Shown piece after piece: positions 1 to 40,967 of a DNA stretch of 40,967 nucleotides. Position 1 is the first letter of the stretch, and every line of letters starts with the position of its first letter. The translations under genes and the position numbers were made by a program. The notes beneath the pieces were generated by a model. The model did no database searches. It saw only the letters and a list, made by a program, of their open reading frames with translations, and was not told the origin of the DNA. This DNA comes from an uncultured bacterium (GTDB lineage: Bacteria > Bipolaricaulota > Bipolaricaulia > RBG-16-55-9 > DRJF01): contig CAJXGD010000018.1 of the NCBI GenBank assembly GCA_913053845.1, positions 1 to 40,967 on the forward strand, written 5' to 3'.

Positions 1-2
1 CC

Positions 3-225
3 ACTCAGCTTCACGCGCTTGGCGTTCCCCTGGCCGTCGTCTCTCGGCTCCTGGGGCACGCCTCGATCAGCCACCACCCAGGCTTACCTCTCGGTTACCA
101 CACTGCAAGAGGAACAAGCGGTCGCTCTGCTCGCCCACTTGCCCGAAACAGCACTTTTGAGCAACTCGGAGGCGGTGCGGCGTCTTCCTATCTTAACCGC
201 GGCGGAAAGGCTGAGATCGCCCTAA
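3..225 (+). pseudogene. Tyrosine recombinase C-terminal remnant, frameshifted
   Basis: Frame 3 reads LGVPLAVVSRLLGHASIS and frame 1 continues TTQAYLSVTTLQEEQ. Joined, they give the LLGHASIxTTxxYxxV signature of phage-integrase-type recombinases, which holds the second Arg/His region and the catalytic Tyr. One extra base near 71-72 breaks the frame. The 5' part lies outside the window, so whether the gene was already broken upstream is unknown. The tail after the Tyr ends at a stop at 223-225. Known for the family: site-specific DNA strand exchange. Inferred: a dead integrase marking the edge of the accessory strip that follows. Confidence 0.7.
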
Positions 226-242
226 AGCGGGGCAGTGAAGGA

Positions 243-270
243 GTTACCCTCGACTGTTCATGGCTATAAT
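243..270 (+). promoter_or_regulatory. Putative promoter of the Phd antitoxin gene
   Basis: A perfect TATAAT lies at 265-270 with a weak TTACCC 16 bp upstream. Transcription would begin near 277, leaving about 12 nt before the ATG at 289. No Shine-Dalgarno is visible in between, so a near-leaderless message is likely. Confidence 0.45.
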
Positions 271-288
271 AGGCCACGGGTGATAGCC

Positions 289-552
289 ATGTCCACCAGG
301 AAGGTCTCCTTGGCCGAGGCGAAGAACAAGCTGACCGAGCTGGTCCGTCAGGTGGAGGCGGGTGAGCAGGTGATGATCACCAAGCGGCACAAGCCCGCCG
401 CCCGGCTCCTCTCGGAAGCGCAGTACGAGCAACTGCAAAAGAAGCTGGCCGTGGCGGGGTTGCGGGCACTGCGGAAGCGCTTTAGGAGTGCCGACCTCAA
501 AGGCAAAGAGTTCTATGAGGAGGCTCGCCGCCTCTTGGAGGAGCGGGCGTAA
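289..552 (+). CDS. Phd/YefM-family antitoxin
   Basis: The 87-residue protein has the classic antitoxin N-terminus STRKVSLAEAKNKLTELV, followed by the GEQVMITKRHKPAARLLS strand-turn typical of Phd/YefM DNA-binding domains. A charged, helical C-terminus would wrap the toxin. An upstream in-frame start at 235 would add 18 residues unlike the family and would overlap the TATAAT box, so ATG 289 is preferred. The next gene is a PIN toxin missing its N-terminus, so this antitoxin is probably an orphan. In intact pairs such proteins neutralise the toxin and repress their own promoter. Confidence 0.8.
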   Translation: MSTRKVSLAEAKNKLTELVRQVEAGEQVMITKRHKPAARLLSEAQYEQLQKKLAVAGLRALRKRFRSADLKGKEFYEEARRLLEERA

Positions 553-553
553 G

Positions 554-913
554 TGGCCGATCCGTCTAATAGCACCGACGCTACTGCCCTATGAAATCCT
601 GAACAGCCTATATATGGCGGTGCGGGGCAAGGCAGGACGGCCGCCTCGGATTGGCGAAGAAGAGGCCAAAGAGGCCTGGGAGCACTTCTGCGGGCTGAGG
701 ATTCCGCTCCATGAGGTGGAGGAGGTGGGCGAGGACGCTTTGAAGTTGGCCCTCCGCCAGCGGTGGCGCAGCGTCTATGATTTGGCCTACGTGACGCTCG
801 CTCAGAGGCGGAAGGCGAAGCTGATCAGTGCAGATCGTGGGCTGGTGGAGACCTTCCCGGAGCAGGTCCTGGCCCTGGGGCAAGCCCTGGGAGAAGGGGC
901 TGCCGGGAAGTGA
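554..913 (+). pseudogene. PIN-domain (VapC-like) toxin, N-terminus deleted
   Basis: After the antitoxin stop, one frame encodes LIAPTLLPYEILNSL, then YDLAYVTLAQRRKAKLISAD. These match the middle and C-terminal parts of VapC-like PIN ribonucleases and keep the Glu and the later Asp residues of the metal site. The first ~40 residues, including the first catalytic Asp of the usual VVDxxV strand, are absent. No start codon with a ribosome site lies in the right place. The antitoxin stop joins directly onto the toxin interior, so a deletion of roughly 100-150 bp is likely. The remnant should be catalytically dead. Confidence 0.65.
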
Positions 914-953
914 AGGAATAAGGAAGGCCAAGGGGAAGGAGATTTGGTTTCGC

Positions 954-1153
954 ATGGGCCGGATTGTGGTCGTGATGCACTCTGGAGTGGAGACCGATCT
1001 GCTCGAGCTGGCCAAGCGGCAGGCGGAGAGGATTGCGCGCTTTGGCTAGTCGTTGATGCGCAGCACGAGGAGAGTGCGTTTATCAGCTGTGAGGAGATCA
1101 ACTTTCTGGATCAGGATGGTACCCAACCAAAGGTTGTTGTAGTTCAAGAATAG
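954..1153 (+). pseudogene. Unrecognised small ORF, probably frameshifted
   Basis: One frame (954-1049) encodes MGRIVVVMHSGVETDLLE and runs on to a stop. The neighbouring frame then continues LVVDAQHEESAFISCEEINF to a stop at 1153. Both halves look protein-like and sit head to tail, which suggests one gene broken by a frameshift. A purine-rich GGAAGGAG lies about 12 nt before the ATG. I do not recognise a family. Its 3' end overlaps the end of the convergent minus-strand gene. Confidence 0.2.
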
Positions 1154-1721
1154 AGTGATTGGAGAAAAGTCCTGCCTCGCGCCATTCCCCGTTTTCGAGC
1201 TTGGTTGGGATATTAAGCTCACAAGTAGCCAATGCTTTATGTTTGCTAGTACATAGTCTATAACTTATAGGGACAGTATATAGTGTAAACTTATATCTCC
1301 CTGATGGGATCTCCCTAGGTTCCCAAGGTTGCTCATTAAGAAAGATCAGGTCCTTGTTAATAAGTGCTCCAGGTGTTACAGGGAATGATCTTGGGAAATC
1401 TTCTCGGGGGTAAGGCTTCGTTGAGTTCTTCATCGCTTCGTCTATAAAGTTGTGAAATGGGGTCTCTGAGTAGCAGTTGAAACGGTGGTTATCCCCTGAT
1501 GGAGTTAAAAGCTCGAGATATAGATAATTAATATGTCCTGTTCGAGCTCCACCATTCGTTAGCACCAGCCTAGGAGCGATGAATAAGTGGGTGTCGTTTA
1601 TATACAACCCGACTAACCTAGGAATAGGGCATATAAGCTTAGCAGGTCGCATAGCAGTCCAGTATAACGTGAATATAGAAAGTGTAATGGCGATGAATGA
1701 GATAATATCACTAATATTCAT
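1098..1721 (-). CDS. Hypothetical protein with an N-terminal membrane anchor
   Basis: The 207-residue product begins MNISDIISFIAITLSIF, one hydrophobic segment (about residues 5-22). It continues as a soluble domain with LVLTNGGARTGHINYLYLEL, a beta-rich stretch. The ATG overlaps the stop of the upstream gene as ATGA, so the two are probably translationally coupled; an upstream in-frame start would merely run through that gene. The coding sequence is visibly richer in A+T than its neighbours, which suggests recent acquisition. No enzymatic motif is visible and I assign no function. Confidence 0.6.
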   Translation of the reverse strand: MNISDIISFIAITLSIFTLYWTAMRPAKLICPIPRLVGLYINDTHLFIAPRLVLTNGGARTGHINYLYLELLTPSGDNHRFNCYSETPFHNFIDEAMKNSTKPYPREDFPRSFPVTPGALINKDLIFLNEQPWEPREIPSGRYKFTLYTVPISYRLCTSKHKALATCELNIPTKLENGEWREAGLFSNHSILELQQPLVGYHPDPES

Positions 1722-2026
1722 AGAGATATGTCCTTTCCTAAAGACCTCGACCTGGTCCTCCCGCCGACCCACCAGTAGGCATAGCGATAAGGCCCGTGGC
1801 CCTTGCCACCGTTGCACTTGCAGGCTTTCCCGCACTTGCGGTACTCGGAGCGGATGGTCACCGAGCCAATCTGCTTGACCTCCACAGCCTCGCCCTGGGC
1901 CTTCACCTGGAGTGAGCCCTCAGCGTCCGGCCGGGTGAGCAGCGCCTGGATGAACTCGTCCAGCTCCTGCAGCTTCGGCCGCGGCAAGTTCGCCACCTCG
2001 TTGAGCAACCTTGTGTAATGTCTCAT
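1718..2026 (-). CDS. DUF6788-like small protein
   Basis: The product has an N-terminal helix (RHYTRLLNEVANLPRPKLQE) and a C-terminal module, YRKCGKACKCNGGKGHGPY followed by YWWVGGRTRSRSLGK. This resembles the Cys-rich DUF6788 module found in many mobile-region genes. ATG 2026 is chosen because a promoter (TTGACC, 17 bp, AATAAT) lies just upstream and would start transcription near 2036. ATG 2044 is possible, with AAGGA 10 nt upstream. It overlaps the following membrane-protein gene by four bases. Function is unknown. Confidence 0.5.
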   Translation of the reverse strand: MRHYTRLLNEVANLPRPKLQELDEFIQALLTRPDAEGSLQVKAQGEAVEVKQIGSVTIRSEYRKCGKACKCNGGKGHGPYRYAYWWVGGRTRSRSLGKDISL

Positions 2027-2071
2027 GGCCGTATCAGCGAGCATTATTGCCCATTCCTTACACAAGGTCAA
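2008..2071 (-). promoter_or_regulatory. Promoter with an 11-bp inverted repeat
   Basis: On the minus strand TTGACC (2066-2071) is followed after 17 bp by AATAAT (2043-2048). ACCTTGTGTAA at 2008-2018 is repeated as its exact complement TTACACAAGGT at 2058-2068. One arm overlaps the -35 box and spacer; the other lies just inside the gene. The arrangement fits an operator, or an RNA hairpin if transcription starts further upstream. Confidence 0.45.
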
Positions 2072-2080
2072 CCGCGCGAT

Positions 2081-2512
2081 TTAAGGTTGCGGTTCTGCCT
2101 CCAGCAGCCGGGCAAATTCGGCCGGCGAGAGGATCTTGATCCCTTGGTACGCCCCAAGATCGCGCAAATGCCGATCACCGGAGACGATGTAGTCCACGCT
2201 GCCCTCGACCGCGGCAATTATCACCTGATCGTCATCGGGGTCTTCTGCAATGACCTTCAGGTCCAGCCTCCCCGGCACGAGCCGGGCGTGCTTTCTCAGT
2301 GCTGCCAGCATCCGTTGGATCACCCCTCGGCTCAGGTGATAACTCGCTCGAATCCGGGGATCGAACAGCTTCTCCTGTGCTTCAGCGATGAGGGCCTCGG
2401 AGGTGACTAACAGGAAGCGTCCCTGACGCCAGGCCTCCAGTATCCGATAGGAAGGACCGGCGAGGAGGATGGTCCCGCTGATGAGCACATTTGTGTCCAG
2501 GATGACCTTCAA
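2081..2512 (-). CDS. PIN-domain toxin (putative TA toxin)
   Basis: The 143-residue protein opens KVILDTNVLISG, the first metal-binding strand of PIN ribonucleases. It continues with SEALIAEAQEKL (conserved Glu), EDPDDDQVIIAA and DYIVSGDRHLRDL, which give the remaining acidic residues. All four acidic positions are present, so it looks active. The start is TTG at 2512, directly before KVILDTN. The family (COG1569 type) degrades RNA. The upstream gene is a Phd/YefM antitoxin ending 27 bp before this start, the usual antitoxin-first order. Confidence 0.8.
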   Translation of the reverse strand: MKVILDTNVLISGTILLAGPSYRILEAWRQGRFLLVTSEALIAEAQEKLFDPRIRASYHLSRGVIQRMLAALRKHARLVPGRLDLKVIAEDPDDDQVIIAAVEGSVDYIVSGDRHLRDLGAYQGIKILSPAEFARLLEAEPQP

Positions 2513-2539
2513 AAGAGCCCTTTGGAGTTGGCTAACCGC

Positions 2540-2827
2540 TCACTTGCGGCCTGCTCGGCGCTGCGCTCGGACCCTCTGGGTCACCGCTTCGAGGTCCCGT
2601 TCGACCTCTGCTGGGTCTACCCCTTTGTTTCTGGCCCGGATCTGGTCGAAGACTTTGAAGTCTTCCTCTCGCTCGGCCTGCCAGGCCCGGTAGGCCTCCA
2701 CCGGGATCAGGACGGCCATCGGCTTATCCCGGCGCTTGATGACCACGTGATCGTTGCAGTAGTAGACCTCTTCCAGCAGCTCGCCGAGGTTCTGGCGGGC
2801 CTTGAGCGCACTGATCTCCTTGAGCAT
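2540..2827 (-). CDS. Phd/YefM-family antitoxin
   Basis: The 95-residue product reads MLKEISALKARQNLGELLEE, then VVIKRRDKPMAVLIPVEAY, both standard Phd/YefM blocks. The C-terminus is charged and helical. ATG 2827 has an excellent AGAAGGAGG about 8 nt upstream; a longer start would add 17 residues without family support. It precedes an intact PIN toxin, so the pair is probably a functional type II toxin-antitoxin system. A short palindrome about 40 bp upstream may be its autoregulatory site. Confidence 0.8.
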   Translation of the reverse strand: MLKEISALKARQNLGELLEEVYYCNDHVVIKRRDKPMAVLIPVEAYRAWQAEREEDFKVFDQIRARNKGVDPAEVERDLEAVTQRVRAQRRAGRK

Positions 2828-2864
2828 GGGTATCCTCCTTCTGCAAGAGTTCATCGTAATAACA

Positions 2865-2882
2865 ATCAATTCTATCAATTGT
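2865..2882 (-). promoter_or_regulatory. Candidate antitoxin operator
   Basis: ATCAATTCT (2865-2873) and ATCAATTGT (2874-2882) are tandem 9-bp near repeats. They contain a perfect inverted repeat, CAATT-CTATC-AATTG (2867-2881). The site lies 40 bp upstream of the antitoxin start. Phd-type antitoxins bind short palindromes in this position; binding here is inferred. Confidence 0.3.
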
Positions 2883-2929
2883 CGCAGATGGGGGCAAGTG
2901 GCAAAGTTGTCTCACGATGCGCTTCCCCA

Positions 2930-2958
2930 TTGACCTCGCTCGACCCTTCATCTATACT
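2930..2958 (+). promoter_or_regulatory. Sigma70-like promoter of the HerA-like gene
   Basis: TTGACC at 2930-2935 and TATACT at 2953-2958 are separated by 17 bp. Transcription would start near 2965, giving a 32-nt leader with GGTGAG before the ATG at 2997. Confidence 0.6.
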
Positions 2959-2996
2959 CTTCAATATACTTCGCAAGAGCATGAGGGTGAGATACG

Positions 2997-4766
2997 ATGG
3001 CCGAGACTGACTTGGAAGCCGAGCTGGCCCGGCTCAAACGGGCTAGCAGTGCCGGAGAAAGCAACGCGCCGGAAGAACTGACCCGGTCATCCGCTTTGCC
3101 CACCCCGACCGAGCTGGCCCCGGAGGAGATCGGCCGCGTGGCCATTCCCGACCGGCTGTTCATCAGCCAGGGCGAGCAGCAGATCGAGCTCTATCTCCCC
3201 GAGGTGCGCCGCGATGAGATCGCCCTAGGCGAATATGTGGTCATCCCCTTGGGCTATCGCCCGGAAAAACTCTTCGGGCGCATCAAAAGAATCGCTTATC
3301 GCAAGCGCGACGCCATTGACGACCTGAGCGAGGTGCACGCCCTGGTCAGCGCCGCCAGCGTCGGCGAAGACGAGTATGTGGCCCTGGCTCAGGTCGAGCC
3401 GATCTCGCTGATCAGCAGCTCCGGCCAGCCGACCGAGGTGCGCTACATCCCCAAGCCCAATACGCTGGTGCGCCGGGTGATCAGCGAGGAGGAGGTCAAG
3501 ATTGGGCTGGACCTCCCACCTGACGGTCTTTTCTTGGGCTATCTGGCCGTCAACGGCGAGCGCATCACCGTCGCAGGCCAGATTCCCATCGCCTACTATT
3601 TGCTCAACGATGCGGACAAGACCGGCGACCCCTTGATCTTCACCCACCTCTTGATCGCCGGGATGAGCGGACGGGGCAAGACCCACACCGCCAAAAACTT
3701 CCTGCGCCAGGTGATCGGCTCGCGCTATCGCATGGAGCGGCGCGGCGGTGCGGTGCGCCAACCCTGCCTGGTGATCATAGACCCCGAGGACGAGTACTGG
3801 GGCCTGCGCGAGGATAACCCCAATCTCAAGAATATACCGTCCGAGGAGCGGGCCAACCTGGCCGGCTCTGGCGTCAAACTGGGCGGAGTCGGCGAAGTGC
3901 TGACCGTCTACTCGGCTGTGGAAGCCGGGAAAAGCTATCACGGCTGCGATGCGCACACAGATTTTACCATTCCGTTTGAATTGGTGGGCGACTTTCCCTA
4001 TCTGATCGCCGGAGGCGAGTTAAACGAGGCCCAGTACGCCGGCCTGGAGCGGCTGATTCGCGATTTCTTCAAGCGCTCCTCGGACAAAAGCTATCGGGCC
4101 TTCCGGGCCTTTGTCCACGACGACGCGGAGCTGGAACGCTATAAAGAGAGCGATCTGATCCATGAGGCGACGCTGGGGGCCATCCGCCGGCGCGTCTCGC
4201 GAGGACAGTTCGAGAAAATCTTCGATCAGGGGGCCAACCCTATCACCGAGCTCTACAAGAGCGTCTTCGCCGAGGGGGCGGTCTCCGTCTTTCCCACCGC
4301 GCACCTGAGCATGGAGGCTGAGCGGGTGGTGGTGTTGGCGGTCATGTCCATGATCGCCGACGGCAAAACCCGCCTGAGCGAGGACAAACCCTGGGGACGG
4401 CGGATCGCCCAGTTCCCTATCGTCCTGGCCGTGGACGAGGCGCATAACTATCTCACCGCCTCTCAGACGCAGCAAGACCGCATTATCATCGAAAAATTCG
4501 TCGCTGCGGCCAAGCAGGGCCGCAAAGACCGGCTGGGGCTGGTCTTGATCACCCAGAACCCCCAGGACGTCTCCGAAGCGGTCCTCTCGCAGATCAGCAC
4601 CCGCATCCTCTTGGGGATGGACCAAACGATGGCCGAGCGGGCCGGTGCGCCCGGTCATTACCAGAAGGCCTTGCCCTACTTCGAGAAGGGTCGCATGGTG
4701 GTTCATTCGCCCGATAACAGCCAGCCGGTAGAGATACGCGGTCTGCCCTTCTGCTTGGTGCGCTGA
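2997..4766 (+). CDS. HerA-like ATPase (DUF87 / FtsK-HerA superfamily)
   Basis: The 589-residue protein has an N-terminal region (about 45-200) resembling the HerA beta-barrel. A RecA-type ATPase core follows, with Walker A GMSGRGKT (residues 222-229), IIDPEDEYWGL, Walker B VLAVDEAHNYL (about 477-485) and LVLITQNPQDVS as sensor strand. The C-terminal SQISTRILLGM is typical of HerA. HerA hexamers translocate double-stranded DNA, usually with the nuclease NurA for end resection. No NurA or other nuclease gene lies beside it; toxin-antitoxin genes are upstream and a convergent operon downstream. It appears monocistronic. It could serve DNA repair, segregation or defence; the sequence does not decide. 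Confidence 0.8.
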   Translation: MAETDLEAELARLKRASSAGESNAPEELTRSSALPTPTELAPEEIGRVAIPDRLFISQGEQQIELYLPEVRRDEIALGEYVVIPLGYRPEKLFGRIKRIAYRKRDAIDDLSEVHALVSAASVGEDEYVALAQVEPISLISSSGQPTEVRYIPKPNTLVRRVISEEEVKIGLDLPPDGLFLGYLAVNGERITVAGQIPIAYYLLNDADKTGDPLIFTHLLIAGMSGRGKTHTAKNFLRQVIGSRYRMERRGGAVRQPCLVIIDPEDEYWGLREDNPNLKNIPSEERANLAGSGVKLGGVGEVLTVYSAVEAGKSYHGCDAHTDFTIPFELVGDFPYLIAGGELNEAQYAGLERLIRDFFKRSSDKSYRAFRAFVHDDAELERYKESDLIHEATLGAIRRRVSRGQFEKIFDQGANPITELYKSVFAEGAVSVFPTAHLSMEAERVVVLAVMSMIADGKTRLSEDKPWGRRIAQFPIVLAVDEAHNYLTASQTQQDRIIIEKFVAAAKQGRKDRLGLVLITQNPQDVSEAVLSQISTRILLGMDQTMAERAGAPGHYQKALPYFEKGRMVVHSPDNSQPVEIRGLPFCLVR

Positions 4767-4788
4767 TCCGAAAGCCTTTGCCGCAGGC

Positions 4789-5415
4789 TCAGCGCGAGCG
4801 TACCACCAGAAAATAGAGCACTACAGCCAGCAGGCCAATGAGCCCCAGCAGCAGGAGTTCAGTATGAATAGCTCTTTTGGAGGTCTGGGGGACCGGCTCT
4901 TCTTTTATTGTTGGAGTGAAGGCCAAGCGCTGGTATATCGCTTTCACCCCAGCAGCCAAGCCGGCGGCAAAGTTGCCCGCGTTGAAGGCCGGCTTCAGCT
5001 GCTTCTCTATGATCAGACCTAGCTCTTTATCGGGTAGAATCGCCCTCGTCGCTTTACTATCGGCGATGTTGATCCCTCCGTCGTCCACCGCTACCAGGAT
5101 CAGCAGCCATTTGTCCTGAGAATCAGGGTTCAATCCCCAGGCCTTGGTCACCTGATGGGTGTAGGGCACGATCTTCAGCGGCTTGGTCGAGTGGACCAGC
5201 AGAATATAGATCTCTGCCCCAATCTGCTGGTTGACCTGCTTTAGCACGCCGACTAGCTGCTTGGCTCGGTCGGTCTTGAGCAACTGAGCCTGATCGGTCA
5301 AATAACCTGAGCGCTCCGGAATCGCGGGAGCCGTTTTCGCGGCCTCTTGTCCCGAAGCAACCTGCGCAGCTAGCAAGCTAGCTGCAAAACACAACACGAT
5401 AATCGTCCTACGCAC
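4789..5415 (-). CDS. TPM-domain protein, exported and membrane-anchored
   Basis: The 208-residue protein begins with a signal peptide (RRTIIVLCFAASLLAAQVAS). A TPM domain follows: SGYLTDQAQLLKTDRAKQL, EIYILLVHSTK, DKWLLILVAVDDGGINIAD. A C-terminal transmembrane helix ends in VVRSR. The start is GTG 5415 behind GGAGGAG. TPM proteins (YgcG, Psb32, MOLO1 relatives) act at membranes in photosystem repair, acid phosphatase activity or complex assembly; the role here is unknown. It is the last gene of the smpB-cdd-mdh series, 60 bp after mdh, and converges on the HerA-like gene. Confidence 0.75.
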   Translation of the reverse strand: MRRTIIVLCFAASLLAAQVASGQEAAKTAPAIPERSGYLTDQAQLLKTDRAKQLVGVLKQVNQQIGAEIYILLVHSTKPLKIVPYTHQVTKAWGLNPDSQDKWLLILVAVDDGGINIADSKATRAILPDKELGLIIEKQLKPAFNAGNFAAGLAAGVKAIYQRLAFTPTIKEEPVPQTSKRAIHTELLLLGLIGLLAVVLYFLVVRSR

Positions 5416-5475
5416 TGGCTCTCCTCCTCCCTTTGAGCTTGGCTCATTCCCAGTTGTGCCGGAGACTATTTAGGA

Positions 5476-6405
5476 TCAGAGTTGCAGCTTATCCAGGGTC
5501 TGGCGGATGCGCCCGGCGGCCTGCTGCAGGGCTTCGTGCTCCGGGGTGCTCAACTTGATCTCGATGATCTCTTCCAGGCCACGGCGGCCCAGCTTAACCG
5601 GTACGTCCAGATAGAGATCGCGCAGGCCATACTCGCCCTCGAGATAGACCGATGAAGAGATGATGCGTTTCTGGTCGAGCAGGATTGACTCGACCATGGC
5701 AGTTATGGCCGCCGAAGGGGCATAGTAGGCGGAGCCCTTTTCCAGGAGCTGGACGATCTCCGTCCCACCGCGCTTGGTGCGCTCGATCAAGCGCTCGATG
5801 GTGGCCCGATCGAGCAGTTCGCTCACGGGGATGCCGGCCACGGAGGTGTGGCTGGCCAAGGGGATCATACCCACATCGCTGTGGCCGCCCATGACCAAGC
5901 CTTGCACATCCTGAGGGGCAACGTCCAGTTCCTGGGCGATAAAGGTCCGGAAGCGCGAGCTATCCAGCGCGCCGGACTGTCCCAGCACCCGCTCGCGCGG
6001 CCAGCCGCTGACCTGCTTGGCGACATAGGCCGTGACGTCCAAGGGGTTGGTCACTATGATCAAGATGGCCTGCGGCGAGTATTTGACGATCGGTTGGATG
6101 ATCTCCTTGATGATCTTGATATTGGTAGCGGCCAGATCCTCGCGGCTCATCCCCGGTTTGCGGGCTATGCCGGCGGTGATGACTACCACGTCAGAATCGG
6201 CCGAGAGAGCGTAGTCCTGACCGGCACTGATTCGGGTATTGAAGCCCACCCAAGGGCTGGATTCGCTCATATCGAGCGCCTTGCCTTTGGCCATGCCCTC
6301 CAAGATGTCGAGCATGACCACATCGGCCAACTGTTTCTCCGCGATGCGCTGGGCGGCGGTAGCGCCGACGAAGCCGGCACCCACGATGGTAACTTTGCGG
6401 TCCAT
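5476..6405 (-). CDS. mdh: Malate dehydrogenase (NAD-dependent, LDH-like type)
   Basis: The protein carries the Rossmann motif VGAGFVGAT, the substrate loop RKPGMSREDL, VTNPLDVTAY, LDSSRFRTF and MGGHSDVGMIPL with the catalytic His. The Arg/Met loop favours malate/oxaloacetate over lactate. It interconverts malate and oxaloacetate with NAD(H) in the cytoplasm. ATG 6405 has AAGGTG 9 nt upstream; GTG 6417 would add four residues and is possible. Length (309-313 residues) is normal for the group. It follows cdd after 84 bp and precedes the TPM gene. Confidence 0.9.
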   Translation of the reverse strand: MDRKVTIVGAGFVGATAAQRIAEKQLADVVMLDILEGMAKGKALDMSESSPWVGFNTRISAGQDYALSADSDVVVITAGIARKPGMSREDLAATNIKIIKEIIQPIVKYSPQAILIIVTNPLDVTAYVAKQVSGWPRERVLGQSGALDSSRFRTFIAQELDVAPQDVQGLVMGGHSDVGMIPLASHTSVAGIPVSELLDRATIERLIERTKRGGTEIVQLLEKGSAYYAPSAAITAMVESILLDQKRIISSSVYLEGEYGLRDLYLDVPVKLGRRGLEEIIEIKLSTPEHEALQQAAGRIRQTLDKLQL

Positions 6406-6489
6406 CTTGAACTTCACCTTGCCTTCTTGAGTTAGATTCGCTCTCCCCCTTGGGGGGCTAGCTTAGCAAAAAGCAGCGGCTTTGCCAAC

Positions 6490-6891
6490 TTAGCGCTTCC
6501 AGCGAAAGGCCCAGGGCAAGAGCTGGTCAGCCGAGAACTCCTGCTCGCTGCCCAGTAGATAGATTTTCGCCTGAGGGGCCAGCTCACTCAGCCACTGGCG
6601 ACAGGCCCCGCAGGGCATCCGCCCGCGTAGGTCGCTATCCGGCGGAGCATCGATGCAAGCGATGGCGATGGCCGATATCTGGCGTTTGCCGGCGACGATC
6701 GCCGCAGCCAAGGCCGCGCGCTCGGCGCAGAGCGCCAAACTGTATGCGTCGTTCTCCACGTTGACGCCCAGGAATATCTCACCCTCGGCCAGCACCGCTG
6801 CGCCCACCCGAAAGTGCGAATAGGGGGCATAGGCCCGCCGGGCGCTTTGGGCAGCGAGCGCCAGCAGCTCTTGAGGTGTTGGGTTGCTCAT
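6490..6891 (-). CDS. cdd: Cytidine deaminase
   Basis: This is a homotetramer-type cytidine deaminase of about 133 residues. YAPYSHFRVGAAV is the N-terminal substrate block. CAERAAL supplies the first zinc Cys and the catalytic Glu, and PCGACRQ supplies the other two zinc Cys. It hydrolyses cytidine and deoxycytidine to uridine forms in pyrimidine salvage. ATG 6891 has GGGGGAG 10 nt upstream. An ATG at 6900 overlaps the smpB stop as ATGA but is only one base from that ribosome site. It is coupled to smpB. Confidence 0.9.
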   Translation of the reverse strand: MSNPTPQELLALAAQSARRAYAPYSHFRVGAAVLAEGEIFLGVNVENDAYSLALCAERAALAAAIVAGKRQISAIAIACIDAPPDSDLRGRMPCGACRQWLSELAPQAKIYLLGSEQEFSADQLLPWAFRWKR

Positions 6892-6896
6892 CTGGC

Positions 6897-7355
6897 TCAT
6901 CTCCCCCGTCTGGAGTCTTTGAGCGCTCGTTCCATCTCGCGCTGAGTCTCCTTGCGTTTGATCTTCTCGCGCTTGTCGTACTTGGGCAGTCCTTTGGCCA
7001 CGGCCAGCTCGACCTTGGCGAAGCCGCCTTTGAAGTAGACTTGCAAGGGGATGAGCGTATAGCCGCGTTGCTCGGTCAGGCCGATCAGGCGGGCGATCTG
7101 GCGCTTCTGGAGCAGCAGCTTGCGCACCCGCAAGGGGTCAGGGTTGTAGCGATTACCCTCCAAGTAAGGGGCGATATGGACGCTGTAGAGAAAAACTTCG
7201 CCCTCTTCGACGCGGGCGAAGCCGCCCTTGAGCGAGCAACTGCCGCGCCGCAGGCTCTTGACTTCGGTGCCGGTGAGCACGATGCCGGCTTCGAGGACCT
7301 CGGCGATCTGGTAGTCTCGCCGAGCGCTGCGGTTGGTGGCGACGGCTTTGGGCAT
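6897..7355 (-). CDS. smpB: SsrA-binding protein SmpB
   Basis: The product carries the SmpB landmarks: NRSARRDYQIAEVLEAGIVL, TGTEVKSLRRG, DPLRVRKLLL and the basic C-terminal tail. It binds tmRNA and brings it to stalled ribosomes for trans-translation. ATG 7355 (MPKAVATNRS) has GGGAG upstream, and this N-terminus matches the family better than the start six codons upstream. Length is 152 residues, as usual. It heads a minus-strand series with cdd, mdh and TPM. I did not find an ssrA gene next to it. Confidence 0.93.
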   Translation of the reverse strand: MPKAVATNRSARRDYQIAEVLEAGIVLTGTEVKSLRRGSCSLKGGFARVEEGEVFLYSVHIAPYLEGNRYNPDPLRVRKLLLQKRQIARLIGLTEQRGYTLIPLQVYFKGGFAKVELAVAKGLPKYDKREKIKRKETQREMERALKDSRRGR

Positions 7356-7610
7356 GACTTGCTCCCTTCTCACTAGTGTTCATTCACCGCCTTATTCTCT
7401 TTACTTCTAAGGTTCTCGTAGAGCTTTTCTAGTACCTACAATTGTATCCGAATTGTTATATATCGGCAAATCGGAATCTGAAACGGTGAGTATGAGCTGG
7501 GGGGAGGTATGATCCTCCCATCAGAAAAGACTCAAAAGCCCGGCGGCTGAAACCGCATCGCATTATCTGGCTACATATCTGGCGAGCGCTCAGCTCATGC
7601 CCAGCAGTTT

Positions 7611-7649
7611 TGACATACTCCCCATGCCTGAAGGCAGGGGAGTATGTTG
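7611..7649. mobile_element. IS200/IS605-type end hairpin (solo remnant)
   Basis: CATACTCCCC (7614-7623) pairs with GGGGAGTATG (7637-7646), and TGCC/GGCA pair inside around a TGAA loop with one bulged A. It is preceded by TTTTGA. The pattern TTGACATACTCCCC..GCC..GGC..GGGGA is what I recall for right ends of IS200/IS605 and TnpB-type elements, whose hairpins are recognised by the HUH transposase TnpA. No tnpA or tnpB gene is nearby, so this is a solo end or a small non-autonomous element. Confidence 0.5.
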
Positions 7650-7747
7650 TGTGACACTGAGGCAGACACTTATGAACTGGCTGTGGAGCGGAGCGACTGC
7701 AACCGGAGACAGGGCAGGGGCTGTTTGCCGCGATCTCGATTATGAGC

Positions 7748-7776
7748 TTGGTGGCCCTCGAAAAGAGTGCTATAAT
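7748..7776 (+). promoter_or_regulatory. Promoter of the DUF4258/YgiT pair
   Basis: TTGGTG (7748-7753), 17 bp, then a perfect TATAAT (7771-7776). Transcription would start near 7783, and AGAAGG precedes the ATG at 7803. Confidence 0.5.
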
Positions 7777-7802
7777 GTAATGCTAGGACAGAAGGCGATC
7801 AA

Positions 7803-8061
7803 TGTCCATAGAGACGATCTACGATGATATTTATGCGGAGCGGATTACGTTTGGTCTCCATTTGGTTCAACGGATATGGGAAAACGGCATATCCATCGCC
7901 CAAGTCCTGACACCATTCTCACGGGTACGGTGAACAAGCACGAAAAGGATGAGCGCTCCCAGGGCCAATTCACGAAGTATACGATGTCTAAGGGGGATAT
8001 TGTGGTGGTGGTCAAGGATTGCCAACCAGGATTTATTATTGCCGCGAACAGGAGGTCATGA
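7803..8061 (+). pseudogene. DUF4258 toxin (MqsR-like partner), frameshifted
   Basis: The ATG at 7803 has AGAAGG 6 nt upstream and encodes ERITFGLHLVQRIWENGISI, a DUF4258-like N-terminus, before a stop near 7930. The adjacent frame then supplies PDTILTGTVNK, QGQFTKYTMSKGDIVVVV and PGFIIAANRRS, the expected C-terminal half. The frames switch near 7907-7910, so a small indel has split the gene. Intact members pair with YgiT-type zinc-finger antitoxins. Its stop overlaps the antitoxin start as ATGA. Confidence 0.65.
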
Positions 8062-8300
8062 TCGTGCAATGTCCCAATGGCTGTTCAGTTCCTCTGGAGG
8101 AAAGAAAGGAAGAAAAGATCTTCCATCGTAACGGTGAGCCTGTCGTTGTGTCGGAATTGACGATGTATGTATGCCCAAACTGCGGGCAAGAATCGCTGCC
8201 TGTGCCATCGGCAAGAGTCGTGGAAGATATCTTAAACGGGAAAGTCAAGCCCTCCGGCGAGTTTACCGCTGAGTTGTACCAAATTGGTTCGATTGGATAA
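8058..8300 (+). CDS. YgiT-type zinc-finger antitoxin (MqsA-like N-terminal domain)
   Basis: The 80-residue protein has CPNGC near the N-terminus and YVCPNCGQESLP in the middle, a zinc-binding arrangement like MqsA/YgiT antitoxins. SARVVEDILNGKVKPSGEF follows. ATG 8058 lies 3 nt after AGGAGG (8050-8055) and overlaps the toxin stop. It lacks the C-terminal helix-turn-helix of full-length MqsA, as is common in the short YgiT group. With the toxin frame broken it is probably an orphan. Confidence 0.75.
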   Translation: MIVQCPNGCSVPLEERKEEKIFHRNGEPVVVSELTMYVCPNCGQESLPVPSARVVEDILNGKVKPSGEFTAELYQIGSIG

Positions 8301-8451
8301 TTCAACATCGCGGGCAACCCGGTCTTCGGGTCGCAGCTTTTGCGCCTTACCGAAGGGGGGACCGTGCCAGCGACTTTGTAGATTTTCAGCTTGGCTGGAG
8401 GGGCCGGTTGCCATCCCGGCATCTCCTATTGTGGTCTCAGGCTCTATCTAC

Positions 8452-9183
8452 GGCGCCGTTAAGAGATGCCGAAGACCTCCTTTAGGACGAGGTTTTGGTT
8501 ATGGAACCAGGCAAACATCCTCAGCCAGTTGGTGATGCTACCGTGATCCAAACGATGTTGGGGAAAGGAACAATCAAAGACCTTCATCCGTCGCTTGAAC
8601 TCTCGGAATCTACGCTCGACATAGTTGCGGATGCCACCCACCATCCAGTTGTGTTTGGTCTGCTGCAGGAAGAACAAGGCCCCTTGGTACCAAGGCCCTC
8701 CGTCAACTACCGCTTCTTTAGGCCACTGGCCGTAGACATGAGCCAACTCCTGGAAGAACTGCATGGTGCTGATCAAGGTTCGCTCTCGGCTGACGCGCAG
8801 GTAGAGGATGCGGCGAGTGGCCGGGTCGATGGCAGCCCAGATCCAGCAGGGCCTCCCACCCAGTTTGACCTGGGTCTCATCGACCACGATGCGCTCAGGC
8901 AGGGGGCCGTTCCACACAGACCACTTGTCGGCAAAGGACTGAATCCAGTACCATACGGCCACGTGGGAGACACGGACTCCCAGTTGGGCCAAGGTCAAGG
9001 CGGTTCTGCGCAGGCTGAGGCCTTGAGCGTAGAGAGCCAAGCCCAGAGCGATGGCCCAAGCGGGGGTCCGTTCCTTTTGGATCACCGCCCGTTGTTTGAA
9101 GAGTTCACCAAGTTTGTAGAAGTGGATGGGCATGGGTATCACCTCCCTCCCAGTCTACTATATCGGCTCTTCTTAACGCCACC
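8452..9183. mobile_element. IS6-like insertion sequence
   Basis: One transposase gene is bounded by imperfect inverted repeats: GGCGCCGTTAAGA at 8452-8464, and the complement of GGTGGCGTTAAGA at 9171-9183 (11 of 13 match). Ends of the form GGnnnnGTT and a size of about 730 bp fit the IS6 family. The flanking octamers (CTATCTAC and AGACGTTG) differ, so no 8-bp target duplication is seen. The left repeat overlaps the transposase stop codon. Confidence 0.6.
8459..9133 (-). CDS. IS6-family-like DDE transposase
   Basis: The 224-227 residue protein has an N-terminal helix-turn-helix region (GLSLRRTALTLAQLGVRVSH). A DDE catalytic core follows: RIVVDETQVKLGG (first Asp), KEAVVDGGPWY (second Asp) and YVERRFREFKRRMK (Glu). 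Spacing and length match IS6/IS240-type enzymes. It would cut and join the element ends. The start is ATG at 9142 or 9133, the latter with GGGAGGTGAT upstream. The frame is intact from start to stop, so it could be active. Confidence 0.8.
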   Translation of the reverse strand: MPIHFYKLGELFKQRAVIQKERTPAWAIALGLALYAQGLSLRRTALTLAQLGVRVSHVAVWYWIQSFADKWSVWNGPLPERIVVDETQVKLGGRPCWIWAAIDPATRRILYLRVSRERTLISTMQFFQELAHVYGQWPKEAVVDGGPWYQGALFFLQQTKHNWMVGGIRNYVERRFREFKRRMKVFDCSFPQHRLDHGSITNWLRMFAWFHNQNLVLKEVFGIS

Positions 9184-9367
9184 AGACGTTGGTCGGATAC
9201 TTTTCTGGCTGAGCCCCATCTTAGTTGTGCTAGGCGGATATACCTTCCAGCTAGCCCGCTTGTACCAACTCAGCGTGGATTCTATAATACTATAGCTCTG
9301 CTATAGAGTCAAGGCAGTCAAACAGGTGCCCAGATCGGCCCCGGTCATCTATTTGGCCGACCACAGA
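9143..9367. other. Non-coding region between the IS and lspA
   Basis: No gene recognised. Apart from the right end of the IS, there is a TATAAT near 9283 and a CTATAG-ctctg-CTATAG repeat around 9290-9306. Neither has an obvious target gene. Confidence 0.4.
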
Positions 9368-9395
9368 TTGCATGGTTCCCGTCAATGTATATAAT
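9368..9395 (+). promoter_or_regulatory. Promoter of lspA
   Basis: TTGCAT (9368-9373), 16 bp, then TATAAT (9390-9395). The predicted start near 9402 lies about 9 nt before the lspA ATG. TATAATAGGCCA recurs at the antitoxin promoter (265-276). Confidence 0.55.
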
Positions 9396-9410
9396 AGGCC
9401 AGGGGATTTG

Positions 9411-9869
9411 ATGCGTTTAGTTGGATGGGCGACTACCGTAGCGGCGATCGATCAGTTGAGCAAACTGGCTGCCGCCTCCTATTTGCATCTTTTGGTCCCC
9501 CTGCCGTTGCTCGATGAAACGGTGCGCCTGACGCTGGCCCATAATTCCGGTGGGGCCTTCAGCTTGTTGCGCAGTCAGGGTGAGCTGATGACCTATCTGG
9601 TCGGAGTGCTGAGCGTCGGGCTGTTGGCCACGTTGCTGCTGGGAGGCAAGCGGCTCAGGCCGTTGGTCCAAGTCGGGTTGGTCTTGATCAGTGGTGGAGC
9701 CTGGGGCAACCTGATAGACCGCTTGCATTGGGGTTATGTCATTGATTTTATAGATATTGGCACATCCAGTTGGCGCTGGGCCACCTTCAATCTGGCCGAC
9801 AGCGCGATCGTGCTGGGCACGGCCTTGATCGTGCTCAGCCTGATTGCCCGTGAGGTGAGGACGGCGTGA
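9411..9869 (+). CDS. lspA: Lipoprotein signal peptidase (signal peptidase II)
   Basis: The integral membrane Asp protease has about four hydrophobic segments. The N-terminal AIDQLSKLAA, AHNSGGAFS, GGAWGNLIDR, GYVIDFIDIG and FNLADSAIVLG are the LspA signature blocks; the two catalytic Asp residues lie in the last ones. It removes signal peptides from prolipoproteins after lipid attachment. ATG 9411 is chosen because MRLVGWATTVAAIDQ begins the first helix and the upstream in-frame start would fall before the predicted transcript start. The stop overlaps the tmk start as GTGA. Confidence 0.92.
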   Translation: MRLVGWATTVAAIDQLSKLAAASYLHLLVPLPLLDETVRLTLAHNSGGAFSLLRSQGELMTYLVGVLSVGLLATLLLGGKRLRPLVQVGLVLISGGAWGNLIDRLHWGYVIDFIDIGTSSWRWATFNLADSAIVLGTALIVLSLIAREVRTA

Positions 9870-10516
9870 GCGCTAGCCGCGGGCTATTTATCGTCTTTGA
9901 GGGCCTTGATGGCGCGGGCAAGAGCACCCAAGCCGATTTATTATTGGCCGAACTGCGCCGGGCAGGTCAAGCGGCGCTGCTCTTGCGCGAGCCGGGCGGC
10001 ACCCCGCTGGGCGATCGGCTGCGGGAGATCCTGCTTGGCCGGGACGGTGCGCTGGGTTTGGAGCCGCTGAGCGAGCTGCTGCTTTATGAGGCCTCGCGCT
10101 GCCAGTTGGTGCGCCAGGTTATCCGGCCGGCGCTGGCTCGTGGGCAAACGGTGATCTCGGGGCGTTACGTGCTCTCGAGCCTGGCCTATCAGGGTTATGG
10201 GCGAGGCTTAGCGCTGGAGCTGATCGAGCGGCTCAATCGGGAGGCCACCGGCGGACTTGAGCCGGAGTTGACCTTCTGGATAGATCTGGCTCCAGAAGTG
10301 GGGCTGGCGCGGCTCAGGACGGCACCCGATCGCATGGAGCGCTCAGGACTCGATTTCTATCGTCGGGTCGCGGCCGGCTACCGCGAGTTGGCCCAGGGGC
10401 AAGCGCAGATCATCCGCCTAGATGGGGAGCGGAGTCAGAACGAGTTGGCCCGACAGGTAGCCGCGCAGCTGCGGCGGCTGAGCCGCCGGGCCAACGGGGA
10501 CAAAGCCCGCTCGTAG
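9866..10516 (+). CDS. tmk: Thymidylate kinase
   Basis: The P-loop is FEGLDGAGKST, followed by REPGGTPLGDRLREILL (dTMP-binding). The usual DRY motif appears as VISGRYVLSSLAYQG, and DRMERSGLDFYRRV forms the lid. The kinase phosphorylates dTMP to dTDP. Length (216 residues) is normal. The GTG start at 9866 overlaps the lspA stop. Odd point: Gly replaces the highly conserved Asp of DRY, which helps position Mg and the phosphates. The rest of the fold looks intact and no second copy is visible here. dnaN follows after 14 bp. Confidence 0.88.
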   Translation: MSASRGLFIVFEGLDGAGKSTQADLLLAELRRAGQAALLLREPGGTPLGDRLREILLGRDGALGLEPLSELLLYEASRCQLVRQVIRPALARGQTVISGRYVLSSLAYQGYGRGLALELIERLNREATGGLEPELTFWIDLAPEVGLARLRTAPDRMERSGLDFYRRVAAGYRELAQGQAQIIRLDGERSQNELARQVAAQLRRLSRRANGDKARS

Positions 10517-10530
10517 CGAAAGGAGGAAGT

Positions 10531-11670
10531 ATGGACTTTACCTGTAACCGGAAAGCGCTCGATTTCGGGGTCAAGACGGTGGGACGCGCTCTGGGCAAGA
10601 GTGCCATGCCCATCTTGGCCGGCATCAAGCTGGAAGTACACGATTCGCGCTTGACGCTCGCGGCAACAGACCTGGAGCGGGCGATCCTCTGCTCACTGTC
10701 GATTGACAATCACGATGAGGACGGGACGGTCATCCTCAATGGCGAGATACTGGCCAAGGTGATCGGCGTGCTGCCGCAGGAGGAGCTGCGGCTCAAGCTG
10801 GCCGAGGAGGGCGAGCGGGTGGACATCAGCTCCGGAGAGGCGACCTTCGATCTTTTGCTGATGGCCCTGGAGGACTATCCGGAGATCACCACGCCGCCGG
10901 AGCAGCAGTATGCCGCCTTCGCACGCACCCGCTTGCAGCGCAGCCTGGAGCAGACCACCTTCGCCGCGATGAGCGCCCGGGAGACCTCGCGGCTCAATCT
11001 GACCGGGGTGGACCTGCTGTTCTCTCAGGAGACGGTCAAACTGGTGGCCACCAACGGCTATCGCCTGGCCTATCGCGAGGATCACTTGGCCCAGCCGGTG
11101 GCCGAGCCGGGGGAGTATCTGATCAGCGCCGACTCGCTGAAGGCGCTGGGTGCCATTCTCTCCGGCTTAAAAGATGAGCAGATCGCCCTCTATCAAGCGG
11201 ACTCTCATCTTTTCTTTCAGTCGGAGAACGTGCTCTTCATGGCCCGCACCATTCAGGAGGGATATCCGGACTTCGAGCGGGTCATCCCTAAGGGCAACAA
11301 GATCGGGCTCTATCTGGATCGTGGGGCACTGCTGGCCGGCCTGAAGCGGGCTCAGATCACCACTGCGGCCGAGTCGGGCGCGGTGCTCTTCCGCGCTCAG
11401 GGTGAGAAGCTCAGGCTCAGCTCCTCCTCGGTGGAGAAGGGCCAGACCGAGGAGATGCTCAGCCTGCATAGGCCGGTAGAAGAGATCACCGTCTCCTTCC
11501 GGGGGGAGTATCTGATCGAGGCACTAAACTGCATGAAGAGCAACCAGGTGGTCCTGTGGCTCTCCGACCCGGAGAGCGCCGGCCTGCTGGAGCCGGCCGG
11601 GGATGATGCCAGCTCCGAGGACGATCAGGGCTTTCTCTACGTCTGTATGCCCATTCGCATGGATATGTGA
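10531..11670 (+). CDS. dnaN: DNA polymerase III beta sliding clamp
   Basis: The 379-residue protein matches the three-domain clamp. The N-terminal MDFTCNRKALDFGVKTVGRAL and AMPILAGIKLEV, the central LKLVATNGYRLAYRE-like block and the C-terminal FLYVCMPIRMDM correspond to conserved clamp segments. It rings DNA and tethers the replicative polymerase. Its ribosome site AAAGGAGGA is strong. It sits after lspA-tmk rather than in the dnaA-dnaN-recF order, so it may be a relocated or second copy. An acidic insert (DDASSEDDQG) lies just before the C-terminus. Confidence 0.92.
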   Translation: MDFTCNRKALDFGVKTVGRALGKSAMPILAGIKLEVHDSRLTLAATDLERAILCSLSIDNHDEDGTVILNGEILAKVIGVLPQEELRLKLAEEGERVDISSGEATFDLLLMALEDYPEITTPPEQQYAAFARTRLQRSLEQTTFAAMSARETSRLNLTGVDLLFSQETVKLVATNGYRLAYREDHLAQPVAEPGEYLISADSLKALGAILSGLKDEQIALYQADSHLFFQSENVLFMARTIQEGYPDFERVIPKGNKIGLYLDRGALLAGLKRAQITTAAESGAVLFRAQGEKLRLSSSSVEKGQTEEMLSLHRPVEEITVSFRGEYLIEALNCMKSNQVVLWLSDPESAGLLEPAGDDASSEDDQGFLYVCMPIRMDM

Positions 11671-11777
11671 AGCTCTACGCAGAAGCCAACAAAGCTATTT
11701 GAAGGGACTGACAGCTAAAATTACCGATTACCTCCCTCCAGGGCCGGCCCTTTGATAGAACTCGAATCCCGATACCG

Positions 11778-13157
11778 TCACTGAGCCTGCACCCCCTCAG
11801 CCGGGCTAGCCGGTGAGGTAAAAGCACCTAGACTTAGCAGCCAAGCTCGCAGGAGCCGGTCGGTTACCTGCCAGCCTCCCGGGGAGCCGCGCTCGATGAG
11901 AAACCGCTGGGCCAATGATTCAAGAGCTTCATGGGTTGGCTCGTCCTCTGGCGCTATTTTGCACCTGGTGGAAGCAATTTTCAGCAAAAGCTCCCGCTGC
12001 AGCGCCGAGAGCCCCTCGAAGAGGGTCCCGAAATCAGGGTCTTTTTCTTGCAAGAGTAGCCGAAAGGCCCGCTCGACCAGTTGCTCTTCGATCTGCGTGG
12101 AGGATTCGCTCCGCGCTTGCCGAATGCAGAGCCGCAGCAGACGCTGAACATAGGGCGGCATACCTCCAGTGCATTCGGCGATCAGCGCCAGCGCTCTTGT
12201 GTCCACCGACAAGCCGACCCGGCTCAGATGTTCCTTGACCAGTTGGTTCACCTCCGCCGGAGCGAGCGGTCCGATGTATCTGACAACAATATGCTGCTGG
12301 GAGTCCATCTTCAGGAAGGGGTGCCGCGGGGCAGGGCCAACCCGCTGCACCAGGCGCGACAGCTCACCGGCCAAGCCATCGGCCGAGAGCACGAAGCTCA
12401 AACCCTCCGCCTGGCCCAAGGCGGCGAAGAAGGGCTGAAACTCCGGACCGGCCTGCAACTGAGCTTCATCAAAGAGCAGCAGCGGCCTCTGCTTGCTTAA
12501 CCTGGAGAAAGAGGCCAAGAGAGCCTGCATTAACTCGGATTCAGAGATCTCTTGGTTGCGATAGCGCAGCCAGGTGAGGAGCGGTTCACCCGGCGGGCTC
12601 CCGGCCAGTAGCACCTGCGGAAGCTGCTCCTGGGGCAGTTGAGCCAGTCGCTCCAGCAGTTGCTCTAACTTGAGCTGGAGCTCTTCGCCTGTGGCATCTT
12701 TTAATTGTAAGAGTTGGGACAACGGGCTCTGGGGGGCTACTTCAGGAAGCTTCTCGCCCTCTTCCACTTTGAGACGCTCTGCAAAGGCGTACAGCGACTC
12801 CACCAGGGCTGCTTCATTCGAGCGGTGGGCGCGATAGAGGGCGAGCAGATCAAATAGCCGATCACACAGGTCGGTCAGGGCCGCATACTCCTGCGAGGTT
12901 TGTGCAGATGCCCCTGGGCGCCGCGCCGCGCCAGAGAGCGCTTGATAGAGTTTCCCCAAGCTGCCCGTTACCCGGCAGTCGAAGAAGAACGGGTGTAACC
13001 CCGAGAGCGGCTGTAGCTGCAAGCGTCTGAGCAAGGTCGTCTTGCCGGAGCGACGTGGGCCGAGCAGGATGAGCGATTTTCCGGCTGCCAAGTCGCTTAA
13101 TATTTGTCCTTCTATCTCTCGCACAAGCTGGGGCACGATGATTAGCTCTGGTGGCAT
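11778..13157 (-). CDS. AAA+ ATPase of the archaeal-type/STAND-like group
   Basis: The 459-residue protein has Walker A GPRRSGKTT (residues 33-41), Walker B PLLLFDEAQ (Asp 230, Glu 231), a sensor-like LSFVLSADG, and GGMPPYVQRLLRL in the lid. A C-terminal winged-helix-like part runs ALESLAQRFLIERG. About 190 residues separate Walker A and B; the extra part is Leu/Gln-rich, helical and probably coiled coil. Its ATG lies inside the end of iorB (16-bp overlap), so it is translated with the oxidoreductase. Such ATPases act as DNA- or protein-remodelling switches. A role in IOR maturation or regulation is only inferred from context. Confidence 0.7.
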   Translation of the reverse strand: MPPELIIVPQLVREIEGQILSDLAAGKSLILLGPRRSGKTTLLRRLQLQPLSGLHPFFFDCRVTGSLGKLYQALSGAARRPGASAQTSQEYAALTDLCDRLFDLLALYRAHRSNEAALVESLYAFAERLKVEEGEKLPEVAPQSPLSQLLQLKDATGEELQLKLEQLLERLAQLPQEQLPQVLLAGSPPGEPLLTWLRYRNQEISESELMQALLASFSRLSKQRPLLLFDEAQLQAGPEFQPFFAALGQAEGLSFVLSADGLAGELSRLVQRVGPAPRHPFLKMDSQQHIVVRYIGPLAPAEVNQLVKEHLSRVGLSVDTRALALIAECTGGMPPYVQRLLRLCIRQARSESSTQIEEQLVERAFRLLLQEKDPDFGTLFEGLSALQRELLLKIASTRCKIAPEDEPTHEALESLAQRFLIERGSPGGWQVTDRLLRAWLLSLGAFTSPASPAEGVQAQ

Positions 13158-13780
13158 GATGATTTTTGGGCCAGGTGGGCCCAGGCCCTCCCCATTTCGA
13201 AGGCGTCTCTGTTGATCTCTTGTGCCTTGGCAGGCACCACCTCAAAGAGCGCTTGACGAATCAGCTCAGCCGGGATCGGCAGCTCGGCCGTGGCGCAAAG
13301 CGCCCCCAACATCACCGCGTTGGTCGCCAGAATGGTTCCGGCTTGCCGAGCCAGCTCGTGCGCCTCCAGGCTGAGCACCGTCCCGGCCACCTGCTGGAGC
13401 CGTCGCTCGATCTCCTCTAACGAAGGGTAGTGTGCTCGCCAACTGAGCGCCAGAGAGGGCGGCCGCACCACTTGGCGATTCATCAGGACCAGCGTCCGCT
13501 GCGAGCAACATTCGATGCTGCGCAGCGTCTCCAAGGGCTCTAGGCCCAGCAGCACGTCGGCCCCGCCAGAGGGGATCAAGGCGCCGTGCACCTCAGGACC
13601 GATGCGGAGATGGATGGTGATCCTCCCGTAGCGTTGGGCCATGCCGTGAGTCTCGGCGGTCACCACCTCCAACCCGGAGCGGGCCACGGCGCGGCCCAAG
13701 ACGGCATTGGTCAAGATCGTTCCCTGACCACCTACGCCGGCGATCACCAGGTTCCAGAACTTTCGCTCAGAAGGTGCCAT
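13142..13780 (-). CDS. iorB: Indolepyruvate:ferredoxin oxidoreductase, beta (gamma-domain) subunit
   Basis: The 212-residue protein starts NLVIAGVGGQGTILTNAVL, the glycine-rich loop of the gamma domain shared by 2-oxoacid:ferredoxin oxidoreductases. ETHGMAQRYGRITIHLRIG follows, a typical IorB block. With IorA it oxidises aryl pyruvates (indolepyruvate, phenylpyruvate) to aryl-acetyl-CoA and passes electrons to ferredoxin. It overlaps iorA by 14 bp, with GGAG before the ATG, and overlaps the next ATPase gene. It belongs to the tetR-headed minus-strand operon. Confidence 0.88.
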   Translation of the reverse strand: MAPSERKFWNLVIAGVGGQGTILTNAVLGRAVARSGLEVVTAETHGMAQRYGRITIHLRIGPEVHGALIPSGGADVLLGLEPLETLRSIECCSQRTLVLMNRQVVRPPSLALSWRAHYPSLEEIERRLQQVAGTVLSLEAHELARQAGTILATNAVMLGALCATAELPIPAELIRQALFEVVPAKAQEINRDAFEMGRAWAHLAQKSSCHQS

Positions 13781-15692
13781 GAGTCAACTCCTGCAACAGA
13801 TCGCCGGCCGAGCGCCGCTGAATAATCGCCTCTTCAGGACAGATAGTGGCGCAGGCCCCACAGCCATTGCATAACGCCGCATCGATCTGGGCCAAGCCAT
13901 CTTGTTCATAGATGGCAATGCAGTTGAAGTCGCGCAAGCATTCCAGACAACCGTTGCAACGGTCGGAGACGGTATACGCGACGATAGGCTGCCCCACCCG
14001 CCGGCGACGGCGGTCCCAATTGAGCGCGCAGGGCTCCTTGGAGACGATCACGCTCACGCCCCGATGAGCGACGCTGTGTTTGACGGCCTCGGTCAATCGC
14101 TCGGTCTCAAGTGCACCTAAGACCTTGACATCGGTTACGCCTAGACCTTCAGCGACTTGCGCGATGTCCAATAGTTTCCCGCCGGTGTGCTTCATGCGAT
14201 GGTCTAAAGCCGAAGGGTGAGGCTGGTGGCCAGTCATGGCGGTGGTATCGTTGTCCAGGACGACCAGAGTCAGATTGGCCTGGTGGTACACGGCATTGGC
14301 CAAGGCCGATAGCCCGGAATGGAAGAAGGTCGAATCCCCGATGATAGCTACCACCGGATCGTCGCTGAAGTACTGGATGCCGTTGGCCAGGCCGATGGAG
14401 GCTCCCATACATAAGCAAGTATCAACGGCGTTATGGGGTGATTGAACCCCCAAGGTATAGCAGCCGATGTCACCGCAGAAGACGGCCTCTTGGCCCACGG
14501 CTTGCTTGAGGGCGTAAAGGGAAGCCTGATGGGGACAGCCGGGGCAGAAGACCGGTGTGCGTGCCGGGAGGTCTTGGATCAGCTTGCGGGCTCGGTGTTC
14601 TATCTTCTCAAACTCAACGGGAAGTTGGAGTGAGAGCGCCTTCGCCAGGCCACTGATCACGATCTGCGAGCTGTACTCGAACTCAAGGGGGAGGTGGCCG
14701 GAGCGCTTGCCGTAGATCTTCAGGCCGGGGTTGGCCTCTTTGGCGATGGCCCGGACCCGATCTTCCAGATAGGGCTCCAGCTCTTCACAGACGACCAGAA
14801 CTTTTAAATCAGCGATAAACTCCGCCATCGTCTGCTGCGGCAGTGGGTAAGGGGTGCCGATCTTCATCACGTTTGCCTCAAGTTCCAGCACTTGCAACGC
14901 TTCCAGGGCATACTCATAAGCGATGCCCGAGGCCAAGATCCCGACGGAGGAACCGATGTTCTTTACCGGATTATAGCGGGGATCTTCGCAGAGCTGGCGG
15001 GCCTGCGCGATCTTCTCGGTCAGGAGCAGCCGGCGGGCACGGGCGAAGACCGGCACCATGGTAAAGCGCTGGGGGTTCCTGTATCGAGCCCAATGCACCT
15101 TCTCGGCGGGAGCGGCGCGCGGAGGGATCGTTCCCAGCCGGACTAGAGCGGAGCCGTGGGACACCCGGGTGGTGGTGCGCAGGATCACCGGCAGCTCCAG
15201 CCTGTGACTGAGCTCAAAGGCGGCTTGCGCAAACGCTTTGGCCTCGGCGGGGCTGGAGGGGTCGAGCATGGGCAGGTGCATGTGCTCGCCATAGAGGCGA
15301 TTGTCCTGTTCACTCTGGGAGGAATGCATACCGGGGTCGTCGGCAGATAGAATAACCAGAGCGCCGTTGACCCCCGTCTGTGCCAGCGCAAAGAGCGCGT
15401 CGGTGGCCACGTTGACCCCCACGTGCTTCATGATGGCAAAGGCTCGCTTGCCTACAATAGCCGCCCCGGCGGCGGTCTCTACCGCGACCTTCTCGTTGAC
15501 CGAATACTCTGCCAGGTGTCCGAACTCCGGGGCCAGGGCAAAGAGCAGGTCTAACACCTCAGAGGAAGGGGTGCCGGGGTAGCCGGCGACCAGTTCCACG
15601 CCCGCTTCCAGCGCCCCGCGGACGATGGCTTCGTTCCCCAGGAGAAAGACCTTTTCACCTGGCTCACCCGCTTGGATGTCTTTTAGGGCCAT
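13767..15692 (-). CDS. iorA: Indolepyruvate:ferredoxin oxidoreductase, alpha subunit
   Basis: The 641-residue protein has the pyrimidine-binding domain with GYPGTPSSEVLD. It continues with a TPP-binding domain (VFCPGCPHQASLY, GDIGCYTLGVQSP, AIIGDSTFFHSGL). Two C-terminal ferredoxin motifs follow: CNGCLECLRDFNC, which is slightly unusual in lacking CP, and CNGCGACATICP. It catalyses oxidative decarboxylation of aryl pyruvates in anaerobic aromatic amino-acid breakdown. It starts 20 bp after the tetR stop, so it is probably co-transcribed with the repressor from the autoregulated promoter at 16326-16353. Confidence 0.92.
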   Translation of the reverse strand: MALKDIQAGEPGEKVFLLGNEAIVRGALEAGVELVAGYPGTPSSEVLDLLFALAPEFGHLAEYSVNEKVAVETAAGAAIVGKRAFAIMKHVGVNVATDALFALAQTGVNGALVILSADDPGMHSSQSEQDNRLYGEHMHLPMLDPSSPAEAKAFAQAAFELSHRLELPVILRTTTRVSHGSALVRLGTIPPRAAPAEKVHWARYRNPQRFTMVPVFARARRLLLTEKIAQARQLCEDPRYNPVKNIGSSVGILASGIAYEYALEALQVLELEANVMKIGTPYPLPQQTMAEFIADLKVLVVCEELEPYLEDRVRAIAKEANPGLKIYGKRSGHLPLEFEYSSQIVISGLAKALSLQLPVEFEKIEHRARKLIQDLPARTPVFCPGCPHQASLYALKQAVGQEAVFCGDIGCYTLGVQSPHNAVDTCLCMGASIGLANGIQYFSDDPVVAIIGDSTFFHSGLSALANAVYHQANLTLVVLDNDTTAMTGHQPHPSALDHRMKHTGGKLLDIAQVAEGLGVTDVKVLGALETERLTEAVKHSVAHRGVSVIVSKEPCALNWDRRRRRVGQPIVAYTVSDRCNGCLECLRDFNCIAIYEQDGLAQIDAALCNGCGACATICPEEAIIQRRSAGDLLQELTHGTF

Positions 15693-15711
15693 GTTACGCT
15701 ATCCTCCTCAC

Positions 15712-16314
15712 TTAGGACTTCAATAGCCCGTGTAGGAAGAGATCAAGATAGCGATCGGCGATCTCCTCCGCCGTCAGTGCTCCCTGGGGCGAGTACCACT
15801 GATAGGTCCAGTTGAGCGTGGAGAGGATCCACCGGGCGGTGAATTCGATTTTCAGCGGGCGAAAGTCGCCCCGCTCAACCCCTTCAGCGATGATCTCCCG
15901 CCAGAGGGCCTCATAGCGACCGCGCTTACTCTCCACGCGCGCTCGGTAGGTGGCGCTGAGGAACTTCCACTCGTGCAAAAAGACGGTGGCCGTCTCCAAA
16001 TGCTCGGCGATGATCTGCAGGTGCACGCGCACGGCAGAGCGCAGCTTCGCCGTGGGGGAGGCGGCGCTGCGCACTACCGGCTCCAAGGTGACCAAGAACT
16101 CATCGGCGACCCCATCGACGATGGCCAGCAGCAACTCCTCCTTGTTGGCCACATGGTTATAGAGGCTGCTCTGGGTTAGCCCCAGGGCCGAGGCGAGCTC
16201 CCGCATCGAGCTGCCGTGATAGCCCTTCTGGCTGAAGAGCCGCCCGGCCACCTGCAGGATGCGCCCTCGACGATCCGGAGCTTCCGGGGTCAGGGTCAAC
16301 GAGCGTTCGTTCAT
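15712..16314 (-). CDS. TetR/AcrR-family repressor, PaaR/FadR-like
   Basis: The 200-residue protein has the TetR N-terminal domain RRGRILQVAGRLFSQKGYHG, with recognition region MRELASALGLTQSSLYNHVANKEELL. The C-terminal ligand domain (LEWKFL-like, RYEALWREIIAEG) resembles acyl-CoA-responsive members. ATG 16314 encodes MNERSLTL; a start two codons upstream is possible. The promoter TTGACA-16-TATAAT places transcription about 5 nt before the ATG, so the mRNA is nearly leaderless. An AACG-NN-CGTT site lies inside its first codons and a second lies in the divergent kor promoter. It likely represses both operons. An acyl-CoA ligand is inferred from context. Confidence 0.85.
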   Translation of the reverse strand: MNERSLTLTPEAPDRRGRILQVAGRLFSQKGYHGSSMRELASALGLTQSSLYNHVANKEELLLAIVDGVADEFLVTLEPVVRSAASPTAKLRSAVRVHLQIIAEHLETATVFLHEWKFLSATYRARVESKRGRYEALWREIIAEGVERGDFRPLKIEFTARWILSTLNWTYQWYSPQGALTAEEIADRYLDLFLHGLLKS

Positions 16315-16353
16315 GATCAAAAACTATTATACTCCGAGTGAGCCGATTGTCAA
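16298..16353 (-). promoter_or_regulatory. tetR-ior promoter with operator
   Basis: On the minus strand TTGACA (16348-16353), 16 bp, TATAAT (16326-16331). The operator core AACGAGCGTT at 16298-16307 lies within the palindromic stretch 16298-16311 over codons 2-6 of tetR. It matches the AACG-NN-CGTT core. Confidence 0.75.
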
Positions 16354-16373
16354 GCCCATCTGAATCACGCTCC

Positions 16374-16425
16374 TTGACAAATCAACGCGGCCGAGCTATA
16401 ATGATGTCCATGAACGAACGTTCGT
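16374..16425 (+). promoter_or_regulatory. kor promoter with TetR operator
   Basis: TTGACA (16374-16379), 17 bp, TATAAT (16397-16402): a perfect consensus. The 12-bp perfect palindrome ACGAACGTTCGT lies at 16414-16425, about +5 to +16. Bound repressor would block the polymerase directly. The core AACGAACGTT is at 16413-16422. Confidence 0.8.
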
Positions 16426-16445
16426 CTCTATTCTACGACGTATAG
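16410..16445 (+). CDS. Upstream ORF in the kor leader (MNERSSLFYDV)
   Basis: An ATG one base after the predicted transcript start opens 11 codons ending in TAG. Its first five residues, MNERS, equal those of TetR because the operator and start sequence are mirrored. No Shine-Dalgarno precedes it, so translation would need leaderless initiation. It may be only a by-product of the operator sequence. Confidence 0.3.
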   Translation: MNERSSLFYDV

Positions 16446-16469
16446 CTGTGGCTCTGAAAGGGGAGAACG

Positions 16470-16748
16470 ATGCCTGGTCAAGTCTATCTCATTCCTGATC
16501 GCTGCAAGGGTTGCGGTTTCTGCTGGACATTTTGCCCTCATGATGTTCTGGAGGAATCGGAGGAGATCAACGCCAAGGGGTATCATCTCCCTCGGGTCAA
16601 GCGGGATAAAGATAACTACTGCGTAGACTGTAAGATCTGCGCCATCGTCTGTCCGGATTTCGCCATTTTCACCGTGGAGCGGGGCCTGGCACCGCCGAGC
16701 CCAGCCGTTTCGACGATTCTATCCCAAGAGGTAGGTGCCAGCAGATGA
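16470..16748 (+). CDS. korD: 2-oxoacid:ferredoxin oxidoreductase, delta (ferredoxin) subunit
   Basis: The 92-residue protein has two 4Fe-4S motifs, CKGCGFCWTFCP and CVDCKICAIVCP, as expected for the KorD/VorD electron-transfer subunit. It carries electrons from the TPP site to external ferredoxin. The ribosome site is AAAGGGGAG. Its stop overlaps the korA start as ATGA. It is the first gene of the korDABC operon, directly downstream of the TetR-controlled promoter. Confidence 0.9.
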   Translation: MPGQVYLIPDRCKGCGFCWTFCPHDVLEESEEINAKGYHLPRVKRDKDNYCVDCKICAIVCPDFAIFTVERGLAPPSPAVSTILSQEVGASR

Positions 16749-17875
16749 GCAAAGCTGTTCTGACCGGCGAATTTTTTCTCAGCGGGGGAGCGGCCTGCGT
16801 TGAAGGAGCGATCGCGGCGGGCTGTCGCTTTTATGCCGGCTATCCCATCACCCCTTCAAGCGAGATCGCCGAACGCATGTCCCGGCGGCTGCCGCAGGTG
16901 GGCGGTCACTATCTGCAGATGGAGGATGAGCCAGGTAGCCTGGCGGCCGTCTTGGGAGCCAGTTGGGGCCACTGTCAGGTGATGACGGCCACCTCCGGTC
17001 CCGGCTTCAGCCTGATGCAGGAGAACTTGGGCCTGGCGGTGATGACCGAGACCCCCTGCGTGATCGTTGACGTTCAGCGCGGCGGACCTTCCACCGGTCT
17101 GCCCACGCTGACCTCTCAGGCCGATATGATGCAGGCCAAGTGGGGCTCTCATGGGGATTATGAGCTCATCGCTTATGCCCCGCAGTCGCCTCAGGAGATG
17201 TTTGATCTGACCTTCAAAGCGTTTAACATGGCCGAAAAATTCAGGACCCCGGTGCTGGTCATGTCCGATAAGATCGTGTCCCAGATGGTCGAGCGCGTGC
17301 TCATCCCCGCTGAAAAACAGATCAAGCGGGTCGAGCGCCGGCGACCTGATCGGGCTGCTCAGGCCAACGGGGCCGAAGTGTTGGTACCGCCCATGGCCTG
17401 TGCCGGCGAAGGTTTTGCGATTCACGTCACCGGGCTAACCCATGACGAACGGGGCTATCCGGCGATCAATGTCGAGACGCAGCAGCGTTTGATCGGTCGC
17501 CTGAGGGGTAAGATTCTTCAGAACGGCGCAGAGATCATCGAATACGAGGAGCGCGACTTGGAGGGAGCCCGCATCGTGGTGGTCGCTTACGGCTCAACTG
17601 CCCGCTCGGCGCTCTTGGCCTGTCGGCTGGCCCGCCAACGGGGCCTGGAGGTGGGATTGCTGCGACTGATCACCGTCTGGCCCTTCCCCGCAGAGCGGAT
17701 CAAGGCCTTGCGAGCCGAAGCGCTGATCGTACCCGAATGTAATCAGGGTCAAATGGTGCGTGAGGTGGAACGGTTCGCCACCTGCCCGGTGCGGCCGGTC
17801 TCCCAAGCTGGTGGAGAGCTGTTGGCCCCGGAGAGTATTTTGAAAGCTATTGAGGAGGTGGCTCAAATTGGCTGA
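16745..17875 (+). CDS. korA: 2-oxoacid:ferredoxin oxidoreductase, alpha subunit
   Basis: The 376-residue alpha subunit carries GYPITPSSEIAERMS, QMEDEPGSLAAVLGAS, TATSGPGFSLMQEN, the QRGGPSTGLPT loop and the domain-II block VVVAYGSTARSA. These are typical of four-subunit 2-oxoglutarate or branched-chain 2-oxoacid enzymes. It supplies the pyrimidine side of the TPP site and the CoA-binding region. Sequence alone does not separate 2-oxoglutarate from 2-oxoisovalerate. The Liv transporter nearby makes branched-chain 2-oxoacids plausible. Confidence 0.9.
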   Translation: MSKAVLTGEFFLSGGAACVEGAIAAGCRFYAGYPITPSSEIAERMSRRLPQVGGHYLQMEDEPGSLAAVLGASWGHCQVMTATSGPGFSLMQENLGLAVMTETPCVIVDVQRGGPSTGLPTLTSQADMMQAKWGSHGDYELIAYAPQSPQEMFDLTFKAFNMAEKFRTPVLVMSDKIVSQMVERVLIPAEKQIKRVERRRPDRAAQANGAEVLVPPMACAGEGFAIHVTGLTHDERGYPAINVETQQRLIGRLRGKILQNGAEIIEYEERDLEGARIVVVAYGSTARSALLACRLARQRGLEVGLLRLITVWPFPAERIKALRAEALIVPECNQGQMVREVERFATCPVRPVSQAGGELLAPESILKAIEEVAQIG

Positions 17876-18749
17876 AACGACCATGACCCGAAGCGGCAAG
17901 GGTGCTATTCGGTTGCCCTCCCGTCCCGGTGCTCATCCCGAAGATACTTTGCTGCGTGCCGAGCGGCTACCCCATATCTGGTGTCCCGGCTGCGGCATTG
18001 GGCCGGCGCTGGGAGCTTACGTGGAAGCGCTGCAAGAGAGCGAGGTGCCCCTGAAGCAGCAGGTGATCGTTTCGGGGATCGGCTGCACCGGGCGCTCCGC
18101 CGGCTACGTCAACATCGACTCCTTTCATACGACGCATGGCCGGGCCATCCCCTTTGCCACCGGGATGAAGATCGCCAATCCCGACTTAAAGATCACCGTG
18201 TTCAGCGGGGACGGAGATCTCTTCGCCATCGGTGGCAACCACTTCATCCACGCCGCCCGGCGCAACATCGATCTCAACGTCATTTGCATCAACAACTTCA
18301 ACTACGGCATGACCGGCGGGCAACTGGGTCCCACCACTCCGCCGGAGGCCCTTACCAGCACCTCGCCCTACGGTCACGAGGAGGAGAGCTTCAATCTGCC
18401 CTATCTGGCCGCCTGCGCGGGAGCGGTCTTCGTGGCCCGCTGGACCAGCCTGCACTTCCTCCAGCTCAAACGTGCGATCCGCCATGCGATGCAGAAAGAA
18501 GGTTTTACTTTTATCGAGGTGCTCTCACCCTGTCCGCCGGGCTTTGGCGGGCCCAACAGCCTGGGGGAAGGGCTGGACCAGATGCGCTGGTACAAAGAAA
18601 AGGCGACGATCAACCCTCAGGCAAATTTGGAGACGATCGGCCTAGAGCTGGGCGATGCGAAGATCGTGCTGGGCGATTTTGTTGATCGGGAGCGACCGAG
18701 CTACTTGGCCCGCCAGCAACTGCTGGCCCAGCGGGCGCGAGGCAACTGA
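17868..18749 (+). CDS. korB: 2-oxoacid:ferredoxin oxidoreductase, beta (TPP-binding) subunit
   Basis: The beta subunit has IWCPGCGIG, SGIGCTGRSAGYVN, the TPP/Mg motif SGDGDLFAIGGNHFIHAARR with its following INNFNYGMTGGQ, and SPCPPGFGG. It binds the pyrophosphate of TPP and an iron-sulfur cluster. TTG 17868 is chosen because AGGAGG (17853-17858) lies 9 nt upstream; ATG 17883 is an alternative. It overlaps the end of korA, and its stop overlaps the korC start. Confidence 0.9.
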   Translation: MAETTMTRSGKGAIRLPSRPGAHPEDTLLRAERLPHIWCPGCGIGPALGAYVEALQESEVPLKQQVIVSGIGCTGRSAGYVNIDSFHTTHGRAIPFATGMKIANPDLKITVFSGDGDLFAIGGNHFIHAARRNIDLNVICINNFNYGMTGGQLGPTTPPEALTSTSPYGHEEESFNLPYLAACAGAVFVARWTSLHFLQLKRAIRHAMQKEGFTFIEVLSPCPPGFGGPNSLGEGLDQMRWYKEKATINPQANLETIGLELGDAKIVLGDFVDRERPSYLARQQLLAQRARGN

Positions 18750-19300
18750 TGGGCAAAGCAAAAAAGCCGACAGCCGGGAGAACTGAGATCCGACTGGGGG
18801 GCTTCGGCGGTCAAGGGATTGTGACCGCCGGCTACCTGTTGGGCAAGGCGGCCATCCTGGAGGGCAAACATGCCGTGCTCACCAAGGCCTACGGGCCGCA
18901 GATCCGCGGCGGCTGGGTGCTGGCCAATCTGATCATTGCCCAGGAGCCGATCGACTATCCCGAGGTCAGAAGCCCGGACATCTTGATCTGCTTTGCCCAG
19001 GATGCCTATGAGCGGCTCAGGCCGGATCTACAACCCCAGGGGATGATTCTGTTCGATCGGGATCTGGTGAGCATATCCACCGAAGAGAAGGCACGTGCCA
19101 TCGGGATTCCCGCCCAACAGTTGGCTGAGCAGTTGGGCAAGCGGGTGGTGTCGAACAACGTCATGCTCGGTTTGCTGATCGCCTCAACCCACCTCGTCAG
19201 CAAAGAAACGCTGGAGCGGGCGTTGGCTGAGACCGTCCCTCCCCAGTTCAGAGAGCTCAATCTAAGAGCGCTTGAGGTCGGATTTGCACACTTCGCTTAA
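18749..19300 (+). CDS. korC: 2-oxoacid:ferredoxin oxidoreductase, gamma subunit
   Basis: The 183-residue gamma subunit has EIRLGGFGGQGIVTAGYLL, AVLTKAYGPQIRGGW and VSNNVMLGLLIAS, the usual gamma-domain blocks. It completes the D-A-B-C set. ATG 18749 overlaps the korB stop (TGATG). A small stem, CTCTC-ctgaaa-GAGAG (19308-19323), sits between this gene and the convergent livF and may act as a weak two-way terminator. Confidence 0.9.
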   Translation: MGKAKKPTAGRTEIRLGGFGGQGIVTAGYLLGKAAILEGKHAVLTKAYGPQIRGGWVLANLIIAQEPIDYPEVRSPDILICFAQDAYERLRPDLQPQGMILFDRDLVSISTEEKARAIGIPAQQLAEQLGKRVVSNNVMLGLLIASTHLVSKETLERALAETVPPQFRELNLRALEVGFAHFA

Positions 19301-19326
19301 AACCGTCCTCTCCTGAAAGAGAGCCC

Positions 19327-20040
19327 TCAGCTCCGAGCGGCCACTCCCAAATAGCTCTCCATGATTTTAGGATGCGCGCGAAGCGCTTCACCGCTGCCGC
19401 TGAACCGCACCCGCCCCTGATCAATGACGTAATGTCGATCGGCCGTCTCCAGGGCCAGCTTCACGTTCTGCTCCGCCAGCAGGATGGAGACCCCTCTCTC
19501 GTTGACCTCGGTGATGATCCGCATGATCTCGCGAACCACGATGGGTGCCAAGCCCTCGCTGGGTTCGTCCATGAGGATCAAAGCGGGTTTGCCCAAAAGC
19601 GCTCGGCCGATGGCCAGCATCTGTCGCTCTCCCCCGCTGAGGTGGCCTGCTTTCTGGTTCCGCCTTTCCTGCAGCACCGAAAACTGCTCATAGATGCGCG
19701 CCAGTTCCCTACGGGGATCCGAGCGCACCATCAACAGGGCGAATTTCAGGTTCTCCTCGACGGTCAGGGAGGGGATGATCCGGCGACCCTGGGGGACGAG
19801 CTTGATATGGCGCCGGAAGATCTGATAAGGTGGCTGGCCGCTGAGCTCCTCCCCGCGGAAGAGAATCCGACCCGCTCGGGGTGGGGTAAGCCCCATGATG
19901 CTGTGGATCGTGGTCGTCTTACCTGCGCCGTTGCGCCCCAACAGGGAGACGATCTCCCGCTCCCCGACCTCCAGCGACAGCCCCTGCAGCACATGGCTTT
20001 GGCCGTAATAGGTATGTATGTCCTGCACCTGCAGCAGCAT
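19327..20040 (-). CDS. livF: Branched-chain amino-acid-type ABC transporter ATPase
   Basis: The 237-residue ATPase has Walker A GRNGAGKTTT, signature LSGGERQMLAIGRALL, Walker B LILMDEPSEGLAP and a LivF-type C-terminus. It energises uptake with LivG. GGGAGGG precedes the ATG, two bases after the livG stop. It is the last gene of the paaK-livKHMGF series. LivFGHMK-type systems also carry aromatic acids and amides, so the substrate is open; the adjacent paaK hints at an aromatic acid. Confidence 0.9.
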   Translation of the reverse strand: MLLQVQDIHTYYGQSHVLQGLSLEVGEREIVSLLGRNGAGKTTTIHSIMGLTPPRAGRILFRGEELSGQPPYQIFRRHIKLVPQGRRIIPSLTVEENLKFALLMVRSDPRRELARIYEQFSVLQERRNQKAGHLSGGERQMLAIGRALLGKPALILMDEPSEGLAPIVVREIMRIITEVNERGVSILLAEQNVKLALETADRHYVIDQGRVRFSGSGEALRAHPKIMESYLGVAARS

Positions 20041-20042
20041 GG

Positions 20043-20804
20043 CTAGAGCCCTCCCAGATAGGCTTCTTGCACCTTGGAGTCGGAGGATACTTGTTGCGGT
20101 GTGCCCTCGGCGATCTTCTCGCCGTGGTGCATGACCAAGATCGTATCCGCCAGGGCCATCACCACCTCTATGTGGTGTTCGATGAGCAGAACGGCCAAAC
20201 CTTTTGAGATGCGCCCGATGAGTTGGGTGGTCTGCTGCGTCTCCAGGGGGGACATGCCGGAGGTCGGCTCATCCAGCAGCAGCAGCTTGGGCTCCGTGGC
20301 CAAAGCCAGCCCGATCTCCAAGGATCGCTGGTCGCCATAGGAGAGCTGTGAGGATTGGTGATCGGCGTAGCTGCTGAGACCGATCCGCTCCAACAGTTCT
20401 TCTGTCTTCCCCTGGACCCCCTTTAGGCCATCTGCGGCGGTGAAAAGCGAACTTCTCAGGCGATGACGTGCCTGCACCGCCACGCGGACGTTCTCGAATA
20501 CACTCAGGTTGGGAAAGAGGTTAAGCAGTTGGAACGAGCGTGCTAGACCTCGTTGTGCGATGGCGTGAGGCGCCAGACCTGCGATCGACCCACCTTGAAA
20601 GCGGATATCGCCGGAAGTGGGAGAAAGCTTACCGGTGATGAGGTTGAACAGCGTCGTCTTTCCGGCGCCGTTGGGGCCGATGACCGCCTTGAGTTCGCCC
20701 GACTTAAGCTCAAAACCCAGGTTGTTGACGGCCAATAGCCTGCCGAAGGACCTGGTCAGCTTGCGAACCTGTAAGATCGCGTTATCGGTCTGCATGGTCT
20801 TCAT
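20043..20804 (-). CDS. livG: Branched-chain amino-acid-type ABC transporter ATPase
   Basis: Walker A GPNGAGKTTLFN, the LivG-specific region RGLARSFQLLNLFPNLSVFEN, signature LSYGDQRSLEIGLALA and Walker B LLLLDEPTSGMSP are all present. ATG 20804 has AAGGTGG about 7 nt upstream, while ATG 20795 lacks that spacing. It overlaps the livM end by 23 bp, indicating tight coupling. Confidence 0.9.
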   Translation of the reverse strand: MKTMQTDNAILQVRKLTRSFGRLLAVNNLGFELKSGELKAVIGPNGAGKTTLFNLITGKLSPTSGDIRFQGGSIAGLAPHAIAQRGLARSFQLLNLFPNLSVFENVRVAVQARHRLRSSLFTAADGLKGVQGKTEELLERIGLSSYADHQSSQLSYGDQRSLEIGLALATEPKLLLLDEPTSGMSPLETQQTTQLIGRISKGLAVLLIEHHIEVVMALADTILVMHHGEKIAEGTPQQVSSDSKVQEAYLGGL

Positions 20805-21831
20805 CGTCAACCACCTTGTTGATCAATATCGGCATAGAGGAAGACGCCCAGAGCGCGAGCAGCCTCCGCTTGGTGACGCGATACAAGCCCACCAGCCCTT
20901 GAGGCGAGAAGATCACAAACCAGACGAAGATCAGGCCCAGAATGAGTCGCCAATACTCGGTATAGGAGCTGAGCAGGTCTCGGGAGAAGAGGAAGGCAGC
21001 CGCGCCGATAATGGGGCCGTATAACGTGCCTAGCCCACCCAGGAGCGCCATGACCAGCACGTCAACGGAGGTGAACCAGTAGAGCACTGAGGGATCCACA
21101 AAGCTTAAGAGGGCAAAGAGCATCCCCGCCAGGCCACCGATCATCCCCGAGGCGACAAAGGCTCGGCGCTTGAAAACTCGTACCGGGTAACCCAAAAATT
21201 CCACCCGTTCCTCGTTATCCTGAATAGCCTGCAGCACCCGGCCGAAGGGGGAGTTGACCAAGCGTACGCTAAGGAAATAAACTAAGATAACTACAGCTAA
21301 AGTAAAGTAGAAAAAGACATAGGGATCCCCCAAGCTCAGGGTATAGGGCGGGATGCCGATGGTGGGATCAGGTACACCGATCAGGCCGTCGGAGCCGCCG
21401 GTGAGGCTCCTCCAGCGAAAGGCGATCTCATAGAATATCTGGGCGAAAGCGAGGGTAAGCATGGCAAAATAGATGCCCTTCACCCGAATGGAGAAATACC
21501 CGATTACCCAAGCGACGATCCCGCAGAGGACCAAACTGATCAGCAGGGCCAGCCAGATGGAGTCGGCCAGCCTGAGCAGGGTGATCGCCCCGGCGTAGGC
21601 ACCCAACCCGAAGAAGGCCGCCGGGCCCAGGGAGACGAGGCCCGTATAGCCCATAATGAGATCGACGCTCAGGGCGAAGAGCCCCCAGATGAGCATCTCC
21701 GTCCCGAAGCGCAGATAGAAGCTCGAATAGAGCCGATCGACTCCCAGGGGGAGAAGGGCCAAGGCAAAGAGGAAGATCAAGAAGCAATAGTAACCGCCTT
21801 GCCGACCTCTAAAGACCCTCAAGAAAGTCAT
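20782..21831 (-). CDS. livM: Branched-chain amino-acid-type ABC permease
   Basis: LivM-type permease of about 349 residues with roughly ten hydrophobic segments. It carries GYTGLVSLGPAAFFGLGAY, the GLVSLG block typical of the family, and LLGGLGTLYGPIIGA near the end. ATG 21831 shares one base with the livH stop (TAATG) and has GGAGGAG upstream. A longer start would read through the end of livH. Confidence 0.9.
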   Translation of the reverse strand: MTFLRVFRGRQGGYYCFLIFLFALALLPLGVDRLYSSFYLRFGTEMLIWGLFALSVDLIMGYTGLVSLGPAAFFGLGAYAGAITLLRLADSIWLALLISLVLCGIVAWVIGYFSIRVKGIYFAMLTLAFAQIFYEIAFRWRSLTGGSDGLIGVPDPTIGIPPYTLSLGDPYVFFYFTLAVVILVYFLSVRLVNSPFGRVLQAIQDNEERVEFLGYPVRVFKRRAFVASGMIGGLAGMLFALLSFVDPSVLYWFTSVDVLVMALLGGLGTLYGPIIGAAAFLFSRDLLSSYTEYWRLILGLIFVWFVIFSPQGLVGLYRVTKRRLLALWASSSMPILINKVVDDEDHADR

Positions 21832-22826
21832 TAGAGCTCCTCCGATCCCAGCAAGCCCTGGGGCCACAGGAGCAAGACCAAGGCCATCACGATGTACATC
21901 GTCGCGTCGGTGAAAGCCGGAAACACGATCTTGCTAAAGCTCTCTAAGACTCCGATCAAAAGGCCGGCCAGGATCGCACCGGGCAGACTTCCCAGCCCGC
22001 CGACTATGACCACCACAAAGGCGGTGATGATGATCCCATCCCCCATCTGCGGGTTGACGCTTACGATCGGGCTCAGCACTACGCCGGCCACGGCAGCCAG
22101 GGCTACCCCGAATCCGAAGACCAGCGTAAAATATTTGGAGATGTCGATCCCGAAGGCGCCGGCTATCTGACGGTCGTGGGTGCCGGCGCGGATGATCAAT
22201 CCCAAACGCGTCCTCTTCAGCATGAACCAGAAGAGCACTGAGATAGCGGCTCCGATGCCTAATACGAAGAGTCGGTATTTGGAGTAGGCGATGCCCAGGA
22301 AGGGGACGACCCCCTGGAGCTCAGCAGGCCGAGGGAAGATGTGATAGCTCGTGCCCCAGAAGAGTTCCGCGGCGTTGTTGATGATCAGTACGAGACCAAA
22401 GGTCAAGAGTATCTGGTATAGGGGGTTCCGACCGTAGAGTGGGCGGAAGGTGAAACGCTCCAATAACATCCCAATGGAGCCAACAATGAGGGGAGCAACT
22501 GCCAGCGAGAGCCAGAAGCTGCCCGTCAACTGGAAGAGCGTCAGCCCGAAATATGCCCCGAGCATGTAGAGCGCCCCGTGGGCGAAGTTGATGATCTCCA
22601 TCAACCCGAAGATCAGCGAGAGCCCCGCGGCGATGATGACGTACATCACACCCAAGGTCAAGCCGTTGAGGAGCTGGATAAAGGCGGTCTGGGGAGTCAT
22701 TTGGGGCAGGATCCGGAAAAGAATGAGCCAGACCAGGCCTGCGACGATGGCCGCTATAACTAAAAGTTGAGGTAGATACCCACGGAGTGTCTCCCTTGCG
22801 AGGTGGAACCTTTCTGAAGTTTGCAC
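21831..22826 (-). CDS. livH: Branched-chain amino-acid-type ABC permease
   Basis: LivH-type permease of 331 residues. GLTLGVMYVIIAAGLSLIFG, MEIINFAHGALYMLGAYFG and VVVIVGGLGSLPGA are the family signatures. The GTG start at 22826 has only AAAG upstream and is less certain than the rest; about 30 extra N-terminal residues precede the first conserved helix. It follows livK after a 106-bp gap that contains a strong stem-loop. Confidence 0.9.
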   Translation of the reverse strand: MQTSERFHLARETLRGYLPQLLVIAAIVAGLVWLILFRILPQMTPQTAFIQLLNGLTLGVMYVIIAAGLSLIFGLMEIINFAHGALYMLGAYFGLTLFQLTGSFWLSLAVAPLIVGSIGMLLERFTFRPLYGRNPLYQILLTFGLVLIINNAAELFWGTSYHIFPRPAELQGVVPFLGIAYSKYRLFVLGIGAAISVLFWFMLKRTRLGLIIRAGTHDRQIAGAFGIDISKYFTLVFGFGVALAAVAGVVLSPIVSVNPQMGDGIIITAFVVVIVGGLGSLPGAILAGLLIGVLESFSKIVFPAFTDATMYIVMALVLLLWPQGLLGSEEL

Positions 22827-22875
22827 CTTTATGCTCTTATGCTCTCCCCTAGTACCGAGAATCTGGAAAGATGAG

Positions 22876-22918
22876 GCGGGGAGGGATACCTTCAGCGTAA
22901 TTCAAAGCCCCTCCCCGC
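22876..22918 (-). terminator. Intercistronic stem-loop between livK and livH
   Basis: GCGGGGAGGG (22876-22885) and its exact complement CCCTCCCCGC (22909-22918) flank a 23-nt loop. No clear T-run follows on the minus strand, so this is more likely an attenuator or mRNA-stabilising hairpin that keeps livK expression above that of the permeases. Confidence 0.55.
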
Positions 22919-22932
22919 TGCTACTCCGGTTG

Positions 22933-24234
22933 TTAGGTCGGCAATTTACACTGCTGTACGATACCTGCTATCGCCTGCTTGCCGGGTACCATGGAGCCCA
23001 ACTGTTTCTCACTGGGGAATGGATACTGAGGCACGTTGATGATCTGCCCAGCCCCGATGTCACGGACGATCTGGTGATCGATGGCTCGGAAGTAACTGAC
23101 TCCCATGGGGGCCGTGAAACGGTCCTCCTGATCCAGAGCCTTTAACACCGCCTGCTTGTCAAAGGTGCTCATGCCGGCTTTAGCGGCCTTTTCGACCCCT
23201 GCAGCCATCATTTTGACCGCCACGTAAGCGTTGTGAGAGAAATTCTCCGGATAGTCATTCCAGCGCTGGTGGAAGGCCCCGACAAAGGCCTTGTTCTCCG
23301 GAGAGTCATACAACAGGGAGTAACGGATGGTGGTGTAGTGGCCAACGCTGATGTCACCGATCTCACGGATGTTGAACTGCAGTACGGGGTCAACCACAGG
23401 GATTAGCCCTGGCCCAGTCCCAATCAATCCGGCAGACTGCGCCTGCTGCATGAAGGTCACCAAGGGGGAACCCAAAAGGGCGGTGGCGATGAAGTCTACC
23501 TTGCCCGCATCCCTGGCGGCAGCGATCTCGGTGATGATCGCCGAGTGATCGGTGAAGCCAAACCCGGTCTCCTCGCTGTAGCCAACTTCATTCAAGAAGC
23601 CCTTGGTCTTCTCCCGCCAAGTGTCGCGCATGGAGAAGCCGTAAGAGTAGCCGGGGATGACCAGCCAATGATTAGGTCCCCATGCACCTTTGACAACGAG
23701 GCCCCGGACGAGCTCCACCAGGGCACTCACCGCCTGCCAGGTCATCAATTCGGTGCGGAAGAGCCACGGACTGCAGTCCGTGGAGAGTGTAGTGATCTCG
23801 TTGGCCCCTGCGGTGGGGGTGAAGAAGACCTCGTTTTTATTGATTACCTCGCGGACGGCCAGAGCCGAAGAGCTGGAGATCGTCCCGGTGATGAACTGTA
23901 CACCATTCTGCAGGATGAGCTTATCTGCCTTCTGCACGGCCACTGAAGCCTTCAAAGAGGTATCTTCGATGAACCATTCAAGATCCTTGAATAAGCCTCC
24001 TCCGGCCTTGATCTCTTCCAGAGCCATGACCGCACCTTGCTTCTGTTTTTCACCCAAGGTGGCGAACGGTCCAGTCAAAGGAGGCAAAAGCCCCCACTTG
24101 AGCCCCAGGCCTTGGCTGCGCGCCACCCAGGAGAGCCCGCCCACCATCGATGCACCGCCAACCAGCCCGGCGACCTTAAGAAACCGCCGTCGGCTGAACC
24201 CCTGACAACTTGCCTTATGGTCCTTATGAAACAT
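22933..24234 (-). CDS. livK: ABC transporter substrate-binding protein (LivK-like), Tat-exported
   Basis: The 433-residue protein starts with a twin-arginine signal, FSRRRFLKVAGLVGGASMVG, so it is exported folded. The mature part is a Leu/Ile/Val-binding-like periplasmic protein (WGLLPPLTGPFATLGEKQKQ, GVQFITGTISSSSALAVRE). It captures the substrate for LivHMGF. The AGGAGGGG ribosome site is strong. Some family members bind aromatic acids or urea/amides, and paaK lies immediately upstream in the same series. Confidence 0.9.
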   Translation of the reverse strand: MFHKDHKASCQGFSRRRFLKVAGLVGGASMVGGLSWVARSQGLGLKWGLLPPLTGPFATLGEKQKQGAVMALEEIKAGGGLFKDLEWFIEDTSLKASVAVQKADKLILQNGVQFITGTISSSSALAVREVINKNEVFFTPTAGANEITTLSTDCSPWLFRTELMTWQAVSALVELVRGLVVKGAWGPNHWLVIPGYSYGFSMRDTWREKTKGFLNEVGYSEETGFGFTDHSAIITEIAAARDAGKVDFIATALLGSPLVTFMQQAQSAGLIGTGPGLIPVVDPVLQFNIREIGDISVGHYTTIRYSLLYDSPENKAFVGAFHQRWNDYPENFSHNAYVAVKMMAAGVEKAAKAGMSTFDKQAVLKALDQEDRFTAPMGVSYFRAIDHQIVRDIGAGQIINVPQYPFPSEKQLGSMVPGKQAIAGIVQQCKLPT

Positions 24235-24344
24235 CTTTGAAAACCCCTCCTCATGTTGTTGAGTTTTTGCTGAGTTTTTCGCTTGCCTAACCGAATCCGG
24301 CTGGTCAGGCGCTCCCTATATAAGGCTTCTCCGCCCACCTCCTT

Positions 24345-25661
24345 TCATTCTATCATCTGGACGCGCTTCGCCTTACCCTCGAAGCGGGGCAACTCCCCAG
24401 CTTGTTTGATTTCGGCGGTGCAGCGCAGTCCCAGTTTTGTTTGCAGCACTCGCTCCAAATGCGCTTGGAAGTCCTCGCTTAAGGTAGTGCCGACCTGAGG
24501 TTCAACCTGCACGGAAAGCTCCACCATCGCCTGACGACGATCCACCACGATCAAGTAGGCCGAGGCCAGCTCGGCACGCTCCATCAATACATGCTCGATC
24601 TGGCTAGGGAAAACGTTAACCCCGCGGATAATGAGCATGTCATCGGCACGCCCTGCGATGCGCTCCATGCGTGGGTGCGTCCGGCCGCAGGGGCAGGGCT
24701 CCGGGAGGATCGAAGTGATATCTCCGGTGCGATAGCGGATGAGAGGCATGGCCTCCCTGGTAATGCTGGTTAGCACCAGCTCACCGCGCTCACCTGGCCG
24801 CAGAGGCTCGCCGCTCTGGGGCTCGATAATTTCGGGGATGAAGTGGTCGGCCCAGAGGTGCAGCCCCTCTTGGGCCTGGCATTCGGTGGCCACTCCTGGG
24901 CCGCACATCTCGCTTAAGCCGTAGATGTCATAAGCCCCGCCGCCTTTTCCTGCAAAGCCCCAGAGTGCCTCGATGCGCTGCCGTATCTGCTCTGTCCAAG
25001 GCTCTGCGCCATGATGGCCAATGCGCACCCGCAAATCTTGCGGCTGGATTCCCCTGGCCTGGAGCGTCTCGCCCAGATGGATGGCATAGGAAGGGGTGCA
25101 AGTGATGACGGTGGTGCCCATGTCGAGCATCGTCTGGATCTGACGCTCAGTAGACCCGGCCCCACTGGGGATAACCGTGGCCCCTAGAGCCTCCGCGCCA
25201 TAGTGAAAGCCCAACCCACCGGTGAACAACCCATAACCGTAGCAGTTCTGCACCACGTCTTCGGCGGTGATGCCCACCGCAGCCAGGGTGCGGGCCATCA
25301 ACTGTGCCCAGGTCTTGATGTCCTGGGGAGTGTAGGGGATTACTTTTGGTTTACCGGTGGTCCCGCTGGACATGTGATAACGCACCACGTCAACTGGGGC
25401 ACAGGCCATCAGGCCTGTGGGGTAATTAGTGAGAATATCCTCTTTGGTCGTGAAGGGAAATCGCTGCAGATCCTCCAGGTAGCGTAGATCGGTGGGGCTA
25501 AGCCCCTGCTCTTGGAACTTTCGATGATAACACTCATTCTGATCGGCTCGAGCCAAGGCACTCTGGAGACGTTCAAGCTGCAAAACATGAAGCTCTTCAA
25601 CGGACAGTGTCTCGACTTCGCGGTCAAAATACCGATACTCTACCTTTTTAGGGAGGGTCAC
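24345..25661 (-). CDS. paaK: Phenylacetate-CoA ligase
   Basis: The 438-residue adenylating enzyme has the AMP-binding loop YHMSSGTTGKPKVIPYT, YGYGLFTGGLGFHYGAE, YDIYGLSEMCGPGVA, IRYRTGDIT and IRGVNVFPSQIE, all PaaK hallmarks. It converts phenylacetate or another arylacetate, ATP and CoA to the aryl-acetyl-CoA. GTG 25661 is the first start after an in-frame TAG and has a poor ribosome site. It is the first gene of the series with livKHMGF. IOR makes the same product from aryl pyruvates, so the enzymes meet at aryl-acetyl-CoA. Confidence 0.9.
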   Translation of the reverse strand: MTLPKKVEYRYFDREVETLSVEELHVLQLERLQSALARADQNECYHRKFQEQGLSPTDLRYLEDLQRFPFTTKEDILTNYPTGLMACAPVDVVRYHMSSGTTGKPKVIPYTPQDIKTWAQLMARTLAAVGITAEDVVQNCYGYGLFTGGLGFHYGAEALGATVIPSGAGSTERQIQTMLDMGTTVITCTPSYAIHLGETLQARGIQPQDLRVRIGHHGAEPWTEQIRQRIEALWGFAGKGGGAYDIYGLSEMCGPGVATECQAQEGLHLWADHFIPEIIEPQSGEPLRPGERGELVLTSITREAMPLIRYRTGDITSILPEPCPCGRTHPRMERIAGRADDMLIIRGVNVFPSQIEHVLMERAELASAYLIVVDRRQAMVELSVQVEPQVGTTLSEDFQAHLERVLQTKLGLRCTAEIKQAGELPRFEGKAKRVQMIE

Positions 25662-25716
25662 TTCGTTGCCGTACTATGCTAACTCACCCCTTCTTGATTT
25701 TTCACGACTGTACGCG

Positions 25717-25745
25717 ACTATACATCCGGCATGTCCATTTGTCAA
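25717..25745 (-). promoter_or_regulatory. Promoter of paaK-livKHMGF
   Basis: Minus strand TTGACA (25740-25745), 17 bp, TATAGT (25717-25722). CGACTGTAC (25705-25713) and CGACTATAC (25715-25723) are direct repeats 10 bp apart that overlap the -10 box and may bind a regulator. No AACG-NN-CGTT operator is visible here. Confidence 0.65.
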
Positions 25746-25750
25746 GTATC

Positions 25751-27739
25751 CTAGAGATACTTCTCGAACCAACGCAAGAGATGCTCCAGGCGGATCACCC
25801 GGCGATCGGGCCGCCCGGAGCGCGAGAGCTCGTGGCTCTCCTCGGGGAAACGCAGGAACTCCACCTCCTGCCGGCGCGCCTTGAGGAAGGTATAGAGCTG
25901 CTCGGCCTGCTCGATGGGACAACGCCGATCGTCCTCGCTGTGAATGATCAAGAGTGGCGTCCTGATCTTTGCTGCGTAGGCGATCGGGGACTGCTTCCAA
26001 TAGCGCTCTGGATCCTCCCAGGGGTGGACCCCGAACTCGCGGTGCTCTTCAAAGCCGAAGTCGCTGGTGCCGGCCATGGAGAAGAGGTTGGTCACGCTGC
26101 GCATGGTGACCGCAGCGCGGAAGCGATCGGTGTGGCCTACGATCCAGTTGGTCATGTAGCCGCCGTAGCTGCCGCCGCATACCCCCAGGCGCCCTTCATC
26201 AATGAAACCCCGCTGCAAGACGGCCTCGACGCCGGCCATCAGATCCTGATAGTCCAGATTGCCCCAGTCCTCGCGGATGGCGCGGGCGAACTCCTCTCCG
26301 GCCCCCTGGCTGCCGCGCGGGTTGGTGTAGAGCACCACGTAGCCCTGAGCGGCCAGTAGCTGAAACTCATGGAAGAAGGTCTGACCGTACTGGGCATGTG
26401 GCCCACCGTGGATCTCGAAGACCAGTGGGTACTTGCGCTGCGGGTCGAAGTCGGGCGGCAGCATCAACCAGGCTTGTATTTTGGTGCCGTCCGAGCTGGC
26501 ATATTCAAACTCCTCTGGCTCGCTCAAGCTGAGCTGGGCCAGCAGCTCCCCATTGAGCTCAGTGCGTCGCCGGGGCGAGCAGCCCGGAGCCGGCCGCTCC
26601 AGCGTATAGACGTCACCGGGACAGAGCGGGTCAGCAATGGCCAGTGCGGCTCTGTTGTCCGGACCGGCCAGCGAGAAGTTCAATATCTCCTGCGGGCCCG
26701 AAGTGAGCGCTTCTGGCTCGCCGCCGGAGACCGGCAGCCGGTAGAGCTGACAACTACCGCGGTCGGAGACCAGCGTGTAGACAAAGCGCCCATCGGCAGA
26801 CCAGAGGGGCGGCTGGCCTGAGCCATGCGCCGGGCGCGTGTCGCTGATGGTCACATCTTCGGCCGGGCGATCCAGCTCGGCCATCAGGTCCTGGGCCGCG
26901 CCGCCCTGGAGTGATGCGATCCAGACGTGGGTATTGCGCGTGCCCCAACTGTCTTCTGGATGGGCATGGCCCAGGTAGGCCAACTGCTGTCCATCGGGCG
27001 ACCAGCGAGGCAGGGCCTTGGGCCCCTTGGGGGTGGGCAGCGCCTGGGGTGAACCGCCGCCGGCCGGGACCAACCAAATATCTTCTTCCAACGAGTGATA
27101 GTCGGCCTCGGGATGGCGATTGGAGATGAAGGCGATTCTCAGACCATCGGGTGACCAGGCGGGCATCTGATCGTCAAAATCCTCCTCGGTGAGCTGGGTG
27201 AGCCGGCCATCGCCAACGCTGAGCGTATAGATATGATCGCGCTCCGGGTCCAAAAAGCCATAACCCTGTTCCTGATAGCGCAAGCGGGTGATCTGCCGCA
27301 CGGCCGGGGGCTTTTCCGGGTGCTCCGGATCGGCGATCGCCTTGGGGTGATAACTGAAGGCCAGTTGTGAGCCGTCCGGTGACCAACATGGTCCACCGAT
27401 CACGCCGGGCTCCAGCCGGCTGAGCTGGCGGGCCTCGCCCCCATCGGTGGGGATCAGGTATATCTGGGACACTTTGTCGCGGGTGCGGATGAAGGCGATT
27501 CTCAGACCATCGGGCGACCAGCTCGGCGCAGAGTCAATCACTTCGCCGAAGGTGTACTGGCGCGCTTGGCCCTCAGCAAAGGGCATCATCCATAGGTGTT
27601 GATGGTATTTCTTGTTTTGCGCATCGGCGATCATCAGCGGAAAGAGTATTTGCTCGCCGTCAGGGGCGAGCTGGGGTGAGCCGAGAAAACGGAATTTGAG
27701 GATGTCATTGGCGGCGACCGGACGCTTCTTAGTGGACAT
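25751..27739 (-). CDS. S9-family prolyl oligopeptidase-like peptidase
   Basis: The 662-residue protein has an N-terminal TolB/PD40-type beta-propeller with repeated APDGEQILF, SPDGLRIAFI and SPDGSQLAFS units. The C-terminal alpha/beta hydrolase has its nucleophile in GVCGGSYGGYM (Ser 524), with IHSEDDRRCPI (Asp) and EESHELS (His). It is related to dipeptidyl aminopeptidases and acylaminoacyl peptidases, which release amino acids or dipeptides from short peptides. No signal peptide is seen, so it is likely cytoplasmic. It could feed amino acids to the oxidoreductases. GGAGG precedes the ATG. Confidence 0.9.
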   Translation of the reverse strand: MSTKKRPVAANDILKFRFLGSPQLAPDGEQILFPLMIADAQNKKYHQHLWMMPFAEGQARQYTFGEVIDSAPSWSPDGLRIAFIRTRDKVSQIYLIPTDGGEARQLSRLEPGVIGGPCWSPDGSQLAFSYHPKAIADPEHPEKPPAVRQITRLRYQEQGYGFLDPERDHIYTLSVGDGRLTQLTEEDFDDQMPAWSPDGLRIAFISNRHPEADYHSLEEDIWLVPAGGGSPQALPTPKGPKALPRWSPDGQQLAYLGHAHPEDSWGTRNTHVWIASLQGGAAQDLMAELDRPAEDVTISDTRPAHGSGQPPLWSADGRFVYTLVSDRGSCQLYRLPVSGGEPEALTSGPQEILNFSLAGPDNRAALAIADPLCPGDVYTLERPAPGCSPRRRTELNGELLAQLSLSEPEEFEYASSDGTKIQAWLMLPPDFDPQRKYPLVFEIHGGPHAQYGQTFFHEFQLLAAQGYVVLYTNPRGSQGAGEEFARAIREDWGNLDYQDLMAGVEAVLQRGFIDEGRLGVCGGSYGGYMTNWIVGHTDRFRAAVTMRSVTNLFSMAGTSDFGFEEHREFGVHPWEDPERYWKQSPIAYAAKIRTPLLIIHSEDDRRCPIEQAEQLYTFLKARRQEVEFLRFPEESHELSRSGRPDRRVIRLEHLLRWFEKYL

Positions 27740-27846
27740 ATTTCCTCCCTCGTTGGTTTAGACAGGACGGCGTTATTCTGCCAGATGGAGGCGCTAGCGG
27801 CAAGGAGGCGCGGCTCAGGCGAAGCAGAGCCACGAATTCCCCCTCT

Positions 27847-27886
27847 TTATGACCGAGATCATAACTGCCGCTTGAGCTCGGTCATA
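27847..27886. promoter_or_regulatory. Crp-type palindromes between the S9 peptidase and the Crp-family gene
   Basis: TTATGA-N6-TCATAA (27847-27864) has the spacing of Crp/Fnr boxes. TATGACCGAG (27848-27857) is repeated inverted as CTCGGTCATA (27877-27886). Autoregulation by the downstream Crp-family protein is likely. Confidence 0.5.
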
Positions 27887-27954
27887 CTATCTTGTCGTTA
27901 CTCCAAGCTATGCTGGCCAGGACGGCATGGGCGCGAAAGGAGCGAGTGCGAACG

Positions 27955-28701
27955 ATGCAAGAGGGCGATGGCAGCGAGAGTGAGTCGTGCATCGGGGCCT
28001 GCTCTGAGCTGGCGCGGTTGTTGGGAGAGCTCGATGAGGCGGAGTATCAGGAGTTTCTGCGCAGCTCACGACAGCTCTACTATAGCTCTGGCGAGCTGAT
28101 CCTTCAGCAGGGCACGCCAGCCAATGGGCTGTATTTGGTTTGCAGTGGCCAGGTCAAACTGGTGCGCCTCAGCGCGGACAAACGCAAGCGCCAAGTGCTC
28201 AAGCTCTTGGGACCCGGTGAATTCTTGGGAGAAGAGACGCTCTTCACCCATAGCGAGTCGGTGACTTATGCCCGCACGCTGAAGCCTAGCGAGCTCCGTT
28301 TCATGGAGAAGCAGGATTTCTTGGGTTTCTTGGAGCGCCATCCGGCGCTGACCTTAAGCCTGATTGAAAAGCTCTCCCGTGAGGTCAAGGCCTTTCAGAG
28401 TAAACTGGTAGAGAGCGCCCATGAGAACGGCGAAGAGAAGCTGATGCGGTTGTTATTGGCCATCGGCTACCGCTATGGCCGGCGTCGGCGCTCGCAACTG
28501 GAGATCGAACCGAAGCTGGGTCGCGCCGAGCTGGCCGAGTTGGCCGGGCTGACCACCGAGACGACGATTCGCATCCTGCAACACCTCAAGACCGAAGGTA
28601 TCCTGGTGCTGAGCGGGCGACAGATTCGCATCGCCGACGAAGAGCGGCTCAGTCGGCTGGCCCGCCCGCTGGCGGTCCAGCCGCTGGAAAATATCATCTG
28701 A
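27955..28701 (+). CDS. Crp/Fnr-family transcriptional regulator
   Basis: The 248-residue protein has an N-terminal cyclic-nucleotide-binding-type barrel (GELILQQGTPANGLYLVCSG, LGPGEFLGEETLF). A long dimer helix follows, then a winged helix with GRAELAELAGLTTETTIRIL and GILVLSGRQIRIAD. No Fnr-type cysteine set is visible, so an iron-sulfur sensor is unlikely. The ligand is unknown. ATG 27955 lies 12 nt after AAAGGAG; an in-frame GTG at 27946 lies 3 nt after it. A symmetric site just upstream suggests self-control and possible control of the divergent peptidase gene. Confidence 0.85.
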   Translation: MQEGDGSESESCIGACSELARLLGELDEAEYQEFLRSSRQLYYSSGELILQQGTPANGLYLVCSGQVKLVRLSADKRKRQVLKLLGPGEFLGEETLFTHSESVTYARTLKPSELRFMEKQDFLGFLERHPALTLSLIEKLSREVKAFQSKLVESAHENGEEKLMRLLLAIGYRYGRRRRSQLEIEPKLGRAELAELAGLTTETTIRILQHLKTEGILVLSGRQIRIADEERLSRLARPLAVQPLENII

Positions 28702-28775
28702 AGCTGCATCTGCCGGGCGATGGACTGCCTTCTTCTATGTTATAAGGGATTGCTTCTCAGTATGGAGGGCATGAC

Positions 28776-29660
28776 ATGAGAGCGAGCAAAGCGATAGCGA
28801 TCCTGATCATTCTGCTATGGGGATTTGCCCTGTTGGGACATCCACAGGCTAAACCGCCGACATCGTTGCAGTCGGTGGTAGTTCTCAGGATCATCGATGG
28901 GGATACGATTCAGGTGCAATTACCGGATGGAACACTGGAGAAGGTGCGCCTGATGGGAATTAACGCCCCGGAGTTGGATCAATGTCTTGGTGGACAGGAT
29001 CAAGGGGCGGCCAAGGAGCTGAGCGCGCTGCTCGGTCAAACGGTGTGGCTCGAACTCAACCCTCAAGGCGGTGGTTTTCAACGCGGGCGTGATAATCGCC
29101 TCTTGGCTTACGTCTTTACCGGGCCGGAGCCCAAGATCGAGCAATTAATCAACCGTCAACTGGTGCAAGCTGGCTTGGCCAAGCTGGAGGTTCTCGATGC
29201 GAACGATGGAGAGTTCGCGCGTGATCCCAATGATTTCCGCGTGCGCTATGCCGATGATCTTATCCAAGCGCAGATCAGCGCGGCGCAAGGGCGAGCCGGC
29301 TGGTGGGGTGAGTGTGATCCATTTGCTGCCTCGGATGTGGTAATCGCCGCGATCAAGTTTTGGGGTGATGACGAAGTTGTCTACCTCATCAATCGAGGTA
29401 AGGGGCCAATCAAACTGGACCCCACTTGGCAGCTCAGCGATAAGGGTCAGAAGCACAAGAAGCTCTTTTCATCTTGTCAATTGCCCCCTAATGCCCTGCT
29501 GCGCGTACATTCAGGACCGACGGCCAAACGGACCAATTCTAACTGCTCCCAAAGCGAGATCGATCTCTTCTGGACAGGCCGGAATGTATGGAACAACAAT
29601 GGAGACGAGGCTAACTTGGAACACCCCTTGGGAACGGCTCTCGACCGGTTTGCCTACTGA
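28776..29660 (+). CDS. Secreted thermonuclease with C-terminal lamin-tail-like domain
   Basis: A signal peptide (AIAILIILLWGFALLG) is followed by a staphylococcal-nuclease fold. IDGDTIQVQL, VRLMGINAPEL (catalytic Arg and Glu) and GRDNRLLAYVF (second Arg) are present. From about residue 190, FWGDDEVVYLINRGKGPIKL and later DLFWTGRNVWNNNGDEANL look like a lamin-tail domain, which often accompanies secreted nucleases. It would cleave external or envelope-associated nucleic acid with calcium. GGAGGG precedes the ATG. It appears monocistronic. Confidence 0.8.
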   Translation: MRASKAIAILIILLWGFALLGHPQAKPPTSLQSVVVLRIIDGDTIQVQLPDGTLEKVRLMGINAPELDQCLGGQDQGAAKELSALLGQTVWLELNPQGGGFQRGRDNRLLAYVFTGPEPKIEQLINRQLVQAGLAKLEVLDANDGEFARDPNDFRVRYADDLIQAQISAAQGRAGWWGECDPFAASDVVIAAIKFWGDDEVVYLINRGKGPIKLDPTWQLSDKGQKHKKLFSSCQLPPNALLRVHSGPTAKRTNSNCSQSEIDLFWTGRNVWNNNGDEANLEHPLGTALDRFAY

Positions 29661-29779
29661 GAGACTCAAAACACTCTGCAAGAGGGAATTGGCCTTGGAG
29701 CGTAGGCTGATCAGCCCCAATAATTCTTTGCTCTAGCGTAATGCCAGGTAGGGCAACGGCCAAGCAAGTGTCCTCTAGC

Positions 29780-30715
29780 TTAGCTGCGCGCCCAGCGCCA
29801 GATCTCGCGCAGCGAGACCGACTTGCCGTAGAGCAGGATGCTGATCTCAAAGACCTTGCCCGCCACCCGAATCGCCAGCCAACTGGAGAGAAGCAGCACC
29901 AGCAAACTGGCCAGGATCTCCCAGGGCGAGATCGCTCCAACGGCCAGGCGCATCATCATCGTCCCGGCAGAGGTGAGCGGCAGGTAGCTGAAGACTCGCG
30001 CCACCGTCCCATTGGGCTCTTGCAGCAGCAGGCTGATGATGAAGAAGGGGATCATCGAAGGCAGGGTGATGATCACCTGCTGGAACTGTTGGCCGGAGAG
30101 ATAATCGGTCATCGTCGCTCCCAGGGCCGCTGAGAGGGAGGCGATCAATAGGTAGCCGAGCACAAAGTAGAGCAGATAGAGGGCGAACATTCCCCAGGGC
30201 ATATTGGCCAACAGCACCGCGAGCAGCGGCAAAACCGGCAGGCCCAGATAGGGACCGATGAAGAGCAGCAGCAGCAGCCCAATGGCCACCCAGAGGAATG
30301 CTTGTACCATCCCCAAGGCCCCAAAGCCCAGAATCTTGCCGGCCATCAGCTCCCGAGGGGAGATGGCAGAGAGCAACAGCTCCACCACCCGGCTCTGCTT
30401 CTCGCGCACCACGTTTTGCAGCACCAACTGCCCCGAAAAGAGCGCCACAAAAATAAAGACAAAGGAAAAACTTAATCCTAATGCCATAGGCACAATTGTC
30501 TGCACTTGGTCAGGATTGCCACTCTGCAGCCCCTGGACTAACTGCTGCAAGCTGGCGCTACCACCGGCTTGGTGCGAGCTGGAGGTGCCAATCAGTGCCG
30601 CCAGCACCGTCACCCCGATGATGATGATCGGCAACAGGACCGTCAGCAGGATGAACTGCCGGTTGCGCAGATTCTGGACCAGCTCCCAGCGGGCGACCTC
30701 CAGGCTATGGCGCAT
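29780..30715 (-). CDS. ABC-2 type permease (NatB-like)
   Basis: The 311-residue permease begins SLEVARWELVQNLRNRQF, followed by a first helix. A short external part (SGNPDQVQTIVP) leads into FVALFSGQLVLQNVVREKQSRVVELLLSAISPRELM, typical of NatB/ABC-2 transporters, and about five further helices follow. It is shorter than usual NatB proteins, mainly in the external loop. It pairs with the ATPase gene upstream, overlapping it by 11 bp, with GAGGAGG before the ATG. The family exports sodium or small molecules; the substrate here is unknown. Confidence 0.85.
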   Translation of the reverse strand: MRHSLEVARWELVQNLRNRQFILLTVLLPIIIIGVTVLAALIGTSSSHQAGGSASLQQLVQGLQSGNPDQVQTIVPMALGLSFSFVFIFVALFSGQLVLQNVVREKQSRVVELLLSAISPRELMAGKILGFGALGMVQAFLWVAIGLLLLLFIGPYLGLPVLPLLAVLLANMPWGMFALYLLYFVLGYLLIASLSAALGATMTDYLSGQQFQQVIITLPSMIPFFIISLLLQEPNGTVARVFSYLPLTSAGTMMMRLAVGAISPWEILASLLVLLLSSWLAIRVAGKVFEISILLYGKSVSLREIWRWARS

Positions 30716-31640
30716 CAGCGACCTCCTCTTGGCTTTGGTGCACCAGCTCGACGAAGATACGATGCAGCGGCGGATGCGCCACGCTGATCTCTTCTATTGC
30801 TACTTGCTCCAACAGCGTCTGCAAGAAACTATTGATGTCGGTGTCCTTGGGCAGCAACACCTCAATACGGCCCTCGGAGAGCTGGTGGACCGGCAGGCCG
30901 GCCAGCAGGGTCTGACCATCCCCCTGATACTTGAGCTGCACCAGCTTTTGACCGTAGTCGCGCTTGATCTGATCCAGTCGGCCGTAGAGCACCTGGCGAC
31001 CGTGATTGATCAGGAAAACGCGATCGCAGAGCTGCTCGACCAGGTTCATCTGATGTGAAGAGAGCAGCACGGTCATGCCGCCGGCGCTCAGCTCACGGAT
31101 GATCTCTTGAAAGAGGTCCTGATTGACCGGGTCCAGGCCGGCGAAGGGCTCATCGAGCACCACCAGGTCGGGCTGATGCAGCACGGCGGCGATGAACTGG
31201 ATCTTTTGCTGCATCCCTTTGGAAAGCTCTTTGAGGCGACTGCGAAAGTGTCGGCCCAGTTCCAGGCGATCGAGCCAGTAGAGGATGCGCTCGCGGGCCT
31301 GTGGGCAGGGGAGACCACGCAGCGCCGCCAGATAGAGCAGCGTATCACCTACTTGCCGGTCCTCGTAGAGGCCACGCTCTTCGGGCAGATAGCCCACCCG
31401 CTCTTGGCGCAGCCGGCCAGTGCCACCTGGCAGGGCAAACTCTATCTGTCCCCGATCGGGACGGGTGATGCCCAGGATCATGCGGATCAGAGTGGTTTTG
31501 CCAGCACCATTGGGACCCAGCAGCCCAAAAAGCTCACCGCGCTGCACGCCGAAGGAGACCCCAGCAACCGCGGTGACGTCATCAAAACGCTTCTGCACCT
31601 CGCTCAGGTGCAGCACCAGGTCATCATTGAGTTGGCCCAT
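30705..31640 (-). CDS. ABC transporter ATPase (NatA-like)
   Basis: The 311-residue ATPase has Walker A GPNGAGKTTLIRM, VGYLPEERGLYEDR, signature LSKGMQQKIQF, Walker B LVVLDEPFAGLDP and LSSHQMNLVEQLCDR. The PEERGLY and LSKGMQQK forms are characteristic of NatA-type ATPases. A C-terminal extension (about residues 215-311) is typical of the group. It energises the adjacent permease. GAGAGGAG precedes the ATG. Confidence 0.88.
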   Translation of the reverse strand: MGQLNDDLVLHLSEVQKRFDDVTAVAGVSFGVQRGELFGLLGPNGAGKTTLIRMILGITRPDRGQIEFALPGGTGRLRQERVGYLPEERGLYEDRQVGDTLLYLAALRGLPCPQARERILYWLDRLELGRHFRSRLKELSKGMQQKIQFIAAVLHQPDLVVLDEPFAGLDPVNQDLFQEIIRELSAGGMTVLLSSHQMNLVEQLCDRVFLINHGRQVLYGRLDQIKRDYGQKLVQLKYQGDGQTLLAGLPVHQLSEGRIEVLLPKDTDINSFLQTLLEQVAIEEISVAHPPLHRIFVELVHQSQEEVADAP

Positions 31641-31717
31641 CGGCTCCTCTCGCCGCTTTAGTCAAATTGGTCAAAGGAGTTTATCCTCGGCAGCGAACCT
31701 TGTCAACCGGCTCCAGC

Positions 31718-33826
31718 TTATACTGGTGAGACTCGCTGACCCGTCTCAGCGAACTGCAGCGTGTAAAGCGCGTGATAGAGCCCCCGCCGGGCCAGCAACT
31801 CCCCGTGGTTACCCTGCTCGACCAGTCGGCCCCATTGGACCACCAGAATCTGGTCCGACTCCCTGATGGTAGACAAACGGTGGGCGACCACAATCGAAGT
31901 GCGCCCGGCCAGCATCGCCGCCAGCGAGCGCTGAATCAACTGCTCGGTCTGCGAGTCAATCTCGGCGGTCGCCTCATCGAGCACCAAAATCTTGGGCTCG
32001 AAGGCCACCGCGCGGGCGAAGGCCAACAACTGCCGCTGCCCGGCCGAGAGGGTCGAGCCGCGCTCCTGTACCTCGGTCCGGTAGCCCTGGGGGAGCGCAT
32101 TGATGAACTCATCGGCCTGCACGAAGCGGGCCGCAGCCATCGCCCGCTCGGGGGGGATTTGCTCACTTTGCAGGCGAATATTGCCCAAGATATCTCCGGC
32201 GAAGAGGAAGACGTCCTGCAAGACCACCGCCATCTGCGCCCGCAGGAATTCCAGATCCAGCTCGCGGATGTCCACGCCATCCAAGAGAATCTGGCCCCGC
32301 TGCGGCTGGTAGAGGCGCAATAACAGGCTGATGATCGTTGACTTGCCCGAGCCGGTGGGACCGACAATCGCCACCCGCTCGCCGGGCGCCGCCCGAAAGG
32401 AGATGCCGCGCAGCACCCACTCTTCATCCCGATAGGCGAACCAGACGTCGCGAAACTCGACCTCACCGCGAAAGTTGTCCAGCCGACGGCCGGCGTAGCG
32501 CTCCGGCTCCTCTCCCAAAAGCAGGAATATCCGTTCGGAAGAGGCCATCGCGCCCTGCAAGATATTATATTTGTCGGCCAGGTCGATGATCGGCTGGAAG
32601 AACATGCCAATGTAGCTGAGGAAGGCGGCCAGCGACCCCAAGGTAAAATTCCCGCTCACGATGCCCAGACCACCGTACCAGAGGAGCAGCGCCACCGCCA
32701 CCGACCTCATCTGGCTCATCAACGGACGGAAGACGGCGAATATATGTACTTGCCTGAGATTAGCTTGGTATTCTTCGGTGTTGATTTGGGAAAAGCGCTG
32801 CAGGCTGCGCTGCTCGGCACTGAAAATCTGGATGATGCTCATACCGGAGAGGCTCTCCTGCAAGTAGGCATTCAGCTTGGCCAGCTTGATGCGGAACCGG
32901 CGATAAGCCTCACGGGCCCGCTTGCGAAACTCGAAGGAGATCCAGCCGATCAGCGGCGCGAGCAGCAGGATCAAGCCGGTCAGCCGCCAGTCCAGGCTGA
33001 ACATGATGGCCATGATGCCCACGATGAGCAGGATGTCCTTGAAGAGATAGACCAAGACGGACGTATACATCTCGTTGATCGCGGCCACGTCGTTGGTGGC
33101 ACGGGTCACCAGCCGACCGACGGGGTTGCCGTCGAAGAAGCGTAGCGGCAGCCGCATCAGATGGCCGAATACTTCACGCCGCAGGTCGTGCATCACCCGT
33201 TGGCCGGTGAGCTGCAAGAGATAGACCTGCACGAAGCTAAAGAGCAGGCGCAGGACGAGCAGGCCCAGGAGCAGGGTCACGAACTGCCAGAGACCGGCCA
33301 GCGCCGGGGCACGCAGCGCCAGCAGCTCACCGAGCGAGAGTCGGTTGAAATCAGCCGCGCTCAGCCAGTAAATGCCGTCGGCCTGGTGGAAGAGCTGGGG
33401 ATGAGCCCGCACGATCTCCAGCTCGCGCGGCCGGGCGCTCGCTGGCTCGATCACCAGATAACGCTCTTTGGAGAGCAGGCCCCGCCTTTCGAGGCTCGCT
33501 CTCAGTGAACCTTCCAACTGCGATACCTCTCGCACTAGATAGCGATTTTTCCCCAGCGGGATCGGATGCACCTGCTCCAGCCGCCGGGCCAGCTGGGGCT
33601 CGGCGGGGAGCTGCACCACGGCGGCCGGCGGGGTGATGAAGCGATCAATCACCGTCTTGGTGATGTAGGGGATTGCCAGCTCGGCGCCGGTGATGAGGAG
33701 GCTCAGGGCAAGCGTAATCGAGAAGAGTCGACGATAGGGCTTGATATATTGGATCAAGCGCCGCATCAAGTGGGCATCGTAGGTCCTGCCAAATTGCTCT
33801 TCTTCCCCGTAATGATCGTGGTTCAT
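31718..33826 (-). CDS. ABC exporter half-transporter, catalytically competent, with external insert
   Basis: The 702-residue protein is a fused six-helix exporter domain and ATPase. Between the first two helices lies an extra ~110-residue domain (from about residue 60, PPAAVVQLPAEPQ, to GELLALRAPALAG). The ATPase has Walker A GPTGSGKST, signature LSAGQRQLLAFARA and Walker B ILVLDEATAEID with catalytic Glu 618. LSAGQ departs slightly from LSGGQ. It overlaps its partner by four bases. Layout and insert recall BmrD of the BmrCD multidrug exporter. Substrate is unknown. Confidence 0.88.
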   Translation of the reverse strand: MNHDHYGEEEQFGRTYDAHLMRRLIQYIKPYRRLFSITLALSLLITGAELAIPYITKTVIDRFITPPAAVVQLPAEPQLARRLEQVHPIPLGKNRYLVREVSQLEGSLRASLERRGLLSKERYLVIEPASARPRELEIVRAHPQLFHQADGIYWLSAADFNRLSLGELLALRAPALAGLWQFVTLLLGLLVLRLLFSFVQVYLLQLTGQRVMHDLRREVFGHLMRLPLRFFDGNPVGRLVTRATNDVAAINEMYTSVLVYLFKDILLIVGIMAIMFSLDWRLTGLILLLAPLIGWISFEFRKRAREAYRRFRIKLAKLNAYLQESLSGMSIIQIFSAEQRSLQRFSQINTEEYQANLRQVHIFAVFRPLMSQMRSVAVALLLWYGGLGIVSGNFTLGSLAAFLSYIGMFFQPIIDLADKYNILQGAMASSERIFLLLGEEPERYAGRRLDNFRGEVEFRDVWFAYRDEEWVLRGISFRAAPGERVAIVGPTGSGKSTIISLLLRLYQPQRGQILLDGVDIRELDLEFLRAQMAVVLQDVFLFAGDILGNIRLQSEQIPPERAMAAARFVQADEFINALPQGYRTEVQERGSTLSAGQRQLLAFARAVAFEPKILVLDEATAEIDSQTEQLIQRSLAAMLAGRTSIVVAHRLSTIRESDQILVVQWGRLVEQGNHGELLARRGLYHALYTLQFAETGQRVSPV

Positions 33827-35565
33827 CGCACCTCCTCTAGGGTGCGGGGGGCACCGATCTCGGTGAGCTGTTGCAAACGATGGAGATGCGCGTAGAGGCC
33901 GTCAGCTCTCAGCAGCTCCTCGGCGGTGCCTTGCTCGCTGATGCGTCCTTGCTCGAGCACGATAATCCGATCGCAGTCGGACAAGGTCGAGAGGCGATGG
34001 GCGATGATGATGGTGGTTTGACCACGACGAGCACCGGACAGATTGTTGAGAATCTCTTCTTCTTTCTCGGTATCAACCGCCGAGAAGGCCTGGTCCAAGA
34101 TTAGCACCTTGGGGTTCATCAAAAGCGCCCGAGCGATGGCCAGCCGCTGGCGCTGGCCGCCGGAGAGGGCGATGCCCCGCTCGCCCACGAGGGTATCCAG
34201 TCCTTGGGGCATGGCCAAGATCTCGTCATAGATGCCGGCCCAGCCAGCCACCTGGATGATCTGCTCCTCGCCCGCTTCAGGGGTGCCCAGGGCGATATTC
34301 TCGCGAACGCTCTCCGAGAAGGCGAAGGCGTTCTGCGGTACCAGCGCGATCGCCCGGCGCAGCGCCTTGAGCGAGTAGTCGGCGATGGGCCGGCCGTCTA
34401 TCAGCAAGCTGCCCGGCGGCGGCTCATAGAGGCGCAGCAACAACTGAGCCAAGGTGCTCTTGCCCGCCCCGGTCAGTCCCACTATCCCCAGCCGCCGGCC
34501 CGGCTCGATGCGCAGATCGATCCCGCGCAGCACCGGTGGGCCCTCGTCGTAGGCAAATCTCAGCCGGCAGAGCTCGATCAGGCCGGGGCCACTAAAGGGC
34601 AGCGGATGCGGCCCGTCGCTTATCTCCGGCTGGATGGCCAATATCTTTTGGATGCGGCTCATCGAGGCGGCGCCGCGCTGCACCACGTTGACCATCATCC
34701 CCAGAGCCGCCATCGGCCAGGTGAGCAGGCCCAAGTACATGGTGAAGGCGATGAACTGGCCCAGGCTAATAGTCCCAGCGATCACCTGGCCACCGCCGAA
34801 CCAGAGGACGATCGCGCCTCCCAGCCCGGCCATGAAGCCTATCAAGGGGTCGAAAAGCCCCCAGATGCGCACCAGGTGCATATTGACCTCGACGAAGCGC
34901 TGGTTGGTCTGCTCGAAGTCCCGGCTCATGCCCTGCTCCTGGGTGAAGGTCTTGATCACCCGAATGCCGGAGAGGGACTCGCGCACCTTCTCCATCAGCA
35001 GTGAGAAGGTAGCTTGCACCGTCTCAAAGCGGCGGTGGATCACCCGGCCGAAGCCGAGCACGATCAGGCTCAAGATGGGCAAGGGCAGCGAGGCATAGAG
35101 CGTCAGCTTGGGGTTGATGGTGATCATCGCTCCCAGAGCGAAGGTGACCATGATGACGAAATCGGCCAGAGCCAGCACCCCGAAGCCGGAGGCCATCATG
35201 ATCGCCTCGACGTCGTTGGTGAAGTGGGCCATCAGATCCCCGGTCTTCATCTTGCTGAAGAAGCGGGCCGAGAGGGTCAGCACATGCTGATAGAGTTGGT
35301 TGCGGATGTCGCGGCGGATGCGGCGTGAGGCACCCAGGAGGAAGAAGCGCCAAGTGAAGCGAAAGAAGCCGATGAGCACTGCCAGGCCGACGATATAGAG
35401 GGCGAAGAGCCCCACATTGCTCAGGTTGCTCCGGGTCAGCTCATCCACCGCGGCGCCGATCAGCCATGGGGCGATCAGCTGGCCAGCGTCTACAAAGAGT
35501 AGCGAGAGGACGCCCAGCAGAACGCGAACCCGATATTTCCAGAGATAGGCGAAGATGGCGCGCAT
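33823..35565 (-). CDS. ABC exporter half-transporter with degenerate ATP site
   Basis: The 580-residue partner has a six-helix domain, Walker A GLTGAGKSTLAQ, signature LSGGQRQRLAIARALL and Walker B VLILDQAFSAVDTEKE. Gln 492 replaces the catalytic Glu after the Walker B Asp, as in the degenerate subunit of heterodimeric exporters (BmrC, TM287). Its intact LSGGQ would complete the active site on the other subunit. ATG 35565 is chosen because the promoter at 35624-35652 excludes the longer reading. The two subunits are coupled through ATGA. Confidence 0.88.
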   Translation of the reverse strand: MRAIFAYLWKYRVRVLLGVLSLLFVDAGQLIAPWLIGAAVDELTRSNLSNVGLFALYIVGLAVLIGFFRFTWRFFLLGASRRIRRDIRNQLYQHVLTLSARFFSKMKTGDLMAHFTNDVEAIMMASGFGVLALADFVIMVTFALGAMITINPKLTLYASLPLPILSLIVLGFGRVIHRRFETVQATFSLLMEKVRESLSGIRVIKTFTQEQGMSRDFEQTNQRFVEVNMHLVRIWGLFDPLIGFMAGLGGAIVLWFGGGQVIAGTISLGQFIAFTMYLGLLTWPMAALGMMVNVVQRGAASMSRIQKILAIQPEISDGPHPLPFSGPGLIELCRLRFAYDEGPPVLRGIDLRIEPGRRLGIVGLTGAGKSTLAQLLLRLYEPPPGSLLIDGRPIADYSLKALRRAIALVPQNAFAFSESVRENIALGTPEAGEEQIIQVAGWAGIYDEILAMPQGLDTLVGERGIALSGGQRQRLAIARALLMNPKVLILDQAFSAVDTEKEEEILNNLSGARRGQTTIIIAHRLSTLSDCDRIIVLEQGRISEQGTAEELLRADGLYAHLHRLQQLTEIGAPRTLEEVR

Positions 35566-35623
35566 GACACTCGAGCAGCGGTCCCTCCCCTGACGGTTGA
35601 CAGCATACCGATGGCAACCGCAC

Positions 35624-35652
35624 ATCTTACTGTAGGTGGGTTAGAGCGTCAA
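35624..35652 (-). promoter_or_regulatory. Promoter of the ABC exporter operon
   Basis: Minus strand TTGACG (35647-35652), 17 bp, TAAGAT (35624-35629). The predicted transcript start near 35617 lies about 50 nt before the ATG. The divergent epimerase-like gene starts about 70 bp away. Confidence 0.5.
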
Positions 35653-35719
35653 GCAGCTCTGGGCCTCGCTGGCGCGTCCCTCTCAGGTGGATACAATTCG
35701 CCTAGGGAGGAGTTTGCGC

Positions 35720-36622
35720 ATGATCACGTTAACCGGAGTGACCGGCTTCGTTGGGCCTCATCTGGTGCGGGCCCTGCGTGCGCGCGACTTGGCGGTGCGC
35801 TGTCTGGTGCGCGACCGGCGGCGGGCCCGGAGGCTGGGTGAATGGGGTGCGGAGCTGGTGCAGGGCGACCTGCGCGACCGGGAGAGCTTGGAGCGGGCGC
35901 TGGCCGGCACCCGGACCATTGTGCACATGGCCAAGCTGGCCCAGGGCAGCGCCCGCGCCCTGGGGGAGGTCAACCGTGAGGGCACCAGAGCGATGGTCCA
36001 GATTGCCGAGCGGCAGGGCGTAGAGCGCTTCATCCACCTGAGCGCGCTCGGCGCTCGGCCCAAGCCGCAGTTCGCCTACGCCTACTCCGAATGGCAGGCA
36101 GAGGAGCTGCTGCGCCACAGCCGGCTGAACTATCTGATCCTGCGCCCCACGGTCATCGTCGGCCCAGGGGACCCTTTCAGCGCCGGCTTGATTGGCCTGG
36201 TGCGCCGCTGGCCTGTTTGCCCCGTTCCCGGCTCCGGTCAAGTGAGATATCAGCCCCTCTGGGTCGGTGATCTCGTCCGTTGCTTGCTCTTAGCGCTTGA
36301 CGAGGGCGGGTCGGCCGAGCGCACCCTGGCCCTGGGCGGAGGCCAGATACTCACCCTGGAGGAGATGCTGCTCCAGATCATGGCGGCACTGCAGCGCCCG
36401 CGCCCCTTGCTGCATCTGCCTCGTCGGCCGCTGCGCCGCGCGGTGCGATTGCTCCAAGGGCTAGGCCTCTCCACCCCTTGGGTGCCGGGACATTTCTTGG
36501 GCATGGCCAACGTGGCCGACCCCGGCAGCATCGAGCGGTTTTTTGGCTTCCGGCCACGCGGCTGGAGCGATTGTTTGCCCCAACTGCTCGCTTGCCCTGC
36601 CGAGCAAAATCTGTTAGCCTAG
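35720..36622 (+). CDS. NAD(P)-binding epimerase/NDUFA9-like protein
   Basis: The 300-residue protein starts ITLTGVTGFVGPHLVRAL, a Rossmann motif TGxxGFVG. GDLRDRESLERAL, FIHLSALGARP and AYSEWQAEELLRHS (a Tyr/Lys-like site where Lys is replaced, so catalysis is doubtful), and YLILRPTVIVGPGDPF follow. This resembles atypical extended SDRs (complex I NDUFA9/YbjT-like), often involved in quinone or nucleotide-sugar chemistry or as structural proteins. GGGAGGAG precedes ATG 35720. It stands alone, divergent from the exporter operon. Confidence 0.75.
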   Translation: MITLTGVTGFVGPHLVRALRARDLAVRCLVRDRRRARRLGEWGAELVQGDLRDRESLERALAGTRTIVHMAKLAQGSARALGEVNREGTRAMVQIAERQGVERFIHLSALGARPKPQFAYAYSEWQAEELLRHSRLNYLILRPTVIVGPGDPFSAGLIGLVRRWPVCPVPGSGQVRYQPLWVGDLVRCLLLALDEGGSAERTLALGGGQILTLEEMLLQIMAALQRPRPLLHLPRRPLRRAVRLLQGLGLSTPWVPGHFLGMANVADPGSIERFFGFRPRGWSDCLPQLLACPAEQNLLA

Positions 36623-36655
36623 CAAGACGCTTATCGTCCAAATAAAGGAGTAGAG

Positions 36656-37138
36656 ATGCCGGAAGTAGCGTCAGGTCGTATGCCGATAACCCCAGAGGGC
36701 TACCAGCGGCTGCAGCAGGAGTTAGAGCGTCTGGAAAAGATCGAGCGCCCGCAGGTAGCGCGACAGATCGCTCAGGCACGCGCCTATGGCGATCTCTCCG
36801 AAAACACGGAATATCAAGCGGCCAAGGAGCGCCAGGCCTTCGTGGAGGCGCGCATCCGCGAATTGGAGCAGCAACTGCTCCGAGCCCAGATCATCGCGGC
36901 GGAGCCGGGCTCAGGAGAGCAGGTCCGCTTCGGCAGCTCGGTAACGCTGCAAGCCTCCGATGAGGGCCAGACACTTGTCTGCCAGATCGTGGGACCCCAC
37001 GAGGCAGATCCTCTGGCGGGACGCATTTCGACCAACTCGCCGGTGGGTCAAGCGCTGCTCGGTCGCTCGCTGGGCGAGGTGGTGCAGGTTAAGACGCCGT
37101 CGGGCACCCGCCGCTACACTATTCTGGAAATAGGGTAA
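36656..37138 (+). CDS. greA: Transcription elongation factor GreA
   Basis: The 160-residue protein has the N-terminal coiled coil with GDLSENTEYQAAKERQAF at its tip. The Asp and Glu there coordinate Mg in the polymerase secondary channel. The C-terminal FKBP-like domain has GRISTNSPVGQALLGRSLGE. GreA triggers cleavage of backtracked transcripts. AAAGGAG precedes the ATG. An S1-domain gene follows 25 bp later, probably co-transcribed. Confidence 0.92.
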   Translation: MPEVASGRMPITPEGYQRLQQELERLEKIERPQVARQIAQARAYGDLSENTEYQAAKERQAFVEARIRELEQQLLRAQIIAAEPGSGEQVRFGSSVTLQASDEGQTLVCQIVGPHEADPLAGRISTNSPVGQALLGRSLGEVVQVKTPSGTRRYTILEIG

Positions 37139-37163
37139 AGAAGAGCAAGGATAGGTCAAACTC

Positions 37164-37661
37164 ATGAACCAAGCGCCAGAACAATTTACCGCGGATGAGT
37201 ACCGGGTGGGCCAAGTGAGCGCCATCAGGTCCTACGGCGCCTTCGTGCATCTGGAAGATGGCCAGGTGGGGCTGGTGCATATCTCCGAAGTCGCCGAAGA
37301 GTTCGTGCGCGACATCTCGGTCTATCTCAGCGTGGATCAAACGGTGGTGGTCAAGGTCATCGGTAGGAACGAAGAGGGCAAGCTGAACCTGTCCCTCAAG
37401 CGGGTTAGTCAGGAGGAGCGGGTCAGGGTGAGCTATCACCAGGAGATCAAACGGGTGCAGCACGCGCTGCAGGTGCGCCAACCGGCCGCTTGGCTGCGCC
37501 AGCAGCAACGGTTGATCAGGTCACGACTCAGCCCGGAACGGCCGGTCCCCCCTTCCAAGGCCTCCCTGTCAGCCTGGACGCAGGAAGCCCACCAGGCCCT
37601 GGTCGGCCTGCATAAGCGCGCCCGCAGCAGAGAACGGCTATACAGACGTCTCTATTTCTAA
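37164..37661 (+). CDS. S1 RNA-binding domain protein
   Basis: An S1 domain spans about residues 12-80: YRVGQVSAIRSYGAFVHLED, GLVHISEVAEEFV and GKLNLSLKRV. A basic C-terminal tail of about 80 residues without a recognised fold follows (RARSRERLYRRLYF at the end). Similar small proteins (YabR, general stress protein 13 type) bind ribosomal or messenger RNA. It follows greA and precedes the rpsF operon, so a translation-linked role is likely. Confidence 0.8.
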   Translation: MNQAPEQFTADEYRVGQVSAIRSYGAFVHLEDGQVGLVHISEVAEEFVRDISVYLSVDQTVVVKVIGRNEEGKLNLSLKRVSQEERVRVSYHQEIKRVQHALQVRQPAAWLRQQQRLIRSRLSPERPVPPSKASLSAWTQEAHQALVGLHKRARSRERLYRRLYF

Positions 37662-37692
37662 GATTGTCTGATATACACTGGGGAGCGGCGCG

Positions 37693-37721
37693 TTGACAGC
37701 GCCGGAGGGCTATGGTATACT
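37693..37721 (+). promoter_or_regulatory. Promoter of rpsF-ssb-rpsR
   Basis: TTGACA (37693-37698), 17 bp, TATACT (37716-37721) with an extended TGG just upstream. Transcription near 37728 would leave a leader of about 17 nt, enough for the Shine-Dalgarno at 37730-37738 and little else. Confidence 0.75.
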
Positions 37722-37744
37722 AAGCACTCAGGAGGTGATATCAA

Positions 37745-38041
37745 CTGGAACGGAAATACGAGGCCGTTTATATACTTAGGCCCACGTTGACTGAAGATGA
37801 CTACACCCAAGCGGTGAGCCGTTATCAGGAAATTGCCAAAGAAAACGGTGCGGCGGTGGAGCGGGTTGATGTCTGGGGGATGCGTACTTTAGCCAGTGAG
37901 ATTGCCCATGAGAAGAAAGGCTATTTTGTGTTGATGGAATTTCGGGCGCAACCGGAGCAATTGCCTTCCCTCAAGGAGCGATTTAAGCTGGACACGAACG
38001 TGTTGCGTCATCGAGTTTTTCGGCTCGATGGGGAGCGCTAG
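37745..38041 (+). CDS. rpsF: 30S ribosomal protein S6 (CTG start)
   Basis: Translation from CTG 37745 gives 98 residues beginning LERKYEAVYILRPTLTEDDY, the conserved first strand of S6. It continues with WGMRTLASEIAHEKKGYFVLMEF. No ATG, GTG or TTG lies between the in-frame stop at 37736-37738 and the conserved block. The first conventional start, TTG 37787, would delete 14 conserved residues. AGGAGG (37730-37735) sits 9 nt before the CTG. S6 binds 16S rRNA with S18, encoded two genes later. Confidence 0.85.
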   Translation: MERKYEAVYILRPTLTEDDYTQAVSRYQEIAKENGAAVERVDVWGMRTLASEIAHEKKGYFVLMEFRAQPEQLPSLKERFKLDTNVLRHRVFRLDGER

Positions 38042-38064
38042 CTCGCCCCGAAAGGAGGAGACCG

Positions 38065-38517
38065 ATGGCGGGTCTAAATCGCGTTATTCTGATCGGCAAC
38101 CTGACCAGAGATCCGGAGATGCGTTACACCCAGAACGGGAACGCGCGGACCACTTTTTCCATTGCCATCAGCACTCGCTACCGTGATCGCGAAGGCAATC
38201 TGCAAGAGACGACCACCTTTGTGCCTATCGTCGTCTGGGGTGCTCAAGGGGAGAACTGCGCCAACTATCTCGCCAAGGGGAGACTGGTCGCGATCGATGG
38301 GCGCTTGCGCATTGACTCCTATCAAACTGAGGAGGGCGAGCGGCGCAAGATAGCCGAGGTGGTCGCCGGCAGAGTGGTATTCTTGGGTGGACGACCGACA
38401 GAGGCTCAAGCAGAGAGCCCTGCGCCCAGTGGAGAGCCGGATGAACCGCAAGCTGCTCCCAGTGAGCCTCAGGAGCCAGCACCAGCGAAGCCAGGAGAGG
38501 AGGAAGTGCCATTCTAG
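38065..38517 (+). CDS. ssb: Single-stranded DNA-binding protein
   Basis: The 150-residue protein has the OB fold (LNRVILIGNLTRDPEMRYT, FSIAISTRYRDREGN, YLAKGRLVAIDGRLRIDSY). A Pro/Glu-rich linker leads to the tip EEEVPF, the Ssb partner-binding tail. It coats single-stranded DNA in replication and repair. AAAGGAGGAG lies 4 nt before ATG 38065. It has the only conventional start in this three-gene operon. Its last codons overlap the rpsR start. Confidence 0.93.
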   Translation: MAGLNRVILIGNLTRDPEMRYTQNGNARTTFSIAISTRYRDREGNLQETTTFVPIVVWGAQGENCANYLAKGRLVAIDGRLRIDSYQTEEGERRKIAEVVAGRVVFLGGRPTEAQAESPAPSGEPDEPQAAPSEPQEPAPAKPGEEEVPF

Positions 38518-38780
38518 GTAGAAGCAGAAGCAAAGGGAGTACCGGTGGAGGTCGGCACCGGGAGGGACGTCGGCGCAAGGGACGGAGGGTTTGTAAGCTC
38601 TGCGAGCGCAAGATCGAACTGACCTATAAACGGCCTCATGAATTGCGACGCTACGTGAACCGCTTGGGCAAGATTCTGCCCCGGCGGGCCAGCCGTCTCT
38701 GTGCCAAACATCAACGGGTAGCCGCCCGTGAGGTCAAGCGCGCGCGGGTGTTGGCCCTCTTGCCCTACGGCGAGCATTAA
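38511..38780 (+). CDS. rpsR: 30S ribosomal protein S18 (ATT start)
   Basis: This frame encodes an 89-residue S18: RVCKLCERKIELTYKRPHEL, RRYVNRLGKILPRRASRLC, AKHQRVAAREVKRARVLALL and PYGEH at the end. It is easy to miss because no ATG, GTG or TTG opens it. The only near-cognate codon in the right place is ATT 38511, exactly 7 nt after AGGAGG (38498-38503). It overlaps the ssb stop by 7 nt. The Gly/Ser/Arg-rich N-terminus is variable in the family. S18 pairs with S6 on the 30S platform. Confidence 0.85.
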   Translation: MLGRSRSKGSTGGGRHREGRRRKGRRVCKLCERKIELTYKRPHELRRYVNRLGKILPRRASRLCAKHQRVAAREVKRARVLALLPYGEH

Positions 38781-38804
38781 CGCTGTCGCCAACAGCTCCA
38801 ATTC

Positions 38805-38888
38805 AACCCAGGTTGTTCCTCAGTTAGCCGAGAGCCTAGTCTATTCCCCTCGGTGCTTCCGCCGGCAGCGCGGGGGTGAGGGGTTTTT
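38805..38888 (+). promoter_or_regulatory. Structured leader of the TerC-family gene
   Basis: CCCCTC (38846-38851) pairs with GAGGGG (38878-38883), followed by TTTTT (38884-38888) and then the ATG. The G-rich 3' arm is also the ribosome site. An alternative stem, CCGAG (about 38828-38832) with CTCGG (about 38849-38853), would disrupt the first. A switch controlling termination or ribosome access is possible. The known manganese yybP-ykoY riboswitch is not clearly recognisable. Confidence 0.35.
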
Positions 38889-39557
38889 ATGGACTTGAAC
38901 GCCCTGGCAGCGTTGGGCAGCATTATCCTGATTGACCTGATCCTCAGCGGAGACAATGCGGTGGTCATCGGGATGGCGGCCAGCGATCTGCCTGGTCCAC
39001 AGCGCCGGAGGGCGATCCTCTGGGGCACGCTGGGCGCGGTGGGGCTACGCGTGCTCTTCACCGCGCTGGCCGCGCTCCTGCTGCATCTGCCCCTGCTGCA
39101 ACTGCTCGGTGGTCTAGTGCTCTTCTGGGTAGCCTTCAAGCTCTTGACCAAACAGCCGAACGGCCATGAGACTATCGGCAGCGGGCGCAGTCTAAGTCAA
39201 GCGATAGGACTGATTATCACCGCCGATGCGGTCATGAGCCTGGACAATATGCTGGCTGTGGCCGCCGCCTCGCAGGGTCATCTGCTGTTACTAATGCTGG
39301 GACTGGCCATCAGCATCCCGCTGCTGATGGTCGGCGCCAGCCTGATCGCCCAGGTGATGGGCCGGATGCCCTGGCTGATCTGGCTCGGTGGGGCCACGAT
39401 CGTCTGGATCGCCGCTCGCATGATCGTCAATGACCCTTGGCTGGACGCTCATTGGGGCCGGCTCAGCGGCCCGGCTCAGTGGGCGCTGCTCGGCGGCGCG
39501 ACCGGCCTGATCCTGCTGATCAGCTGGCTCTGGAACCGCCGCAGCCCTAGCCCTTAG
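38889..39557 (+). CDS. TerC/YjbE-family membrane protein (putative metal exporter)
   Basis: The 222-residue protein has about seven hydrophobic helices. Two inverted-repeat halves each carry an acidic metal site: IDLILSGDNAVVIGMAAS and ITADAVMSLDNMLAVAAAS. YjbE/YkoY relatives export manganese, some to load exported enzymes. The ATG directly follows a T-run after a GC-rich stem. It sits 108 bp after rpsR and could share that transcript or respond to a metal through its leader. Confidence 0.85.
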   Translation: MDLNALAALGSIILIDLILSGDNAVVIGMAASDLPGPQRRRAILWGTLGAVGLRVLFTALAALLLHLPLLQLLGGLVLFWVAFKLLTKQPNGHETIGSGRSLSQAIGLIITADAVMSLDNMLAVAAASQGHLLLLMLGLAISIPLLMVGASLIAQVMGRMPWLIWLGGATIVWIAARMIVNDPWLDAHWGRLSGPAQWALLGGATGLILLISWLWNRRSPSP

Positions 39558-39610
39558 CGCAGTACCAGCAGTTTGCGCACCTGGCTCTGCATGCTCTGCC
39601 TGTCAACGCC

Positions 39611-40195
39611 TCACACGGTAATTACATAGAGATAGACACCGTTGGCCAGCGGCCTGCCAGTCTGGTCCGTCAGCGAGATCATCAGCTGTTGGCCCTGGGC
39701 TGAGCGCTGCATGATGCGTTGCCTGCTCAGATCATAGAGCCGCAGGCCGATGCTCTCGACCCCCGCGCCTTGGGCTTGCACGATCAGCTGGCCTAGCTGT
39801 TAAAAAAGCCCGAACTCGCAAGTGCAAGGCCGCGCTGACCTCTAGAGCGGCCGCCCCTGAGTTGCCCTGCAGCGGCACCCGGGCAAAAGTAGACATCCAG
39901 ATCAGGCCACATCGCTCCCATCGTCACACAAGGGAAGGCCTCGTTGAAACCCACATAGCGCGGATTGGCCGGATCTCTCCCAATGACATAGAGCTCCCGG
40001 CAGCCTGCGCCCCCTGCAATTCACGCGCGGAACTTTCAACCAGGGGCCCAGCTGCCAGTGGTCCTCAACTGTGTCGTAGATCCAAACGCTGCTGCACACG
40101 TCAAACAAAAGGGTATAGCTGCCAAAAAACACGATCTTGTCCGTACAGGCCGCCGCCCCAGTGCTGGAACAGGCCGAGGGTAGCTTGGCCCCTTT
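39611..40195 (-). pseudogene. Decayed kelch-repeat / FlgD-Ig-like protein gene
   Basis: On the minus strand, kelch-like sequence (IVFFGSYTLLFDVCSSVWIY, WQLGPWLKVPR) is followed in other frames by ELYVIGRDPANPRYVGFNEA. Its 3' end reads ESIGLRLYDLSRQ, then ISLTDQTGRPLANGVYLYVI before a TGA. The last part is the C-terminal FlgD/T9SS-like Ig module that ends many secreted proteins. At least two frame changes and an internal stop near 39803 show that the gene is dead. No intact start is present. Confidence 0.55.
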
Positions 40196-40208
40196 GCTTC
40201 AGCTATCG

Positions 40209-40967
40209 CTAGTTGTATTGAATCCGTGGGTCAAGGAAAAGGTAAATAAGATCGGCAATTAGATTGCCGACGACCACGAAGATCGCTGTCACAATGACGA
40301 TCCCCATTATCACGGGAATGTCGACTACTTGAATCGCCTGCCACATCATCTGTCCGATTCCAGGCAGCGAGAAGACCTGTTCTACAACGATCACCCCGCC
40401 CATGAGGACGCCAAGATCCATCCCCACCATGGCTGCAACGGGAAGAAGCCCGTTCCGTAGCGCGTGGTGGAATATGACCTTCCGTGGCGTAGCTCCCTTG
40501 GCCTTTGCGGTACGGATATAGTCCTGATGCAGCACCTCGACAAGCGAAGAGCGGAGTACCCGTGCGTACCAGCCGCCTCCAGCAATACCAAGCGAGAGTC
40601 CGGGCAGTACAAAGTGCTGCAGACTCCCACTGCCGTATCCTCCAAGTGGGAATAGGGGAATCAAGTAGCCCAATACGTAGAGTAAGATTAGTCCGGTGAC
40701 GAACTGTGGTGTGGAAACTCCGGTAAAAGCAAACATCGTAAACAACTGGTCGAGAACTCCCCTGCGCCTTACTGCTGACAAGATTCCGATGGGTATCCCG
40801 ATCAGTAGCTCAAAGGCAATGCCAATGAGCACGAGCTCAAATGTCACAGGGAGGTGAGAGGCGATGAGCGAATTAACTGTGACCCGCTGGGCGTAAGACC
40901 GGCCGAGGTTACCGTGCACTAGATCGTTCAGATAATGCAGGTAACGCACAGTTAGCGGTTGGTCCAG
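40209..40967 (-). CDS. Peptide/nickel-type ABC permease (DppB/OppB family), partial
   Basis: The reading frame enters from beyond the right edge (LDQPLTVRYLHYLNDLVHGN at the boundary). It shows the OppB/DppB pattern: LGRSYAQRVTVNSLIASHLP, an EAA-type loop DYIRTAKAKGATPRKVIFHH, VVEQVFSLPGIGQMM and a C-terminal YLFLDPRIQYN. About five helices are visible. It forms half of the membrane channel for peptide or related uptake. The first ~70 residues and any partner genes lie outside the window. Confidence 0.9.
   Translation of the reverse strand: MDQPLTVRYLHYLNDLVHGNLGRSYAQRVTVNSLIASHLPVTFELVLIGIAFELLIGIPIGILSAVRRRGVLDQLFTMFAFTGVSTPQFVTGLILLYVLGYLIPLFPLGGYGSGSLQHFVLPGLSLGIAGGGWYARVLRSSLVEVLHQDYIRTAKAKGATPRKVIFHHALRNGLLPVAAMVGMDLGVLMGGVIVVEQVFSLPGIGQMMWQAIQVVDIPVIMGIVIVTAIFVVVGNLIADLIYLFLDPRIQYN

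Follow-up and report, generated by a model that had tools for sequence, protein, structure and literature searches.

A conserved, probable CTG start codon of rpsF in an order of Bipolaricaulota: a possible throttle on ribosomal protein S6

Which codons start the genes for ribosomal proteins S6 and S18 when neither gene offers a standard start, and could such starts have a regulatory role? The question arises from the window, a stretch of 40,967 nucleotides (contig CAJXGD010000018.1) from an uncultured bacterium of the phylum Bipolaricaulota. An earlier note on this DNA had remarked that rpsF (S6) and rpsR (S18) have non-standard starts while ssb between them has ATG, which we confirmed in the window sequence, and had proposed that the lineage may tune S6 and S18 as a pair through IF3-sensitive initiation, uncoupled from ssb.

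Start codons of rpsF and rpsR in the window

The genes around rpsF lie on the + strand in the order greA, a likely S1-domain gene (its matches do not reach the curated thresholds), rpsF, ssb, rpsR and then a gene for a YjbE-family membrane protein. The features of the region are as follows.

37693..37721, + strand: predicted promoter of the sigma-70 type, TTGACA-17-TATACT, matching 11/12
37728..37744, + strand: rpsF leader of about 17 nt, deduced from the promoter, the transcription start being a prediction
37730..37739, + strand: Shine-Dalgarno sequence of rpsF, AGGAGGTGAT, a 10-base match to the usual 16S tail
37745..37747, + strand: CTG, very likely the rpsF start codon, from the sequence and the survey of relatives
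37745..38041, + strand: rpsF, ribosomal protein S6, 98 aa (TIGR00166, 78.9 bits, cut-off 42.9; PF01250)
38052..38060, + strand: Shine-Dalgarno sequence of ssb, AAGGAGGAG, from the sequence
38065..38517, + strand: ssb, ATG start (TIGR00621, 133.9 bits, cut-off 53.95)
38493..38503, + strand: Shine-Dalgarno sequence of rpsR, AGGAGAGGAGG, within the ssb tail
38511..38513, + strand: ATT, the only plausible rpsR start codon, from the sequence
38511..38780, + strand: rpsR, ribosomal protein S18, 89 aa (TIGR00165, 63.9 bits, cut-off 38.75; PF01084)

The rpsF frame has an in-frame stop, TGA, at 37736-37738, so that TAT and CAA alone separate the stop from the CTG at 37745-37747, and the AGGAGG core of the Shine-Dalgarno sequence lies nine bases 5' of this CTG. 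The next standard codon, TTG 37787, is 14 codons downstream and has no Shine-Dalgarno match, and a protein begun there would lack the first 14 residues. When S6 is read from the CTG and aligned to the solved S6 chain that fits it best, its residue 3 faces residue 2 of that chain, which indicates a normal N-terminus. CTG 37745 is the sole plausible rpsF start in this sequence and is very likely the true start codon. The promoter-like site upstream was one of two in 2.4 kb, compared with 0.8 expected in shuffles, and predicts a leader of about 17 nt, the length that the earlier note had given. Folding of the RNA from 37728-37790 was no better than that of shuffles (z 0.15), and a structured start region at rpsF was rejected on this ground.

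In the rpsR frame, ATG, GTG and TTG are absent from the upstream stop to TTG 38643, which itself lies within the conserved domain. Among ATT, ATC, ATA and CTG codons, ATT 38511 alone precedes the S18 domain; it lies seven bases 3' of AGGAGG 38498-38503, in the ssb codons for the last Pro-Phe, and thus overlaps the end of ssb, whose stop TAG is at 38515-38517. Farther along the strand, a terminator-like site (38854-38878) precedes the YjbE-family metal transport gene (38889-39557; TIGR03717, whose model name is R_switched_YjbE). A scan of the window for Rfam models gave zero matches, including near this gene.

Two database proteins bear on the soundness of the sequence. The first residue of an S6 relative (95% identical, 84 aa) is an L where the window has its TTG, and that of an S18 relative (98% identical, 63 aa) is an M where the window has GTT. 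Apparently the gene callers met no standard start farther upstream in either, as far as can be told from the proteins alone; the contigs that carry them are short (1122 and 816 bases), and contig ends may be the reason. Since these near relatives differ from the window, its rpsF and rpsR starts do not look like a plain assembly error. To judge by the 98% identical S18 relative, the ATT state of rpsR may be common to the window's species. The S18 proteins next in similarity, of 101 and 104 aa, have L and M as first residues and hence called standard starts. There is also a blind spot in annotation here, as gene calling that admits only ATG, GTG and TTG would shorten S6, as the 84-aa relative suggests.

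Distribution and history of the starts in Bipolaricaulota

The pool of Bipolaricaulota comprised 100 genomes, 91 of them with an S6 match, and rpsF was read in all 91; the window's order accounted for 19 genomes, 18 with S6, and the window's family was represented by the window's genome alone. Each family was given one fixed offset for its start, picked once its sequences had been read. With the start placed to suit the Shine-Dalgarno sequence, rpsF begins with CTG in 9, GTG in 64, TTG in 14 and ATG in 4 genomes, so that 87 of the 91 are non-ATG; if any ATG within 22 codons is counted instead, 17 are ATG and 74 non-ATG. All nine CTG starts belong to the window's order (9 of its 18 genomes) and span its five families (f1, 1 of 1; f2, 1 of 1; f3, 5 of 5; f4, 1 of 10; f5, 1 of 1). 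The remaining nine rpsF genes of the order, all in f4, comprise six with GTG or TTG and three with ATG. For comparison we took the 80 best from 507 related loci; of these 80, 31 are titled Bipolaricaulota, Acetothermia or Fraserbacteria. In the 48 other loci, an uneven sample because it is what one scan yielded minus the phylum, S6 starts with ATG in 39, with GTG or TTG in 9 and with CTG in none. One locus titled Neomarinimicrobiota (L171) has the same rpsF start region as G081, a member of Bipolaricaulota f7, and is probably from a misnamed genome.

Each of the nine CTG genes has a Shine-Dalgarno match of 6-10 bases at an aligned spacing of 8-9, and in eight an in-frame stop lies 1-3 codons 5' of the CTG, directly adjacent in two; in the ninth, G006, the stop is 40 codons 5'. 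In G004 an ATT lies one codon 5' of the CTG, and either could be the start. The S6 proteins of this group are only 36-51% identical to the window's. Since these 9 of 18 genomes share the CTG and lack ATG, GTG and TTG from the upstream stop as far as the conserved first strand of S6, the CTG is very likely the start and would brake S6 synthesis. Predicted promoters scoring at least 9/12 lie within 160 nt of 16 of the 18 rpsF genes in the order, with 23-45 nt from the end of the -10 element to the start, so a short leader is predicted in the relatives as well.

We then asked how specific this state is, using a rule that takes the start expected from the E. coli protein and looks for any ATG, GTG or TTG in a range reaching 25 codons upstream and 3 codons downstream of it. 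The rule flags exactly the nine CTG copies among the 91 rpsF genes. The controls came from the S10-spc-alpha operons: secY, rpoA and the genes for 26 ribosomal proteins, 28 genes in all, with 434 copies in 18 genomes, of which 380 were testable; in 52 of the other 54 the N-terminus could not be aligned to E. coli, and two lay at contig edges. Twelve of the 380 were flagged. Ten of these have an ATG or GTG just beyond the tested range, and the other two are rpsE genes with a long N-terminus, one with a TTG farther upstream (G004) and one with a standard start in a wider range (G003). None of the 380 copies tested was therefore left needing a non-standard start, which makes the CTG specific to rpsF within the genes examined. 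A lenient recount of the 434 copies scored 411 (372 ATG, 28 GTG and 11 TTG); it accepted starts up to 20 codons downstream and is too loose, since rpsF would pass it too. As a further non-ATG start of a ribosomal protein gene, rpsE (S5) apparently begins with TTG in G000, G002 and G008 (L106, L100 and L097). The CTG start of S6 is a striking and deeply kept exception.

To place the starts we used a tree built from 18 genomes on 3215 aligned operon positions, a third of which were missing in some genomes; it was rooted at the midpoint and had no outgroup. It omits G018, and G005 is the member of the order that gave no S6 match. The CTG is found on every branch except that of g4 and g8 of f4; g4, with ATG, and g8, with GTG or TTG, form one fully supported branch, whose sister is the CTG genome G013. 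Read most simply, this distribution means that the CTG was present at the base of the order and was lost once; a root inside the g4 and g8 branch would alter this reading.

The rpsR gene gives another picture. Among the 91 genomes, 80 have an in-frame ATG (74 by script and six of f8 by eye), ten offer TTG alone, and for the window none of the standard codons was found. The ten belong to f7, and in them the TTG overlaps the ssb stop and AGGAGGT or AGGAGGTG lies within the ssb tail (L004, L007, L008, L043, L141, L142, L145, L147, L148 and L150). The ATT is confined to the window's genome, and elsewhere in the order, in 17 genomes, rpsR has an ATG in frame. Under the strict rule two rpsR genes are flagged, those of G000 and G004, the latter having an in-frame ATG farther upstream. 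The ATT of rpsR is a local event, outside any conserved pair, and the idea that a CTG/ATT pair is conserved in the lineage falls with it. Relatives with ATG at both genes, which the earlier note had named as evidence against its proposal, do exist (G003, G007 and G015), though in a derived branch.

The S6:S18 leader and the initiation machinery

In many other bacteria rpsF carries a leader RNA that binds the S6:S18 complex. PMC4647458 describes how the E. coli complex acts on its leader and inhibits rpsF, and how a B. subtilis form of the leader binds S6:S18 in vitro. The Rfam model of this leader, RF02893, had no match in the window or in any of the 100 Bipolaricaulota genomes. It scores 110.1 bits on E. 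coli, but E. coli was the only match among 14 control genomes, and because the model is this insensitive we built one from Bacillota leaders. A model with an automatically derived structure of four pairs (R1) was poor and was replaced by R2, built from 25 Bacillota leaders with a structure written by hand. Tested on 24 held-out outgroup loci, some of them close kin of the training set, R2 recovered the rpsF leader in 16; it misses the E. coli leader. It found none upstream of rpsF in the 91 Bipolaricaulota sources; its 21 weak matches in the phylum (E up to 5; the best 12.4 bits, E 0.12) include none just 5' of rpsF on the same strand. With both models unmatched upstream of rpsF, no known S6:S18 leader was found, and to that extent the earlier note is supported. 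The predicted distance between the end of the -10 element and the start codon, 23-45 nt across the 16 genomes and 23 nt for the window, would also leave little room for a leader of 62-85 model positions. Across the phylum, weak starts coincide with the missing leader; a replacement of the one by the other is conjecture.

As to initiation, PMC5472188 states that IF3 represses codons other than ATG, GTG and TTG and that infC is controlled in this way; both infC and sigR are described there as genes that a rare start codon puts under IF3. That IF3 represses CUG is drawn from the general statement. PMC11497404 adds that CUG complexes are less stable. The window's genome encodes IF3 (TIGR00168, 180.2 bits, cut-off 60). 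In all 17 infC genes found in the order the start is ATC, ATT or ATA, 5-9 bases 3' of GAGG, and 14 of them have no in-frame ATG, GTG or TTG in the stretch searched; the window's infC has an ATG 8 codons after its ATA, so that even there the rare start is unforced. In other families, 16 new loci were inspected, one at a contig edge, and ATC, ATA or ATT stands at the expected place in the other 15, 12 of them with no ATG, GTG or TTG in the stretch printed. The infC loci with ATC, ATT or ATA across Bipolaricaulota are L076-L092 and L240-L255. Because infC itself begins with such codons behind a Shine-Dalgarno sequence, an IF3 that discriminates between start codons is likely in the lineage, and start-codon control of the IF3 type probably operates in the order.

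The 16S tail, GGATCACCTCCTTT, is present in its usual form in the window's genome and was found in 15 of the 19 genomes of the order, including all nine with CTG. We also weighed an altered initiator tRNA and dismissed it, since a search with the anticodon-loop pattern gave CAT in 16 of the 19 genomes and CAG in none. The initiator-type CAT loop was found in seven of the nine CTG genomes (the three genomes with no match include the CTG genomes G006 and G010), and the match in G000 is a tRNA-Met (cat) by ARAGORN.

Explanations and comparison with known systems

The reading that we hold, on balance, to be somewhat the more probable is that the conserved CTG behind a Shine-Dalgarno sequence acts in this order as a translational throttle on S6. 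Ribosomes would initiate S6 at the CTG, behind the Shine-Dalgarno sequence and the predicted short leader; the weak codon would lower S6 output relative to ssb, which has an ATG and its own strong Shine-Dalgarno sequence; and selection would keep the CTG. Since CTG falls in the class that IF3 represses, and GTG and TTG fall outside it, rpsF of the order is predicted to be under IF3, and the level of IF3 would then alter S6 output. Such a throttle would be dispensable, given the order's three genomes with ATG and six with GTG or TTG. The Shine-Dalgarno sequence could also largely offset the CUG, in which case there would be no net throttle, and, with one gene concerned, a neutral freezing of an old substitution may be all that is seen. 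According to that second account, to which we give an appreciable but clearly minor chance, an ancestral GTG or TTG drifted to CTG a single time, when the order arose, and is compensated by the Shine-Dalgarno sequence, so that S6 is made at a normal and constant rate. The well-spaced Shine-Dalgarno matches of 6-10 bases in nine of nine genes speak for it, as do the GTG and TTG starts in most of the remaining phylum and the tendency of non-ATG starts toward stronger, compensating Shine-Dalgarno sequences (PMC5622118). It fits less well that ATG, GTG and TTG are each a single base change away, yet the CTG has been kept on all branches of the tree but one while the tested S10-spc-alpha genes keep standard starts.

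The other explanations fare worse. Co-regulation of S6 and S18 as a pair, uncoupled from ssb, draws on the window, where both partners have non-standard starts and ssb has ATG, and on the 98% identical S18 relative for which gene calling seemingly found no earlier standard start; as a lineage-wide scheme it is refuted by an ATT in one genome of 91 and an in-frame ATG in the rest of the order, and the called standard starts of the next closest S18 proteins also count against it, so that we regard it as improbable. It is still harder to believe that S6 begins at a downstream standard codon or that the CTG is an assembly error for ATG or GTG. Downstream standard codons do occur, the nearest of them 6-33 codons in, and the window's genome is a draft in 91 contigs; against this, the same CTG stands in nine draft genomes, seven of them also present as named public records, and of the downstream codons inspected (at most two per genome) all would cut into or delete the N-terminal strand of solved S6 chains, and only two, codon 10 of G012 and codon 30 of G006, have even a 4-base Shine-Dalgarno match. 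The S6:S18 leader might also act on a longer transcript reading through from the upstream genes, which lie on the same strand with no terminator-like site on the + strand before rpsF, or might persist in a diverged form that such narrow models, RF02893 matching E. coli alone and R2 missing it, would pass over. With no Rfam match in the window, no RF02893 match among the 100 genomes and no R2 match upstream of rpsF in the 91 sources, this is the least credible of the explanations considered.

Returning to the throttle on S6, if it operates, the CTG kept across the order points to start-codon strength as a heritable means of controlling the supply of a ribosomal protein. A wider version, that Bipolaricaulota dropped the S6:S18 leader, that start-codon strength controls S6 instead and that in the window's order the CTG places rpsF in an IF3 regulon with infC, we put forward tentatively and rather doubt. 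If it were true, the supply of S6 would be set by the balance between free IF3 and 30S subunits. According to PMC5472188, GTG and TTG are outside the class repressed by IF3, so IF3 cannot explain the weak starts across the phylum. The earlier note had called its scheme undescribed. Control by IF3 through a rare start is known for infC and sigR (PMC5472188), and these precedents limit any novelty to its use on S6; for S6 alone the claim could hold. Among the matches listed in a search of the open-licence literature, no ribosomal protein gene with control of this type by IF3 and the start codon was found, and no title or abstract concerned a CTG start of rpsF or the start codons of Bipolaricaulota.

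Three known systems can be set beside rpsF. The RpsF_leader (RF02893) controls the same gene in E. coli, according to PMC4647458, but it is an RNA structure 5' of the start, is unmatched here, and would find the leader predicted here too short. In the AUU/AUC autocontrol of infC, as in rpsF, a start outside AUG, GUG and UUG stands behind a good Shine-Dalgarno sequence, and infC has such starts in the same lineage; infC, however, answers to its own product, whereas rpsF is a ribosomal protein gene with CTG. In Streptomyces, as described in PMC5472188, sigR has a GTC start that is repressed by IF3 and is likewise an extra gene under a rare start codon, which there also fixes its output relative to that of the gene following it in the operon. 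It differs in being a regulatory gene with GTC in which the effect was shown by experiment, while rpsF encodes a structural ribosomal protein and its CTG is known from sequence. Measured against the class formed by infC and sigR, rpsR has its non-standard start in the window only (1 of 91 genomes), whereas rpsF has a non-standard start, with no standard alternative at the N-terminus, in 9 of the 18 genomes of the order.
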